A program made the translations under genes and the position numbers. Shown here piece by piece: positions 1-62,654 of a stretch of 62,654 nt of DNA. The stretch comes from Chthonomonadales bacterium (GTDB lineage: Bacteria; Armatimonadota; Chthonomonadetes; Chthonomonadales; CAJBBX01): assembly GCA_027459625.1 (NCBI GenBank), contig DAIDHP010000022.1, positions 1 to 62,654 on the forward strand, written 5' to 3'. Numbering within the stretch: the stretch's first letter is position 1; the number at the start of each line of letters is the position of its first letter. The notes beneath the pieces are model-generated. The model ran no database searches and had not been told where the DNA came from. It saw only the letters and a program-made list of their open reading frames with translations.

Positions 1-493
1 GTTTCAATTCCACGCTGGTTCTATTAGAAGTACAGATAGGAGAATGAAAATGAGAGGATTTATGAGGTTTCAATTCCACGCTGGTTCTATTAGAAGTGAA
101 AGGAGAAAAAAATGCACGCTGGAACGGCGAGGTTTCAATTCCACGCTGGTTCTATTAGAAGTGGAACAGAGCTCTCGCACTTGGAAAAATGTTCAGTTTC
201 AATTCCACGCTGGTTCTATTAGAAGTAAAACTTCGTATTTCGTATTCCTGCCAATCCCGCAAGTTTCAATTCCACGCTGGTTCTATTAGAAGTTAATTAC
301 GATTCGATCACCAACACGCAATCCATGGGTTTCAATTCCACGCTGGTTCTATTAGAAGTGGCCTCCGAATTGCGGGGATGTCCACCAATGGGGGAGTTTC
401 AATTCCACGCTGGTTCTATTAGAAGTTCGTTGGGCGATGGAGGCTCCTCCTCATCCTCCTCGTGTTTCAATTCCACGCTGGTTCTATTAGAAG
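1..493 (-). CRISPR. CRISPR array, 8 repeats and 7 spacers (open at the left edge)
   Basis: Eight identical 30-base repeats start at 1, 67, 132, 196, 263, 329, 396 and 464. On the plus strand each begins GTTTCAATTCC and ends TTCTATTAGAAG. Spacers are 34-38 bases and all differ. On the minus strand the repeat ends in GAATTGAAAC, the usual 8-base 5' handle (ATTGAAAC) left on crRNAs by Cas6, so the array is read right to left. A consensus promoter at 518-546 on the minus strand agrees. The first base after each repeat on the plus strand is T for all seven spacers but A after the leader-end repeat (position 494). The window begins exactly on a repeat, so the array may continue to the left or have been cut at a contig edge. 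Confidence 0.98.
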
Positions 494-517
494 AGCGACA
501 TCTTGAAAGACAACCTC

Positions 518-546
518 ATCATAGCCCATATCTTGAGCTTTGTCAA
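518..546 (-). promoter_or_regulatory. Leader promoter of the CRISPR array
   Basis: On the minus strand TTGACA (546-541) is followed after exactly 17 bases by TATGAT (523-518). This is a near-perfect housekeeping-sigma promoter pointing at the array. Transcription would start near 511, about 18 bases before the first repeat at 493. It fixes the array direction and marks 494 to about 600 as the leader. Confidence 0.85.
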
Positions 547-598
547 GCCATTTTGAACTTTTTTCGATAATATTGGCATGCTCTGTGCGCGATTTACC

Positions 599-639
599 CG
601 TCAACCCCCCTCGTGGAGGGTGCTCGAGGGGGGTTGACG
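599..639 (-). terminator. Perfect 15-bp inverted repeat after cas2
   Basis: Bases 599-613 (CGTCAACCCCCCTCG) are exactly complementary to 625-639, with an 11-base loop. The hairpin lies 16 bases past the cas2 stop and before the leader, so it probably ends cas1-cas2 transcription and insulates it from the array. No T-run follows in the cas2 direction, so it is not a textbook intrinsic terminator and could serve another role in the leader. Confidence 0.55.
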
Positions 640-654
640 CCGAGCGGGCATATC

Positions 655-918
655 CTAAATCATGAACCCGGGCTCCGCCTTCCGCACCCCGAGCGAACGC
701 CGATCCATCCAGCGCTCCTCGCGCATCAGGTAGATCAGCACGGAATCCTCGCTCGGATGCATGATGCTCCGCAGCCCCTTCTCCACGCTCCTCAACTGCC
801 CCTCCGTCAGCTCCCCCTCGAACACCGAGTTCTGAACCCAGTTCAGGTATTGTCTGCAGAACTTGCACGCCTTCGCCACGCGCTTTTCGCCGAAATCATA
901 CACCAGTATCGCGTACAC
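655..918 (-). CDS. cas2: CRISPR adaptation protein Cas2
   Basis: This 87-residue protein opens MYAILVYDFGEKRV, the Cas2 first strand with its conserved Asp (D8), and continues with the family's CRQYLNWVQNSVFEGEL stretch. Cas2 is a small ferredoxin-fold dimer that holds two Cas1 dimers to form the spacer-integration complex. It lies 27 bases downstream of cas1 on the same strand and ends in TAG just before the hairpin at 599-639. The length is normal for Cas2. The array and leader lie immediately downstream, the expected place for its substrate. Confidence 0.96.
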   Translation of the reverse strand: MYAILVYDFGEKRVAKACKFCRQYLNWVQNSVFEGELTEGQLRSVEKGLRSIMHPSEDSVLIYLMREERWMDRRSLGVRKAEPGFMI

Positions 919-945
919 GGTTTGCCTCCTTTCCTTAGAACCCTC

Positions 946-2166
946 TCACCACCAAGCGCGAAAGGCGGAGTATCTCTTCGAACCGCACAGATGGTGCGCC
1001 AGCTTGTGACACTCCATGCGTATCAGCGTCTGATACGACACATTGCGCTTCAATGAGGGATGGCGAATGGTGGTGTCCAGCTTCTCCTGGTACGCCTTTA
1101 CGAAAACCTTGCGGCCTGCGGGGTTCAGATAACAGATCGTGCGCTCCGCACCGTTGACGATCTCCGTGGAGAACTGGAAATGCTTCGCCTGCATTTGATT
1201 CATGTTGAGCATCGAGAATATCAGTCTGTCCACGATGAGCGGCTTGAATATCTCCGCGATATCGAAGGAGAGCGACAGCCTCCTCGCCCCCGGAACATGC
1301 AGGTAGCTGATGGAGGGGTTGAGGGGCGTGTGATGAATCTCGCCCGCGCAGGCTGCGTAAAGCATGCCGTTTCCATAGGAGATCATCGAATTCACGATGT
1401 TATCCGGCGGCCGACGAACTCTTTTCTCGAACGTCAAATCCGGATCCTTGCGAAGAATCAGGGGCCAGGAGCGGTAATAGTTTTCCCGTATGTTCCCTTC
1501 CAGTCCGCGCAGAACCTCCACGCCCTTCTCGAATCCCTCCGCGGTTGCGGGCGTCATGGATGCGACTCGGAGAGTCAGTTGGTCGATTTCCTTCAGGATG
1601 GGCGCGAAGGGATCATCCGACCTCGGCTCGCCTGCGCCGTTATCCGCGCACTCCTCCGGCGGGTTCGAGATATCCGCCATCTCCTCCTCGTCGGAGTATC
1701 CGTCGGTTCTCTTCGCGTCGGGGTCCGGCGATGTTTCGTCGAATTCGGTGTCCGTATCGTCCGCTGATGTCGGAGGGATGTTTCGAAGCGTTTTTCTTCG
1801 GTAATAAGTGATAGTTCGCCGAATGCCGTGCGCAGCGCCGAGCACGAACTCCCTGGCGATGAAAAATCGTTTCTCCGGATCGGAGTAGTGTTCCGCCTGG
1901 TTCACAACCAGCGCCCCCGCGACATGGCTCTCCCTGGGATAGTAGGTTCCCGAGTAGAAACCGTAATAGTTGAAGACATGCATGGGGATGCTCTTGCCGG
2001 AGATGAAGTTGAGGAGGTGGGTGTTAAGATCCACCTCGCCCATCACGTAGAGCTCGTCCACATCCTCCACGGGGATGGGGAGACGCTCCTCGTCGTTCTC
2101 GAAGTACAAAGTCTTGTCGTGCTGTTTCAGTCTTCCCGAGGAGAAGACATAGTAGTTTTTGGACAT
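946..2166 (-). CDS. cas1: CRISPR integrase Cas1 with a long acidic insertion
   Basis: Cas1 is the integrase that inserts new spacers at the leader-proximal repeat. The start at 2166 (MSKNYYVFSSGRL) follows a GAGGG ribosome site, whereas an upstream in-frame extension lacks Cas1 character. The N-terminal beta domain covers about residues 1-80 and the helical catalytic domain about 190-406. The expected metal-binding residues are present: E223 in LEGNIRENYY, H290 in SYLHVPG and D302 in SLSFDIAEIF. At 406 residues it is some 70 longer than typical Cas1. Most of the excess is a D/E-, P- and S-rich stretch at about residues 133-187, between the two domains and likely disordered. No cas4 or reverse transcriptase gene is adjacent. 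Confidence 0.96.
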   Translation of the reverse strand: MSKNYYVFSSGRLKQHDKTLYFENDEERLPIPVEDVDELYVMGEVDLNTHLLNFISGKSIPMHVFNYYGFYSGTYYPRESHVAGALVVNQAEHYSDPEKRFFIAREFVLGAAHGIRRTITYYRRKTLRNIPPTSADDTDTEFDETSPDPDAKRTDGYSDEEEMADISNPPEECADNGAGEPRSDDPFAPILKEIDQLTLRVASMTPATAEGFEKGVEVLRGLEGNIRENYYRSWPLILRKDPDLTFEKRVRRPPDNIVNSMISYGNGMLYAACAGEIHHTPLNPSISYLHVPGARRLSLSFDIAEIFKPLIVDRLIFSMLNMNQMQAKHFQFSTEIVNGAERTICYLNPAGRKVFVKAYQEKLDTTIRHPSLKRNVSYQTLIRMECHKLAHHLCGSKRYSAFRAWW

Positions 2167-2396
2167 GCGACACCCTCGTTTTTCCTCGCCCCCCCGACGG
2201 AAGATGGTTCGCTCCATCCCTTGTCGGAAGAGTGAATGCGCGCGAATGATTCGCCCCGGGATCCGGCGGGAGACAGGGTGTCTCTTCACGCCGAACGGGC
2301 GGTTTCAACGTTATTTTCGGTAACACGAGTGTGTCTTCCTCAGTCTAATTCAAAAAAACCTCTCTCTTTCTTTCCCGATGATATCGATGGAGCGTC

Positions 2397-2648
2397 TTAA
2401 AACTTTAGAGCCGTTATATTTCCTGATCCATCGATTTTCGAAATCTTCATCACCAGCATATCTCCTGTATTATAACCGCTGAGTATGATATCTTTTATTA
2501 TCCTGCCATCCGGCAGTTTTACCTGCCCGAGGCAAGTGCCGCCAGAAATGCTGACCACTTCCACGCATACTTTATCCTAGGATTTATAAACTTTCTTATT
2601 CACCACTGCAGGACGAATAATTTTCTCAGGCTTATTTACGATTTCCTA
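2397..2648 (-). pseudogene. C-terminal domain of the divergent TIGR03986-like gene beyond two in-frame amber codons
   Basis: The reading frame of the gene at 2646-4550 continues past its TAG (2648-2646) for 22 codons to a second TAG (2579-2577), then for 59 more codons to TAA (2399-2397), with no frameshift. The translated tail (for example KLPDGRIIKDIILSG and GDMLVMKISKID) resembles the beta-rich C-terminus of the paralog at 11805-13958 (LQDGKQAKV, LPLVMVQIKP). From ATG to TAA the frame is 2154 nt, the same as the intact paralog. It is either a recently decayed domain or a readthrough product. Confidence 0.7.
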
Positions 2649-4550
2649 CTCTGGGAATGGAAAAACATCCCTAGGTTTCCAGGATTTCCAGCTTTCCCCC
2701 ACAACTTCGGCGGCTGTGGGCAATATCCAGCGATCCTTCCATTGGGGATTACCTTTCTCAATGCCGACCTGCTTTGTTTGATCCGACGGTAGCGGAGAAC
2801 CGGAGTACAGCAGCAGAGACAGCGCCTTCATTCTTGCATTTTTCCACAGGGAATGTTCGCCCGGATAGATGCTGTCCACAAAGTATTGGTACGATTTCTG
2901 CAGAAGCGCTTTGCACTGTTCCTCCGGAATTCTGCCGGCATCGGGCGCAAGTCCGCGCATTCTCTGCAGCATATCCAGCAGGCAGGTCTCCGTAATGTTC
3001 ACACGCACCGACCCTAGCCCCAGGTTCTTGCCCATTCCAAAATGATGCGCCATTCCATCCGGGAGCTGAATAGAGGCATAGAGCGCGCCAAGCTCTTTAT
3101 CCGTCAGGTTTTCAAAGCGAATGCGTCCGCGGAATACAACGCCTGCGCGCAGAGGCTCGATTTTTGTCGTCACCTTTACAGATGCTTTTGGGGGCATTTC
3201 CGTATGAAGCGCCGCTTGGGCAGCTTCATGAGGCCGATGCCAGTAAAGTTTGTGCCCGCGAATTTCCGCCTGCGGTTCATTCCAATGGTATATATCATCA
3301 TTCACTTTTGACTGATCCAGATACACCTGGAAAGAGGTGGGTTTGGGGGCAGACAGTACGTCCGGAAACCGAACAGGGTTCTTCGGGTCAAGCAGCGCTT
3401 CCATTTTGGATGATTTGCACAGCGCATCCTCAAAGAATACCCTTCCGCGGACCATGGCATATTTCCGGTCGCTTTTTCCTTCCGATATTCTGCCAAAGAC
3501 CGATTGCGCCATGTCCATTTCTGGCGCATCCCCTTTGCAGGAGCGTGCAGCCACATCCGCGATAGAGTAATCGTAACGCATAGGCATCATCATATTGGCA
3601 CCGATCACAAATATTTTGCCATCCTCATCCAGCAGAGCAAATGCCGGAGAACCATTTACAAGTTTACGCGGCGCTTTAATTGTTCCAAATCGGCTGCCAT
3701 GCGCCATCCTGCCCCAATCCAGGTAATCGTCATACACATCCGCGGGGATGTCATATATTTCACAGTCGTTCTCGTCGGGTTTTATAATCGCTTGGAAGTA
3801 TTTACGCTGCTCCGCCACATCAGCGCCCGGGCCGGTTTCTGAGCACTCTTTTGCATATATCGCTGGTGGGTGTTTGCATTTACGCATCACATCCGCACCT
3901 GGAATGATCAAATAACCGTTCTTTTCACCCTGTTCCTGCCACTTCCCAATCGGAACATCAAGAACCGCATGTTTTCCGTCTCCAATTTCCACATATCCCG
4001 CCTTCTCATGCGGGAATTCACCTATTCGCCGTACGGTAAATATCTTCGGGAGATCATCGGAATAGACCAGAATAAACCCTTTTTGCGTCTTCCGTGATAC
4101 CTTCAATTTCCAGCCATTATCGCTTCGAATCAGAATGCCCGCCCGCAGGCGATCCTTTCTAAAGTTCTTATCGTAAAGTTCCTTGATATTCCCGTTCCCG
4201 GCTTTTTCGGCAAAACTTCTGTAGAACAGCCTGCGTTTGCTCACAAACTCCATCCGGCTGAGGGTCATCATTTCGAAGGTCGAACGGATCATGCCGCGCA
4301 GTCCGCTCCCGGGCAATATAAATGCTCCATCGGGACGATGAAAAAATGCGGTGGGTTGTTTTTCTATGATGTCATTGGCCCCAAGAGCCGCGCGAGTGTA
4401 AATGGGTGTGAGTGCTGCAACCTCAATATCGAACCATCCGGTATGGCGGTCCGTATAAAAGCGATCTCTTTGAGGCGGCTCTTCCCCCGGGTGGATTCGG
4501 CCGGAAAGCGGAATAAAATTATAGGGAGTAACAGCATCGTAACTATTCAT
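2646..4550 (-). CDS. TIGR03986-like CRISPR RAMP-superfamily protein, copy 1 (truncated)
   Basis: The N-terminus (TPYNFIPLSGRIHPGE, then DIEVAALTPIYTRA and ILPGSGLRGMIRSTFE) carries the RAMP/Cas7-like signature of the TIGR03986 family, found in type III-D and III-B loci and thought to belong to the crRNA-guided complex. A second G-rich RAMP block, MGKNLGLGSVRV, lies near residue 525. The ATG at 4550 is chosen for its strong GGAGGA site 7 bases upstream. The product is 634 residues. The intact paralog is 717 residues and the missing part lies in frame beyond TAG codons. It is transcribed away from the main effector operon, from a shared 301-base intergenic region. Its exact role is unknown. Confidence 0.85.
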   Translation of the reverse strand: MNSYDAVTPYNFIPLSGRIHPGEEPPQRDRFYTDRHTGWFDIEVAALTPIYTRAALGANDIIEKQPTAFFHRPDGAFILPGSGLRGMIRSTFEMMTLSRMEFVSKRRLFYRSFAEKAGNGNIKELYDKNFRKDRLRAGILIRSDNGWKLKVSRKTQKGFILVYSDDLPKIFTVRRIGEFPHEKAGYVEIGDGKHAVLDVPIGKWQEQGEKNGYLIIPGADVMRKCKHPPAIYAKECSETGPGADVAEQRKYFQAIIKPDENDCEIYDIPADVYDDYLDWGRMAHGSRFGTIKAPRKLVNGSPAFALLDEDGKIFVIGANMMMPMRYDYSIADVAARSCKGDAPEMDMAQSVFGRISEGKSDRKYAMVRGRVFFEDALCKSSKMEALLDPKNPVRFPDVLSAPKPTSFQVYLDQSKVNDDIYHWNEPQAEIRGHKLYWHRPHEAAQAALHTEMPPKASVKVTTKIEPLRAGVVFRGRIRFENLTDKELGALYASIQLPDGMAHHFGMGKNLGLGSVRVNITETCLLDMLQRMRGLAPDAGRIPEEQCKALLQKSYQYFVDSIYPGEHSLWKNARMKALSLLLYSGSPLPSDQTKQVGIEKGNPQWKDRWILPTAAEVVGESWKSWKPRDVFPFPE

Positions 4551-4643
4551 CGCAATTCCTCCTCCGGAAAGCTGGAAAAATTCCCGTGCATGCCATCTGT
4601 TCAGAATGGCGAATCGGTACACATCAAGGCAGATTTGTTTTAT

Positions 4644-4671
4644 TCTGTAACAAGTATTCCCGTTCCGTCAA
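4644..4671 (-). promoter_or_regulatory. Possible promoter of TIGR03986-like copy 1
   Basis: On the minus strand TTGACG (4671-4666) is followed after 16 bases by TACAGA (4649-4644). The -35 is good and the -10 weak. Transcription would begin about 90 bases before the ATG at 4550. Confidence 0.4.
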
Positions 4672-4745
4672 GATTTATTTATAAATATACTCACTCTGGG
4701 TTTCCATGCAACCTCCGGCGTGTTTAAATTCGGACACTCTCTATG

Positions 4746-4774
4746 TTGACATAAATCTCAAAGTGGCGTAATAT
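4746..4774 (+). promoter_or_regulatory. Promoter of the type III effector operon
   Basis: TTGACA (4746-4751), a 17-base spacer and TAATAT (4769-4774) form a near-consensus housekeeping promoter. The start would be near 4781, about 70 bases before the CARF gene. It appears to drive the six-gene operon from 4852 to 13958. Confidence 0.8.
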
Positions 4775-4851
4775 GTAAGCAACGGTCGATCATATATACC
4801 TGCAAGATTAAAAAAAACCTCATTTAATATTTTCCAGGAGAAATTAACGCA

Positions 4852-6051
4852 ATGCAAACCAAACTGTATAAGCATATGCTCTGTCTTGTGGGTGAAAATC
4901 CCCTGCCCATCTACATTGGCATTCGGCGTCTTTCCTCTCCCGATTCTGTTATCACACTGGTCTGTTCCGAAGGCGGTACGGACAGCGTTGCATATTTAAT
5001 CAAGTCTCGCGTGGCAAGAGATAACGAATCCCTTCATGAATCGCGCGAAGTCCAATACCTTCGCATCAAAGATCCCTATGATCCCGCTGCCGTAAAAGCT
5101 GTCATCGAGGGCTGGCAATGCGAAAATGGCGATGCTCTGAATATCACCGGCGGCACCAAGGTTATGTCCGCATTTGCGGTATCTGCATGGAAAGGGAAAA
5201 CGGAGGATATCTTCTATCTAGAGGACGCACGCGGCAAGATACATTATGGCAGCGGCGTTATAGAGGATATCGGGGATATGGATTTGACAGTAAAAAATCT
5301 ATGTGATCTCCATGGCATTAATCTGGTGAAATCAAAAGAGGAATTGGATATCCCTCCAACAGACGTTCTTCGCACGATCTATCATGAATTTTCCAATGAT
5401 GGAGATAGATGTCATTTCCCCTTCCAGGAATATCGAAATGTCGGATTTGCTGATTATTTGAAGAATAAGGAAATCTTTACTGATTCCATGGAACTGGTTC
5501 CTGACGAAACAAAACAGGCATGGAAACTGCCGCCTGTGCAGCCGCGCAATAAAGACGAATATATCCAGAGCCGCTGGAAACTCGCATACGATTTCTTCGC
5601 ATCTTATCAATGGTTTGAATGTCTTATCCATAACCTCATCGTGGAAACTCTGGCTTCCGCGAGCATGGGTATAACATCAGAGGAAATAGCCTTCCGTCAG
5701 CAATGCACCGTCTTAAAACAATTAACACAGAATAAATTTGATCCGTTCATGTTCGAAGGGGATATCATCCTTGTCGTGAATAACCGTCTGCGCTATGTGT
5801 CTGTAACCACATCCATATATGCGGATAGATGCAAAGAAAAGATGTTCGAAGCGATGCACCGCTCCCGCCAGATCGGCGGTGATATGGCTTCCTCCTGCGT
5901 GGTAAGCCTGGCATATCCTGAGAAAGTTGTAAATTGCCGCAAATCCATCGGGGAGGCTCCCCGGCACACGATCTATGGTCAAAACGATGTTAAGAACTGG
6001 GTAAATGGCTGTACGGATTCATTGAAAGAATTTCTCACGCGCGATTTTTGA
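4852..6051 (+). CDS. CARF-domain protein of the Card1/Can2 (DUF1887) type with an altered nuclease site
   Basis: The N-terminal half is a CARF domain that should bind cyclic oligoadenylate. Its ligand-loop signature NITGGTKVMSAFA lies at residues 97-109. The C-terminal half matches the PD-(D/E)xK nuclease layout of DUF1887 proteins such as Card1 and Can2. The site around FEGDIILVV has the Asp at D304, but the positions 14 and 16 residues on, normally Glu and Lys, are V318 and T320 (in RYVSVTTSI). Cleavage activity is therefore doubtful. No HEPN R-x4-6-H motif occurs in the C-terminal half. It is the first gene of the effector operon, directly before cas10, as expected of a cyclic-oligoadenylate effector or sensor. 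Confidence 0.85.
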   Translation: MQTKLYKHMLCLVGENPLPIYIGIRRLSSPDSVITLVCSEGGTDSVAYLIKSRVARDNESLHESREVQYLRIKDPYDPAAVKAVIEGWQCENGDALNITGGTKVMSAFAVSAWKGKTEDIFYLEDARGKIHYGSGVIEDIGDMDLTVKNLCDLHGINLVKSKEELDIPPTDVLRTIYHEFSNDGDRCHFPFQEYRNVGFADYLKNKEIFTDSMELVPDETKQAWKLPPVQPRNKDEYIQSRWKLAYDFFASYQWFECLIHNLIVETLASASMGITSEEIAFRQQCTVLKQLTQNKFDPFMFEGDIILVVNNRLRYVSVTTSIYADRCKEKMFEAMHRSRQIGGDMASSCVVSLAYPEKVVNCRKSIGEAPRHTIYGQNDVKNWVNGCTDSLKEFLTRDF

Positions 6052-6065
6052 AAAAGAGGAGGAAT

Positions 6066-7568
6066 ATGGGAACTAAATATATTGGACTGCTGGATCTATC
6101 CGGCATCCAGAATCATCTTTTTCGCGAGCCAAAGCTGCAAGCCATCGCAGGAGCATCAAAAAGTATCGAAGAAATGGGTAAAGCGGATGGCCTCTTCGTT
6201 CGCAAAGCTCGGGAAGCCGGCGCTGAGCCGATCGTCCATGCAGGCGGAAACGCCGTTTTAAGCGCCGACAGCGAAGACAAATTGAAGAATGCATTCCGCG
6301 CCATCAGCAGGGAGCTTCTGGATTCTGGCGATGGCCTGAGCATTGTGGGAACCATCCATCCCTATCAAGAGGGTCAGCTTGCAGAGAGCTACCGTCAAGC
6401 CGGACGCAGCCTGGAGCGACGAAAATTCACCCAGGCACGGAATACGGATTTTATTTTTGCGGGAATGAAGAAGCCAGAACCCACCAATAAGAAAAACGAA
6501 AAAAACGATTATTCAAAGACATCTCCCGGGGAATGCGTGGAACCCACCGAAACGAAATATCTCATAGCCGATGGATACTGGGAATTAAAGGGACGCGATA
6601 AACCGGTCAAAGAGAAAACCGATTTGATGGCGGTAGTAAGTGTGGACGGCCTCGGGATGGGGCAGCGCTTGATCAAGTGGATAAATGGTTCGACAAACTC
6701 CACCGATGACCAATTCAAGAAAGAATTCGCAGCATGGTCAGGTTATCTGAAGGATCGCTGGGATAATGCCTGGCATGCTTGCCTGGATGAGCTTAAAGAG
6801 GATGTTTTTCCAATTGATGGGGATATTCGCCGCTATGAGCATCCAAATCAAGCGGGCCGTTACATTCAGTTAAAAAAAACGAAAGATGGCGGACATTTCT
6901 ACCCCGTCCGAAAGATCTATCAGGGCGGAGATGATCTCAGCTTTCTCTGCGATGCACGCATTGCCCTTTCCTTCACGGCAGCTCTCATTCGTCACCTGGA
7001 GGAAAGCGGAACCCCATCGGCGGATGTACCTGAACTCTTCCATAATATCACCGTCAGCGCAGGGATCGTTTTCGTGGATGAGCATTTTCCATTTTCCCGC
7101 GCAGTCGCTCTTTCGGAGGAAGTACGCCAGAAAGCGAAAAAACGCTCCGCGAAAACAAAGACAACGGAATGGCTGGATATATCCCCATCCTGCATTGACT
7201 GGTGGCTCAATCGTCAGGGCGCACTGGAAAGAGAAGAGGTTCGATACTCACTTCGCCCTTATTTGATGTCCGGTGATGAAGGCTGGGAACAGTTTGAGGA
7301 AAAAGTATTGCCCGCATTCTGGGAAGTATTCGGGAAGTCCAGAAATAAGCTGAAAGACCTTCTTGGCGCAGCGGAGCAGAACAAGCATGCGGTGGAACGA
7401 ATGCTGACAATGCGTCCGATTGATAAAATAAACGAACTGAAGAATGCCATGCCGGATAGATTCAGAAAAGACACTCTCTTCTCAGATGATGGGAGCTTTT
7501 CTCCCATCGTGGATGCAGGCGAAATATTCGATATTCACTTTCCCTATCCATCAAAGGAGACGCAATGA
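6066..7568 (+). CDS. cas10: Short Cas10-like protein with cyclase motif and no HD domain
   Basis: The start at 6066 (MGTKYIGLLDLSGIQ) sits just after AGAGGAGGA. The N-terminal palm includes IGLLDLSGIQ and HAGGNAVL (residues 58-65). The second palm starts near VSVDGLGMGQ (191-200) and carries an intact GGDD (287-290, in IYQGGDDLSFLCD). In Cas10 this motif makes cyclic oligoadenylate from ATP when the complex binds target RNA. At 500 residues the protein is much shorter than typical Cas10 (700-1000) and has no N-terminal HD nuclease, so single-strand DNA cutting is not expected. It overlaps the next gene by ATGA, implying translational coupling. Confidence 0.9.
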   Translation: MGTKYIGLLDLSGIQNHLFREPKLQAIAGASKSIEEMGKADGLFVRKAREAGAEPIVHAGGNAVLSADSEDKLKNAFRAISRELLDSGDGLSIVGTIHPYQEGQLAESYRQAGRSLERRKFTQARNTDFIFAGMKKPEPTNKKNEKNDYSKTSPGECVEPTETKYLIADGYWELKGRDKPVKEKTDLMAVVSVDGLGMGQRLIKWINGSTNSTDDQFKKEFAAWSGYLKDRWDNAWHACLDELKEDVFPIDGDIRRYEHPNQAGRYIQLKKTKDGGHFYPVRKIYQGGDDLSFLCDARIALSFTAALIRHLEESGTPSADVPELFHNITVSAGIVFVDEHFPFSRAVALSEEVRQKAKKRSAKTKTTEWLDISPSCIDWWLNRQGALEREEVRYSLRPYLMSGDEGWEQFEEKVLPAFWEVFGKSRNKLKDLLGAAEQNKHAVERMLTMRPIDKINELKNAMPDRFRKDTLFSDDGSFSPIVDAGEIFDIHFPYPSKETQ

Positions 7569-9841
7569 TGCATGGCACATTAACCATCGAGTTCCTGAGT
7601 GATACCTGCTTTTCCATGCCATCCGTTTTGAACGTAATGGTGGACTCTGAAGTCTGCATGGATGATCTGGGCTTGCCGATTATACCGGGCAAAACCATTC
7701 GCAGCCTCTTGCGTGACACATGGCTCTCCGCACAGCCCGTGCTGGATAAGGAATGTATCGGATACATGCTTTTCGGAAGAGGAGGGTCCCACGAAGACGA
7801 AAGCTCCTTAAGAATCGGCAATGCACTGATAGACACAGCTATACGCGAAAGAATACATTGGGCAATTAAAAGAGATAATAATCCTCTGCTTGTGTCGATC
7901 CTGCGCGATGCATTTTACGAAATTCGTGTGCTGACGAAAATCGATCGCAAGTCCGGTGCCCCTGCCACAGACACACTGCGGGGCGTGCGTGTGGTTCCCG
8001 CAGGCGCAAAGCTATTCGCACCTCTCGACTTCCATCATCTGGATACGGAAGCATTGAAGAAGACCTTCCTTTTACTGGATTGTCTTCTCGGAGCCACGCG
8101 TCACGGCGGTCTGGACAGAAACCGCGGGCTGGGTCATATCAAATTGAGCGCCAAAATCGCATTGCCAAAATCGCAGGCAAACGCTATGCAGGAACTGAAA
8201 CTGTTCCACATACATATAACGGGAACATCAGATCAATCCAATGTGCAGGAGACCCCACAGAAGTCATCTGAAAAAGGTCCTGTCTTCCTTCCATTTCGCC
8301 TTACACTCACAGCACCCTGTCTGATCCATGATCGATCAAAGGATCCCAACTCCAGCTCCACACGGACTTTCATTCCTGGAGCCGCAATCCGGGGAGCAGT
8401 TGCAGCAGCCATGATGCGCAGGGGGGATACCCCAGAAATGATCCATGAAATGGTCGCATCCGGCAAGGTGAGATTCCTCAATGCATATATAGAGGAAAGA
8501 GAGAATCGTTCTATACCAACCCCATGCACTTTCCAGCGCAAAAAGGATGCATCCGTAGATGACCTTGAATCGGATACGAAAAATAACATTACGGAATTAT
8601 TTAATAATGAAGCCGAACCGACAGAAACACAATACGAGCCATTAAAAGCGAAATATCTGCGGTTTTCTAGCGCTGAATGGATTCCTGCAGAAGTAAACAC
8701 CGGGTCACATACGCACCAGACTCGCAACAGGGCGCGCGGGGTAGCAATCAAGGGCGACACCACCGTATTTGTTTACGAATTTCTCAAAGAGGGGCAGAAC
8801 TTTCAGGGATGTCTGGCAGGGAATGCGGAGCTCTGCGCAAAAGCGCGGGAGTTAATGCAGTCCGAACCGCTCTGGCTGGGTCGTTCCGCGCATGCGGAAT
8901 ATGGCGGAGCCCCAAATATTGATTTCCTCCAGGACAGTAAAAGCGAAAATGCATCCATCAATCAGTGCGATATCAACCAGGGTGTTCAATTTGCCCTGGT
9001 TCTTACAGCGGATGCAGTGCTGCGAGACCCCGTAACAGGCCAGCACGATCCCCATCGACTTGAGGCGGAAATAATCGAACGATTCCAGGGAAAAGCAGAG
9101 GTAATTGCCGCCTGCGTAAAAACAGATCAGGCTCAGGAGTTCAATCGTCTCTGGAGAACGTCCTTCCCGGAGCTTCCAGCCGTCGCTGCCGGATCCATGG
9201 TATTGCTGAAAGCTATTGTGGATATTTCCAAGGATGATCTGCTCACCCTTCAATCTGCTCCCATTGGAGAAAGAACCGCACAGGGCTATGGATGCTTTAT
9301 CATTTTGACAGATGATCTTCAATCCGTAACATTACACTCACCATATATACAGCAAAATCCCGAACCATCTTCAAATATTCCGGACGAATTAAAAAGGATG
9401 CAGCGCAAACTCTATGAAAACCGTCTGCGCCTTCTGATGACTAAAACAGCAGCGGATTTAGCGAAGAATGCGAAACTGCACGGGGTATCTCCTCACCTGA
9501 TTCAGCGAATGCGCACGCCGCTTCATGGCAATGCCAACTGGAAGCAAACGTGGCGTGAATGGCTTGATAAAACGAATCCGGCATTAAAGGAGACCGCACT
9601 CAAGCCTCTCAAAGAGTCCTATATGAATGGTAAACCTCTGGCGGATTATCTTCTTGATGCCGCACAGGATGAATGGATGCCTGAATTTCAGGATATGCGG
9701 AGTAAAGAACAGGAAACCGCCCGAATACTGCCTGATGTAACTGCTAAAGCACTGTGGAAAGACGAAAAGTCAAAATTGACTGTCTACTTTCTTGATGCAT
9801 TGCTGAACCGTCTTGCGCGTAATGCAAAAGGGGATCGCTAA
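7568..9841 (+). CDS. csx10: Csx10-like multi-RAMP protein of the type III-D complex
   Basis: This 757-residue protein contains at least two RAMP modules. The first spans about residues 1-200, with the entry motif IIPGKTIRSLLRDTW (38-52) and the G-rich loop RHGGLDRNRGLGHIKL (178-193). The second starts near residue 245 with TFIPGAAIRGAVAAAM. A later GERTAQGYGCF block near 570 resembles another G-rich loop. Csx10 stands in for Csm4/Csm5-type subunits and caps the crRNA handle next to Cas10 in type III-D complexes. Two ATGs lie in tandem (7565, 7568); the upstream AAGGAG could serve either. Family assignment is from motif and context. Confidence 0.8.
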   Translation: MHGTLTIEFLSDTCFSMPSVLNVMVDSEVCMDDLGLPIIPGKTIRSLLRDTWLSAQPVLDKECIGYMLFGRGGSHEDESSLRIGNALIDTAIRERIHWAIKRDNNPLLVSILRDAFYEIRVLTKIDRKSGAPATDTLRGVRVVPAGAKLFAPLDFHHLDTEALKKTFLLLDCLLGATRHGGLDRNRGLGHIKLSAKIALPKSQANAMQELKLFHIHITGTSDQSNVQETPQKSSEKGPVFLPFRLTLTAPCLIHDRSKDPNSSSTRTFIPGAAIRGAVAAAMMRRGDTPEMIHEMVASGKVRFLNAYIEERENRSIPTPCTFQRKKDASVDDLESDTKNNITELFNNEAEPTETQYEPLKAKYLRFSSAEWIPAEVNTGSHTHQTRNRARGVAIKGDTTVFVYEFLKEGQNFQGCLAGNAELCAKARELMQSEPLWLGRSAHAEYGGAPNIDFLQDSKSENASINQCDINQGVQFALVLTADAVLRDPVTGQHDPHRLEAEIIERFQGKAEVIAACVKTDQAQEFNRLWRTSFPELPAVAAGSMVLLKAIVDISKDDLLTLQSAPIGERTAQGYGCFIILTDDLQSVTLHSPYIQQNPEPSSNIPDELKRMQRKLYENRLRLLMTKTAADLAKNAKLHGVSPHLIQRMRTPLHGNANWKQTWREWLDKTNPALKETALKPLKESYMNGKPLADYLLDAAQDEWMPEFQDMRSKEQETARILPDVTAKALWKDEKSKLTVYFLDALLNRLARNAKGDR

Positions 9842-9842
9842 A

Positions 9843-11237
9843 ATGGATAATGCCAGGACATGCCTTATTGGCAGAGATGCAACCGACCGACGCGAGATCA
9901 CCTCCCGCTGGACCATTACCGCAAAACTGACCATCCATTCCGCATCGCAGATTGGCAACCATGAATCTGACTGGTGCGACCAAACGTTCGCTCGAAACGC
10001 CGAGGGGAAACCGATTTTGCAGGGTTCCACACTTGCAGGCGCACTTCGCGGTGCTCTGAATGACCATATGGAAGGATACCTGAAGGAAGAACATCCCGAA
10101 GCGCGCAATCTATTCGGCGGATGGGAGGATGATAAGCAGGATAACGGGTATGAAAGCCCGGTAATCATTTTTGATTCTGCTGCTGAAAGCAATGCAGAGA
10201 CCTCTATCCGTGATGGCGTAGTAATTGATCCGACTACAGGCACAGCGGTTGATAAAGGAAAATACGACAGAGAACTCGCTATGCCAGGCATCGTTTTCCC
10301 TGTCCGTCTGGATGTGATTATTACAAACAAGCAGAATGAAAATACGATTCTCTCTATGCTGTCTCTTGCTTTGGATAGCCTGGCAGACGGCGAAATCCTC
10401 TTCGGCGCTCGGAAAAGCCGAGGAATGGGGTTATGCAGCGCTTCCGATTTTCGAGCGGTGCGTTTCGACATGACCTCCGCTGACGGATGGAGATCGTTTG
10501 CGAACAGTGACTATATCAATCCTGCGGCACATCTTCCAGCAAAACAACAAATCCATCAAGCCTTGTCTGCTGCCTGGCTAGATTATAAAGTGCAAGAGTA
10601 TAAAGATTGTCGCGATTCCCTTAAGATTCATTTTGATCTAGAAGTCGATGGCAGTCTTCTCATTCGAAGCCCTGGCAGAAAAGCCACAGATGCTGATGCT
10701 ATTCACCTCACAGAACAGGGCAAAGCAATCCTTAGCGGAACATCCATTGCTGGAGCTATTCGATCGCATGCAAACCGCCTTCTCAACACGATAGAAAAAG
10801 AGCATTTGATCGAGGAATTGTTTGGACCAATGCCAGCTAACGTGGAGCGACAGGGTTCTCGCGCCAGCCGAATTCGAGTAACAGAATCTATCATTAAAAA
10901 CAGCTGCTCATACAGGCAGTCACGTGTAAAAATCGATCGATTCACTGGCAGTGCCATAGACACAGCGCTCTTCGATGAGCAGCCCAGCATAGGCGGTGCA
11001 GCGGCCTTTGATGTAGTCCTGCTTAATCCCAAAGATGAGGAAATTGGCCTGCTTCTTCTGGTGGCCCGCGACTTGGCATGCGGTTTCCTTCCTCTCGGAG
11101 GTGGGGCATCTGTGGGTCGAGGGATATTAAAAGGTAATTTCGTTGCGGATTTGCGCGATGAAAAAGGCGGATGGAAACGCATCGCAGAAGATGAACTGAA
11201 TAAATATGTAGAAGCGTTATCAGGAGGTGAAAAATGA
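9843..11237 (+). CDS. Tandem Csm3/Cas7-like RAMP fusion
   Basis: The 464-residue product contains two consecutive Cas7-type modules. Module 1 has SASQIGNHESDWCDQTF and GSTLAGALRGAL (residues 61-72), followed by RDGVVIDPTTGTAVDKGKYD. Module 2 repeats the plan with AILSGTSIAGAIRSHANRLL, then SRVKIDRFTGSAIDTALFDE and a G-rich loop FLPLGGGASVGRGIL. Csm3-type subunits form the backbone and cut target RNA with a conserved Asp in the first loop. D46 (module 1) and an Asp in module 2's DADAIHL stretch are candidates. Fusing two backbone copies matches type III-D variants. The ATG at 9843 immediately follows the previous stop. Confidence 0.85.
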   Translation: MDNARTCLIGRDATDRREITSRWTITAKLTIHSASQIGNHESDWCDQTFARNAEGKPILQGSTLAGALRGALNDHMEGYLKEEHPEARNLFGGWEDDKQDNGYESPVIIFDSAAESNAETSIRDGVVIDPTTGTAVDKGKYDRELAMPGIVFPVRLDVIITNKQNENTILSMLSLALDSLADGEILFGARKSRGMGLCSASDFRAVRFDMTSADGWRSFANSDYINPAAHLPAKQQIHQALSAAWLDYKVQEYKDCRDSLKIHFDLEVDGSLLIRSPGRKATDADAIHLTEQGKAILSGTSIAGAIRSHANRLLNTIEKEHLIEELFGPMPANVERQGSRASRIRVTESIIKNSCSYRQSRVKIDRFTGSAIDTALFDEQPSIGGAAAFDVVLLNPKDEEIGLLLLVARDLACGFLPLGGGASVGRGILKGNFVADLRDEKGGWKRIAEDELNKYVEALSGGEK

Positions 11238-11803
11238 CCAATAAGTCAAAATTGCATGGAGCTGAATTATCACCGATTACGAGTGATACGGCCGAAAAGT
11301 TATTCGCCTGGCTGATAAACAAAGGAAGCGCACCAATCGATTCATTTAACCCCAAATGGGCGGTCATCCAGTGCGCAGATACTTTCATCTGGGGCATCTA
11401 TGATAGCGATGGATGGAAACTCGCAAGCGATATCGACCCTGATATACGTCCGCCAAAAGCCAAAACTTTCATTGAAGCGCGTATATTTAACGAAAATGAA
11501 GAAGCACTTCTATGGCAGGATTCAAAGGGATTTCACGGGCGTTCGCTAAAGAACAAGGAATGTGCCAATGGAGTAAGTCCATTGGATCGCGAAGCCGCTT
11601 TCGATGAAAATAAAGATCATACCACTCGTGAGGAACTATCCGGTGGTTTCATAAAGCGGATAAATCCTGGCGGGCGCATTCTGGTTACACCTCAGGGCAA
11701 AGCGCTCTGTATAAAGGAATATCTGGCGGAAGATGAATGCGGCATTCTCCGCATCGCAGCAACACGCTTCTGCAAGTTTTCTGTGGATGATAGGAATGAA
11801 TGA
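11234..11803 (+). CDS. csx19: Csx19-like (TIGR03984) type III-D protein
   Basis: This 189-residue protein overlaps the preceding gene by 4 bases and has a clear AGGAGG site. The segment TFIWGIYDSDGWKLA followed by EARIFNENEEALLW resembles the Csx19/TIGR03984 family, an accessory subunit found with Csx10 in type III-D loci. I see no catalytic motif or membrane segment. Position between the Csm3-like fusion and the TIGR03986-like gene supports the call. The family is poorly understood and the assignment rests on context plus limited motif resemblance. Confidence 0.7.
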   Translation: MTNKSKLHGAELSPITSDTAEKLFAWLINKGSAPIDSFNPKWAVIQCADTFIWGIYDSDGWKLASDIDPDIRPPKAKTFIEARIFNENEEALLWQDSKGFHGRSLKNKECANGVSPLDREAAFDENKDHTTREELSGGFIKRINPGGRILVTPQGKALCIKEYLAEDECGILRIAATRFCKFSVDDRNE

Positions 11804-11804
11804 T

Positions 11805-13958
11805 ATGCCTAACGCAATCACACCTTATAATTTCGTTCCAATGCCGGACCGAGTTATTCCCGGAGAAACACCTCCAGACCGCAGTCGCTATCATACAGAC
11901 CGATGTACCGGCTGGTTTGATATTGAATTGACAACCCTAACTCCAATATATACGCGAGCATCGCGTTCTCTTGACCAAAACGTCAATGATGATCCACAGC
12001 CCGACTTTTTTCATTATTTGATTAATGGCAATGATCAACCAGTTATCCCTGGCAGTGGTTTAAGAGGAATGATCCGCAGCATCTTTGAGATCATCACTTG
12101 CAGTAGGATGGAATTCATTAGCAATCGGCGGTTGTTTTATCGTAGTTTTGCCTCAGTTGCGCATGACTGGGCGGAGTATTACCGTAAAAACTTTAATACA
12201 AAGAATTGCTTGGTGGCCGGAGAATTGATTAAACAGAGTGGCGGATGGGTTGTACGGGTTTCTGATAACCAAACAAGCTTAACTGACCCTATGCTTTGCA
12301 GGGGGTTTTATGCAGTAGGGGTGGATGATGCAGGGCTTAAAACTATTAATCATGATCTTTATGATAGCTCTGGGACTCATCATAAGTCTCGCCCCTATTT
12401 TTATATGTATGATTCTTATGTTGCGCCAACTGCCACTGAAATAGCACTTCTTCGCAATACACAGATATTCAATCTTCGTAAGGCAAATATCGTTCCTCCA
12501 GGAGGACAGAAGGGCTGGCTTATATCGCCTGGTAAGGATGTAAGATACAGGCATTATTACCAGTTCATCGTCAATCCTAATCATGGAAAATACAGGGATT
12601 ATCCAATGGACGATATGATATATGAGGATTATGAGGCATGGGGGCAGATGACGCACGGACATAATTTTGGATATCCGGGGTATCCCAGGCATTTGAAAGA
12701 AGGTGATCCTGTATTTGCTTTGCTTGATAAACCAATGATATCTCCAAATGCAAGAGTTTCTGTTATTGGTGCGAATATGATGATGCCTTTAAGATATGCA
12801 AAATCCATCGACGTTATAGCAAAAAATGGAGTGATCGATTGCGATAGTCTTGATATGACGCAATCCGTTTTTGGTTTTGTAGCCAATGGACGATCAAACA
12901 CCGACCTGCAGGCGGTCAAAAGTCGAGTTTATTTTGAAGATGTAAAGTGCATATCCGATTCTCCATATATGCTGAATACTCCGAATGACGGCTGGGTTCC
13001 TGATATTCTCTCAGGACCCAAACCAACCAGTTTCCAAACTTATCTAACTCAACCAAATCCAAATGACTGGGTGCACTGGGGTACATGTAATGCGAAAATA
13101 CGTGGGAATAAACTTTATTGGCATCGTTCGCCACAAGTTGCAGCTAATTCATTGCATCAACCTACTGTTAACTTACCTGCATCACAGATCACACACATCA
13201 AGCCGGTGAAAGATGGAGTAGTATTTAAAGGACGCATCCGGTTTGAAAACCTTTCTAATAAAGAATTAGGAGCTCTCTACGCCTCAATACAGTTCCCAGA
13301 TGGATTGGCGCATAAGTTTGGCATGGGCAAAAATCTCGGACTAGGCTCCGTTCGGATTGAAATCAAGGAAACCATGTTATTCGATATGAAAAATCGGCTC
13401 AGAAATCTCTCTCCACTTGCAGGTGCTTTGGATAAAGATAACGCAAATAAAAAACTTGCTCTCGGTTATCGAGCATTATTAGCGGCCGTGGGAACAGGCA
13501 ATTCACTTTGGGGGAACGAGAGAATGCGTTCCTTATCAGCATTACTCAGTTGGGATCGCCGCCCCCAGGATTCTGAAACCTGCCAGGTGACTGCCGTTGA
13601 TAACGATCCTCAGAACCAGTGGCGCAGGAAATATCATTTAAGTGAAGCACTTGATATGGTTGATTATAACGCTATAGACATCATTGACAGTGATGTTCGG
13701 GAAGATATCCCCTGGCAAACTGCATATCTTGTTTTTAATCCGGGCAATGGGGAACTGAAAGCAATTCTGCAGGATGGCAAACAAGCTAAAGTTCAAGGAA
13801 ATGAAAGCGAAACTTTACGCGATACATTACCGGAAGACATAAAAGCGAAGCTTAAAAAGAAAAAAACACTTCCCTTGGTTATGGTGCAGATCAAACCAAT
13901 GATTTACGGCCTAAAAATCGTTGGGTTGAAAATGTCTGATACGATTGATGAAGTCTGA
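11805..13958 (+). CDS. TIGR03986-like CRISPR RAMP-superfamily protein, copy 2 (full length)
   Basis: This 717-residue protein is a clear paralog of the gene at 2646-4550. They share the opening ITPYNFVPMPDRVIPGE, DIELTTLTPIYTRA, VIPGSGLRGMIRSIFE, SGPKPTSFQTYL and MGKNLGLGSVRI. It keeps the C-terminal beta-rich domain that copy 1 has lost behind amber codons. The start at 11805 follows AGGA by 9 bases; 11796 is an in-frame alternative. It is last in the effector operon, one base after the csx19-like stop. Its codons look noticeably more AT-rich than those of the upstream genes, so it may have joined the operon separately. The role in the complex is unknown. Confidence 0.85.
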   Translation: MPNAITPYNFVPMPDRVIPGETPPDRSRYHTDRCTGWFDIELTTLTPIYTRASRSLDQNVNDDPQPDFFHYLINGNDQPVIPGSGLRGMIRSIFEIITCSRMEFISNRRLFYRSFASVAHDWAEYYRKNFNTKNCLVAGELIKQSGGWVVRVSDNQTSLTDPMLCRGFYAVGVDDAGLKTINHDLYDSSGTHHKSRPYFYMYDSYVAPTATEIALLRNTQIFNLRKANIVPPGGQKGWLISPGKDVRYRHYYQFIVNPNHGKYRDYPMDDMIYEDYEAWGQMTHGHNFGYPGYPRHLKEGDPVFALLDKPMISPNARVSVIGANMMMPLRYAKSIDVIAKNGVIDCDSLDMTQSVFGFVANGRSNTDLQAVKSRVYFEDVKCISDSPYMLNTPNDGWVPDILSGPKPTSFQTYLTQPNPNDWVHWGTCNAKIRGNKLYWHRSPQVAANSLHQPTVNLPASQITHIKPVKDGVVFKGRIRFENLSNKELGALYASIQFPDGLAHKFGMGKNLGLGSVRIEIKETMLFDMKNRLRNLSPLAGALDKDNANKKLALGYRALLAAVGTGNSLWGNERMRSLSALLSWDRRPQDSETCQVTAVDNDPQNQWRRKYHLSEALDMVDYNAIDIIDSDVREDIPWQTAYLVFNPGNGELKAILQDGKQAKVQGNESETLRDTLPEDIKAKLKKKKTLPLVMVQIKPMIYGLKIVGLKMSDTIDEV

Positions 13959-13975
13959 ATTCAACTGAGGATGAT

Positions 13976-14004
13976 ATTATAGCACAATAACGTTGTCCTA
14001 TAAT
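13976..14004. terminator. AT-rich hairpin at the end of the effector operon
   Basis: ATTATAG pairs with CTATAAT, and inside them ACAA pairs with TTGT around a 5-base loop, with one C/C mismatch. It begins 17 bases after the operon's last stop, between converging genes, so it may stop transcription from either side. It is unusually AT-rich for a terminator. Confidence 0.45.
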
Positions 14005-14018
14005 CAATATTTAATCAT

Positions 14019-14159
14019 TCACCGGAATGCTTTCATCAGCATTTCGTTAGCGACGATGGGATCCCAATCACCTGAGTAATAAGTGGGTAAATGCGTAAAG
14101 GGTCTTCTTGCTTGCCATATTTCTATGATTGTGGTGAGAATATTACTGGAAAACTCCAT
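14019..14159 (-). CDS. Small hypothetical protein or gene remnant, 46 residues
   Basis: A minus-strand frame of 46 codons (opens MEFSSNILTTIIEIWQARR, ends ANEMLMKAFR) lies between cas6 and the effector operon. Its composition looks protein-like (GDWDP, PTYYSG). There is no clear ribosome site, and it starts 40 bases after cas6 ends on the same strand. It could be a small cas-associated protein or the tail of a lost gene. I do not recognise the family. Confidence 0.35.
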   Translation of the reverse strand: MEFSSNILTTIIEIWQARRPFTHLPTYYSGDWDPIVANEMLMKAFR

Positions 14160-14199
14160 TGTATCTTATCTATTATATTTGTCATTAACAAATAATATC

Positions 14200-14982
14200 C
14201 TACTTTCCATTCCGCATCAACTCGCACATGCCGAAGCCGCTGGAGTTCTTCTCGCCGAAACCGCATTCGTACCCTGTCTCTATCAACTCTCTGGAGCCGC
14301 GCACCTTGAACGGGGCGAACGCGCCCACGATGTTCGTTCCTTTGAAGTTGATTAGCTTCGTGCCTCTCTGACGAGTGAGGTAGTGGGAATCGAACATCAT
14401 TTCGAACCGATCGTCCGAGGGGGGCTTGCCTTGGTTGAGAATAAAGTACTTGGAGATGAGGTTCAGCCTCACCCTTTCGCCGAAGAGGGGGTCGTTGGGA
14501 ATCAGATATCGGGTGACCCTTGCGTCGTTCACGCTCTCCGTGACCGATGCGACGATGGGGGAGAGGCATGTGAACGGAGTCTCCTCCAGGATCGCGGGGG
14601 AATCGAGAGTTTCGATGCGCACAATCGGCAGCGAGGTGTGGCCAACCTGCAATCCTCCCATGCTCATCAAGCCTAATGCGAAGTTTCCCAGAAACTCCTT
14701 CACCGGCGAGGATACCCGCCACTCCACCGGCCCTGGCCCCATGCTGATGGAGGAGCCGTATATCCCCCGCTCCTTCGCTCGCAGAGGCGAGAAGACGAAC
14801 AGCTTGAACCTCCGATGATCGTTCGGATCCGAATCCAAGGAGTATCCTGTCTCGTGCAGAAACGCGGAATAGTGCGAGTCGCTCGTTCCCAGGAAGCGGT
14901 AGATGATCCCGGTGAGATAGTGCGAATGGTTCAACGGAATGGTGATGGTGCTATTCAGGCGCATATGTATCTTTATTCTCAT
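14200..14982 (-). CDS. cas6: CRISPR pre-crRNA endoribonuclease Cas6
   Basis: The 260-residue protein begins MRIKIHMRLNSTITIPLNHSHYLTGIIYRFL, split across the first strand and helix of the Cas6 RAMP fold, and ends with the Cas6 G-rich loop GYECGFGEKNSSGFGMCEL. H20 or H22 near the N-terminus are candidates for the general-base His. It should cut repeat transcripts 8 bases before each spacer, which fits the ATTGAAAC repeat end. The ATG at 14982 follows GAGGAGG. It is transcribed opposite to the effector operon and, unlike cas1-cas2, sits at the far end of the locus. Confidence 0.93.
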   Translation of the reverse strand: MRIKIHMRLNSTITIPLNHSHYLTGIIYRFLGTSDSHYSAFLHETGYSLDSDPNDHRRFKLFVFSPLRAKERGIYGSSISMGPGPVEWRVSSPVKEFLGNFALGLMSMGGLQVGHTSLPIVRIETLDSPAILEETPFTCLSPIVASVTESVNDARVTRYLIPNDPLFGERVRLNLISKYFILNQGKPPSDDRFEMMFDSHYLTRQRGTKLINFKGTNIVGAFAPFKVRGSRELIETGYECGFGEKNSSGFGMCELMRNGK

Positions 14983-15387
14983 AAAACATCCTCCTCGTAA
15001 TATACTCTTTTTCAAAGAGGAGAAGCGGAATCTTGAAAAATATTTTCGGACTTGCGTTTCGCAGCCTAAGATTAGCGCTTACATAAGTGATGTATTCGTC
15101 ATGGAAAATGGGAATTCCTGCACGATTTTCGCGCTTTAGAATAATATTTTCGTTTTTTATCGTTTAATGCGGAGATGAAGCGGGGGAGGGTGCAGGAATC
15201 GAACCAATGATAATCATAATGCAAGCCCCCTCATCGGATATGCCTGGGAGTGGGTAATCTCGAGAGGGAAAAAGAGGCGAGCGGATCGCTCACCCCTTTT
15301 GAAAGTCGTTCGCAAATCGGCGCCGGCGTCTCCCGACATTCCTTGGGAAAGATCATCGATTCCCGGCGCGACTGTTCGGATGCGCTT
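14983..15387. other. Gene-free junction between the CRISPR locus and purE, with a tRNA-3'-end-like stretch
   Basis: These 405 bases hold no convincing gene. At about 15182-15206 the minus strand reads TTCGATTCCTGCACCCTCC followed by CCCG. This looks like the T-loop, 3' T-stem strand and acceptor strand of a tRNA. The matching 5' half (GGAGGGT) and the T-stem partner are missing, so it is not a functional tRNA. Such fragments are left when mobile elements integrate into tRNA genes. The same bases could also be part of an imperfect hairpin with GCCCCCTC at 15225-15232. Confidence 0.4.
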
Positions 15388-15873
15388 TTATCGATTCAGG
15401 ATGGCGTCCTTCGCCATGACGCTCTTGGCGAGTTTGCGTTTGAACTCCGCAACCTTCTCGCGCATCTCCGTGTCGGTTGCTCCGATCATCTGGGCGGCGA
15501 GAATCGCGGCGTTACGCGCTCCGTCTATCGCCACCGTCGCCACGGGAACCCCGGATGGCATCTGCGCCGTGCTTAGCAGGGAGTCCATGCCGTTCAACGC
15601 GGCGGACTTAATCGGGACGCCGATGACCGGCAACGGGGTGGATGACGCCATCACTCCGGCGAGATGCGCCGCGCCCCCCGCCCCTGCGATGATCGCGCTC
15701 AACCCCCGCTCCGCCGCGGTTTCGGCGTACTCCGCCGCAATTTTCGGCGTGCGATGCGCCGAAATAACCCTTATCTCATGTTCTATTCCGAACTCCTTCA
15801 GCGTGTTCACCGCCGCCTCCATCACGGGAAGATCGTTGTCGCTCCCCATCACAATGCCCACTCGATATGTCAT
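15388..15873 (-). CDS. purE: N5-carboxyaminoimidazole ribonucleotide mutase PurE
   Basis: A class I PurE of 161 residues. It moves the carboxyl group of N5-CAIR to give CAIR in purine synthesis. The phosphate- and substrate-binding segments are present: GSDND (10-14), SAHRTP (38-43) and GAGGAAHLAGV (64-74). It lies 74 bases downstream of purD on the same strand, a likely operon. The partner PurK is not in the window. Confidence 0.96.
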   Translation of the reverse strand: MTYRVGIVMGSDNDLPVMEAAVNTLKEFGIEHEIRVISAHRTPKIAAEYAETAAERGLSAIIAGAGGAAHLAGVMASSTPLPVIGVPIKSAALNGMDSLLSTAQMPSGVPVATVAIDGARNAAILAAQMIGATDTEMREKVAEFKRKLAKSVMAKDAILNR

Positions 15874-15947
15874 TTTCGCACCTTTCCATTGATCCTTTAT
15901 ATGAGAAAATAGCGTATCGGGTCTTCGCCCGTGCCGTCATCTTCACT

Positions 15948-17246
15948 TCACTCCGTTCGCTTTACGGCCTTTTTCCCGATATCCTCCCGGTAATGCATCC
16001 CTTCGAAATGGATGTTTCGCATGCCCGCATAGGCTCGCACGATGGCGGAGGGGATATCCCGTCCCAGTCCGGTTACCGCCAGAACTCTGCCTCCGTCCGT
16101 CAGAATCTGACCGTTCTGCATTCGCGTGCCGGCGTGGAACACCATGCAGTCCTCGCCTTGAACGGTTTTATCCAGTCCCTCGATTAATTTGCCCGTGGCG
16201 TATTCGCCGGGATATCCTCCCGAGGACGCCACCACCGTCACAGCCGCCTCGTCCCGCCATTCGATGTCGATGGAATCCAACCCGCAATTGATCACGGCGT
16301 CCATGATCTCCACCAAATCGGTTTTGAGCAGCGGGAGAATCACCTGCGTTTCGGGGTCGCCGAATCTGCAGTTGAATTCGAGGGTTTTGATGCCGTCCTT
16401 GGTGATCATGATTCCCGCGTACAGGCACCCCTTGTAGGGAATGCCCAAATCCCGTATCGCCTCCACTGCGGGCTGTATCACTCGATCCATCGCTTCCTGC
16501 ACGACATGCGGCGGAGCGATGGGAACGGGGGAGTACGCCCCCATGCCGCCGGTGTTGGGGCCCATGTCGTTGTCGAAAATGCGTTTGTGGTCCTGGGAGG
16601 GGGGCATGGGAACCACCTTTTCGCCGTCGGTGAACGCCATGATGCTCGCCTCCTCGCCTTCCAGGCACTCCTCAAGCGCGATTCTCTCGCCTGCGGACCC
16701 GAAGATTTGGCGAACCATGAGATCATCCACCGTTTTGTGCGCGTCCTCTTCGCAGCAAGCGATGATCACGCCCTTGCCTGCGGCGGGACCGTCCGCTTTC
16801 ACCACCAATTTCTCCCCTGTCTCCTTATGCTTTGCGAAATAGTCCTTCACAGCCTTGTGCGCCGCTTCCGGGGTGTCGCACGGCCAGTATTCGGCGGTGG
16901 GGATATTGTACTTGAACATCAAATCCTTGGCGAATATCTTGCTTCCTTCGAGACGCGACGGATCGGTGGCGGGGCCGAATACGGGGAGCCCTCTCGCTTC
17001 GAACCGATCCACGATTCCCGCTATGAGCGGCGCCTCGGGCCCCACCACCGTCAGTTCCACCTTTTGCATGGCGGCGAAGTTGGCAAGCCCGTCGATATCG
17101 TTCGGCTTCAGGTTAATGCACTCGGCAAGCTCGTTGATACCGGCGTTGCCCGGAGCGCAATAGATGCGATCGGCGTGACGGCTCTGAGAGAGTTTCCACA
17201 CCAGAGCGTGTTCCCGTCCGCCGCCTCCCACTACCAGTATACGCAT
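15948..17246 (-). CDS. purD: Phosphoribosylamine-glycine ligase PurD
   Basis: PurD joins glycine to phosphoribosylamine using ATP, step two of purine synthesis. The 432-residue protein has the N-terminal nucleotide-like fold (MRILVVGGGGREHALVWKL), the ATP-grasp region with KADGPAAGKGV and the magnesium-binding EFNCRFGDPETQ motif. Length and motifs are normal. It is downstream of dnaB by 23 bases and may share its transcript. Confidence 0.97.
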   Translation of the reverse strand: MRILVVGGGGREHALVWKLSQSRHADRIYCAPGNAGINELAECINLKPNDIDGLANFAAMQKVELTVVGPEAPLIAGIVDRFEARGLPVFGPATDPSRLEGSKIFAKDLMFKYNIPTAEYWPCDTPEAAHKAVKDYFAKHKETGEKLVVKADGPAAGKGVIIACCEEDAHKTVDDLMVRQIFGSAGERIALEECLEGEEASIMAFTDGEKVVPMPPSQDHKRIFDNDMGPNTGGMGAYSPVPIAPPHVVQEAMDRVIQPAVEAIRDLGIPYKGCLYAGIMITKDGIKTLEFNCRFGDPETQVILPLLKTDLVEIMDAVINCGLDSIDIEWRDEAAVTVVASSGGYPGEYATGKLIEGLDKTVQGEDCMVFHAGTRMQNGQILTDGGRVLAVTGLGRDIPSAIVRAYAGMRNIHFEGMHYREDIGKKAVKRTE

Positions 17247-17269
17247 GACGACTCCTTTCTAAAATGAAA

Positions 17270-18661
17270 TCACCCTTCGTTCGCCAAGTTGTCAAAGCGG
17301 GCGTATCTTGGGTGGAACGCCACCTTCACCATGCCAGTGGGCCCATTGCGCTGTTTGGCGATGATCAACTCAGCCTCCTCCATGTCATCCTCTTCGTAAC
17401 TGTCGCCTTTTCTCACATCGTCATCGCGGGATTGGGGCTCTTTCATTTTGTAATAGTTATCCCGGTAGATAAACACAACCACATCCGCCTCGGCTTCGAT
17501 CGATCCGGATTCCCTGAGATCGGATAGCATCGGCCGCTTGTCGTTGCGTTGCTCGACCGCTCGCGAAAGCTGCGACAACGCGATGACGGGAACCTGCAGC
17601 TCCCTCGCCAGAGATTTCAGCGCCCGCGCGATCTCCCCGATCTCCTGGTTGCGGTTTTCGGCTCTTTTATGACCCCTCATCAACTGCAGGTAATCCACCA
17701 CCACCATCCCCAGATCATGCTCCGCCTTCAGGCGGCGGCATTTCGCGCGCATCTCAAGCACTGAGCAATCCGGGCTGTCGTCAATGAAGATGAGCGTTTC
17801 GGATAAGACCGCGCAGGCGTGTCCCACCTCTCGCCAGTCATCCTTCTGGAGAAATCCCGTCCGCAAACGATGCGCATCCACCCTGGCTTCGGAGCATATC
17901 ATGCGAATGCAGAGCTGCTCCTTGGACATCTCCAGGCTGAAGATGGCGACCGCTTTCTTCTCCCTTATCGCCACATGCTGGGCGATGCTTAGAACCAGAG
18001 AGGTTTTGCCCATGGACGGACGCGCCGCCACGATCACGAGATCCGAAGGCTGAAAGCCCGCCGTCATGTAGTTGAGATCCTCGAAGCTTGTGGAGATGCC
18101 GGTGGTGGTCATTTTGCTATCGGAAAGATTCTCGATCCGCGAGAAGGTTTGATGTACCAACAAGTTCATCGGGGTGAAATACGCCCCCATCCTTCTCTGC
18201 GCCACCCCGAAAACCAGTTTTTCGGCTTTGTCCACGACTTCGGAGATATCCTCGTAATCCTGGTATACCATGGAGGATATCTGACCGGAAGCGTCGAGCA
18301 GCCTTCTCAGGATCGCTTTCTCCTCAACGGCTCGAGCGTAATACTCCGCATTGGCGGCGGATGGAACCGCTTCCATCAACTGCAACAGGTACGGCGCTCC
18401 GCCCGCCTCCTCCATCTGGTTGGTCAGCCTCAGTTGCTCCTGCAGGGTGAGCAGGTCCACGGGCTCGTCGCGTATATTGAGGGCGATGATGGCTTCGTAG
18501 ATCACCCGATGGGCGTGGCGATAGAAATCCTCGGCGTTCAGGATGCTTTGAGCCTTTTCAATGGCGCTGCGCTCAATCATCATGGCGCCTAAAATCGCCT
18601 GCTCCATTTCGAGGCTTTGAGGCGGTATGTTATCCGTTTTTATAAGACTTTCCGCAGTCAT
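17270..18661 (-). CDS. dnaB: Replicative DNA helicase DnaB
   Basis: This 463-residue protein is the hexameric fork helicase. The N-terminal collar domain (about 10-110) begins IPPQSLEMEQAILGAMM. The RecA-like motor has Walker A ARPSMGKTS (213-221), the Walker B region MVVVDYLQLM, and the DnaB arginine/sensor stretch SQLSRAVEQRNDKRPMLSDL. There is no intein. The ATG at 18661 gives the normal N-terminus; longer in-frame starts to 18721 add residues not typical of DnaB. No strong ribosome site is visible. Confidence 0.96.
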   Translation of the reverse strand: MTAESLIKTDNIPPQSLEMEQAILGAMMIERSAIEKAQSILNAEDFYRHAHRVIYEAIIALNIRDEPVDLLTLQEQLRLTNQMEEAGGAPYLLQLMEAVPSAANAEYYARAVEEKAILRRLLDASGQISSMVYQDYEDISEVVDKAEKLVFGVAQRRMGAYFTPMNLLVHQTFSRIENLSDSKMTTTGISTSFEDLNYMTAGFQPSDLVIVAARPSMGKTSLVLSIAQHVAIREKKAVAIFSLEMSKEQLCIRMICSEARVDAHRLRTGFLQKDDWREVGHACAVLSETLIFIDDSPDCSVLEMRAKCRRLKAEHDLGMVVVDYLQLMRGHKRAENRNQEIGEIARALKSLARELQVPVIALSQLSRAVEQRNDKRPMLSDLRESGSIEAEADVVVFIYRDNYYKMKEPQSRDDDVRKGDSYEEDDMEEAELIIAKQRNGPTGMVKVAFHPRYARFDNLANEG

Positions 18662-19006
18662 GAGATATAGCCACACATGTGTTCGCATCCCGCATGCGTA
18701 ATGCGCCAAGGATGCAAACAATCATTTTATCGGTGATTCCGCTTATAAGCAGACGTTTAAATTGGCTAACGGGGGGATAAGTTCATCAACCCCGATGTTT
18801 CCGAAAGGAGCGATCAAGCTTATCCTTCGCCGTTAACCGTTATTCAAAAGAGGTAATTGCAAGATTCTTGCAAGCGGCATGTTGCTCACTCAGGATGCTT
18901 GTCGAACGAGCGGAAATCGAATCGTGCAATTATCCGAAATGGTTTCAAATAATTATGATACGGAGCCTCTTTCAAAGGCTCCGTAAAATGATGGGATTGC
19001 GGAGAG
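18662..19006. other. Intergenic region upstream of dnaB
   Basis: About 345 bases between rplI and dnaB. It contains the rplI terminator near 18960-18984 and otherwise only sequence presumed to hold the dnaB promoter. I see no gene, repeat or recognisable RNA. Confidence 0.5.
18960..18984 (-). terminator. Terminator after rplI
   Basis: ACGGAGCCT and AGGCTCCGT form a perfect 9-bp stem with a 7-base loop, 22 bases past the rplI stop. On the minus strand it is followed by an AT-rich tract (ATCATAATTATTT). Confidence 0.7.
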
Positions 19007-19585
19007 CTATTCAGCCGCTTCCGCTTTAGTGGATTCGACCGCTTCACCGCTCGCCGCGGCTTTTGCCGCCTGCTCGGCTGCGATCGCAGCCGCCTTCGCC
19101 GCCTCTGCGGCTTCGGCTGCGGCGCGACGGTCCAATTCCTCTTGAGTGGTTACGTCAAGCTGTACGGATACCGTCACATCATTGTGAAGACGAACGGGAA
19201 GGGAGTAGAGACCGAGGGATTTGATGGGATCCACCAAGCCGATTCGACGCTTGTCAATGGTAATCGATGTGGCTTTCCGTATCTCCTCGGAGACGTGCTG
19301 GGCGGTGATGGAGCCGAATAGCTTCGTTCCCGAACCCACTTTGCCGACGATGGTGAGCTTCAGGTTGCTCATCTTTTCGGCGTCGTCCTGAGCGGATTGG
19401 ATCGCCTTTTGAATCCTGGCATCCTCCGCCGCCATCCGAGCGGCGTGCTGTTTCAACGCCCCGCCCTTAGCCGTCACCGCTAACTGCCTGGGTATCAGGT
19501 AGTTGCGGGCGTAGCCGTCCGCCACCTCCTTGATGTCGCCCGTTTTCCCCAGCTTGGGTATATCGTGCTGCAATATGACCTTCAT
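19007..19585 (-). CDS. rplI: Ribosomal protein bL9 with an alanine-rich tail
   Basis: bL9 binds 23S rRNA at the base of the L1 stalk. The N-terminal domain signature is clear (MKVILQHDIPKLGKTGDI, then YARNYLIPRQLA). A linker helix and C-terminal domain reach about residue 150. The remaining 42 residues are almost only Ala, Glu and Lys (AAEAAEAAKAAAIAAE), an extension absent from typical 148-residue bL9. It stands alone upstream of dnaB, echoing the frequent rplI-dnaB neighbourhood. Confidence 0.96.
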   Translation of the reverse strand: MKVILQHDIPKLGKTGDIKEVADGYARNYLIPRQLAVTAKGGALKQHAARMAAEDARIQKAIQSAQDDAEKMSNLKLTIVGKVGSGTKLFGSITAQHVSEEIRKATSITIDKRRIGLVDPIKSLGLYSLPVRLHNDVTVSVQLDVTTQEELDRRAAAEAAEAAKAAAIAAEQAAKAAASGEAVESTKAEAAE

Positions 19586-19809
19586 CCAATGCTCCTTATC
19601 GAAATTCGTATTTTATCTGATAATCGCAGTTATAAATTATATCCGCTGATTCGCAAAAACCGCGCACGGCTTATGACGGATCACCCGGAAACTGCAATTA
19701 TCGTGTCCGTTTGAATATGTCCTTACGACAGGAGGCATCTTCCTGGCAATCAATGACATATCCGAGCCAATGCCGGGCGCCGAAAATCTCTCGCCTGGTC
19801 ATTGATAAA

Positions 19810-21267
19810 TTATCGTAGTAATCTTACCCCGATAATGGGCGTTGTGTTACGGAATAGTTGATCCGCGCCAAGCCACAAGCCAAAATCGTTGTTGATACGG
19901 AAACGCGCCCTGGCGTTGAATATGAGATGATTGGGATCAAACAGGTCCAAGGAGAGCTGATCATCTGAATTCAGAGGGGTGTCCAATCCAATCCCGAGTT
20001 TCGAGGCGTACAACCCGTATCTCAACGCTCCGAAATCATCCAAATCCGTTTCGTATTGCGCGTTCACGCGATTATTGTTCGCGAAATCGTAAAATCCGAG
20101 GTCAAGAGCGTTTTTGTTTCTGAAAGGAATGCGTAGGTTCACATCCGAACGGAAGTGAGGGCTTTGCGCGCGCTCCAGAAAATCCACGCTGAATTGAGGT
20201 TTCCCGATCCCAATCCCGCCCTTCATGTTGGGGAGTTTGATTTGCTCCACCAACTTGTTCACATTTGCGACCAGTTTTTGGCTCTCCTGGGTGGTTGACT
20301 TCATCGATGCGACGGATTCCTTCAGATCGCTTTGTACGTTCGGATCGCCGGAAAACTGGTGAATATCCGAGGCGATCTGGTTAAAACGCGCGATGGTGGT
20401 TTTCGCCAACTCCAAGGTCTCCACCAGCGATTGCTGAATTCTCGGATCGCTCACCTGCTCCGAGAGGCGAGTCACGGCCGTGCGCGCGGCGTCCACCGTA
20501 TCCGCCATGTTTTGCAGGATGTCGATGGCGCTGTTCGCTATTTGGTCCACCTTCGTGCTGTTTCTGCTGGCGGTGGCGCGCAGTTCGGCGGTGATGACGG
20601 TCGCCGTTACGCGCGCCTGATGCGAAACCGCTTGCAGGTCGTCAAGGGTGTTGTCCATGGTTGTGCGAATTTTCGGATCCCCCAGCAAATCCTTGGCGGA
20701 TTTGGAGGCGTCCTGAAAATTCGACATCATCCCATTGGTTTTTTGCATGATGGAATGCACCTGGTCGAGAGTATCGGCGAGTTTGGGGGTGAGATTCTTC
20801 ACCGTTGCGCTGAGTTGCTTTAACGCCTGATCCGCCGTGGGGGATAGCTGGGCTAGGGCGGAGAGAGGCTGAGCCTGCACGTAACGTTGAGGCCACATCT
20901 CCCCAGGCTTGAGATATTGAGATGCAACGCCCGGAGTGATCTCCAGTAACGGGTTGGCGATCAGAAGTCCCGAACTGATTTGAATCATCGAATCATTCGG
21001 GATTCTGTTGAGATATTTGTCATCGATGGATAGTTCCACCACTGGCTTGAGCGTTTGGTCGTTCAGTTTGATGCTTTTAACCTGGCCGACCGTCACGCCG
21101 TTCATTCTGACCGGGGTCTGTTTCTGTAATCCGACCGTGTCATCGAAGGTGGCGTATAGGGTGAAGTGATCGAAATCCATATGAGCTAAAAGGAACCAGG
21201 CGCAGAAAAAGACGCCCATGCCGATAATGACCACAATGCCAACTTTGAGTGCGGCTACCTTTTCCAT
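19810..21267 (-). CDS. mlaD: MlaD-family MCE protein with a beta-barrel-like C-terminus
   Basis: MCE proteins carry lipids between the two membranes. Residues 7-29 form a membrane anchor (VGIVVIIGMGVFFCAWFLLA). The MCE domain follows at about 36-115 (VRMNGVTVGQVKSI). Residues 130-330 are a long helical stretch rich in repeated hydrophobic heptads. The last ~140 residues alternate polar and apolar positions (LDLGFYDFANN, ALRYGLYASKLGIGL, NHLIFNARARFRI), like outer-membrane beta strands. This layout matches the trans-envelope MlaD described from diderm Firmicutes. It starts one base after the URO-D-like gene, so the two are translationally coupled. Confidence 0.88.
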   Translation of the reverse strand: MEKVAALKVGIVVIIGMGVFFCAWFLLAHMDFDHFTLYATFDDTVGLQKQTPVRMNGVTVGQVKSIKLNDQTLKPVVELSIDDKYLNRIPNDSMIQISSGLLIANPLLEITPGVASQYLKPGEMWPQRYVQAQPLSALAQLSPTADQALKQLSATVKNLTPKLADTLDQVHSIMQKTNGMMSNFQDASKSAKDLLGDPKIRTTMDNTLDDLQAVSHQARVTATVITAELRATASRNSTKVDQIANSAIDILQNMADTVDAARTAVTRLSEQVSDPRIQQSLVETLELAKTTIARFNQIASDIHQFSGDPNVQSDLKESVASMKSTTQESQKLVANVNKLVEQIKLPNMKGGIGIGKPQFSVDFLERAQSPHFRSDVNLRIPFRNKNALDLGFYDFANNNRVNAQYETDLDDFGALRYGLYASKLGIGLDTPLNSDDQLSLDLFDPNHLIFNARARFRINNDFGLWLGADQLFRNTTPIIGVRLLR

Positions 21268-21268
21268 G

Positions 21269-22579
21269 TTATCCTCCCCCCCCGGCTCTTTCCGCTTCCT
21301 CTTTGGCTATCCGTGTCCATTCCACCACTCGATCGGGTGAGTTGGCGATAGTGTGGCAATCCTTCATGATTATCTCCACGCGGCACCCCTTGGTTGTCCG
21401 GAACATATCGCGGATGTTCCTGCGGATAGGATCGGTATCGAAATGGGAACGAGCCAGATCGCTGGGGTTGGGTTTCCATGAGAAGATGTATTTGTCCTGT
21501 AGGTTGTCCGCCATTTTTCTCACATCCGCCCACGGAGAAACGGACACCCGTCTCAACTTGGGGATTTTTTTCACATGCTTCCAACGCGAGTCCAGCGGCT
21601 CGCAGCATCCGTAGCAGTTCAATCCGAACCTATCCAATAATGGTAACTGATAGGGTAGCACAAATTCCTCGAACATATCCGGGGATATCCCAACCGTCTC
21701 CTGGCTCTCGGCAAATCCCCACATGTTTTCCAGTCGCACCTTGCCGTCCTCGCCCTTTTCCGGTATCTGGTCGGTCCATCCAAATCCGCCGGAGCCGACG
21801 TAGGTTCCGTCCGTGTTCGCGTACAACAGACCTGCCTTTTCCAGAAAATCCAGCCTTTTCAAATGGGAATCGCGAAGGAAACCCATTAACCTATGCACCA
21901 TTTCCGGGGCGTCGATCATGTCCATCATCATTCGCTCCATCCCTCTTAGGTATGCGAGCGACATCGTCAGCCCCAGCGTCCACCACCATACGGTTTTCAG
22001 TCTCACGTTCAGGATGTCTCCGAAAACCTCGTGAGCGATTTCCAATCTCTCCTCGGTGGCGGGCGTATTGATCTCTATTTTCGGAAACTTGAGTTTTTGC
22101 AAATCCTCCGGTTCGCGTATGGGGGCGTCCCAAACATAGGAGCCTGCGGCGTCCGTGCGATGGAACGTGATCGGCACCCCCATGTCCGTTTCCGTATGCA
22201 CATGGGACACCTCGAATATGCCGGTGATTACGCGGTCGTCCCGCATTCTCTCGCCCCAAAAAATCTCTCTTCGGAGAGCGAACTCCCACTCTCGAGCCAA
22301 GTTTTCACGGCAGGAAAGATCATCGGGATGGAAGATTTCGTTCCATCCGTTTTCCGGATCGCAAAACACCACCGGTCTCGTTGGCATCAATGCGTTGTGC
22401 TCTCTCCAAAGACGCTCTTTCTCCTTTTCAATGGGTCTGTCCGCCAAAAGGCGCACTCTCTCCGCCAGTTCTCTAAGGCGGTTCACGTCATCCGAAGGAA
22501 GCATGAGATTGCGTTTTAATACGATTGGCGCTGGTTGTGAAATGAGAACTTCTCCTGTGTCATCTTTATCCGGAAACAT
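21269..22579 (-). CDS. URO-D superfamily protein embedded in the Mla cluster
   Basis: The 436-residue protein resembles the uroporphyrinogen decarboxylase (URO-D) superfamily, which includes heme-pathway HemE and corrinoid-linked methyltransferases. Typical segments are the TIM-barrel stretch YANTDGTYVGSGGFGW, the mid-region AYLRGMERMMMDMIDAPEMVH and NCYGCCEPLDSRWK, where CYGCCE could bind a metal. It is longer and more divergent than true HemE (about 350), so the substrate is unknown. The start at 22579 (MFPDKDD) has AGGAG 7 bases upstream. It lies between mlaF and mlaD and is coupled to mlaD, an odd location for this family. Confidence 0.75.
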   Translation of the reverse strand: MFPDKDDTGEVLISQPAPIVLKRNLMLPSDDVNRLRELAERVRLLADRPIEKEKERLWREHNALMPTRPVVFCDPENGWNEIFHPDDLSCRENLAREWEFALRREIFWGERMRDDRVITGIFEVSHVHTETDMGVPITFHRTDAAGSYVWDAPIREPEDLQKLKFPKIEINTPATEERLEIAHEVFGDILNVRLKTVWWWTLGLTMSLAYLRGMERMMMDMIDAPEMVHRLMGFLRDSHLKRLDFLEKAGLLYANTDGTYVGSGGFGWTDQIPEKGEDGKVRLENMWGFAESQETVGISPDMFEEFVLPYQLPLLDRFGLNCYGCCEPLDSRWKHVKKIPKLRRVSVSPWADVRKMADNLQDKYIFSWKPNPSDLARSHFDTDPIRRNIRDMFRTTKGCRVEIIMKDCHTIANSPDRVVEWTRIAKEEAERAGGGG

Positions 22580-22764
22580 CGGCATGCTCCTATCGGCACG
22601 ACACCCATCTGCGACGTATGCAAGCAAATACGAGACTGCTATTAATTCATGGTTGCTATCCGTTGATTCCCGATTCGGAGGGAGCTAAATCAATCCCCTT
22701 GCTTGTTGGATTTGTATTCGCTAGTTTATATTATTATGAACCTTCTTCGCTTGGAATGTTACAC

Positions 22765-23493
22765 TCATGCGGATTGTATGAACTCCATAACCTTGGGATT
22801 ATCGGAGGATTTAATCTCTTCCGGTGTGCCGCAAATGATAATCTCCCCCGCTTCGAGCATGGCGATGCGATCCGCTATTCGGAATACCGAGGCGATATCG
22901 TGCGACACCACCACGGATGTCACGCCCGAACGCTCCCTTGTGCGCACAATAAGATCATCGATATTGCGGGCGATGACAGGGTCCAACCCGCTTGTCGGTT
23001 CGTCATAGAGAAGCAAGTCCGGTTTCATAGCCAAAGCGCGCGCCAGCCCAACTCTTTTCTGCATCCCTCCGGATAGCTCTGAAGGGAACATGGATTCCGA
23101 TCCCTCCATGTCCACTTCGCTCAGGCGGCGCGCAACGATCGCTTTGATATCCTTGCCCTTTGCCATTCCGTTCTGCACCAATCCGAACGCAACGTTATCA
23201 AAAACGGAAAGGGAATCAAATAGCGCCGCGTACTGGAACACCAATCCGACCTTCATCCTTATTTTGTCCATCTCGTATTCCGGAATCGGAACGATGTTAT
23301 TGCCGAAAAGCGATATCTCCCCGGAACTAGGTTTGCGCAGTCCGGAGAGGCATTTCAGCAGTGTGGTTTTCCCGCTGCCCGACATCCCGATCACCGCGAA
23401 TATCTCTCCGGAAAGAACCTCTAGGTTTATTTGATGCAATATGCGTTTTCCGGAAACTTGGTAATCCATATTTTTTATGCTAACGGGATTCAT
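22765..23493 (-). CDS. mlaF: MlaF-like ABC ATPase
   Basis: This 242-residue ATPase powers the MlaE permease in lipid transport. Walker A is GMSGSGKTT (36-44), the ABC signature LSGGMQKRVGLARALA, and Walker B LLLYDEPTSGLDP. The LSGGMQKRV form and GLDP context are typical of Mla/Ttg2 ATPases. It begins 10 bases after mlaE on the same strand. Confidence 0.93.
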   Translation of the reverse strand: MNPVSIKNMDYQVSGKRILHQINLEVLSGEIFAVIGMSGSGKTTLLKCLSGLRKPSSGEISLFGNNIVPIPEYEMDKIRMKVGLVFQYAALFDSLSVFDNVAFGLVQNGMAKGKDIKAIVARRLSEVDMEGSESMFPSELSGGMQKRVGLARALAMKPDLLLYDEPTSGLDPVIARNIDDLIVRTRERSGVTSVVVSHDIASVFRIADRIAMLEAGEIIICGTPEEIKSSDNPKVMEFIQSA

Positions 23494-23503
23494 ATAGGGT
23501 CTC

Positions 23504-24316
23504 TCAACGGATGGTAATGCTCGCGCCGGATAAAAGCTGAGCGAGGAAGAAATCCGAGATGAATATCAGCATCACGCATAACACCACGGATCGCGTGGTG
23601 GAGCGTCCCACTCCCACAGCCCCTCCTTCAGTCTTTAAACCCTGATGACACGCGATCACGGCAATGGTGAAGCCAAACCAAATGGTTTTAACCAATCCTT
23701 TGATCATGTCGCGTTCGGTTACGAAGGTGCGGGCGGATTCCAGAAAGGTTTGCCCCGGAACGCCATGGTATAGCGCCATCAGGAAGGAGCCCCCCACTCC
23801 CGCGAGATCGGCGAAAACCCCCAACACGGGCAGCATCAGCACGCAAGCCACAATCCTCGGGAGCACCAAGTACCGAATCGGCGAGACCGCCATGGATCGC
23901 AGCGCATCCACCTGTTCCGTTACCACCATGGATCCGATCTCCGCTGCGATAGCGGCCCCGATACGCGCGGATACGGTTACGCCCGCCAGCAGCGGGCCGA
24001 GTTCCATCAGGAAGGAGAGTGTGAGCGTTCCGCCAACGTAATTCATCGCGCCGAAATGGATGAAAATGTCCGCAGTGTAATAGGCGAAAACGGCGCCTGT
24101 GGAGAGGGTGGTGATCATGACGATGGAGAGCGAATCAGCCCCGATGGCGGACATCTGGTTGATGGTTTCCCGTAGGTTCAGTCTGCCGCGCACCAAGTAG
24201 AGAAGCGACATGTACGCCAAAGTGGCGGTTTCGCCTAGGAACGTCAGGAAAGTGATAACAATCGAGCCACCGAACGATGGGATTTTTTTCGCCTGTGGAG
24301 CTGTGTGATCAATCAT
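23504..24316 (-). CDS. mlaE: MlaE-like ABC permease
   Basis: The 270-residue permease has five or six membrane segments and the MlaE landmarks MELGPLLAGVTVSARIGAAIAAEIGSM, here split as GPLLAGVTVSARIG and AAEIGSMVVTEQVDAL, plus YLVLPRIVACVLMLPVL. It dimerises in the inner membrane and passes lipids to or from MlaD. The ATG at 24316 avoids overlap with the upstream gene; a TTG at 24355 would overlap it. Confidence 0.93.
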   Translation of the reverse strand: MIDHTAPQAKKIPSFGGSIVITFLTFLGETATLAYMSLLYLVRGRLNLRETINQMSAIGADSLSIVMITTLSTGAVFAYYTADIFIHFGAMNYVGGTLTLSFLMELGPLLAGVTVSARIGAAIAAEIGSMVVTEQVDALRSMAVSPIRYLVLPRIVACVLMLPVLGVFADLAGVGGSFLMALYHGVPGQTFLESARTFVTERDMIKGLVKTIWFGFTIAVIACHQGLKTEGGAVGVGRSTTRSVVLCVMLIFISDFFLAQLLSGASITIR

Positions 24317-24326
24317 GACCTGATTA

Positions 24327-24962
24327 TTATACGGGTTTGGTGTTTGCCCTGTCAATCAAGGCGGGCTGCAGTTTCAGATATCTTGAGTAATTCCCATGAT
24401 AAAATCTGTACAACACAATGCTCGCCACTATCATACTTTGAAATAGATGATATCCTATTTCGGAGTATTGTCGCAAGGGGAAAACGATGCCGAACTTGAG
24501 GAGGATATTGTCCAAGGCAACCCAGAAGATAAGTAATTGCATGCCAGCCCAGAAATAACCGAGATTGACAAACAGATAGCGTATGATGTTATCCTGCTTG
24601 CTTCGGGAGCCTTGGCCGTAAGCGATGGTGCGGCAGAAGGAATCAAAATCCGCCCCTGCGGCGGGGTAACAGCTTTTTCGATAGGAGAGGTAGAAGTAAT
24701 AACCCCCGACCGCGATCGCCCCGCCGATGATCTTGGCGAAAATCAACCCCGCCCATCCCAATCCGAACACTCTCTCCAAAACATTCCATTCGTTGGCAAG
24801 GTTCGGAGACACGATATAGGTGCTTAGCAGGTCCAATGTGTTGGCTAATACCACCATCAAAGATACTACGAGAAGCTTGTTCCAATCCGACAAGCTTAAA
24901 TCCTCCCGCTCCGCGGAATTCGGATTTTTTATCTCAGCCAGAATTACACTTCCCACTCTCAT
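24327..24962 (-). CDS. Membrane protein of unknown function, possibly DUF5658-like
   Basis: A 211-residue protein with about four membrane segments (LLVVSLMVVLANTLDLLSTYI, split after residue 20; LIFAKIIGGAIAVGGYYFYL; YFWAGMQLLIFWVALDNILL; SMIVASIVLYRFY). The phrase NTLDLLSTYIVSPNLANEWN recalls DUF5658 proteins, but I cannot confirm it. It is first in the apparent transcript leading to mlaE-mlaF and lies 10 bases upstream of mlaE. The ATG at 24962 is preferred over a GTG at 24980. Confidence 0.6.
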   Translation of the reverse strand: MRVGSVILAEIKNPNSAEREDLSLSDWNKLLVVSLMVVLANTLDLLSTYIVSPNLANEWNVLERVFGLGWAGLIFAKIIGGAIAVGGYYFYLSYRKSCYPAAGADFDSFCRTIAYGQGSRSKQDNIIRYLFVNLGYFWAGMQLLIFWVALDNILLKFGIVFPLRQYSEIGYHLFQSMIVASIVLYRFYHGNYSRYLKLQPALIDRANTKPV

Positions 24963-25270
24963 CTTCTCCGCAGTCTTCACTTGTAAGAGGCAACTTGGCT
25001 CTTCTACTCATCAATACTGCAAAAACCATGCCACAAATCCACCATTCTTAAACTGAAACAAAAACCTCCGTTTTTTACCGTCATGCATGATTGCAACCTG
25101 ATGAATAAGAGGTTACAATGTGCTTTGGAGGCGTTGTGTAACGTTTGATGCGAGTAATGTGCATTCACATGATATTCGCAATGGATAACCGTTACGTATT
25201 TGCTACACTATAATGTGTGCAAGCGGTGAATGAGTACGATTTGTGAAAATCCTGGAGGGATAGCTTAAGA
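24963..25270. promoter_or_regulatory. Divergent region with a probable mannoside-operon promoter
   Basis: These 308 bases separate the Mla transcript from the mannoside operon. On the plus strand a consensus TATAAT occurs at 25209-25214, 57 bases before the first start. The -35 position 17 bases upstream (TAACCG, 25186-25191) is poor, so an activator is plausible. I find no clear operator. Confidence 0.5.
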
Positions 25271-26209
25271 ATGACCCCGCGTGAGAAAATGATAGCGGCG
25301 CTGAATTTTCAGCCTTATGAGGGACGCCCGCCGCATATAGAGCTTGAGTTTCAGCTTACCAGAGAGGTGTTTGGAGAGGACCCCCTTGACTGGAATCGTG
25401 TGAGAGAGATTCCAAAACTTCAGTTACGTGACGCTTTGATTCGTAATGTGCAACTGTGGATTAAAGTTGCGGAAAAATACGATTATTCGGATCTTCCCGG
25501 ACTGCATTGGCTGGGATTGAATGAGGCGGCGCAAAGTTTTCAGATAGCGCGAGAGCTATCGGGGGACCGTTATCTCTTAAAATGCCACGTGGACGGAACG
25601 CTAGCCATTCCGGATGGCGCCAATTACGCCAATCTCTCTTACCGGATCGCGGATGATTTTGACGGTCTCTTGGAAGAGTTGGACAGAAACTGTGAAAACG
25701 CGTGCCGAACCATCGAGGCGTTCGCCCAGGCGGGAGCGGAAATCAACTATATGTGCTCCGACTACTGCTTCAATCAAGGTCCGTTTCTCTCCCCGAATAT
25801 GTTTCGCAAGCTTGTCACCCCATTTCTAAAAAGACAGTGCGATACGTGCAGAAAGGTCGGCATGTACGGGGTGAAACACACCGATGGCAATTTGAATCCC
25901 ATATTGGATCAAATGATCGAATGCCACCCTCATGCGTTTCATTCCATCGACCCAATGGCGGGGATGGATATTCGCGAAGTGCGAAGACAGGTGGGCAAAA
26001 AGATTGCGCTTATTGGCAATGTCGATTGCTCGAAACTGCAAAGCGGCACGAAGCAGGAGATCGAGGAGAGCGCGAGGTATTGTCTCAAATACGGGCCAAT
26101 AGATCATACCGGATACGTATTCGCCTCCAGTAACTGCATCTTCCGGGGAGTACCTCTGGAGAGTTACGACACCATGCTTGCGGTGCGCAATAGCTGGGAG
26201 GATAACTAA
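25271..26209 (+). CDS. URO-D superfamily protein, first gene of the mannoside operon
   Basis: The 312-residue protein opens MTPREKMIAALNFQPYEGRPPHIE, cut here at the usual start of corrinoid-methyltransferase-like URO-D proteins (MT-xREr-xxAal). YGVKHTDGNLNPILDQMIE and LIGNVDCSKLQSGTKQEIEE are typical barrel-end motifs. The His in KHTDG corresponds to the position often used for zinc in MtaA-type enzymes, but its partner ligands are not certain. GGAGGG precedes the start. Its place before sugar genes suggests a role in carbohydrate use rather than heme, but none is established. Confidence 0.75.
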   Translation: MTPREKMIAALNFQPYEGRPPHIELEFQLTREVFGEDPLDWNRVREIPKLQLRDALIRNVQLWIKVAEKYDYSDLPGLHWLGLNEAAQSFQIARELSGDRYLLKCHVDGTLAIPDGANYANLSYRIADDFDGLLEELDRNCENACRTIEAFAQAGAEINYMCSDYCFNQGPFLSPNMFRKLVTPFLKRQCDTCRKVGMYGVKHTDGNLNPILDQMIECHPHAFHSIDPMAGMDIREVRRQVGKKIALIGNVDCSKLQSGTKQEIEESARYCLKYGPIDHTGYVFASSNCIFRGVPLESYDTMLAVRNSWEDN

Positions 26210-26240
26210 GAGTGCGGGATCGTTGATAAGGAGGATGTCA

Positions 26241-27431
26241 ATGAAGGGTTCCTGCGAAAATGATCGCCTGCGGGGGATGGATTTCAAGAAGCATAACGAA
26301 GAGGTCGCCCGATTGTGGAAGGCTTATGGGGACCGCAAGCCGTATCGCGTCCCGATTATACTCGGTCTGAATAGTCGTTATTTTTTCAAAAATAAGGATG
26401 CGAATCCGCAAGGGCTGGATTTTCAGGAGTATATGGAGAACCCCGATGTTATGTTTGGCACGCTGCTTCGATTTGCACGATGGTCCAAATTCAATGTGCT
26501 CCAGGATCAAGAACTGGGATTGCCGGATAAATGGTATGTATCGCTGGACTTTCAGAACTTTTACGACGCCGCATGGCTCGGATGCCCTGTGGTCTATATG
26601 AAGGGGGAGGTGCCTGACACCCGGCCCGTGTTTCAGGAGTGTCCGGAAAAGGTGATGGAGAACGGATATCCCGACCCCTTCGGCGGATTGATGCAAAAGG
26701 CTCTGGAGTATTACGAGCATTTCAGGGCGTGCGCGGAAATGGAGACCTATTTGGATCGCCCCATTGAGGTGTCCCCGCCGTGGTGCGCATTGGGCTATGA
26801 CGGGCCTATGACCGTGGCGTGCAGCCTCTTCAGTCCGTTATTCGTATGCACCGCCATGGCTGCGGAGCCTGAAAGGCTTCAAACTCTGCTTGGCTTCATT
26901 AACGAAGCGATCATCAGGCGAATGAAAGCGTGGCGAGATCGATTGGGGATCCAATATCCCGTCGATGGCTGGGGTTGCGCCGACGATAGCGTCGCCCTGA
27001 TCTCCCTCAAAATGTACAAGGAGCATATCCTACCGCATCATCAAAAACTCTACGACACCTTCGCTTCGCTCAAGGAGAGAAGCATCCATCTCTGCGGTGA
27101 CGCCTCAAGGCATTTCCCTGTTTTACGGGACGAACTGCATATCGCCGCTTTCGACACAGGCTTTCCCATTGATTTCGGCAAAATTCGCCGGGAGCTTGGG
27201 CCCGATATCCGTATCAACGGCGGGCCGCATATTGATTTTTTACGCACCGCCACACCGGAACAGGTTTACGAGGGCACGCGAGAGATATTGCAATCAGGTA
27301 TTTTGGAAGGGGGGCTCTTTGTTCTTAGAGAGGGCAACAATCTGGCACCCGGCACTCCATTGGAAAACACCGAGGCGATGTACAGGGCAGGCAGGGATTT
27401 TGGCGTGTTGAAAGAACTGAAAGGGAATTAA
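26241..27431 (+). CDS. URO-D superfamily protein, second copy in the mannoside operon
   Basis: A 396-residue protein related to the URO-D fold, seen in IHLCGDASRHFPVLRDELHI, FDTGFPIDFGKIRRELG and INGGPHIDFLRTATPEQVYE near the C-terminus. The start at 26241 has AAGGAGG 6 bases upstream. It is 31 bases after the first URO-D-like gene and 12 before the ROK kinase, so it is co-transcribed. It differs clearly from its neighbour, so it is not a recent duplicate. Function unknown. Confidence 0.7.
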   Translation: MKGSCENDRLRGMDFKKHNEEVARLWKAYGDRKPYRVPIILGLNSRYFFKNKDANPQGLDFQEYMENPDVMFGTLLRFARWSKFNVLQDQELGLPDKWYVSLDFQNFYDAAWLGCPVVYMKGEVPDTRPVFQECPEKVMENGYPDPFGGLMQKALEYYEHFRACAEMETYLDRPIEVSPPWCALGYDGPMTVACSLFSPLFVCTAMAAEPERLQTLLGFINEAIIRRMKAWRDRLGIQYPVDGWGCADDSVALISLKMYKEHILPHHQKLYDTFASLKERSIHLCGDASRHFPVLRDELHIAAFDTGFPIDFGKIRRELGPDIRINGGPHIDFLRTATPEQVYEGTREILQSGILEGGLFVLREGNNLAPGTPLENTEAMYRAGRDFGVLKELKGN

Positions 27432-27443
27432 GAGGAACAAAAT

Positions 27444-28388
27444 ATGGCTACATGGGCGGCTGACGTAGGAGGAACCAGCATCAAGCTGGCGGTGATCGAT
27501 AAGGACACGATTTTGGTGAGGGATGAAATTCCCGCGCAGGCGGAAAAAGGGCTTAACCTGGCGTTGGAGCGCATGGCGGAAACTTGGATGGAATTGACCG
27601 CCAAATGCCATCTCACCCGGGACGATTGCACCGCTGTCGGGATGGCGTTTCCCGGAGTGATAGATCCCGAAACCGAACGTATTTGGACAACGCCTGCGGG
27701 AAAATTCGATGATTCCAAGGATATGGATGTGCAGGAATGGGGGAAGACTCACATCGGACGCGCCATCACCGTCTGCAACGATGCAAATGCGGCGATAGCG
27801 GGGGAGTGGCGATACGGAGCCGCGCGAGGATGCGCCAACGCCTGCATGATGACACTGGGCACGGGCGTCGGAACCGGTGTGATCGTTGAGGGAAGACCAC
27901 TGCGCGGCGGACACGGCTTGGCGGGTAACGCAGGCGGGCATTTGACGATCAATTGGGACGGCGTCGAATGCCTGTGCGGCAATATTGGCTGCGTGGAATC
28001 CGAGGGCTCCTCGTGGGCGGTGAAACGTCAGGCCCGGGAGAATCCGCTGTTCTCCTCCGACCGCATATCCAAAGAACCTTTAATCGATTACGAGGCGATA
28101 TTCCGTCTCGCACGGGAAGGGGACGCACTGGCGAAGGATTTGCTTGAGCGAAGCCTGCGCGCTTGGGCCATCGGGGCGGTGAACATGGTGAACTGTTACG
28201 ATCCGGAGGTGCTGATACTCGGCGGCGGCGTGATGCGATCCGCGGACATTATTGTGCCTTATGTCCAGGAATACATTCGCAAACGCGCTTGGGCGCAATG
28301 GGAGGTTCCCGTGGTCCCTGCGAAACTGGGAAACGATGCGGGAATGCTGGGAATAGCCTATCTTGCTGCGAACCGGCTAGGAGAGTAG
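27444..28388 (+). CDS. ROK-family sugar kinase
   Basis: The 314-residue protein has the ROK phosphate loop DVGGTSIKLAVID (7-19), the TLGTGVGTGVIVEG stretch and the zinc motif CLCGNIGCVES. ROK kinases phosphorylate glucose, mannose, fructose or similar sugars with ATP. Followed 8 bases later by a mannose-6-phosphate isomerase, it probably makes mannose-6-phosphate from mannose freed by the alpha-mannosidase downstream. The stop is TAG, showing that TAG is a working stop codon in this genome. Confidence 0.88.
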   Translation: MATWAADVGGTSIKLAVIDKDTILVRDEIPAQAEKGLNLALERMAETWMELTAKCHLTRDDCTAVGMAFPGVIDPETERIWTTPAGKFDDSKDMDVQEWGKTHIGRAITVCNDANAAIAGEWRYGAARGCANACMMTLGTGVGTGVIVEGRPLRGGHGLAGNAGGHLTINWDGVECLCGNIGCVESEGSSWAVKRQARENPLFSSDRISKEPLIDYEAIFRLAREGDALAKDLLERSLRAWAIGAVNMVNCYDPEVLILGGGVMRSADIIVPYVQEYIRKRAWAQWEVPVVPAKLGNDAGMLGIAYLAANRLGE

Positions 28389-28395
28389 CCCCTTA

Positions 28396-30171
28396 ATGTA
28401 CTTCAGCAATTACGATAAGTCTCCTTGTGTAACGGTGAAATATCCCCGTACATGCGCATGGCGCGGATGGCGGGAGATCGGCGAAAGGCTGAACGATTCC
28501 GTGCGGGAACATGGCACGTCTCGCACGGTTTTGGCTGTGGATTGTTACACAGGCGTGAATGACGAGGAAATCCTGCCGAACTTAGTTCGCGCCCTCTCCC
28601 CGACCCTCGTGATCGATGTGGCGCAAGAGATGAAATCTCCGGATCGGATCGAGACAATGGTGGCTCCATATCTCGGCGACGATCCGGTGTTCGGCAAGCT
28701 GACATACTTGAATCTTGAGGATTTCTTCGAGGCGGAGCATTTGGCGGAAATGCGGCGCTGCATCGAATCCGTGAGGGAGGGGCTGGTCCTTGTATACGGC
28801 GTAGGTGCGACGTTGGTGGCTCCGGAACCGGATATCCTGGTTTACGCCGATCTCGCCAGATGGGAGGCGCAATTGCGATTCCGTCGGGATGAGATATCCA
28901 ACCTCGGCGTGACATCCCGCACGGCGCATGCCGCCCAGCAATATAAAAGGGCGTTTTTCGTGGATTGGCGGGTTTGCGACAAGCATAAGACGGCTTTGAT
29001 CGACCGTTGGGATTTCCTACTGGACACCAACACTCAGGGCGACCCGAAGCTGGCGACTGGCGACTCCGTACGTACGGGTTTGCGCAAAACCGCCCGACAA
29101 CCCTTTCGAGTGGTTCCCTATTTCGATATGGCTCCATGGGGAGGTCAATGGATGAAGCGGGTCTGCGATCTTGATCCCGGCATGGAGAATTATGGGTGGT
29201 GTTTTGATTGTGTTCCGGAAGAGAATAGCCTGCAGTTGCGTTTTGATGACGTGACGATTGAGTTGCCTGCGATTGACCTCGTATTCTTTCAACCCAGAGA
29301 GCTTTTAGGGGATGCCGTTCACGCAAGATTTGGAACGGAGTTTCCGATACGATTCGATTTCCTGGATACCATGGGGGGAGGCAGCCTTAGCTTTCAGGTT
29401 CATCCGCTTACCGAATACATACAACGGCATTTCGGCATGCATTACACTCAGGACGAGAGCTACTACATGCTGGATGCCGGTGACGATTCCTGCGTCTATT
29501 TGGGTCTCAAGGAGGGGATTGACCCTCGTGAGATGGCATCGGATCTTTACGCCGCGCAACGGGGCGAGAAACCCTTTCCCGATGAGAAATATGTGAACCG
29601 TTGGCAAGCGAAGAAGCACGATCATTTTCTCATTCCCGCCGGAACCTGTCATTGCTCGGGGAAAAACGGGATGGTGCTTGAGATTAGCGCCACGCCGTAT
29701 ATTTTCACGTTCAAAATGTGGGATTGGGGGAGAATGGGGTTGGATGGCAAGCCCCGTCCCGTGCACCTCGGGCATGGATTGGTGAATGTGCAATGGGACC
29801 GAACCACGCAGTGGGTTCGTGAAAACTTGGTGAATAGGATCACCCCGATAGGTTCCGGACCGGGATGGACTGCGGAGAGAACCGGTTTGCACAAACGTGA
29901 ATTCATAGAAACACATCGGCACTGGTTCACGGATCGCACTCCTCACGACACTCAAGGCGGAGTGAATGTGTTGAACCTGGTGGAGGGTGAAGCCGCGATA
30001 TTGGAGAGCCCGGACAATGCGTTTGATCCTTTCGAGGTTCATTACGCGGAGACGTTCATAGTACCCGCCGCCGTGGGCGGGTATTCCATTCGACCTTACG
30101 GTGATTCAAAAAGCAAAAAATACGCCACGATCAAGGCGCTGGTCCGCACGGAAGCGAGGACGAACCGGTAA
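28396..30171 (+). CDS. Class I mannose-6-phosphate isomerase with an extra N-terminal domain
   Basis: Converts mannose-6-phosphate to fructose-6-phosphate. The C-terminal two thirds (from about residue 270) hold the type I cupin features: SLSFQVHPLTEYI, with the zinc-binding His, and IPAGTCHCSGKNGMVLEIS. The first ~250 residues look like a nucleoside-kinase-type fold (TVLAVDCYTG, LVLVYGVGATL, DILVYADLARWEA), but no GxxxxGK[ST] loop is present, so it is probably not an active kinase. At 591 residues it is far longer than ordinary ManA (about 300-400). Context supports mannose use. Confidence 0.85.
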   Translation: MYFSNYDKSPCVTVKYPRTCAWRGWREIGERLNDSVREHGTSRTVLAVDCYTGVNDEEILPNLVRALSPTLVIDVAQEMKSPDRIETMVAPYLGDDPVFGKLTYLNLEDFFEAEHLAEMRRCIESVREGLVLVYGVGATLVAPEPDILVYADLARWEAQLRFRRDEISNLGVTSRTAHAAQQYKRAFFVDWRVCDKHKTALIDRWDFLLDTNTQGDPKLATGDSVRTGLRKTARQPFRVVPYFDMAPWGGQWMKRVCDLDPGMENYGWCFDCVPEENSLQLRFDDVTIELPAIDLVFFQPRELLGDAVHARFGTEFPIRFDFLDTMGGGSLSFQVHPLTEYIQRHFGMHYTQDESYYMLDAGDDSCVYLGLKEGIDPREMASDLYAAQRGEKPFPDEKYVNRWQAKKHDHFLIPAGTCHCSGKNGMVLEISATPYIFTFKMWDWGRMGLDGKPRPVHLGHGLVNVQWDRTTQWVRENLVNRITPIGSGPGWTAERTGLHKREFIETHRHWFTDRTPHDTQGGVNVLNLVEGEAAILESPDNAFDPFEVHYAETFIVPAAVGGYSIRPYGDSKSKKYATIKALVRTEARTNR

Positions 30172-30302
30172 TTTCGAGTTGCGAGATTCAGACTGGTCGT
30201 CCATATCCGTTAATCTCTCTTTGGCGGCACTTGCATTTCAAGGATGGATATCATACGGATTGGACGATGATTTGCTCGAAAAAGTAATACGGGAGAACTG
30301 TT

Positions 30303-31673
30303 ATGTCACATGAGGAAATGGAAAACAAATCAGGCAGCATGTCGTACTTGATGCTGATTACGGTGGTGGCGGCGTTGGGGGGATTGTTGTTCGGATACGA
30401 TACGGCCGTGATATCCGGTGCGGTGGGATTCCTGCAAAAGCATTTTCAACTCAACGCCGGTTTGGAGGGGTTTGCGGCGTCCAGCGCCTTGATTGGATGT
30501 ATTTTCGGGGCGCTTTTCGGTGGTCCGTTAAGCGACCGTTACGGCCGCAAGAGCGTAATGATTTCCTGCGCCATTCTATTCGCTCTTTCCGGCGTCGCCT
30601 CCGCCTTGCCGCATACTCTAACCCAGTTCGTTTGGGCGCGGTTTTTCGGAGGGTTCGCCATAGGCGCTGTCTCGGTGGTCTCCCCCCTTTATATTGCGGA
30701 GATCGCCCCGGAGAAGATTCGCGGAACTCTTGTGTCGCTCTACCAGCTTGCAATTGTTATTGGCATACTCGTTGTGTTCTTTGTGAACATGTTGATCCAG
30801 CGTTTGGGGAACGAGGCGTGGAATGTGGCGTATGGGTGGAGATGGATGCTGGGCTCCCTGGTATTTCCCTCCGGACTGTTCGGAATTCTTGCAATCGGGA
30901 TACCGGAAAGCCCACGCTGGCTCATGAAAATGGGGCGGCGGGAAGCCGCATCTGAAATCCTCGTTCGAGTAGGCGGGCAAGCGAACGCTTCGCGGGAAAT
31001 CCGACAAATTGAGGATTCCCTCCAGCAAGAGACGAGTTCCTTTTCGGAACTCTTCACTGGTGGTTACAAACCGGCGCTGGTTGTGGGGGTGGTGCTTGCC
31101 GTTATCTGCCAATTCAGCGGTATAAACGCAATAATGTATTACGCCCCTGAGATTTTCAGAGCCATCGGGGTGGCAAGAAACGCCGCTTTCGCTGAAACCG
31201 TTTCCGTCGGGATGGTCAACCTGATATTCACATTCGTCGCGATATGGCTCGTCGACAGGGCGGGAAGGAAAGCCCTTTTGGTGGTAGGCTCCATTGTACA
31301 GGTGATCGCCCTAACGGCGGTTGGGCTAATGTATGCGATGCACGCAGGAGGGATGTGGCTGTTGGTTTTCGTACTGCTATTTATCGCCGCCTTCGCATCC
31401 GCCATGGGGCCGATTCCGTGGATTATCATCTCAGAAATATTCCCCACCAAAATACGCGGTCGCGCCATGGCGATCGCCGTTCTCGTGATCTGGGTTGCGG
31501 ATTACATTGTTTCTCAGACTTTCCCCATGCTTGCCAAGGGAATCGGGGACGCGAAAACCTTCTGGATATACGCAATTTGCAGTTTTCTTGGATTGATCTT
31601 TATTCTTTTCAAGGTTCCTGAAACCAAGGGTAAAACCTTGGAGGAGATTGAACGCTCATGGATTGGAAAATAA
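30303..31673 (+). CDS. Sugar-porter family MFS transporter
   Basis: A 456-residue, 12-helix transporter with sugar-porter signatures: GGLLFGYDTAVISGA near the start, SDRYGRKSVM between helices 2 and 3, IPESPRWLMK mid-protein and VPETKGKTLEEIE at the end. It probably imports mannose or a mannoside by proton symport. It follows the isomerase gene by 131 bases and the next gene's start lies 17 bases after it. Confidence 0.93.
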   Translation: MSHEEMENKSGSMSYLMLITVVAALGGLLFGYDTAVISGAVGFLQKHFQLNAGLEGFAASSALIGCIFGALFGGPLSDRYGRKSVMISCAILFALSGVASALPHTLTQFVWARFFGGFAIGAVSVVSPLYIAEIAPEKIRGTLVSLYQLAIVIGILVVFFVNMLIQRLGNEAWNVAYGWRWMLGSLVFPSGLFGILAIGIPESPRWLMKMGRREAASEILVRVGGQANASREIRQIEDSLQQETSSFSELFTGGYKPALVVGVVLAVICQFSGINAIMYYAPEIFRAIGVARNAAFAETVSVGMVNLIFTFVAIWLVDRAGRKALLVVGSIVQVIALTAVGLMYAMHAGGMWLLVFVLLFIAAFASAMGPIPWIIISEIFPTKIRGRAMAIAVLVIWVADYIVSQTFPMLAKGIGDAKTFWIYAICSFLGLIFILFKVPETKGKTLEEIERSWIGK

Positions 31674-31690
31674 GACGAAAGGATGTCGAG

Positions 31691-34600
31691 ATGGAGTGTC
31701 AATTGAGGTTAATGCGTAATCGTTTCGCACGGAATGCCAAACGCTGTTTGGTGACAATTAAATTCTTGCCGATACTTTTATTGTGGACATGTTTGGGTCT
31801 CTCGGCTCACGCATCTCCGGAAACTATCTGGAGCATAGGCGTGAAGGACAACTCGGGGAGGGAGTTCGCTTTATTCGGAAACTACGGCGAGTACGCCAGC
31901 CACTTTCCGTCGAACTACACTTATTATATCGGTAAAAGCATCGCGTCGGACTGGCCATACATCCAGCCAGGTCCGGTGGATTCGTGGGCGGGAAACGTGG
32001 CGCATTCCCTCTCCATCGCGTTTCCTCTCGAATCCGTGCCAGCAGGCGAATGTACGCTGGTGTTGGATATCGTCAGCGCACAGGGACAGGCTCCGCCCAC
32101 GTTGAAAATCTCCATCAACGGCGCCCCCATGCTTTTAAAACTGCCGCCAGGCCCGGGGGATATCGTTCTCAGCGATGAAAAAGCGGCGCATCCGCAATCT
32201 TTTCGATTGCAGTTCAATCCCAAATTCCTGAAAGCGGGGAGCAATCGTATCACGATAACCACCATCTCCGGAAGTTGGGTTCTATATGACGCACTTCATC
32301 TGGAAACCGATCCGGATGTCAAACCGTTATTCCTAAGCAACGCCTCTCTCCTGTCGGACTTTTTCTTTTTGCGAAGGCAAGGGAAACTAATGCAAGTGGT
32401 CACGTTGAATGTATATAACGACGACACTCCCGGCACGGGCGAAGCGGTAATTTCCTATAATGGTACGACGGAAAGGCAAAGCGTCGCCCTTGGAGTTGGA
32501 GATAATAGCCTTGCCTTGGCTATCAACCCTGTGAAGGCTCCTACGCCTGTGACCGTTCACCTCTTGTTTCGCGATCATGATGTCACTGTTAAGGGTGAGG
32601 CGAAGCCGCAGCGTAAATGGACGGTATGCATCGTTCCGTCCGTCCACATTGACGTGGGATACACGGAATTGCAGTCCGTTGTGAGACAGCGTCATGATGA
32701 GAACTTGGATAATGTGATAAAGATTTGCGAAGCCGATCCGAATTTCCGCTGGAATATCGAGGGGAGTTGGGTTGTGCAGAACTACCTCGCGGATCGCCCG
32801 GCATCGCAAAGGAAAAAACTCATCAAGCTCCTACAAGAGGGAAGGATTGAGCTAACCGCCGGATATTTCAACATGCTGACCGGTTTGATGTCCAACGAGG
32901 AGATGAATCGATACGCCTATGTGTCCGCGTATTACCACAGGAAATACGGCTTCCCGTTGGTTTCCGCCGACCTCACGGACGTACCCTCCGCGAACATGGG
33001 CTTGGAGATGGCTTTGGCGGGCAGCGGGATACGCTTCTTCGCGGAAGGAGTCAACCAGACGCGCGCTCTAACACTCGCCAACTCCAACATCCACACCCCC
33101 TTCTATTGGGAGGGGGCTGACGGATCGCGACTGCTATGCTGGCTTAGCAATGGTTACGGGCAAAGCATTTGGATGGATCAGAACACGAACGCTTCTCAAT
33201 CCGAAACCGAGGATTGGATTAGGAGCATCGTCAACGGTTATAACAATGAAAACTACCCATACAATCTCATCTATGTATACGGGGCGATGTATGAAAACTC
33301 GATTATCGATCTGAATTACGGCAAATTGGCGGAAAAATGGGATGCTCACTGGGCTTATCCGAAATTGGAATTGGTGACGGAATCGCAGTTCTTCCGCCAG
33401 GCGGAAAAAGAGTATGGCAATCATTTTCCGGTGGTGCGGGGAAGCTTTGGATCCTTTTGGGAGGATGGAGCGGGTTCCACTGCGTTGGAAACGACGATGA
33501 ATCGCAATTCGCAGCGCAGAATAACTCAAGCCCAGACGTTGTGGTCTCTGGCGAACCTGCTTGGCAACCGGACGGCGTATCCGGTGAGCAAGTTTGATTC
33601 CGATTGGCAGCAGATATTCCTCTACGATGAACACACTTGGGGCGCGGCGGGTTCCATCTCGGATCCGGATTCCTCCATGACCAAGACGCAGTGGGCGGTG
33701 AAGAAACAATACGCCTTCACGGCGATGAAGGAGACGAATACGCTTCTCGCCGAAGGTTTGTCCGCATATATCAAATCCGTTCCCGCGCGTCCTGGTGACA
33801 TCGTCGTATGCAACACACACTCATGGGAGCAGAGCGGTTTGACGCCTGTTCCGGAAGGGTTGCCGAATACGATCCATATCGTGGATTCCAATGGTAAAAC
33901 CGTTCCCACCCAAAAGATACAGGGAGTCGAATACTTCTATGCGGAGAATGTGCCTGGTTTGGGTTATCGCACCTACCGCCTTCAAAATGGAAGGACGAAA
34001 ACATCGGTGACCGAGGTTCAATCGCAGGTGATGGAAAATCGGTTTTATCGAATCCGCCTCTCTCCGAAGCGGGGAATTGACAGCGTAATCGATCGTGAGA
34101 CCGGTAAAAACTTAGTTGACTCCACTGCGCCTTACTTCCTTGGACAGGTGATCTACGCATCCGGCGCGGACGGAACGCGGCTCATTAACAGTGACCTGAC
34201 TCAGCCCGTACCGCCCGTGCGCATCAATAACGATGGCAATCCGCTCGAGGCACCCGCGCAAACGATACTCGTCACGCCCGAAAAGATTTTGTCCATCTCG
34301 CCTGTTCATAAAGGGGCGCTCTTTTCGTATGTCACAATCACCTCCGAAATCCAAGGGGTGGCTCAAATCACCACGGATGTGCGCCTGTATAACCGGATCA
34401 AAAGAATTGAGTTTGATATCAATATGATGAAGACCCCCATCCGGTTAAAAGAGGCGATGTACGTGGCGTTTCCATTCCAAGTGCGTAAGCCCCATGTAAT
34501 TATGGACACTACGGAGGCGATCATTGATCCCGTTCGCGATATGATCAAAGGTTCCTGCAACGACTGGTACTCCATTCGCGACTGGGTTTCCGAGGGGTCT

Positions 34601-35161
34601 GCAAGGGGAGAGGACATCGTGTGGTCTTCACCTGATGCGCCATTGATCACTTTGAGCGATATCAATCGGGGCGAGTGGTATGCACGACCGCATATCACCA
34701 ATGGCTACGTCTTCTCCTATGTGATGAATAATTACTGGTTCACCAACTACAAGGCGGATCAGGGGGGAGCCTTCCGCTTCCGCTACGCCATCACCTCCTC
34801 CGCGCATAAGATATCCGCGTTGAGATGCGAACAATTCGCGAACGCCTTTCCCGGCGAGTTGCCGGACGGGATATCGCAAGGGGTAAGCAAAGAGGATCGC
34901 ATTCCGGTCCGGTTGCAAGGTGGGAATGTGTCCATGGTCACCATGAAGAAGGCGCAGGACGGATATGGCTATATCCTCAGAATTCGCAATCTTGCTGACA
35001 AAGCGACGCAAGCGCATCTGTTTATATCTCAAACGAGAATGCGTCATGCGGAGTTGGATAACCTCATAGAGGAGAAAATCAAACCGTTGACCGTTAAATC
35101 CGGCGGGATAACGATCGATCTTAAACCAATGGCTACGGCTACGGTGCGAATTTACCCGTAA
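31691..35161 (+). CDS. Secreted glycoside hydrolase family 38 alpha-mannosidase-like enzyme
   Basis: The 1156-residue protein has a signal peptide (LPILLLWTCLGLSAHA). An N-terminal domain (ETIWSIGVKDNSGREF) resembles domain III of family 4 polysaccharide lyases and may bind carbohydrate. The GH38 catalytic barrel starts with HIDVGYT (His at about 319), the zinc site of the family, with the nucleophile region SADLTDVPSANM near 427. Beta-rich C-terminal domains follow. It should release mannose outside the cell or in the periplasm for the co-encoded porter, kinase and isomerase. The start at 31691 has AAGGA 9 bases upstream. Confidence 0.88.
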   Translation: MECQLRLMRNRFARNAKRCLVTIKFLPILLLWTCLGLSAHASPETIWSIGVKDNSGREFALFGNYGEYASHFPSNYTYYIGKSIASDWPYIQPGPVDSWAGNVAHSLSIAFPLESVPAGECTLVLDIVSAQGQAPPTLKISINGAPMLLKLPPGPGDIVLSDEKAAHPQSFRLQFNPKFLKAGSNRITITTISGSWVLYDALHLETDPDVKPLFLSNASLLSDFFFLRRQGKLMQVVTLNVYNDDTPGTGEAVISYNGTTERQSVALGVGDNSLALAINPVKAPTPVTVHLLFRDHDVTVKGEAKPQRKWTVCIVPSVHIDVGYTELQSVVRQRHDENLDNVIKICEADPNFRWNIEGSWVVQNYLADRPASQRKKLIKLLQEGRIELTAGYFNMLTGLMSNEEMNRYAYVSAYYHRKYGFPLVSADLTDVPSANMGLEMALAGSGIRFFAEGVNQTRALTLANSNIHTPFYWEGADGSRLLCWLSNGYGQSIWMDQNTNASQSETEDWIRSIVNGYNNENYPYNLIYVYGAMYENSIIDLNYGKLAEKWDAHWAYPKLELVTESQFFRQAEKEYGNHFPVVRGSFGSFWEDGAGSTALETTMNRNSQRRITQAQTLWSLANLLGNRTAYPVSKFDSDWQQIFLYDEHTWGAAGSISDPDSSMTKTQWAVKKQYAFTAMKETNTLLAEGLSAYIKSVPARPGDIVVCNTHSWEQSGLTPVPEGLPNTIHIVDSNGKTVPTQKIQGVEYFYAENVPGLGYRTYRLQNGRTKTSVTEVQSQVMENRFYRIRLSPKRGIDSVIDRETGKNLVDSTAPYFLGQVIYASGADGTRLINSDLTQPVPPVRINNDGNPLEAPAQTILVTPEKILSISPVHKGALFSYVTITSEIQGVAQITTDVRLYNRIKRIEFDINMMKTPIRLKEAMYVAFPFQVRKPHVIMDTTEAIIDPVRDMIKGSCNDWYSIRDWVSEGSARGEDIVWSSPDAPLITLSDINRGEWYARPHITNGYVFSYVMNNYWFTNYKADQGGAFRFRYAITSSAHKISALRCEQFANAFPGELPDGISQGVSKEDRIPVRLQGGNVSMVTMKKAQDGYGYILRIRNLADKATQAHLFISQTRMRHAELDNLIEEKIKPLTVKSGGITIDLKPMATATVRIYP

Positions 35162-35350
35162 AAGGTGAATATCCGCCCTCGCCTTGTTAAATGTTTTACG
35201 AGTATTGCAAGCTTGATAATGTGTGTGGAAAAGTTCAAAAAGCATTGATGATGGGATAATGTGGAAAAGATTGGGCTGAAAGCATATCCTGATTATCCTA
35301 TTCATCGATGCTATCACTTTTATGTGAAACTCTGCTTGTGAGTTGAACGG

Positions 35351-35378
35351 GGAGGGCGCCGGCAATTGGCGCACCTCC
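35351..35378 (-). terminator. Hairpin after the S55 gene
   Basis: GCGCC (35356-35360) pairs with GGCGC (35368-35372), extended by GGAGG/CCTCC across a one-base bulge. It lies just past the stop of the minus-strand S55 gene. No T-run follows, so this is a tentative terminator. Confidence 0.4.
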
Positions 35379-35387
35379 TCGCACTGT

Positions 35388-38300
35388 CTATTTGACAGTC
35401 ACTTTCTGCATGGCGGTTCCGGTAAGCCCTGCGGTATTGAACGCCATGACTTCAATCTCATGGTCGCCCGCGGATAGCGGCTGAGTGATGATGGTGAAAT
35501 CCTCCATTGGGCCGTCGAATAGGCCGTCATTTGGAATGGCAGAAATCCACTCCCCTTTGTCCACTCTGAATTGCACCGCGTTTATGGCGATCCCTTTTTG
35601 AACCGCGGTTCCTTCCAACTTTACGCTCTTATCCGCGTTCACCTTTAAGCTGGAGCTTTGAACATACACTACCGGCTTGGTATTGCAAATATAAACCGAA
35701 TCGGATATCGCGTCGCCCGACAAAGGCGCTGCCGGATTGCTGATGTAATCCGACGCCACCACTTTGAACTGATAGATTCCATCGGGAAGCGTTTTGGTGT
35801 CCAAAATCCGAGAGGTCTCCTTGGCGGTGGCTTCCGCCGCTGCGGCGTTCTCGCTTTCCGACGAAGTCGTGGAAGTCTTTTTGGACTTGTATTGCTCCAA
35901 AAGTGTTTTGGCTCTGCTAAGGATCGCCTCTCGCAATTGAGGAGGCAAATCGGGATGCTTGTCCAACTCCGCCGTGACTTGAGCCATCGTGGGGGGATTG
36001 CCCGCGCCGGAATCAGCGGAGGATGACGATTTGGATACGGATGTCGTTATCGTTTTACCCTTGCTGATGCTGTCGGAAGGCAATAACGTCCAGGTTTTCC
36101 CTTCGTCGTTGCTGTAATACACCTTGTAAGTGAGCGTCTCCTTGTCCGGATCGGAAGCCTGCCATCGCAAGGTCTGCTTGCCTGACCATCGCGCTCCTCC
36201 CGTTGGGGCGAGCAAGGTGATCTTTGGCGGATGATTTTGCGGCAGGAAACTGACACTCAAGTTCTTCAATGTGGGTGATGAAAGTATCGATTTGGCGGAC
36301 ATGTCCACACGATATTGAATGTATCTCGCCGGTGGGTTCAGAATTCTATATCCGTCTCCCTCCGACACCAAACTCTTCCACCCAGTCCAAGTGGAATCCG
36401 GCTCGGCGATATTTCCCGTGCGCACTTGTATCCCAACGTGGGAGCCGTCGGGCTTATCGCCGTCCCACCGTATCATTCCCCATTGGGAAGTGTCCTTGGC
36501 GTCATGAACGATGGAGGTGTAGGTGCCACTGAGATTTGATGTCGGAGCGGCTGCGATAAACAGGGAGCCCGGATTGCCGGATCCGATTAGGATATTCCCC
36601 TTGGCGTCCAGCCCCAGCGAAATGAAGTCGATGTCCGCGCTGTTGTTGGACGAGGATACCGATCCATCCGGTTTGATGTCATATAATGAATTGGAGCCGC
36701 AAGCGTAAACCTCATCATCGGGGGCGACCACCAGCGCATTAAATCCCGGAGCCTTGTCATAAAGCGTTTTGGATGAGCCGTCAGGGGATATCTTGTAGAT
36801 ATATCCCGTCGGGGCGGTCACGGCGTAGATATTCCCCTTGCTGTCAATTCCGATGGAGGTCACGCTGGGCTGCTTGGAATCAAATATCACCGCACCTTTG
36901 CCGTCGGGGGATATGCGATAGATGACTCCATCCTCTCCGGTACCGGCGTAGAGGTTGTTTTTCGCATCCGTCGCGAGGCAAAGCACATGCTGTTCAGCTG
37001 TGTGATAAAAAAGCGTCGTTTTACCATCGGGTTGCACGCGATAGATATTTCCGATGCCTCCCCCAGTGCCGATATAGAGGTTACCTTGGCTATCCTTCGC
37101 CAATGCAAGGGCGTATTTCTCATTGGCTGTGTCGATAACCATGGGTTTCCCATCCGTTTGCACCCGATACGTTTTTCCGTTTGGTCCCGTGGCGGCGTAT
37201 ACCGATCCGTCGGGGCCAGGTAGCAATGCGCGTACGAACACCTCCGGCAATGTGGCGAATACGCTTAATCCTTTCCCTGGCGTGTAACGGAGGATTTTCC
37301 CTTGGGTGCCCGTTCCGAGGAGGAAGCTATCGCTGCCGTAAGGAATAACGGACCAGATATAACTTTCCGTGCTTGAAGCGATCTGTTTGATATCTCGTGT
37401 GAGAGTCAGATCCCCTTTTGCAGTGACGCACGCTCCGTCAAACTGCCCCTTCAGAAAATCCGTTCTCGTTCCCTGTGTCCAAGTCTCCACCATTCGCCCC
37501 ACGGGTTTTTCGGTCGTTTTAGAGGTCTCCTCGGGCGATCCCGTTTCCTCCGAGGATGCGGTGGATGTGGCGGATGGCGGATTTTTGGCGCCTTTCGTCT
37601 GTTCCGGAGGCGTTGGCTTTGCGGGTTTCACTTCGACATTCACGGTTTTTTCCGCCAATCCGAATTCATTGGCATAGGAATCGCCGTTATCGGAACTAGT
37701 GTCCTGATCCATCAAAATCATCCCCCCGGGTGGCGGCGACATTGGTGAGACTGAGGGCGAGCCTTCCGGTGTCGGAGACTGCTCGGGGGCGTTTTCCTGA
37801 TCGCTCTTCTTTTGCACTTTTATTAACATGAGTTGTTGCCCGGATATAACCCAAGCGGTTGGATCAATGGTCTTGACTTGGTCGCTATCCAAGCGCACAT
37901 TACTTGATCGAATGGAGCGCATCAGCGTATCCATGTTCGGCGGCAAATTTGGTAGTTTCTCTCCGTCGACGTCCAGTGACGTGGTGCGCAGAAGAAGTTG
38001 AGCCAAAATATCGTTGTTCTTTTCCTTTTTGTCGTAACGTTGTATCATCTCCTGGATGGAGGCGGGAGGAGCCTGTTGCGTCACCTGTGTTTGCTGAGCG
38101 CGAATGATGATGCCGCCCAAGGATAACGCGGGAGGAACCGCTCCGCCTCTCACCAAAAGGGGATACATCCCGTTGGGGGTGTTCTCGGGTATCTTCACCT
38201 TCAAATACCGAGTAACCACCGGAGAGTCATAGGGTTTGATATCCATTCCAACCGTGAAAGTCTCCCCCGGTGTGAACTGACCGTCTTTGATAAATATTCG

Positions 38301-39686
38301 TTTTAAAACGGCGGTTTCGTGTGCGCTGTGCATCACTACGGATATGTTTGCGCTTTTTATCGAGACCGGATGGAAGGGGTTGTTGGTGAGGATATCCAGT
38401 ATGTTATCCAAATCATCGGTTGCGCTCGCATCGATGGCTTGGTTATCGTAACAGACGTTTTTGCGAGTGACCACTCCGTATCCATCGGTATCCACGGTCG
38501 TTACGACGTTTGCGACCGTGGGGCCCGGTTCGCTGTGGATCTCATTAATCGCCGACTCCGTTACGGAACTGACCAATCCTGCCCAAAGGTCGGGATGTCT
38601 AATTACCTGAACATGAAACACCTTGGCGCGGCCAGTGGTCTGATCCTGTACGTTCACGGTTACGGGAATCATCTTCGGCTGCCTGCCGATGTATCCGCTC
38701 ACTGCGAAATTCCTATCCTGATCGGAAGCCCCCACGATCGGACCGGGGCTGGCTATTTTATACGATCCTTCAAGAAGCGGATAGACATCATACACATATG
38801 CGGAACATATCGGAGCGTCAATCGGCCCGATATCCATGAAGGGGTGACCGAACCCAAGAATACGGTTGCCCAATCGATAAGTTACGGTTCCCGTCGCTCC
38901 AGCATACAGGTCGCCGGTGGCGAGCATCATGGAGAAGGAGGCTCCCGGAACCAACGCCGCGCCTTTGAAGTTCTTTTTCATCCCCATGCCCGCCACTTGT
39001 TTCACGACGTCAACGTTATACCGCGACATCATTTTTTTGAGATGGCTGAAAGCATTCCCCGTTAAGCCCGAGCATGTCATAAAAGTTGTGCATGGATGCA
39101 TCACCAAGGTGGTTCCATGTGAAAATATGTGCTCGTCCTGTGGAACGTTGTAAACAATACGAGTGATTTTCCTTGAGCCGGCGTACAGAGGCGTACTCAG
39201 AACTATCGTTTGTGCATGATTGTTCGGAAGAAAAGCCACCGGTTTAGTGGGGAGTTGCGGGTCCCATTCCGAGAGCATGTCCTGGATCGGTGTGACGCCA
39301 CCCAAGGGTTCCGTGGACATCGGTTCCCCTTGTGAGAATGCACCGATGATCTTGCCGTCAATGTAGACGGGACTTCCGCTCATACCGCGAATGAGGTTCG
39401 CTTTCCGAGTGGTCATGGGACCGCCAGCCATGCGAACCAGGATCATATCATGCCCCGGTACGACCATGGAGCCTTTTTTCACAACCCCGATCACTTTCAC
39501 GAAGAATTTGGATATCGTGGTTCCCCGGAAAACGGTCAGTCCGTATCCCGTCATCCCCGCGTGAACTTCCGTGATCGGCATAATGCCTGGATATTTTGTG
39601 GCGGCGTATCCCTTTGGAGGGAGTCCCAAAAGAATAAGCGCGCATGCGCTCAGAGTAACGATCGTGCGTTGAAATGATGGATGCAA
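35388..39686 (-). CDS. Giant secreted SpoIVB-like (S55) peptidase fused to a beta-propeller and beta-sandwich domains
   Basis: This 1432-residue protein has a signal peptide (residues 1-29). Residues 35-400 resemble the S55 serine peptidase of SpoIVB, with GMTGYGLTVFRGT and the catalytic-serine box GMSGSPVYIDGK (101-112). A Pro/Ser/Thr-rich linker lies near 640-740. Residues about 770-1040 form a propeller of short repeats (DGSVYAATGPNGKTYRV, NLYAGTGEDGVIYRISPDG, GNIYAVTAPTGYIYKISPDG). Ig/Fn3-like sandwiches end the protein. SpoIVB itself triggers sigma-K processing in sporulation and uses a PDZ domain not obvious here. In this genome it more likely processes or senses an envelope protein. 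Confidence 0.8.
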   Translation of the reverse strand: MHPSFQRTIVTLSACALILLGLPPKGYAATKYPGIMPITEVHAGMTGYGLTVFRGTTISKFFVKVIGVVKKGSMVVPGHDMILVRMAGGPMTTRKANLIRGMSGSPVYIDGKIIGAFSQGEPMSTEPLGGVTPIQDMLSEWDPQLPTKPVAFLPNNHAQTIVLSTPLYAGSRKITRIVYNVPQDEHIFSHGTTLVMHPCTTFMTCSGLTGNAFSHLKKMMSRYNVDVVKQVAGMGMKKNFKGAALVPGASFSMMLATGDLYAGATGTVTYRLGNRILGFGHPFMDIGPIDAPICSAYVYDVYPLLEGSYKIASPGPIVGASDQDRNFAVSGYIGRQPKMIPVTVNVQDQTTGRAKVFHVQVIRHPDLWAGLVSSVTESAINEIHSEPGPTVANVVTTVDTDGYGVVTRKNVCYDNQAIDASATDDLDNILDILTNNPFHPVSIKSANISVVMHSAHETAVLKRIFIKDGQFTPGETFTVGMDIKPYDSPVVTRYLKVKIPENTPNGMYPLLVRGGAVPPALSLGGIIIRAQQTQVTQQAPPASIQEMIQRYDKKEKNNDILAQLLLRTTSLDVDGEKLPNLPPNMDTLMRSIRSSNVRLDSDQVKTIDPTAWVISGQQLMLIKVQKKSDQENAPEQSPTPEGSPSVSPMSPPPGGMILMDQDTSSDNGDSYANEFGLAEKTVNVEVKPAKPTPPEQTKGAKNPPSATSTASSEETGSPEETSKTTEKPVGRMVETWTQGTRTDFLKGQFDGACVTAKGDLTLTRDIKQIASSTESYIWSVIPYGSDSFLLGTGTQGKILRYTPGKGLSVFATLPEVFVRALLPGPDGSVYAATGPNGKTYRVQTDGKPMVIDTANEKYALALAKDSQGNLYIGTGGGIGNIYRVQPDGKTTLFYHTAEQHVLCLATDAKNNLYAGTGEDGVIYRISPDGKGAVIFDSKQPSVTSIGIDSKGNIYAVTAPTGYIYKISPDGSSKTLYDKAPGFNALVVAPDDEVYACGSNSLYDIKPDGSVSSSNNSADIDFISLGLDAKGNILIGSGNPGSLFIAAAPTSNLSGTYTSIVHDAKDTSQWGMIRWDGDKPDGSHVGIQVRTGNIAEPDSTWTGWKSLVSEGDGYRILNPPARYIQYRVDMSAKSILSSPTLKNLSVSFLPQNHPPKITLLAPTGGARWSGKQTLRWQASDPDKETLTYKVYYSNDEGKTWTLLPSDSISKGKTITTSVSKSSSSADSGAGNPPTMAQVTAELDKHPDLPPQLREAILSRAKTLLEQYKSKKTSTTSSESENAAAAEATAKETSRILDTKTLPDGIYQFKVVASDYISNPAAPLSGDAISDSVYICNTKPVVYVQSSSLKVNADKSVKLEGTAVQKGIAINAVQFRVDKGEWISAIPNDGLFDGPMEDFTIITQPLSAGDHEIEVMAFNTAGLTGTAMQKVTVK

Positions 39687-39846
39687 TGGAGCCTCCCTGA
39701 ATACGTTTGGATTTTTACTGCAGAGAGTTGCTTCGGAGTACGCGCATGAACCTCGGACTGAAACTCCATGAGGGAAAAAGCATGCGGAACACTATCTCGG
39801 CAACAGGATGACATTTGGAAACGATTGGAATGAGATATGTATGTTA

Positions 39847-40236
39847 TCACTTTTTTCCGTATATCTCTTCCGGCGTTTTTAGTTGAGTGGCGATAACCTC
39901 AAGGCGTTCTCCGGATGATTGCACCTCTCGAAAGAAACAGGAACGATAGCCTTCATGGCACGCCGCTCCTTCCTGCTCAACCTCCGCTAGAAGACAGTCC
40001 TGGTCGCAATCAACATAGATTCTTTTCAGATGCTGGAAATGACCGCTCGTCTCTCCTTTTATCCAAAACTTCTGTCGGGAGCGACTCCAAAAAGTCACTT
40101 TTTTCGTGAGGATGGTCTGTTCCACCGCTTCACGATTCATATATCCGACCATTAACACCTGTCCGTTTTCAGAATCCTGAACAACAGCCGGAATTAATCC
40201 GTTTCCATCAAACTTCAAATCTTTTAACGCTTCCAA
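39847..40236 (-). CDS. hisI: Phosphoribosyl-AMP cyclohydrolase HisI
   Basis: HisI opens the adenine ring of phosphoribosyl-AMP in histidine synthesis. The zinc and magnesium sites are visible: DCDQDCLL, then [11 protein letters not shown] (Cys spacing as in the family). At 129 residues it lacks the fused HisE domain. It lies 217 bases downstream of hisF on the same strand. Confidence 0.96.
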
Positions 40237-40453
40237 GGATCGCCCTTTCTGTTTGGAGAGGAGTGTGATACGCCTATATGGACGTTAATCGTCCGAAATG
40301 CGTGCTGCACAGCCCGTGAATAGTTAATTGTCGTTAGATATCGTCAAAATACCACCCTTGCAGGCAATGGCATAAGAAAACTAAACAGAAAAGCCTGCAA
40401 ATGAGTTTAAAAACGCTTATTGAAAGCTCTGCGAACCGTTTGGCATTTGCTTC

Positions 40454-41224
40454 TTATCTTACGCAAACGCCTTTGGCTTGGAGATAGTCCTTGATCTCCC
40501 GAATGGTGTAGGTTCCATCATGAACCATGGAAGCGATCAGCGCCGCGTCGGCTTGCCCATCCGTAACAGCCTCCAGGCAGTGATGCGGTGTACCCGCGCC
40601 GCCTGAAGCGATCACCGGAATCGACACCCTGCTCGCCACCGCCCTTGTTAGTTCCAAATCGTATCCCACTTGGGTGCCGTCTCTGTCCATGCTGGTCAGA
40701 AGTATCTCACCCGCTCCCAACTCCTCCGCTCGCTGCGCCCATTCCAATACATCCACGCCCGTGGGAGTTCGCCCGCCGTGTATGAACACCTCCCATTTGG
40801 GTGAGCCGTCCGGATATGTTCCCGTTCGCTTGGGATCGATAGCCACGACCACGCACTGGTTGCCGAATTGCCGCGCCGCCTCGGTGAGAATCTCCGGTCT
40901 CTGTATGGCTGCGGTGTTTACGCTGACCTTGTCCGCGCCCGCCTTGAGAATCTTACGAAAATCGTCGGTGGTTCGAATCCCGCCGCCGACGGTGAATGGG
41001 ATGAAAACCTGCTCCGCCACTCGTGCCGCCACATCGTAGATGATGTCTCGCTTCTCGTGACTTGCCGTAATATCCAAAAAGACAAGCTCGTCCGCCCCCA
41101 TCTGATCGTATCGGGAGGCTAACTCCACAGGATCGCCTGCGTCGCGAAGGTTAAGAAAATTCACTCCCTTCACAACCCGTCCCTCTTTTACATCCAAGCA
41201 GGGGATAATTCGTTTTGCGAGCAT
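40454..41224 (-). CDS. hisF: Imidazole glycerol phosphate synthase subunit HisF
   Basis: HisF is the cyclase half of the glutamine-dependent synthase that makes imidazole glycerol phosphate and AICAR. The 256-residue barrel has CLDV with catalytic Asp11 near the N-terminus, [15 protein letters not shown] with the second catalytic Asp, and ASGGAG. The partner HisH is not in the window. The gap to hisI (217 bases) contains nothing recognisable. Confidence 0.97.
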
Positions 41225-41357
41225 GCATCCTCCATCCCTTATTAATATTTTATCACCCGCTGCGGAAAAAGCGGAATCAATGCCTCCATCCGTGTGTAAA
41301 ACGGATGCTGAGTGAATTTAAAGACGCCAATACGTCGTTTCCTTGAAGGTTTATTTC

Positions 41358-42314
41358 CTATACGGTGTGGTTGTTGCGTAAGTTATCACCGGACGCGCCC
41401 ATGATTTGAGCTGTGCGTTCCTCTCCCAGGGTTTCAGCAAGCGATGCTCGCATCTCCTCCATAAGCTGCAAATCCATCAACGGTTCCGCCCTGTGAGGAA
41501 TGAGTTCCAGAAGCCGGCTGGCGGAACTGAAAATGGTTGCGAAATGATCTCCGAACAGCTTGCGCGTTTCAGAATCCAATGTTTCGAACGCGGCTGAGTC
41601 CTGACCGAGACCGCTCATGAAATAAAAACCCACAAACACCTTGTCATCCTGTTTGTGATAGGCGAAATAAGGCGTCTCATCATACACCCGAATCTCCAGT
41701 CGTGAGCGCGAACTGAACCTATGTCCTTTCAAGTACTGATCGTATAGGCGTTGACAAATTCCAAGTGAGTTGGCGATATCGGAGAGCATGGCCTCTTTCA
41801 TTTGCCCGGATTCCTTGGCGAGGCGTTCAATGAGGCAGGAGCGCGGGTCTAGAAACAGGACTCGTATGGTTGCCCCTGCTTTCAATCGCGCGGTGATAAC
41901 CTTTTCAGCTGAACCTTTCCCTCGCTGTTTCATGTCATAATCGATACGATGCAGCACGGATCTCCCCGCGAAAAACAGGTCGGGATTGCCTGGAGCGGCG
42001 ACCCACGAGTAGTATGCATCCGTCCCTTTTCGAGCGTGAGTGACCATTCGTATCCCGTTGGTGATCGGTAGTCGGTTCTGCAGCTTCTCAAGCACTTTTT
42101 CGGATACGACATCACCCTCCTCCTCGGATTCCAAATGAAGAATGGATGTAGTGTAAAAGATGCTGACCACGCCGGTAACGATGAAGGAGAGACCGAGGTT
42201 CTGTACGATAGGTTTCCAGAACGCCGCCACGTTAAGATCGGAAATCAGTCCACCCACGATGACGAATGCCGCTGAGACCAACAGACGGACAGTTTTCCCC
42301 GAGCGTTTGCTCAT
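41358..42314 (-). CDS. Membrane-anchored protein with a phospholipase-D-like fold domain (no HKD motif)
   Basis: The start at 42314 (MSKRSGKTV) follows GAGGA. Two membrane segments lie at about residues 8-28 and 33-55. The soluble domain includes ATIRVLFLDPRSCLIERLAKE, a phrase seen in DUF5919/PLD-like proteins, but the HxKxxxxD catalytic motif of phospholipase D is absent. The 318-residue protein is alone, between hisF and a divergent cyclophilin gene. Function unknown. Confidence 0.55.
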   Translation of the reverse strand: MSKRSGKTVRLLVSAAFVIVGGLISDLNVAAFWKPIVQNLGLSFIVTGVVSIFYTTSILHLESEEEGDVVSEKVLEKLQNRLPITNGIRMVTHARKGTDAYYSWVAAPGNPDLFFAGRSVLHRIDYDMKQRGKGSAEKVITARLKAGATIRVLFLDPRSCLIERLAKESGQMKEAMLSDIANSLGICQRLYDQYLKGHRFSSRSRLEIRVYDETPYFAYHKQDDKVFVGFYFMSGLGQDSAAFETLDSETRKLFGDHFATIFSSASRLLELIPHRAEPLMDLQLMEEMRASLAETLGEERTAQIMGASGDNLRNNHTV

Positions 42315-42544
42315 TGATGGTTTCCTCGTGATGAAATTTGCATTGTATGCGTATTTAATACGGGAATGAGGTCTGCTCCGTAAAAGAAAACCGCCAAAGG
42401 TATGCAAAACGCTCTTGGCGGATTGATTATTGAATTATACCATGAGCAAATTGCAAAATTCAGGGATCATATGTATATTGGCTTCCAGAAATGAGGGAAT
42501 ACCCCCGCCGAGCATTTTGCTCTCCCATGAAAACATGGATTTTG

Positions 42545-42573
42545 TTGACAATTGTTCGTCTATTGTGTAAAAT
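42545..42573 (+). promoter_or_regulatory. Promoter of the cyclophilin gene
   Basis: TTGACA (42545-42550), a 17-base spacer and TAAAAT (42568-42573) form a strong housekeeping promoter about 45 bases before the start at 42625. Confidence 0.8.
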
Positions 42574-42624
42574 CGAACCCGCGTAAACAATCAATTATCA
42601 CATCCTCACATGTAAGGTTGAACT

Positions 42625-43317
42625 ATGAAATCAATTCTCTGGATTTTCGGAATCGTTATCTTTGGTCTTGTCGTTATGTTCATCGTCGAGCCGAAACCCC
42701 CCAAGGGTGGTCTGATAGGCAATCCCGCGGACCAGGATAACACAAGTTCTACGAGTTCGTCATCCTCCACTTCCACGGCTTCCACATCCACCCCGACGGA
42801 GGTTTTCAAGCCGCCGATGAAAGGGGCATTCAATGTCGTCATGTCCATCGCCGGCAAAGGCGATGTCACATTGCAGCTTTACCCTCAAGCGGCTCCTAAA
42901 ACTGTCGCGGAATTCAAGCGGTTGGTAACCTCCGGTTATTATAACGGAATTAAATTCCATAGAGTGGAGCCGAATTTCGTGGTGCAAGCGGGAGATCCGC
43001 AAACGCGCAAATACACCACTCAACAGTTAGCCCAGATGACGCCAAATCAGATACAGGAGGCTCGTCTTGGAACGGGAGGCTCGGGGGTGTATGTTCCGTT
43101 CGAGAAAAATAATTTGCAGAATATCACCGGCACGGTGGCGATGGCGTTGAACGCACCGAAGTCTAATTCAGCAAATGGGCAGTTCTATATCAATCTGAAA
43201 TCCAACCATTTCCTGGATGGAAGCTACTGCGTCTTTGGGAAGGTAGTCTCGGGGATGAATGTCGTGGACAAAATCACGCTCGGGGATGAAATAACCAAAA
43301 TGGTGTTGAAGCCATAA
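42625..43317 (+). CDS. Membrane-anchored cyclophilin-type peptidyl-prolyl isomerase
   Basis: A 230-residue protein: an N-terminal membrane anchor (residues 3-21), a Ser/Thr-rich linker (about 38-60), then a cyclophilin domain. Landmarks are TVAEFKRLVTSGYYNGIKFHRV, FVVQAGDP, NITGTVAMAL and SANGQFYINL. It probably helps fold envelope proteins outside the inner membrane. It converges with the ppx/gppA gene 21 bases away. Confidence 0.93.
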   Translation: MKSILWIFGIVIFGLVVMFIVEPKPPKGGLIGNPADQDNTSSTSSSSSTSTASTSTPTEVFKPPMKGAFNVVMSIAGKGDVTLQLYPQAAPKTVAEFKRLVTSGYYNGIKFHRVEPNFVVQAGDPQTRKYTTQQLAQMTPNQIQEARLGTGGSGVYVPFEKNNLQNITGTVAMALNAPKSNSANGQFYINLKSNHFLDGSYCVFGKVVSGMNVVDKITLGDEITKMVLKP

Positions 43318-43338
43318 GGGGACGTCGGAGGGGGACGG

Positions 43339-44895
43339 TTATTCCGGTTTGTGGACGGAGATGGATAGGGAGTAATCGAATACCGTTTCGAAAAGATGCT
43401 TGTTCTCCTCCACCCACCATATCTCCAATTGACAATCCGCCTCGGAAAGAATTGTGAGGATGAGCCTGTCCGGATTATGAGCGGGTTCCATTCTCACTCC
43501 CTGAACCAAATTCAAGTGGCTCCGATCCAACCCCTCCGCAATCCTGATGATCGCCGAGAGAACGCTGATAAGGTGCCGAACCTGCCGAGTTAACGATACG
43601 AGATTCTCATGTTTTTTCCTGGGAACGCCCTTTCGATGGTAAAGAGCGATATTCGCGATGATGGCGATTTCCGTATCGTTGAACCCTAGTATGTCGGCGT
43701 TGCGAATAAGATAATAGGCGTGTTTTTGATGGTTCGTATGAGAGAGGAAGCATCCTATGTCATGTAGATATGCTGCGAATTCCAACAACTCCCTCTCCTT
43801 CGGTCCATAGGGGTGAAATCCCAAACGCTTCATCTCGTCAAAAAGCTGACAGGCGATCCTGGCAACCTGTTTCGCATGCTCCGCATCATAGTTGCAGGAG
43901 CGGGCGAATTGCAGGATGCTTCTTTTTCGCAGGGAGGTGTTGTCGAAGAGTGGGCTGGAGGGGGTCTCCTGCATAAGCCTGTCCACAATGATGCCATCCC
44001 TCAACCCGCGGTCGCTGATGATCAACCTCTCCACCTTTAAATTCTCCAGGATGGTCATCAGTGTCACCGCCCCGCCGAGGATGATGTCCGCTCGGTCAGG
44101 GTCCAATCCGGGCACCTTGCGCCTATCCTCCAAATTTAGCTTGGCAAGCAGGTCCACGCTGGATTGCAGATCGGAGACCTTTACAGTGTAGTTCAACAAG
44201 GATGAGGGCGAGTCGCCAAGTCTTCTCGCGGTGATATCGGCAAGGTTGGTGATCGTGCCGGCGCTGCCATATACCGCTTCATACCCGAAATCGGTGAGGT
44301 TGCGCGTTGTGTGACTTACAATGCCCCTGACATATTCCCTCATCTTCTGCATCTTGTCCGGTGAGATGGCACCTTTCTCCCCTTGAAGGAACTTATTCGA
44401 TAGGCGGATGGACCCAAGCTTTAAACTCTCCAAGCGGAAGTAATCGTTTCCATCCCCAAGAATCAACTCCGTGCTGCCGCCACCGATATCTATGAAGATA
44501 CAACGCTTGTCTCCTATGGCGGCTCCGCTAGATACCCCGAGATAGATCAGGCGTGCCTCCTCCGGTCCGGAGATCACCTTCACTTCCAGATCGGCCTCCT
44601 TGTTCACTCTTTCTAGAAAATCCAGCTTGTTTTCCGCTTCGCGAACGGCGGATGTCGCCAATGCGATGATCTCTTCGGCGCCGAAACCTCGCGCCATATC
44701 CGCGAATCGAGCGCAAACGAGAGCGCCTCTTTCGATGGCGGCGGGGGACATGTGGTTGGTGGCGAATTCGCCTTCTCCGAGTCGCACGGTCTCTTTTTGC
44801 TGGGAAAGCGTGGTAAGGCTATGATCAGCTTCAATTCGAACAACTTCCAAACGGATGGCGTTGGTGCCGATATCAATGGCTGCGAGTATTTTCAT
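43339..44895 (-). CDS. Ppx/GppA phosphatase with a C-terminal HD domain (fused form)
   Basis: The N-terminal actin-like half has AAIDIGTNAIRLEVV and IFIDIGGGSTELILG, the two phosphate loops of exopolyphosphatase/guanosine pentaphosphatase. From about residue 330 an HD domain follows (LQFARSCNYDAEHAKQVA, FAAYLHDIGCFLSHT). Such enzymes hydrolyse polyphosphate or pppGpp in stress control. At 518 residues it is the standard two-domain form. It overlaps the HD gene by 4 bases and is last in a three-gene run. Confidence 0.93.
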   Translation of the reverse strand: MKILAAIDIGTNAIRLEVVRIEADHSLTTLSQQKETVRLGEGEFATNHMSPAAIERGALVCARFADMARGFGAEEIIALATSAVREAENKLDFLERVNKEADLEVKVISGPEEARLIYLGVSSGAAIGDKRCIFIDIGGGSTELILGDGNDYFRLESLKLGSIRLSNKFLQGEKGAISPDKMQKMREYVRGIVSHTTRNLTDFGYEAVYGSAGTITNLADITARRLGDSPSSLLNYTVKVSDLQSSVDLLAKLNLEDRRKVPGLDPDRADIILGGAVTLMTILENLKVERLIISDRGLRDGIIVDRLMQETPSSPLFDNTSLRKRSILQFARSCNYDAEHAKQVARIACQLFDEMKRLGFHPYGPKERELLEFAAYLHDIGCFLSHTNHQKHAYYLIRNADILGFNDTEIAIIANIALYHRKGVPRKKHENLVSLTRQVRHLISVLSAIIRIAEGLDRSHLNLVQGVRMEPAHNPDRLILTILSEADCQLEIWWVEENKHLFETVFDYSLSISVHKPE

Positions 44896-45518
44896 GACGT
44901 TTGAAAAACCACCTGAGGCGAGGCAAGCCGAGGCACCTCGACCTTTACCTTTGGGGTTTTGCGAAACACCTCATGGAATAGATCCCCGCGGGTGTTCAGG
45001 GAGGCTATCTCATCCGGCAAATCTTGATCGGATACGATATGGAAAACGATGGAGTCCTCCGTCACTTCGCATGTCAATTCCTTCACGAGGCTTTTGTGGG
45101 CGTGATCCAGCGCGTCGGCAACTCGCAGTATTCCCGCAAGAATGCGAACTTTTTGCTTGTCCGCTTCGTTCAGCGTGCCGAAAACAGTATGCTCCGGAGT
45201 GGGGAGAGCCTTGCGGTGATACCTTGCGACATTGGCAATCACTTTAATATCCTCCCTGTCGAACGGGATGAGCGGTTCGGTCAGGATCATCATCATCGTA
45301 TGGCGATGGTGGGATTTTCGGGCGACATAGTAGCCGATGTCGTGCAATATGGCTGCGTATTCCAAAAGCTTCCGATCATCCCTGCTCAGTTGATGATATT
45401 CCAGCAACTCCATAAAGATAGTGCCCGCAAGGCATTCAACCTGATGTGAATGAAACGAATCATAATTGTAACGACTGGCAAGTTGCAATATGGCGTCAAG
45501 TTGCAATTTGGAATCCAT
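44892..45518 (-). CDS. Stand-alone HD-domain protein homologous to the Ppx/GppA C-terminus
   Basis: The 208-residue protein matches the HD domain of the neighbouring fused Ppx: LQLASRYNYDSFHSHQVE against LQFARSCNYDAEHAKQVA, and YAAILHDIGYYVARKSHH against FAAYLHDIGCFLSHTNH. The metal-binding HD pair (LHDIG) is intact. It lies between a Ppx lacking an HD domain and the fused Ppx, so it probably pairs with the former. ATG at 45518 is chosen with GAGGGGAG upstream. Confidence 0.87.
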   Translation of the reverse strand: MDSKLQLDAILQLASRYNYDSFHSHQVECLAGTIFMELLEYHQLSRDDRKLLEYAAILHDIGYYVARKSHHRHTMMMILTEPLIPFDREDIKVIANVARYHRKALPTPEHTVFGTLNEADKQKVRILAGILRVADALDHAHKSLVKELTCEVTEDSIVFHIVSDQDLPDEIASLNTRGDLFHEVFRKTPKVKVEVPRLASPQVVFQTS

Positions 45519-45600
45519 AACTCCCCTCACACTTAACTATTTTGAGTGGCGGATAAATGCTATCGAAAGATGGATGGAGCGGCGAACATCCCGCCGGTAA

Positions 45601-46518
45601 TCAGCGGAACGCATCGTACAACACCCCCCACCGCAAACCGCGCGTGCTGCAATGGATGGAATCCTGCCCGCAAAGGCTGAGGATTTGAGATAGGATGATG
45701 GCGCCTCCAAGAATGATATCCGCGCGAGACGGGTCCAGTCCGGTGATTCTTTTCCGCTCCTCAATGGTTTTCGAGGCGTACAGGGTGATTTGCGCCTCCA
45801 CGTCCAATGATGTTAATCGAACACCATGAAGCCGTTCAGGATTTTTTTGCTCCATCCCCTCCATTACCGCTGCCATGTTGACGAACGTTCCTCCAACTCC
45901 AACGGCTATCATGGATGTGTTTGGCAAGGAGAAACCTTTCATCGCCTCTGAGACTGCGGCGTTGGATTCCGCCATGTCGCGTATGCTTGGCGGGTCTGAG
46001 CGAATGCAAGCCTCTGTCAACCGCACAGCCCCGATCTGAAAGCTAATTCGCTCTTGAATATCTCCCAGCCTTGGCTCGCCAAGGATAAGCTCCGAACTGC
46101 CCCCGCCGATATCCACGACAATGACCCTATCCGCTGAACGCCATAACGGATCGCGCGAAACCGCCAGAAAAGAGAGACGCGCCTCCTCCTCCCCTGAAAT
46201 GACCTTCACATTCAGTCCGAGTTCCGCCGCTCTTTCCAGAAACTCATCTCGATTTACCGCATCTCGAAGGGCGGACGTTCCCACGGCGGCAACGTGCTCC
46301 ACATGATGCGCACGGCACAGGGCGATATAATCCTGCAGGCAATTGATCGTACGGCGAATCGCAGTCTCTCTGAGACGCTTTGCGTGAATGCCCTCGCCAA
46401 GTCGCGTGGTTACCGCAGTGTCCACCAAGGGAATGAAAGCGTTACGGGATTCCTTCTCAACTATGGTGAGTTTAACGGTGTTCGTACCGACATCAATTGC
46501 GGCGCATCTGTTCTCCAT
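45601..46518 (-). CDS. Ppx/GppA-type phosphatase, catalytic half only
   Basis: A 305-residue protein with the two actin-like loops IDVGTNTVKLTIVE and IVVDIGGGSSELILG and the conserved GLDPSRADIILGGAIIL. It ends there, without the C-terminal HD domain that the paralog at 43339-44895 has. The stand-alone HD protein encoded 82 bases downstream could replace the missing part. The start at 46518 (MENRCAAID) removes five residues from the longest frame. Confidence 0.9.
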   Translation of the reverse strand: MENRCAAIDVGTNTVKLTIVEKESRNAFIPLVDTAVTTRLGEGIHAKRLRETAIRRTINCLQDYIALCRAHHVEHVAAVGTSALRDAVNRDEFLERAAELGLNVKVISGEEEARLSFLAVSRDPLWRSADRVIVVDIGGGSSELILGEPRLGDIQERISFQIGAVRLTEACIRSDPPSIRDMAESNAAVSEAMKGFSLPNTSMIAVGVGGTFVNMAAVMEGMEQKNPERLHGVRLTSLDVEAQITLYASKTIEERKRITGLDPSRADIILGGAIILSQILSLCGQDSIHCSTRGLRWGVLYDAFR

Positions 46519-46590
46519 GGTTATCCATCCCATACGTCAAGGTGACGCTTTCATATGTTCGAAACGGTACGCTATCCCACGGGAAGCGAG

Positions 46591-46614
46591 AAAAAAAGCG
46601 AAGTGCGTTCGCTT
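46591..46614 (-). terminator. Intrinsic terminator downstream of the zinc-ribbon gene
   Basis: On the minus strand AAGCGAA, a 5-base loop and TTCGCTT form a perfect stem followed by TTTTT. It lies about 160 bases past the zinc-ribbon gene's stop and 73 upstream of the Ppx start, separating the two transcripts. Confidence 0.75.
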
Positions 46615-46774
46615 CGGGCGCCAAGGATAATACGATAAAAGCAATGAAGAGTCGGAAACTCACCTCATTCAATCGGTCAGCGTCTGGCTTCTATTTTATC
46701 CCTTTAAATCCATGAAATCAAGTTGGCTGTTGTTTCTCGTTTTTAACACGCAAACACTCGGGGCGCTCGCAATC

Positions 46775-47341
46775 CTACACGCATGCATACCACTCTCGCG
46801 TGCGCGCAAGGAGCCAGGAATGGCCTGAATGTAAAATAAAGAGGATCCACGCTAGTCTCCAGAATCCGGACGCGGGCCAATACCCTAAAAGGGATGAGAA
46901 CAGGGGAATCGCGAGAAACAGAAGGCATGCGTTCCAAGCCCATCTTTTTTGCGTCCATGCTGAGTAAGCGAGAAACAGTATCGTCAGAGATACCGGGATA
47001 AGAAAGGCTGCGTAAAAAATCACCTGCAACGCACCGAAGGATGCATTCAAATAATTCGTCCCGCTGGCGTTGGTCAGCGTGCGATGCGTGAAGAGATGCA
47101 ACAGGGAGCCGACGGGGGAGAAGAGCGTCCAGGAAATCAATAACGCCATCATTTCATAGATGGCGAGAGGCTTGATATCCAAGCGAGCGACCTTCTCTTT
47201 TTTCGCGGCGTTGGGTCCCTTGAAATCGGAGGCGTCCGCGTAAACGGTTAAGGGCTCTCCGCAGTAGGGGCAAAACGCTCGACCTTCCTCAACATCTTCC
47301 TTGCATTTCGGGCAATGGGGAGGGTTGTTGACCTGATTCAT
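46775..47341 (-). CDS. Zinc-ribbon membrane protein of unknown function
   Basis: The start at 47341 (MNQVNNPPHCPKCKED) has AAGGA upstream. The N-terminal zinc ribbon is CPKC...CPYC (residues 9-30). Three to four membrane helices follow (YEMMALLISWTLFSPVGSLL, VIFYAAFLIPVSLTILFLAY, ACLLFLAIPLFSSLLGY, FWRLAWILFILHSGH). Proteins of this plan are common and usually uncharacterised. It stands alone between terminator and transaldolase. Confidence 0.65.
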   Translation of the reverse strand: MNQVNNPPHCPKCKEDVEEGRAFCPYCGEPLTVYADASDFKGPNAAKKEKVARLDIKPLAIYEMMALLISWTLFSPVGSLLHLFTHRTLTNASGTNYLNASFGALQVIFYAAFLIPVSLTILFLAYSAWTQKRWAWNACLLFLAIPLFSSLLGYWPASGFWRLAWILFILHSGHSWLLARTREWYACV

Positions 47342-47532
47342 GTATTCCTTACCAATGCGGCTCTCGTAAAAACAACAAACCACGCTTGCATCCCCGATTT
47401 GCGTGTTTTGCAGCTGCCGGCATATATTATGAATTTGAGCGAAATTAAGGCGAAAGGCGGAGAAAACAATCTCTCCGCCCAAACAGAATACCGCACATAA
47501 ATCGTTAATGCAAGTGCATTGAAACGGGGTGA

Positions 47533-48762
47533 TTATGCATGCATAAGCTTAGCCAGGTGATTATCCAACTCCATCTGATCCTTTGTAAAGGATTGCAGAG
47601 CCGACTGTGTCATCAAATCATCCAAGGAGATGGTCGAATCTGAAATCCATCGCTTCAGATCCGGGATTTTCCCATGCTCTCTGATTTCCAATTTCTCCTC
47701 GGGTGTGTAACGATGGAAGAGATGCGTCTGGAAATCGGAGTCAGCCTGTCGGATGTCCTCTCCGGTGAGATGGAGTTTATCCAATGAACCTAAATGCAGC
47801 GCCATTTTATGCACGTTTTCCTTCACGCACCAGAGCGTATCAAAATAGGGCCGCATATCTTCGGGTTGTATGTTTACAGCCAACTTTTCAGTCACATGAG
47901 AGTGGATGCTATCGATATCCTGATCCTCCGCCATGAAATCCGCCACCACTTTAGGTGGAATGGTGAATACGTCCATTCCAGCCAATTGTGTGATTTGTGA
48001 AGTCTCTCTCATGGATGCGGCAATCAGTCGGGTCTGTGATAAACCTCTTTCACGTATGGACAGGATGGCTCGTTGGGTCGCGAGGGAGGCTTTCTCTCCT
48101 ACATTGTGTCCGTCACCAAATCGATTCTCCGATACCACCACATTCAATCTGCCCAAAAACACGTTGCAGTATGATGGATTTGCGAGAAGCGCCGTCATGT
48201 AATTCTGTCTTGCGGAAAATCCAAGCGTGTAATTGACCGGGATTCCCTTGACCCTAACGCGGTGCACCGCGCAGCACCCCTCCGGAGTAAGCGGTATTTT
48301 GATGATAAACCTCTCAGGGCAGATGGCGTAATATCGTTCAGCGTAATAGACGGTACGGTCGATATCCTCCGCCACAGATGGATGCAATTCCACGCTCACA
48401 TGAGCGTCAAACGCGCGTATAAGTCGGATACCAACCACGCAGTTCGCCGCGAAACCAAGTTCCATAACCCTCTCTTGTTCGGTCATCTTGTCGCCGGGGA
48501 TCATTCGGATCAGTTTCTTGAGCGACTCATCCACTTCACCTCTTTGAATAACCTGGTTCACCAAGGTGTTATTCGTGGTCATCGCCTGGAACTCACGTCG
48601 CCATACCTTTCGCGCCTCCTCGATCTCTCCGGTGTCGAGCCATAACTCCGTCCCGAGAGAACGCAATTTTTTGAGTGCGGAATTGGATGCGTGTGAAGGT
48701 CGCTCCCATACGCTTATCGCCTCAATAGCCTTGTCTCTTAATAAACTGTCGATTTCGCTCAT
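47533..48762 (-). CDS. Transaldolase-family protein
   Basis: A 409-residue protein with the transaldolase core: ELWLDTGEIEEARKV near the N-terminus, FIIKIPLTPEGCCAV carrying the Schiff-base lysine, and GIPVNYTLGFSARQN. Transaldolase moves a three-carbon unit between sugar phosphates in the pentose phosphate path. At 409 residues it is longer than the small (215-residue) forms, with a C-terminal helical extension. GGAGGTG precedes the ATG. Substrate not certain. Confidence 0.88.
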   Translation of the reverse strand: MSEIDSLLRDKAIEAISVWERPSHASNSALKKLRSLGTELWLDTGEIEEARKVWRREFQAMTTNNTLVNQVIQRGEVDESLKKLIRMIPGDKMTEQERVMELGFAANCVVGIRLIRAFDAHVSVELHPSVAEDIDRTVYYAERYYAICPERFIIKIPLTPEGCCAVHRVRVKGIPVNYTLGFSARQNYMTALLANPSYCNVFLGRLNVVVSENRFGDGHNVGEKASLATQRAILSIRERGLSQTRLIAASMRETSQITQLAGMDVFTIPPKVVADFMAEDQDIDSIHSHVTEKLAVNIQPEDMRPYFDTLWCVKENVHKMALHLGSLDKLHLTGEDIRQADSDFQTHLFHRYTPEEKLEIREHGKIPDLKRWISDSTISLDDLMTQSALQSFTKDQMELDNHLAKLMHA

Positions 48763-49076
48763 CTCGAAGCACCTCCTATTGATAGGATAAAAACTGATAA
48801 TGCTGCATTTTTTCTAGCTTTTATATTTTATCATACCATAGTATGGCGTGGTTTGGAAGAAAATATATACACGTTTATCCGCATGCCATGTCGCTACGGT
48901 TTTCGATTGTGCATTTGTTATGTCATTATCAACGTGAATCTTGATCTCACTGTTGAAGGGTTGCATCGACGGTGATTCTTAGGATTCATATGGGTTTGCA
49001 TGATACCGATTATTAATCGTTGTGAGCTTTCTCTTTCCTCGTGCCATACTGATTCCAGAAAATGGAGGCGAGGGAA
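48763..49076. other. Divergent region upstream of transaldolase and cobQ
   Basis: The 314 bases hold a possible minus-strand promoter, TTCCAA (48858-48853), 17 bases and TATGAT (48835-48830). The interrupted palindrome CCATA-G-TATGG (48836-48846) lies next to the -10 and could be an operator. I see no cobalamin riboswitch before cobQ and no small gene. Confidence 0.4.
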
Positions 49077-50564
49077 ATGAGGAATCTGGCGGTTTTGGGA
49101 ACCGCGTCAGACGTGGGAAAGAGCGTGGTTGCGACAGCTCTTTGCAGGATATTCAGCGACCGAGGCGTTTGCGTGGCTCCGTACAAGGCTCAAAACATGT
49201 CCAATAATTCGGGAGTCACTCCGGATGGCTTGGAAATGGGGCGGGCGCAGATAGTGCAAGCAGAGGCGTCGCGTATCGTTCCAACGGTTGACATGAACCC
49301 CGTACTCCTCAAACCGAGCGCGGAGAAGGGGGTGCAGGTTGTCCTGCGGGGGAAGGTTTGGTCGGGTAAATACGCAGGGAACCACTTAAAGGCGTCGGCT
49401 AACTTGGCGCAAACTGCGAAGGAGAGCCTTCTCGGGATGATGAACCGTTATGAGCTGCTCATCATTGAAGGAGCAGGGTCGTGCGCGGAGATGAACCTGT
49501 ATGATCGTGATTTCGTCAACTTTAAAACCGCCCGCAACGCCGACGCTGCGGTGATTCTTGTGGCGGACATAGACAGGGGCGGGGTCTTCGCTCAGGTTGT
49601 GGGAACGCTCGCGGTGCTCCCTCCGGAGGATAGGGCTCTGGTTAAAGGGGTGATTATCAACCGTTTTCGAGGGGATATCAGCCTCTTTGCTGACGGGGTT
49701 CGGATGCTGGAGGAGATGTCGCACGTTCCCGTACTGGGGGTGATCCCTTACTTCAGGCATATCGCAATTGACGCCGAGGACGCCGTAACTTTGGATCCCA
49801 TGATCGATTCCAATGAGCCCCTGGAATCCGGGAAAATTGCGATAGCGGTGTTGTCTCCGCCACATATCTCTAATTTCACCGATCTGCAGGCTCTACAAAA
49901 CGAGGAATCCGTTCAACTGAGATATCTTCAGACGTCCGTATCATTGAAACCCTATAAAGCTTTGATTTTACCCGGTTCCAAAAACGTGCGCAGCGACTTG
50001 GCGTGGCTTCGCGAACAGGGGTGGGAACCGCGCATCCGGGAGTTTCGTGAAAGCGGCGGGGTGATCGTCGGTATCTGCGGGGGATACCAGATGCTTGGCG
50101 TAAACGTCAAGGATCCATACGGAGTGGAGGGAATGCAAGGCGAGAGCCATGGTTTGGGTCTTTTGCCATTGGAGACGGTTTTGGAAAAGCGGAAAACTCT
50201 TTGCCACTCCTCAGGCATTATCAGCGGAGAACTAGCCAAAGTATGCGGGTATGAGATACACATGGGTAAGACGAGGCTGGCAGGAGATTGCAAACCTTTT
50301 CTAAGGATATCCTCACGCAACGGCTCTCAGGTTAGCGAATATGACGGTGCGTGGAGCGAGGATCGCAGAATTTTCGGGTGTTACCTGCACGGGCTTTTCG
50401 ATGAGCCGGATTCTCGATATTGGTTCTTGCATCTCCTCGATCCGGAATACGCCCCCGCCAAAACGCTTCTTGACAAACAAGGAAACTATGATCTTTTAGC
50501 GGATCATTTCAGAAAGCACTTGGATATGGACGCCATCCTCGAAATTGCGGGGGTGAGTCAATAA
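49077..50564 (+). CDS. cobQ: Cobyric acid synthase CobQ
   Basis: CobQ amidates four side chains of adenosylcobyrinic acid diamide in vitamin B12 synthesis. The N-terminal dethiobiotin-synthetase-like ATPase has VLGTASDVGKSVVATAL, and the C-terminal class I glutaminase has GVIVGICGGYQMLG with the active Cys. At 495 residues it is a normal length. The start at 49077 has GGAGG 6 bases upstream. It is alone; no other cob gene is in the window. Confidence 0.95.
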   Translation: MRNLAVLGTASDVGKSVVATALCRIFSDRGVCVAPYKAQNMSNNSGVTPDGLEMGRAQIVQAEASRIVPTVDMNPVLLKPSAEKGVQVVLRGKVWSGKYAGNHLKASANLAQTAKESLLGMMNRYELLIIEGAGSCAEMNLYDRDFVNFKTARNADAAVILVADIDRGGVFAQVVGTLAVLPPEDRALVKGVIINRFRGDISLFADGVRMLEEMSHVPVLGVIPYFRHIAIDAEDAVTLDPMIDSNEPLESGKIAIAVLSPPHISNFTDLQALQNEESVQLRYLQTSVSLKPYKALILPGSKNVRSDLAWLREQGWEPRIREFRESGGVIVGICGGYQMLGVNVKDPYGVEGMQGESHGLGLLPLETVLEKRKTLCHSSGIISGELAKVCGYEIHMGKTRLAGDCKPFLRISSRNGSQVSEYDGAWSEDRRIFGCYLHGLFDEPDSRYWFLHLLDPEYAPAKTLLDKQGNYDLLADHFRKHLDMDAILEIAGVSQ

Positions 50565-50591
50565 ACGGAGTTGATCCTTAGCTCATAAAAC

Positions 50592-50623
50592 AAGGGAGCG
50601 TGGCATCATCCCAACGCTCCCTT
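50592..50623. terminator. Bidirectional terminator between cobQ and slipin
   Basis: AAGGGAGCGT and ACGCTCCCTT form a perfect 10-bp stem with a 12-base loop, between converging genes and flanked by short A and T runs. Confidence 0.75.
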
Positions 50624-50637
50624 TGGAGTTTCATATC

Positions 50638-51453
50638 TCAGCCCTGCGCGGGCGGGGATGGTTGTTCATTTTTACCACTTGCTTTCGCCATTTCCATGAA
50701 CGGCGTTAACAAATCTATCGGTATCGGCAGGATGATCAGGTTGCTGCGCTCGGAGGCAATATCCCTCATGGTCTGTAGATAGCGCAATTGCAACGCTGCG
50801 GGCTCCTTGGCGATAAGCTCCGCAGCCTCAACCAATTTAGCCGCAGCTTCAAACTCTCCCTGCGAGTTGATAACCTTCGCCCTCCGCTCGCGCTCGCCCT
50901 CCGCCTGAGCCGCCATCGCCCTTCTCATGCCTTCGGGAAGAGCAACGTCCCGCACCTCCACGCCTGTAACCTTTACTCCGAATGGCTCGGTCTGTTCATC
51001 AATGGTGGTTTGCAGGCTTTGATTGATCTGATTGCGCTGGGAGAGAACCGTATCCAACTCCACCTGACCTATGGTGCTGCGCAAGGAGGTTTGTGCGATA
51101 AGTGAGGATGTACGAATAAAGTTCTCAATTTTCAGGATTGCGGAACTCGGATCCACCACCTTGAAAAGCACCACAGCATCCACGGTTACAGGCACGTTGT
51201 CGCGTGTCATCATCTCCTGCTTCGGAACATCCATGGTCACGATTCGGGTGTCCACCCTTATGGCGCGATCAACATACGGAATCAAAAAGATTATTCCAGG
51301 ACCGGTAACGCGATGGAATTTACCAAAACGAAGAATCACCGCCCTTTCCCAGTCCGGCAACACCTTAATGATCGCGGGGAGAAAAAAGATCGCGAGGATA
51401 ATAATAATAATAAGCGGCATTCCTAACGTACTAAACAGACTGCCTCCATCCAT
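50638..51453 (-). CDS. Slipin-type SPFH/band 7 membrane protein
   Basis: The 271-residue protein has an N-terminal membrane hairpin (PLIIIIILAIFFLPAII) and a band 7 domain with the slipin phrases ERAVILRFGKFHRVTGPGI, VPKQEMMTRDNVPVTVDAVV and EGMRRAMAAQAEGERERRAK, here cited in part. Slipins form oligomeric scaffolds in membranes. The usual partner, an NfeD-type protein, is not adjacent. Confidence 0.92.
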   Translation of the reverse strand: MDGGSLFSTLGMPLIIIIILAIFFLPAIIKVLPDWERAVILRFGKFHRVTGPGIIFLIPYVDRAIRVDTRIVTMDVPKQEMMTRDNVPVTVDAVVLFKVVDPSSAILKIENFIRTSSLIAQTSLRSTIGQVELDTVLSQRNQINQSLQTTIDEQTEPFGVKVTGVEVRDVALPEGMRRAMAAQAEGERERRAKVINSQGEFEAAAKLVEAAELIAKEPAALQLRYLQTMRDIASERSNLIILPIPIDLLTPFMEMAKASGKNEQPSPPAQG

Positions 51454-51519
51454 AATAATCTCCTTCGTTTCTAGTGTGGTATTGAATTATATGTATTACG
51501 AACCGCTCCCAATACCGTT

Positions 51520-53064
51520 TCAGCGTTTTGGTTCCAATGCGCCGATGGCGGGCGGGGTGTTCATCGAAACCGTGTCGCCGAGGAAATCCTTGCCTCCATT
51601 GTCCGGAATAACCACGCCTGCACCTATGCAGGGAGATCCTTTTTTCGGCGCGAGTTCCGACAACTTTATCCAAGCGGGGGCTTTAAGCGGTATGCGGACA
51701 AGTCCCGGATTTTGACGGATGGCGTGTTCGTCTTTTGGCATGTTCACTTGTCCGCCTGCGTATAGATTGTGATCGAAAACCGTGTTTTTCGCACTCCCGA
51801 ATTTGTATTTCATGCTATCCGCTGCGTAAAAGATGTTATTGGATAAAAAAGTGTCGTTCGCCCAGCCGTTCCAATCGCCCATATTCACCAAGGTTGTGTC
51901 CATCTTGGGACTGGACTTCCTGCCCATGATGATTGTGTTGTTGTAAATATGGGTATCCTCAACCGGACCGGAAATGTTGAAGGTGGGTGAGAATCCGGCG
52001 GCGTAGCCCTTCATTCTGTAGCCGTCGTTGATGCTGATGTTATATCGCACAATGGTGCCCACGTTTCCCACGCTCCATGGCTTTTTAACGCTTCCATCAT
52101 CGCAGATCAGGAGAAAGCCCCCCTCGTTATCGTGGCTGTAGTTGTATTGTATGATCGTGTTTCGGCAATTCCAGTCGGAATCGAATCCCTGACTATCCCA
52201 ATAGCCGCTTTGTCCGCTGACTTCATTGTACTGCACAATCGTGTTGTCGCAACTCCAAGGCCATATTCCCGCCGCAGCGTCGCCGGGTGGAAAGCGCTTG
52301 CCGCAGCCGCGCAATACGTTATGCTCGACGATGCATCCGTCGCAAGCGACCGGCACTATGCCGTCTCCCCCGATATCATCCAGCAAGTTGTTTCGGATGA
52401 CAACGTGCAGGCATGGGAACCAATCCTGGCGCGACCAATAGCCTGCGCCGCAAATTCCGTTGCGATCGCACCTTACGAGATGGCACCCTTCAATCAAAAG
52501 TCCATCGTATCGGCTCTTTTTTACTTTGCCCTTGACATCCCAAAATATCCCGTATCCAGCACCCGACTTCTTTAAGTCGCTTCCATTGACGTCATGAACG
52601 AAGAGGTTTTTTAACACAAGGTGATGCGCCACACCGTAGTCATGCAGATGCAGATACACGCCTTTTCTGCCAGGTTGTTGCGTGGGGCCGAGATTGGTGA
52701 TCTCCAAATCGCTCACCTCCCAGCCCTCGTCGTTGTATAGCTCCATGGTGGCTTCGTATTTACCCTCCCCGTCGATACGCGGCAAAGCTCCCTTGCCGAA
52801 TTTATCTATGCGTATGGGATTGTTCGCAGTGCCGGACCCCTGAGGCTTCAATTGACCGGCGTATTCCGTGCCGGCTCTGAAAAGTATGCGATCGCCCGGC
52901 TTGAATATTATTTGGTTCACCTTGACGAGGGTTTTCCAAGCCTGCGCGGGGGATAGACCGGAATGGCTATCGTCTCCTTGATTCGAATTGACGTAATAGG
53001 TGAGGCTTCGACAAGTTAAGGGGACACAGAGAAGTATTATGACTACCAAAATGGATCGAGTCAT
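51520..53064 (-). CDS. Secreted right-handed parallel beta-helix protein
   Basis: A 514-residue protein with a signal peptide (SILVVIILLCVPLTC) and the entry YYVNSNQGDDSHSGLSPAQAW, trimmed here to its landmark GDDSHSGLSPAQAWKT, seen in pectate-lyase-like proteins. Repeated PbH1 rungs follow (HVVIRNNLLDDIGGDGI, CIVEHNVLRGCG, TIVQYNEVSGQ, TIIQYNYSHDNEGG). It probably binds or cuts a polysaccharide; no catalytic site can be named. Confidence 0.83.
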   Translation of the reverse strand: MTRSILVVIILLCVPLTCRSLTYYVNSNQGDDSHSGLSPAQAWKTLVKVNQIIFKPGDRILFRAGTEYAGQLKPQGSGTANNPIRIDKFGKGALPRIDGEGKYEATMELYNDEGWEVSDLEITNLGPTQQPGRKGVYLHLHDYGVAHHLVLKNLFVHDVNGSDLKKSGAGYGIFWDVKGKVKKSRYDGLLIEGCHLVRCDRNGICGAGYWSRQDWFPCLHVVIRNNLLDDIGGDGIVPVACDGCIVEHNVLRGCGKRFPPGDAAAGIWPWSCDNTIVQYNEVSGQSGYWDSQGFDSDWNCRNTIIQYNYSHDNEGGFLLICDDGSVKKPWSVGNVGTIVRYNISINDGYRMKGYAAGFSPTFNISGPVEDTHIYNNTIIMGRKSSPKMDTTLVNMGDWNGWANDTFLSNNIFYAADSMKYKFGSAKNTVFDHNLYAGGQVNMPKDEHAIRQNPGLVRIPLKAPAWIKLSELAPKKGSPCIGAGVVIPDNGGKDFLGDTVSMNTPPAIGALEPKR

Positions 53065-53091
53065 TGAGCATCCTTTTCAGTTTTTTCATCT

Positions 53092-53145
53092 GATCAGGCT
53101 GATCCGTCCAATCTAACCGATCGGCCCAATCCGTCAGATTTGTTG
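53092..53145. repeat. Short tandem repeat with a 9-base period
   Basis: Six 9-base units start RAT(C/T): GATCAGGCT, GATCCGTCC, AATCTAACC, GATCGGCCC, AATCCGTCA, GATTTGTTG. They run from the intergenic gap into the end of the GNAT gene, whose stop codon (53134-53136) lies within the fifth unit. Confidence 0.6.
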
Positions 53146-53589
53146 GAAAATAACGGCGATCTCTCCGCAATCGGGAAACTTGGGGCAATAAACGCATTCG
53201 GTCCACACTTTTCGCGGCAACAACGCTTTATCCGTGCGCTGAAACCCCAACTTTTCAAAGAGCTCGGGCACATATGTCAATGCAAAGACCTTTCCCACGG
53301 ATAAATTCATCGCCTCCATCAGACAGGCGTCAATCAACGAGCGGGCGTAACCTCTCCCTTGGCAATCCTCTCGAACAGCCAGGGACTTCAATTCCGCAAG
53401 GTCTTTCCAGCTGATATGCAATGCGGCGCAACCCGCAATCTCGTCATCGACGGTGACAACCCAAAAATCCCTGATGTTCTCATACAGTTCGCTTAGGCTG
53501 CGATGAAGCATCGCGCCTTTATCGGCGTAGCCGTTAATGAGTCGCTGGATTGCCTGTGCGTCCGTGGTGACGGCTTTTCGTATCTGCAT
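53134..53589 (-). CDS. GNAT-family N-acetyltransferase, ArgA-like
   Basis: The 151-residue protein has the acetyl-CoA loop VREDCQGRGYARSLIDACL (Q/RxxGxG/A) and ends with ELFEKLGFQRTDKALLPRKVW, cut here, and CVYCPKFPDC, phrases typical of the short N-acetylglutamate-synthase-like GNATs of arginine synthesis. No other arg gene is near. Role in arginine synthesis is likely but not proven. Confidence 0.8.
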   Translation of the reverse strand: MQIRKAVTTDAQAIQRLINGYADKGAMLHRSLSELYENIRDFWVVTVDDEIAGCAALHISWKDLAELKSLAVREDCQGRGYARSLIDACLMEAMNLSVGKVFALTYVPELFEKLGFQRTDKALLPRKVWTECVYCPKFPDCGEIAVIFQQI

Positions 53590-53698
53590 GCCTCTTTAAA
53601 ATCTCCCTGAACAACACCTCTTGAACATAAGTGTAACCCATGCATGGAATGATCACCAAATATATACCCTGAAACCCATGCGCTTGTCGGCAAACAGG

Positions 53699-55360
53699 TT
53701 AATGAATTCCGGATTGTCCCAGCGTGTAGGCTCCGCATTGAAAAACCATCGCGGGCAAATGCGAGGAATATTCTCGGAGAGAGTGTAAGAGTTTGTCTCG
53801 GTCATTCGGAGATGGAGCGTAGAATGAGACTGTGTTGTCCCCGTCCACGATATTGAATGGGATAATCCAGCGCCCTTCCCGAGTCCATTGACTTGGAATG
53901 GCGTTCGGAAACCATGTGTCATAGATCATCACTAACCTGGCTCCCTTCCTTTTTACAAGGTCTCCGATCGTTTGGGGGTTCACATCGCCTTGAATGCGAA
54001 GCTTTGCGGCGTTCATATTGGCTAACCCCCAAATATCAAGGCAATGAATATCCGCCAAATAGTTGATGCATCCAATGTCGTTCGCTGCCACGGTCTCTCC
54101 GGTGTAGAATTGCCGAACAAAGAGCCCCATTTGATATTGCTGTTCGTAGATGTTCGCGGACGCTTGTGGAAGAGCCTCCAAGGCGTTTATGCCTCTTTGG
54201 AACCCCATTGAGACGATGCCGATCCCCGTGAGGATCATAATCGTATTGCCTGCGACACCGAGTTTGCGTCGGACCCTGAATCCTGTAACTTGACCGCGTA
54301 GAACTCGATCCATGTCTATGGCGATTACCATCACTCCGGATATAATCACGTAGCCGTCATATCTGTAAAAGGAATCCAATTTGCCAAACAGAATCTGCGC
54401 CCAATCCATCAGGATAAAGAGGAGATTCAATGATTGCTGGGATGATTCGATGTCACCTCGCATCCGTGAAAAAAGCAGGAAGAGGAGAGGGAAAAGAGAT
54501 AATATGGGGAGAAACGGATGTGCCATTACGGTTTCAACGCTGGTGGTTAGAAAAAGACCCATCGGATTAACCGCACTGACGGCGGGAACTCTGCTTTTTA
54601 AAAGAATTGAGTTCGGGAGGAAGTAGGCTCCGTAATGGAGGGAGATCAAACCCCATGCAATGATTGGAATTGAAGCGGCGACAGCGGTGACAAGGATAGC
54701 GAGAAATCTCTTTCGGAGCGCCAAAGCGAAGATAATGACTGCGATGAGGGCGACGCTCTCGTATCTGCTCATGACTGTAAACATGGATAACAATCCGAGC
54801 ATGAGCGTATCACGCGAACTCAACGTTCCATTCCGGCATATCGTTTCCGTTCCATAAAAGAGGAGGAGCAGGATCGAGAGGGAATGGAGCACATGCTCGA
54901 GCCCCGAGGTTACCAGCAAGGGCAAGGGAACCATGAGGATCATGACGAATAGAGTGACGGCTATCCAAGTGGGGGAAAGGGAGCGTTTTTTTAATAATTT
55001 ATTCGCAGCAATGAACAGTGCGCACACCAACAAAAGATTCAACTCCAACGGAATGGTGGCATGCACTCCGAAGAGCTTATAACAGATCGCCAATAACAAA
55101 GGCCAGAGCAAAGATGAGGTGGAGGAACTGAAGCGATAACGATCCACCCCCCACACGCCGTATCGCACCCAGTTTCTCGCAGTCGCCATCGAAATGTACG
55201 GGTCATCCTGCGTGTAGACGAAATGCCCGTTCGTGATTTGCAGGGAAAAAACGACGATTCCACCCATCAACGCAAAGAAAATAAGAATTGCGATTAGAAG
55301 TTGCCAATAATCGGGTAGTATTTTTTTCAATAGTGCCTCTTTGAAGTTCGAACCTGGCAT
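53699..55360 (-). CDS. Multi-pass membrane glycosyltransferase-like protein (GT-C type)
   Basis: A 553-residue protein with ten or more membrane helices. After the first helix the periplasmic loop contains YTQDDPYISMATARNW, the acidic DDxY/D motif of GT-C glycosyltransferases that use lipid-linked sugars. The C-terminal soluble part (DIGCINYLADIHCLDIWGLAN) resembles that of uncharacterised bacterial GT-C-like proteins. Substrate unknown. It overlaps no gene and appears to be a single transcript. Confidence 0.65.
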   Translation of the reverse strand: MPGSNFKEALLKKILPDYWQLLIAILIFFALMGGIVVFSLQITNGHFVYTQDDPYISMATARNWVRYGVWGVDRYRFSSSTSSLLWPLLLAICYKLFGVHATIPLELNLLLVCALFIAANKLLKKRSLSPTWIAVTLFVMILMVPLPLLVTSGLEHVLHSLSILLLLFYGTETICRNGTLSSRDTLMLGLLSMFTVMSRYESVALIAVIIFALALRKRFLAILVTAVAASIPIIAWGLISLHYGAYFLPNSILLKSRVPAVSAVNPMGLFLTTSVETVMAHPFLPILSLFPLLFLLFSRMRGDIESSQQSLNLLFILMDWAQILFGKLDSFYRYDGYVIISGVMVIAIDMDRVLRGQVTGFRVRRKLGVAGNTIMILTGIGIVSMGFQRGINALEALPQASANIYEQQYQMGLFVRQFYTGETVAANDIGCINYLADIHCLDIWGLANMNAAKLRIQGDVNPQTIGDLVKRKGARLVMIYDTWFPNAIPSQWTREGRWIIPFNIVDGDNTVSFYAPSPNDRDKLLHSLREYSSHLPAMVFQCGAYTLGQSGIH

Positions 55361-55595
55361 AGATTCTACCTGTCAATGATGCCTTCGTTCGTATTTCGAT
55401 TGGGCGTGATCGAGGGGAACGAGGAAATTCATTTCGGCGTAAATAGGGGTACAATGAAATCCTGATGCGATGCAAGGCGGATCAGGCTCCTGATTGAGAT
55501 CAAAGGGATGTTTTTTTCCCTGAACGATCAGATCGGGAAGGAATTACCTCTTTTTCGTTGTATAAAAACCAATCTTATTTAGGGGGGTGAGATCA

Positions 55596-55733
55596 ATGGA
55601 AGCCTATTGCGTTAAATGCAAAGCCAAGAAAGAGATGAAGAACCCGACCGCCGTCACAATGAAGAACGGCAAGCCCGCAACCACAGGCACATGCGCCACC
55701 TGCGGAACCAAGATGTATAAGATCGGCAAATAG
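55596..55733 (+). CDS. Small zinc-ribbon protein (DUF5679-like), 45 residues
   Basis: This short gene opens MEAYCVKCKAKKEMKNPTAV and ends CATCGTKMYKIGK. The two Cys pairs CVKC and CATC should bind zinc. The pattern, including VTMKNGKPATTGTC, matches the DUF5679 family of tiny ribbons found in many bacteria, with no known role. AGGGGGG precedes the ATG and an intrinsic terminator follows, so it is a complete one-gene unit. Confidence 0.88.
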   Translation: MEAYCVKCKAKKEMKNPTAVTMKNGKPATTGTCATCGTKMYKIGK

Positions 55734-55757
55734 CTCTCCATTATTCGCGTTTCTTTT

Positions 55758-55787
55758 AGCCGTCCGATTTCGGACGGCTTGTTCTTA
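55758..55787 (+). terminator. Terminator of the zinc-ribbon gene
   Basis: AGCCGTCCG and CGGACGGCT form a strong stem with a 4-base loop, followed by TGTTCTTATT. It lies 25 bases after the zinc-ribbon stop and 19 before the next gene's TTG start. Confidence 0.85.
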
Positions 55788-55805
55788 TTACAAGGAGTAG
55801 AGTGT

Positions 55806-56618
55806 TTGAAGAAAGTTAGCGTAGGAGGTTTGGTATCCTATCACGTTCACACTCAGTGGAGCGACGGCGCGGACCTGTCTCGTTTGATGGTTCAAGCCGC
55901 TGAGGAGGCGGGATTGCTCGAAGTGGGCGTCTCGGACCACTACACTTTGCATCCTTCCGGGTTTATTCCCTGGAGCATGGATCCTGATAGACTTGAGGAT
56001 TATGTGAAGGATATTAAATCTCTCGAAGGGGAATATCGCATTCCCGTTCGCCTCGGATTGGAGGCGGATTTTTTTCCGCAAACCTCGAATGAACTCTCGG
56101 AACTGATAAGAAGGCATCCATTCGATTACATCATTGGGTCGGTTCATTTTGCGGGTGAGTTTCCACTGGATGAGTCCCCGAAACTTTGGGAAGAGTTGGA
56201 CGAGAATTCGCGCAATGATGTGTGGCGGGAGTATTGGATGCTGGTGAAACACATGGCGGAGTGCGGATGTTTCGACATCTGCGGTCACTTGGACCTGCCC
56301 AAAAAATTCGGATATCGCGCCACCGTGCCGATGGATCAGGAGATTCGATCTGCGCTCGACGCCTTGGCGGCGGCGGGGATGACGGTTGAGATCAATACTG
56401 CGGGTTGGAGCAAGCCTGTGGGGGAGGCGTATCCGTCGCTGTCGCTCTTGCGGGAGTGCAAGGTGAGGAACATACCGATCCTGATTAGTTCGGACGCGCA
56501 TGTTACAACCAGGATCGCTTGGGAGTACCCCCGAGCCTTTGATCTTGCAAGGAAGGCGGGTTACGAGGGATCGGTGCGATATCAAGGCAGACGGAGATTT
56601 TTCACGCCATTTAATTGA
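55806..56618 (+). CDS. PHP-domain phosphatase, histidinol-phosphatase-like
   Basis: The 270-residue protein has PHP metal motifs: YHVHTQWSDGADL at the N-terminus, VGVSDHYTLHP, GLEADFF, GSVHFAGEF and ISSDAHVTTRI. HisK/HisJ-type members remove phosphate from histidinol phosphate. The TTG at 55806 is chosen as start because AAGGAG lies 8 bases upstream; a TTG at 55779 would fall inside the terminator. It overlaps the end of aat by 8 bases. Confidence 0.82.
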   Translation: MKKVSVGGLVSYHVHTQWSDGADLSRLMVQAAEEAGLLEVGVSDHYTLHPSGFIPWSMDPDRLEDYVKDIKSLEGEYRIPVRLGLEADFFPQTSNELSELIRRHPFDYIIGSVHFAGEFPLDESPKLWEELDENSRNDVWREYWMLVKHMAECGCFDICGHLDLPKKFGYRATVPMDQEIRSALDALAAAGMTVEINTAGWSKPVGEAYPSLSLLRECKVRNIPILISSDAHVTTRIAWEYPRAFDLARKAGYEGSVRYQGRRRFFTPFN

Positions 56619-57213
56619 AGTTGCGATCTTTTTTCAGGGCCGCGTGAAGCAGAAGCATGTAGTTTTGATGAGGGATTTCCACCGCGCCAAGGCTTTTAAG
56701 GTGCGATGTAAGATATTGAACATCAAGCAGTTCGTAACCTCGCTCATTCAATCTGGATACCAACGCGGCGAGAACCACTTTGGAAGCGTTTGTTTCGTAA
56801 TGGAACATGCTTTCCGCCATGAATGCCGCCCCGAGGGATACCCCGTATGTTCCCCCGACGAGTTTACCGTCTTTCCACGCCTCCACGCTGTGAGCTTTGC
56901 CCAATTGATGCATTTCACCGTACACTCGGATGAAGTCCTCCGATATCCATGTTCCCTCCTTGCGATCTGCGCAACATCGCATCACCCCTTCAAAATCGGT
57001 ATCGAATGTTATCTCGACACGGTTTTGCCGAATGACCTTGGCAAGGCTGCGGGAGATATGAAATCCATCCAATGGAATGATGGCACGGGGTTCGGGACGG
57101 CACCAGTATATGTCTCCGGTTACGCTATTCGCCATGGGAAAGATGCCATAGCGATAGGCGAGTTCAATGCCCTCCGGAGTGAAGCTGATGTGAATTACCT
57201 TGTTTTGTCGCAT
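56611..57213 (-). CDS. aat: Leucyl/phenylalanyl-tRNA-protein transferase Aat
   Basis: Aat adds Leu or Phe to proteins with N-terminal Arg or Lys, marking them for ClpS/ClpAP. The 200-residue protein has the family motifs YRYGIFPM, EPRAIIPLDGFHIS, GTWISEDFI, KAHSVEAWKDGKLVGGTYGV and AESMFHYETNASKVVLAAL, here cited in part. Length is near normal (about 200-240). Confidence 0.93.
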   Translation of the reverse strand: MRQNKVIHISFTPEGIELAYRYGIFPMANSVTGDIYWCRPEPRAIIPLDGFHISRSLAKVIRQNRVEITFDTDFEGVMRCCADRKEGTWISEDFIRVYGEMHQLGKAHSVEAWKDGKLVGGTYGVSLGAAFMAESMFHYETNASKVVLAALVSRLNERGYELLDVQYLTSHLKSLGAVEIPHQNYMLLLHAALKKDRNFN

Positions 57214-58215
57214 ATTATGTCAATTCATGCAATCTTTGAAAAGAATCGGAATAGCGGAACATGGAATTGCCGGCTATCGCCTGTGGAGATTATGGTGGGA
57301 ACCGCGCGGATTTTTCAAGCATGAAGGGAAAATAGGGGGGAGCGTGATCACTCCCCCGCGTGTCCGTACCAAACGTAAAGCCTCCAGCAAGTATCAGGAA
57401 TAAGGCCTTGCGCTGAAGTTGTCTGTCTCTCCGCCACCGGAAACGGGGAATGAACCCAGCTTCCGATGGCTTCAAGGTTGATGGCGGCGCCCCGACCGCG
57501 TGCAGCGGCGGCATGCGGCGGACAGGGTTCGTCCGGGGCGTGAGCGAACTTCACCTGCTGAAGCCTCGCCCTTCTCCAAACGGCCGGGAGGCGCAATACC
57601 TCTCGCTTTCCCGACATCACCGCCATCACCTCGTTCTCGCGATCTGATGTACCACTCGATCACGGAACGACTTGTCACAAATCCTTCGATTTGCTTGGAC
57701 ACTTCACGACCTCACGGAAAACTCGACGGGAAGGACCTTGCCGGATATTCCTTGTCCTGTCAATCGCCTCTTCCACCAGGTCGGCGGAACTGCTTGATAA
57801 TATTATGCCAAGTCAGGCGTAGGAACAATACAGGGAATCATACCGGTTTCAAAAATCGACAGCTGACCTTTATTACGCTTTACTCTCGATTTCATATCCA
57901 TTCCCGAAGTTTTTTTGGAAGTGCGCCACTATATTCTTCCATCAACCCATTGGATTGTGAGATGGATATTGCATATGCCGTCACAGTATCGGCGAAGGAA
58001 TGAGTTTTCCTGTCATATCCTGACATGTTTGGATTGCAGATGGTTAGCGAGGCTTAAAAATCGGTGCGGCGCTCTTCGGCAAGGGGTATACTATATTATG
58101 GAGAAAGCATAATTCAGCAATTGAGGCGCATATTACTCATCACACTCTCTGCGAAACATCATAAAAGTGAATTTAGGCGAATCGCCGCGATAACATAGGA
58201 TAGGAGGATCATTTA
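57214..58215. other. 1-kb stretch without a convincing gene; GC-rich core may be an RNA gene or a decayed gene
   Basis: The part from about 57340 to 57800 is richer in G and C than flanking intergenic DNA, contains short stems (CGGAC/GTCCG, GTGA/TCAC) and on the minus strand runs into a terminator-like hairpin at 57336-57357. Open frames here do not resemble known proteins. I looked for conserved cores of RNase P RNA, tmRNA and SRP RNA and for riboswitch cores and found none. The remainder up to 58215 holds nothing recognisable apart from a presumed promoter for the Rieske gene. Confidence 0.4.
57336..57357 (-). terminator. Hairpin ending a possible minus-strand transcript
   Basis: GGGGGAG and CTCCCCC form a perfect 7-bp stem around CGTGATCA. 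On the minus strand it is followed by CCTATTTTCCC. It lies about 120 bases upstream of aat, so it would end a transcript from the 57.4-57.8 kb region. Confidence 0.5.
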
Positions 58216-58593
58216 ATGTCTATTTGGACCCCTGTGGCGAAGCTAACTGATCTATCCGAATCGACGGGGAAAATGGTGGAGATCGACGGTTTGGAAATCG
58301 CTCTTTTCAAGGAAGGCGTAACCGTTTACGCATTGGATAACGAATGCCCTCATCGTCAAGGTCCTATATCCGAAGGCGAGTTGAATGACGGAATCGTGAC
58401 ATGCCCTTGGCACGCGTGGGATATCAACGCCGTGACGGGAGAGGTGGTGTATAACCCTATGCTGAAATCCAAAACTTATCCTTGCAAAATCATGGACGGA
58501 GTTATTTTTCTGGAAATTCCGGATGGCGGACAGGAAGGAACGGGCGTTGTCAAAAAGGATGATGAATTCGATGCCGCAATCCAAGCAGGATAA
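58216..58593 (+). CDS. Rieske [2Fe-2S] ferredoxin-like protein
   Basis: The 125-residue protein has the two Rieske ligand pairs: CPHRQGP and CPWHAWDI, 16 residues apart. It resembles the small NirD/BphF-type electron carriers. TAGGAGG precedes the start. It overlaps the queE gene by 23 bases. Partner oxidoreductase unknown. Confidence 0.92.
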   Translation: MSIWTPVAKLTDLSESTGKMVEIDGLEIALFKEGVTVYALDNECPHRQGPISEGELNDGIVTCPWHAWDINAVTGEVVYNPMLKSKTYPCKIMDGVIFLEIPDGGQEGTGVVKKDDEFDAAIQAG

Positions 58594-59374
58594 CGGACCG
58601 TTAAAGACACCGGCGCACATTTCATCCGCCTATCTCACCGAGATATTTGATAGTTTTCAAGGGGAGGGTCTTTGGGTGGGTGTGCGGCAACTATTTGTCC
58701 GCTTCGCGGGATGCCATCTGAGATGCGCCTACTGTGACACTCCGAACTCCCTAACACGCGGTAAATCGTTCCGAATCTTACAAGGCGAGTGTGTCCATAC
58801 GGTGCGCGAGATTCCCAATCCCGTGAACGGTTCGGATCTCATCGATATTATCAAGGAAATGGCTTGGGGAGAGGCTTTTCATTCCGTTGCGATTACGGGA
58901 GGCGAGCCGCTTCTCCAGTCGGAGTTCCTGCTTGGCTGGTTGCCGGAGATTGCGGAGATGGGTATGGATATTTACCTGGAAACCAGCGGCGACCTCCACG
59001 AGAGGTTTGCGTCGTTAGCTCATCTGATAGACTACTGCGCCATGGACGTGAAACTTCCTTCCGCCACGCATCAACCTCCCAAATGGGAGGAGCATTCCCG
59101 CTTTTTGCAACTTGCGTTGAACTCCTCGGTTCGCATCTATCTCAAAGCCGTGGTGAGCGATGACACCACGTCGGTGGAGATTGAACGCCTGTCGGATATC
59201 ATCAACGGTCTCTCGAAAGACATTCCCTTGGTGCTTCAACCCGTGACTCCCTGCGGGGAAATCCGCGATACGATATCGCTCTCCCGACTACGAACGCTTC
59301 AACGAGTCGCGTTATCTTCTTTGAGGGATGTTCGGATCATTCCTCAAACGCACAAATACTTGGGGGCTTTATGA
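58571..59374 (+). CDS. queE: 7-carboxy-7-deazaguanine synthase QueE
   Basis: QueE is a radical SAM enzyme that contracts the pterin ring in queuosine and 7-deazaguanine synthesis. The cluster motif is FAGCHLRCAYCDT (Cys 48, 52, 55), preceded by DSFQGEGLWVGVRQLFVR and followed by ITGGEPLLQ. The 267-residue form starts at 58571 (MPQSKQ), though 58562 is possible; neither has ideal spacing. It overlaps the Rieske gene, suggesting coupling. queC, queD and queF are not in the window. Confidence 0.88.
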   Translation: MPQSKQDNGPLKTPAHISSAYLTEIFDSFQGEGLWVGVRQLFVRFAGCHLRCAYCDTPNSLTRGKSFRILQGECVHTVREIPNPVNGSDLIDIIKEMAWGEAFHSVAITGGEPLLQSEFLLGWLPEIAEMGMDIYLETSGDLHERFASLAHLIDYCAMDVKLPSATHQPPKWEEHSRFLQLALNSSVRIYLKAVVSDDTTSVEIERLSDIINGLSKDIPLVLQPVTPCGEIRDTISLSRLRTLQRVALSSLRDVRIIPQTHKYLGAL

Positions 59375-59428
59375 CCGGAAGCGCTTTTTTTGCTTTTTTT
59401 GCATGCAATCGGCTATAATTCCTTATAG

Positions 59429-60748
<1,320 letters not shown>

Positions 60749-60771
60749 TCCATTAATCCATGTTTGCTACG

Positions 60772-60806
60772 CCCGTGAACGACATATCCATCGTTCACGG
60801 GATTTA
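60772..60806 (+). terminator. Terminator after enolase
   Basis: CCCGTGAACGA and TCGTTCACGGG form a perfect 11-bp stem with an 8-base loop, followed by ATTTATCTT. It argues against a start at 60760 for the next gene. Confidence 0.8.
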
Positions 60807-60816
60807 TCTTAAACAA

Positions 60817-61119
60817 ATGCACACACGTTCATCAAGAGGAAAATCGAAGTCGTCCTCAAAGCCTGGCGGAAAAATGCTGATTTGGCTTGTGCTTTGCGGT
60901 GTTTTGATCTTCGGTTGTTTTTCGATCAAACCTATTCTTGAGGCGATACAAATCAATCGGGAAAACGCACGCACCAAGGAGCAAATAGCTAATCTTTTGA
61001 TACAAAACCAGCAACTGATGAAATCCGTGGCTCTTATGCGCACCCCCATGGGCATGGAGATTCAAGCTCGTAAACTAGGTTATGTGCGCAAGGGGGAACA
61101 TCCGTTGATCGTACCGTAA
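60817..61119 (+). CDS. ftsB: FtsB/DivIC-family septum protein
   Basis: The 100-residue protein has a basic Ser-rich N-terminus, a single membrane helix (about 20-37), a short coiled coil (about 44-72) and the closing RTPMGMEIQARKLGYVRKGE, which matches the FtsB/DivIC tail. These proteins link FtsL and FtsQ in the division complex. The frame extends back to 60760, but that would place the start inside the eno terminator, so 60817 is chosen. Location after eno is the same as in many bacteria. Confidence 0.87.
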   Translation: MHTRSSRGKSKSSSKPGGKMLIWLVLCGVLIFGCFSIKPILEAIQINRENARTKEQIANLLIQNQQLMKSVALMRTPMGMEIQARKLGYVRKGEHPLIVP

Positions 61120-62031
61120 TAATCCGCATTCTTCTCGTCGCTTTTCCAATTTCACATCTCCCAACTGAGTACGGTATGTAAACGCCCGTATAAAATTCGT
61201 TTCTCATCGCAACAGGCGCAATGGATGTTGCATGGGGCGGCATACGGCTGGAATCGGGTCTGGGACTCCGAGGAGTTCCAGCAATACCAACATAATGCAT
61301 TATTGCCAACATATTTGTTCATGAATTGCTTGACATCATATGGCAAATATGATATTTATATAGTATCGTTTCGGAAAGACCTTTTAACAACGAATGCAAA
61401 TTGTAAGATGTAAAGAGGAAGCCGATACCCTTCGCAAGGATGTCGCGCGAGGAGTGATACTATCAGGGGCGAAACCGCACTTCGAAAGCGATATGGGGGT
61501 ATGCGGGATAGCGGCATCTCATTGCGAGATGTCATTCCATTGGAGCAATGGTGCGTTGGTGCGGCATGCTCGCTTCGTAACGACAATTCAGGGCGTCAAT
61601 AGGCACGCAAGGATCATCCTCTCCGTATCGCTTCACCCAAGCGACGATTTCCCGCAGTTACGGGGGGCTTCAGATGCTTCCGTTCTGGACCGACCGTTCT
61701 TTCGGTTTATGAATGCCGATCCTGTTTTCAAGGCTCGACGGCTTTTGTGTACTAGCAATGACACCCAATGCGTCATGCGCCTGGCTCCAGGCGCCTCCGA
61801 CTCCTCCCTTGTAATTAACCGTCCTTATCAATTCGCGCGCCTGTCGTCTGTCCACTCTCATCCCATCTATTCGCAAATCAAATTGACGTCTGAGACAATT
61901 ATGGCAATTTAAAGGATGCGAAGGAGAAAGGGGGGAATCAGCATACTGACAATCTGAAAATAGCGCGAAACGATATCCCTATTTGCAATCAACCGAAATG
62001 TGAACATATTATCAGAAAGGATTTTGAAGTG
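61120..62031. other. 0.9-kb gene-poor stretch with a promoter and several hairpins
   Basis: A 172-codon frame at 61394-61912 lacks a ribosome site and resembles no family I know, so I do not call it a gene. Between 61513 and 61794 there are several short perfect or near-perfect stems: GGCATCTC/GAGATGTC (61513-61533), CCATTG/CAATGG (61537-61551) and GCGCCTG/CAGGCGC (61777-61794). This and the promoter at 61330 suggest a structured RNA or mobile remnant. Confidence 0.4.
61330..61358 (+). promoter_or_regulatory. Promoter with a palindrome between -35 and -10
   Basis: TTGACA (61330-61335), 17 bases and TATTTA (61353-61358). The spacer is almost filled by the inverted repeat ATCATAT-GGCAA-ATATGAT (61335-61353), which looks like a repressor site. 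No convincing gene follows closely. Confidence 0.55.
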
Positions 62032-62654
62032 ATGGAACATCGTAGGAGAAAGGGCTTTACATTAATAGAGCTATTAGTTGTTATAGCGATAATAGCGATT
62101 CTCGCCGCCATCTTGTTCCCGGTTTTCGCTCAGGCGCGAGAAAAAGCGCGAACAATTTCGTGTCTCAGCAACATGAATCAAATCGAGATGGCGCGCCAAA
62201 TGTACATACAGGACTATGACGAGGTGTTTCCCGAGAACCGTTTTTTCATTAACAGTCAGTCTCCGTATTATACTTGGCGAACCGCCGTGTATCCATATGT
62301 CAAAAGCGAACAGGCTTGGGTCTGTCCCTCGGCGTATTTCACAAGGAACTGCTATGACTGGCCGGATGTCCCGAACTGTCTGTCCGACGGTGACATGACG
62401 ATTGCCGATTATAACAACGGCTACAAGCATTGCGAGATGAATTACGGGGACAATGGCAATATCTTTGACGGAGGTCCGGTGACGGACGCCACAATGCAAA
62501 ATCCCTCCACGACGATTGACATATTGGAAACGGAGGACTTCTGGCCGGATTTGGGTACATGGACGGTTGGATGGAACTACATTAACGGCGGCGGTTCCCT
62601 GCCATTCTGGCACAACGGCGGTGGTAACTGGGGCTTTGCGGACGGTCACGTGAA
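62032..62654 (+). CDS. Type IV prepilin-like (pseudopilin) protein with H-x9-DG motif, partial at the right edge
   Basis: The frame starts at 62032 with AAAGGA upstream and is open at the window end (207 codons seen). The prepilin peptidase site is [11 protein letters not shown] (cut after G8), followed by the hydrophobic helix and [12 protein letters not shown], then [21 protein letters not shown]. Near the end the [13 protein letters not shown] segment is the prepilin-linked H-x9-DG motif. Proteins with this plan form very large families in Armatimonadota and Planctomycetota and probably work in type II/IV-like secretion or envelope assembly. The missing C-terminus should be short. Confidence 0.93.

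Follow-up and report, generated by a model that had tools for sequence, protein, structure and literature searches.

An apparently permuted relative of the SpoIVB peptidase, fused to a beta propeller in a Chthonomonadales bacterium, with a probable role in outer-membrane maintenance

SpoIVB (peptidase family S55; PF05580, TIGR02860; structure 9LNF) acts between two membranes, and DegP and DegS of the HtrA group serve envelope quality control. In the SpoIVB crystal paper, Asp363 lies about 24 Å from His236, and Thr393 was proposed instead as the third catalytic residue (PMC12502668). The closest known relatives of the protein described here that are named in the accessible portions of two reports are Vpar_0521, an uncharacterised SpoIVB-domain protein found in the outer-membrane fraction of the non-sporulating diderm Veillonella parvula (PMC5491611), and conserved unknowns in a gene cluster of diderm Firmicutes (PMC5007114); those portions contain no description of the permutation, the triad or the wider distribution set out below. 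The locus number of Vpar_0521 fits a gene upstream of mlaE in Negativicutes loci. The V. parvula study of Mla-TamB lipid transport covers mlaEFD, tolC and tamB (PMC10665443), and word searches of its main text return no SpoIVB, peptidase or protease. No published account of the permuted family was found in open-licence PMC.

The window, a 62,654-nucleotide stretch of Armatimonadota DNA, carries a gene whose limits and product length a preliminary description had given exactly (Table 1). The frame opens with TTG and is no accident, because 31 homologues elsewhere in the phylum (1299-1692 aa) can be aligned with it along their length; a 32nd ends at a contig edge. The product had been called secreted, which agrees with the signal peptide read at residues 1-29, and a hydrophobic N-terminal stretch recurs in 106 of 108 family members, with a lipobox-like motif in six. 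The serine box GMSGSP is intact at residues 101-106. As had been noted, PDZ is not evident: none appears among the Pfam matches up to E 1 in the whole protein. The linker at 148-234 was weighed as a PDZ domain and found no support. VIA comparison of the AF2 model returns complement MG/Ig-like matches at model residues 425-597 with Z about 6. The hisI-like neighbour belongs to an orthologue group present in 10 loci.

Table 1. Coordinates of the gene, its predicted parts and its upstream neighbour in the window
Feature	Position	Strand	Basis or remark
Whole gene	35388..39686	(-)	1432-aa secreted, predicted permuted S55-like peptidase + propeller + beta sandwiches
Signal peptide, residues 1-29, AxA-like end	39600..39686	(-)	read from sequence
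Ser half, residues 33-147, beta barrel resembling PA-clan C-terminal barrel	39246..39590	(-)	hhalign + VIA
Ser103, predicted nucleophile in GMSGSP	39378..39380	(-)	invariant, 32/32 rows
Alpha/beta linker between halves, residues 148-234	38985..39245	(-)	AF2 model secondary structure
His half, residues 235-367, predicted to form the second barrel	38586..38984	(-)	AF2, VIA, hhalign
His281, predicted catalytic base in GHP	38844..38846	(-)	32/32 and 108/108
Asp324, predicted third triad residue	38715..38717	(-)	32/32, 108/108; aligned to invariant Asn of SpoIVB
Helix + alpha/beta piece + Ig-like sandwich, residues 368-640	37767..38585	(-)	AF2 model, VIA
Low-complexity linker, residues 641-734	37485..37766	(-)	joins regions encoded by separate genes in other phyla
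Beta propeller, residues 735-1045	36552..37484	(-)	Reg_prop, phmmer, motif spacing
C-terminal beta sandwiches, residues about 1053-1432	35391..36530	(-)	weak Pfam matches + conserved family blocks
hisI-like neighbour directly upstream, outside the system	39847..40236	(-)	translation read

By sequence comparison, the GMSGSP barrel is homologous to the Ser half of SpoIVB: hhalign aligns the two with E 4.6e-17 and 9.8e-22. VIA superimposes the Ser half on 9LNF residues 313-416 (Z 6.2, rmsd 2.4, 103 aligned) and on DegP 151-260 (Z 7.2). The C-terminal barrel of PA proteases resembles their N-terminal one. A domain search for Peptidase_S55, as had been proposed, does return PF05580, but at 19.1 and 22.9 bits against a cut-off of 25 and over profile positions 117-190 of 210 only, the Ser region; Pfam sees this half alone because the catalytic order is reversed. 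A Colibacter match to PF05580 that spans 28-193 with one internal stop was taken as read-through of upstream sequence plus a permuted gene.

The order here runs from Ser103 in GMSGSP to His281 in GHP and on to Asp324. Among the fetched proteins, permuted members have GMSGSP at about 95-160 and GH after it, whereas canonical SpoIVB has it at 386-429 and GH before it. An order test on 108 rows, from which five lacking the strict GH pattern were omitted, found no member with His N-terminal of Ser, and the five, restored in a later alignment, all show His and Asp at the corresponding columns. No more than 104 of the 108 rows are distinct, because at least four contigs, judged by their length, are duplicated (L036/L066, L039/L067, L046/L069, L042/L073). 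The loss of the catalytic His or Asp, named at the outset as counting against a peptidase, is not seen, and only because both residues stand on the other, C-terminal side of the Ser box. Of the proposed SpoIVB likeness, the S55-like serine box stands; the protein belongs to what is best described as a permuted sister family rather than to SpoIVB minus its PDZ domain.

The second half had been read as a repeat propeller followed by beta sandwiches, and both readings hold. Reg_prop (PF07494) matches above its cut-off with E 7e-9, phmmer pairs residues 866-1035 with designed and natural PDB propellers, and a motif recurs about every 40 residues (796, 879, 920, 961, 999 and 1040); the region beyond is beta-rich, with weak Pfam matches. 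The propeller half is fused to the peptidase in 51 of 107 loci, encoded by the next gene in 26 and absent from 30, a count that leaves out six of 112 loci in which greedy ORF picking gave no S55 ORF. Fusion is found in this and other Armatimonadota; in Planctomycetota, Acidobacteriota, Gemmatimonadota and others the partner is the next gene. The propeller and sandwiches together make up a partner dedicated to the peptidase.

The permuted family is seen in Armatimonadota, Obscuribacterales, Planctomycetota, Acidobacteriota, Negativicutes, Halanaerobiales and others, with the proviso that taxon titles on metagenome assembly records are unreliable (e.g., 'Actinomycetota' for L069). The Bacillota gene adjoins mlaEFD, tamB or bamA, and in Negativicutes it is embedded in an mla-tolC-tamB-bamA cluster. 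MlaE, TamB or BamA lies downstream on the same strand in 21 of the 28 loci that have no propeller half; no such neighbour was seen in the other seven. An unfused S55 gene beside mlaE in two Armatimonadota genomes speaks for the outer-membrane link as well. In a sample of 61 Bacillota genomes, the permuted form occurs in 13 of 14 with Omp85 and in none of 47 without it, i.e., all 13 carriers have Omp85 (Fisher 2e-12, with genomes counted as independent of kinship). Permuted proteins are found chiefly in outer-membrane bacteria, sporulating or not, and probably contribute to maintenance of that membrane.

The best explanation, given a probability of about two in three, is a permuted periplasmic serine endopeptidase, partnered by a propeller, that serves outer-membrane biogenesis or maintenance. 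The enzyme would be secreted into the periplasm and have a PA (trypsin-like) fold, with Ser103, His281 and Asp324 at the barrel junction as its active site; the propeller-plus-sandwich half would most likely dock it to a substrate or an envelope complex, and its probable task would be to process or clear some part of the Mla/TamB/BamA path for lipid and protein transport. The evidence points to this role, more specific than the envelope signalling first suggested, and the overall interpretation of the preliminary description is partly supported.

A generic secreted peptidase that degrades nutrient or surface proteins, with the propeller and sandwiches binding substrate and the outer-membrane link reflecting the need for a periplasm, is the strongest competitor, although an unlikely one. 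It would suit a secreted protein with large adhesive-type modules. Moreover, 21 of 61 Armatimonadota genomes have no match, yet 58 of the 61 have Omp85, and Armatimonadota with Omp85 can do without the peptidase; no conserved envelope-gene neighbours were seen at the loci of the fused copies. Against it stand the embedding of the gene in the mla-tolC-tamB-bamA cluster and the near-universal presence of the PF05580 partial-match form in Negativicutes (99 of 100 genomes, small ones included). The mlaE, ABC and mlaD genes of the window (19.8-24.4 kb), with mlaE 11 kb from the fused gene, were considered as linked to it and set aside, since mlaE adjoins S55 in only two of 37 MlaE-bearing Armatimonadota (38 genomes searched). 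In those two, G044 and G057, it is an extra, unfused S55 copy that adjoins mlaE.

The family's catalytic activity is predicted from sequence, and the V. parvula member was detected in the outer-membrane fraction (PMC5491611); both would accommodate a catalytically dead scaffold, or a lipid- or protein-binding outer-membrane component that keeps a protease fold. Scaffolds usually lose their catalytic residues, whereas Ser, His and Asp are invariant in all 32 rows collected without motif selection (alignment A1, which leaves out L054, ending at a contig edge), and this account is accordingly improbable. The three residues are also present in all 108 aligned members, Ser there by selection. Asp324 falls in a column that is Asn in 76 of 76 canonical SpoIVB sequences, and the 108-row alignment has no invariant equivalent of SpoIVB Asp363. 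The three residues would form a catalytic triad of predicted geometry.

It is similarly improbable that there is no permutation, with an unrelated barrel joined to the Ser barrel and GHP and Asp324 structural. The His half resembles that of SpoIVB only weakly, with P from 0.018 to 2.9e-4: hhalign with nine canonical sequences did not find the His half, with 36 it gave one block only (P 0.018-0.022), and with 76 it aligned 82 co-linear columns (P 2.9e-4). Relaxed gap penalties were rejected as evidence, a PDZ control having scored too (P 3e-4). Nor do VIA matches of the His half single out the N-terminal barrel; they are mostly PA proteases (best Z 6.9), chiefly on their C-terminal barrel, and 9LNF is absent from the 50 listed. 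Foldseek with the His half places 9LNF at rank 4 (E 0.45), and neither the whole-domain nor the His-half model has a match at E<=0.001. On the other side, the aligned blocks are co-linear with SpoIVB, with His on His and Asp324 on Asn, and His281 is the only invariant His in the peptidase domain (32-row alignment). A motif GT-h-[TS]-x-..-GH occurs in 36 of 36 canonical and 99 of 108 permuted sequences, and in none of 1292 other ORFs. The AF2 models reach pLDDT 86.8 over the 609-residue domain and 93.3 over the isolated His half; they and the VIA matches agree with a two-barrel fold, although every Z is below 8. Alignments and models together are best explained by a circularly permuted SpoIVB (S55) relative without PDZ, Ser barrel first and His barrel second.

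An ordinary SpoIVB in spore formation is scarcely credible for all the homology of its Ser half, given the reversed order, the missing PDZ, the partial-match form standing alone in 60 of 100 Negativicutes (39 have both forms, none only the canonical one) and a genome (assembly 96.55% complete) in which neither Spo0A_C nor SpoIVA was found, both being detected in a B. subtilis control. The organism had rightly been taken as non-sporulating; gene content rules out a sporulation role, unless the assembly misses all sporulation genes, and the permuted form is not a sporulation protein.

Tentatively, the permuted peptidase and SpoIVB may be two arrangements of one ancestral intermembrane-space enzyme, located in the periplasm of diderms and, in sporulating monoderms, between the membranes that surround the forespore. 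SpoIVB would then have arisen by re-permutation, with a PDZ inserted into its His barrel and Asp replaced by Asn (Ser-His-Asn). If so, that replacement would be why the SpoIVB crystal has no acidic third residue near its active site, and outer membranes and endospore formation would gain a concrete molecular link; the Omp85 co-occurrence in Bacillota makes this relation testable. The invariant Asp324 bears on the third-residue question of SpoIVB, with the alignment pointing to Asn290. A peptidase family of many diderm phyla stands unexamined under a sporulation name, half of its domain hidden from Pfam because the order is permuted, and the gene offers a lead to a step of lipid or protein homeostasis in the outer membrane of bacteria other than Proteobacteria.

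Compared with known systems, the protein shares with SpoIVB a homologous GMSGSP-bearing Ser half and a predicted two-barrel peptidase. By contrast, its halves are swapped, Asp324 stands at the invariant Asn, PDZ and an invariant Asp363 equivalent are lacking, and it is fused to a propeller and sandwiches with no tie to sporulation. SpoIVB and other PA-clan peptidases place His first and Ser last, as against Ser-His-Asp in this family. DegP and DegS resemble it in their PA-clan Ser-barrel fold, the fold alone being compared, and differ in the order His-Asp-Ser and in having PDZ domains. Vpar_0521, unlike this protein, has no propeller half, and the V. parvula Mla-TamB system shares its gene neighbourhood with the peptidase family.

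The preliminary description of a SpoIVB-like serine peptidase holds in part: the GMSGSP box is present and the Ser half is plainly homologous, by profile alignment, to that of SpoIVB, but the order of the halves is reversed. The Peptidase_S55 (PF05580) match covers residues 39-116 of the S55 protein, under the Pfam cut-off, and the aligned profile positions are 117-190 only, i.e., the Ser region. The predicted catalytic His and Asp, flagged for checking, are both found C-terminal of the Ser: in a 32-sequence alignment (its numbering is the protein numbering minus 32), Ser103 (GMSGSP), His281 (GHP) and Asp324 are invariant, and there is no further invariant His. The GMSGSP Ser lies at residue 94-160 in the permuted proteins, with GH 130-231 residues further on; in nine canonical proteins, fetched via the same family search, its position in the open frame is 386-429. 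The predicted propeller of the fusion is borne out by PF07494 (E 7e-9, Pfam search) and by a phmmer search of the PDB, in which residues 866-1035 matched propellers, both designed and natural; the search hit no peptidase. What looks like a cleavable signal peptide can be read at the N-terminus. This gene is the only S55-like match in its genome.

The S55 gene and its neighbors in the window
Feature	Position	Strand	Description
mlaE + ABC ATPase gene, 452-aa gene, mlaD gene	19810-24355	-	Mla-type operon in this order; 452-aa gene URO-D-like (weak URO-D match)
1167-aa protein gene	31658-35161	+	secreted product; convergent with S55 gene
S55 gene	35388-39686	-	ORF of 1432 aa
hisF- and hisI-like genes	39847-41224	-	immediately 5' of S55 gene, same strand

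The hisF and hisI orthologue groups were each seen again in 10 loci, and the hisF-hisI-S55 gene order seems to be kept within the order. The 1167-aa protein reads like an alpha-mannosidase-type glycoside hydrolase.

For the Ser half, hhalign against its SpoIVB counterpart gave E 4.6e-17 and 9.8e-22, and hmmsearch found the SpoIVB crystal structure 9LNF (E 2.5e-8). Homology of the His half is harder to establish. With 9 canonical sequences, hhalign returned no match to it; with 36, the Asp/Asn block alone was aligned (P 0.018-0.022); with 76, 82 co-linear columns were aligned (P 2.9e-4), in which the two His residues are paired and Asp324 stands opposite Asn. When the columns of both profiles were shuffled, the observed score was reached in 1/150 shuffles. 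The motif GT-h-[TS]-[FYWHE]-x(4-12)-..GH, picked after inspecting the canonical and permuted groups, occurs in 36/36 canonical and 99/108 permuted proteins and in 0/1292 other ORFs of the same loci.

An AF2 model of the 609-residue domain has a mean pLDDT of 86.8, and the His half folded alone reaches 93.3. In VIA-align, model residues 2-114 superimpose on the C-terminal, Ser-bearing barrels of DegP (Z 7.2, rmsd 3.0, 102 aligned) and MamO (Z 6.5, rmsd 3.2, 98 aligned) and on residues 313-416 of 9LNF (Z 6.2, rmsd 2.4, 103 aligned). Among 50 VIA rows for the His half, 46 bear the title of a protease or of a protease paralogue (best Z 6.9, rmsd 3.2, 70 aligned), with aligned ranges mostly on the C-terminal barrel; of the remaining four, two are MreC, one is PilZ and one is an umbrella toxin particle. 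The Z values of both halves are below 8, which can reflect a common arrangement. Foldseek, with the whole domain and with the His half, returned nothing at E<=0.001.

The propeller half is in the same chain in 51/107 S55 proteins (fetched loci L034-L145), mainly from Armatimonadota and Obscuribacterales. In 26/107, from Planctomycetota, Acidobacteriota, Gemmatimonadota, Latescibacterota and others, it is encoded separately by the gene that follows on the same strand (642-793 aa), with a gap of -152 to 238 bp. The remaining 30, mostly from Bacillota, have it neither fused nor adjacent, two being at contig ends. That the two halves are fused in some phyla and encoded side by side in others is strong evidence that they work together. 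One Bacillota locus, L127, has two permuted S55 genes within 12.9 kb.

An alignment-based scan of named genomes gave 587 candidate stretches encoding a relative; the best 80, many titled as metagenome assemblies, include Armatimonadota, Obscuribacterales, Planctomycetota, Acidobacteriota, Gemmatimonadota and Latescibacterota as well as Zixibacteria, Verrucomicrobia, Negativicutes, Halanaerobiales and others. In Negativicutes, the class of a Pelosinus assembly, PF05580 matched in 99/100 genomes: a full-length canonical plus a partial match in 39, a partial match alone in 60. Partial matches are equated with the permuted form from the stretch of profile they cover and the length of their ORFs; the order itself was read directly in fetched loci only. 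Among 61 Bacillota genomes, the canonical form is present in 53 and the partial form in 13; Omp85 is present in 14, including all 13 with the partial form, which occurs in 0/47 Omp85-negative genomes (Fisher 2e-12, kinship ignored). The sole Omp85-positive genome lacking permuted S55, G213, matches Omp85 only in fragments (positions 114-325 and 1-44). The converse fails in Armatimonadota, where Omp85 is found in 58/61 genomes and the S55 domain in 40/61 (protein search); a profile search of the 21 negative genomes found no S55, and 3 positive controls matched. The organism had been taken for a non-sporulating one, and indeed Spo0A_C and SpoIVA_ATPase are missing from its genome (96.55% complete), while both match in the B. 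subtilis control; a sporulation role for the S55 gene was rejected on this ground.

Among 28 loci without the propeller half, with neighbors labeled from Pfam scans of representatives, mlaE lies downstream on the same strand in 11, with an ABC gene and/or mlaD, tamB likewise in 9, and bamA in 1; 7 have none of the three downstream, and 14 have mreB within the locus. In two Armatimonadota genomes, which also have fused copies, an unfused S55 gene directly precedes mlaE. In L120, a Negativicutes locus, the S55 gene is closely preceded by a gene for a NAGPA (phosphodiester glycosidase) + AMIN-domain protein (L120:6009-7463), which in turn comes after the genes of the flagellar P and L rings. Neighbors such as mlaEFD, a tolC-type OEP gene, tamB and bamA suggest a role in carrying lipids or beta-barrels to the outer membrane. 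Judging by signal-peptide-like N-termini, the S55 protein would be exported to the periplasm; it most likely folds into two barrels in swapped order, and we infer that Ser103-His281-Asp324 cleaves an envelope protein, with the propeller and sandwiches presumably docking the substrate or anchoring the enzyme.

The family is already known as Peptidase_S55 in databases, and one member is in an outer-membrane proteome: PMC5491611 describes Vpar_0521 of V. parvula as an uncharacterized outer-membrane protein whose N-terminus carries a SpoIVB domain. A 2016 phylogenomic study (PMC5007114) reports conserved uncharacterized proteins of the diderm Firmicute gene cluster that are missing in monoderm Firmicutes; that Vpar_0521 is one of them is stated in the later paper, PMC5491611. 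No description of the permutation was found in the open-licence papers searched; the residue order, conservation and gene partnership of the family are observed here.

The predicted third catalytic residue also sets the family against SpoIVB. Asp324 and His281 are present in 108/108 permuted proteins, as is, by selection, Ser103. The SpoIVB position aligned to Asp324 is Asn in 76/76 canonical sequences, residue 290 in B. subtilis by the offset from the printed 9LNF alignment. Canonical proteins conserve Asp363 (76/76) and Thr393 (75/76); at the Asp363 position, the 108 permuted proteins have Gly (86), Asp (10), Ser (10) or Asn (2). According to a section of PMC12502668, Asp363 is ~24 Å from His236 in the crystal, and its authors suggested Thr393; from the alignment, we infer that Asn290 may be the third residue of SpoIVB. 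In SpoIVB, His236 precedes Ser378, whereas the window protein has the opposite order, Ser103 and then His281.
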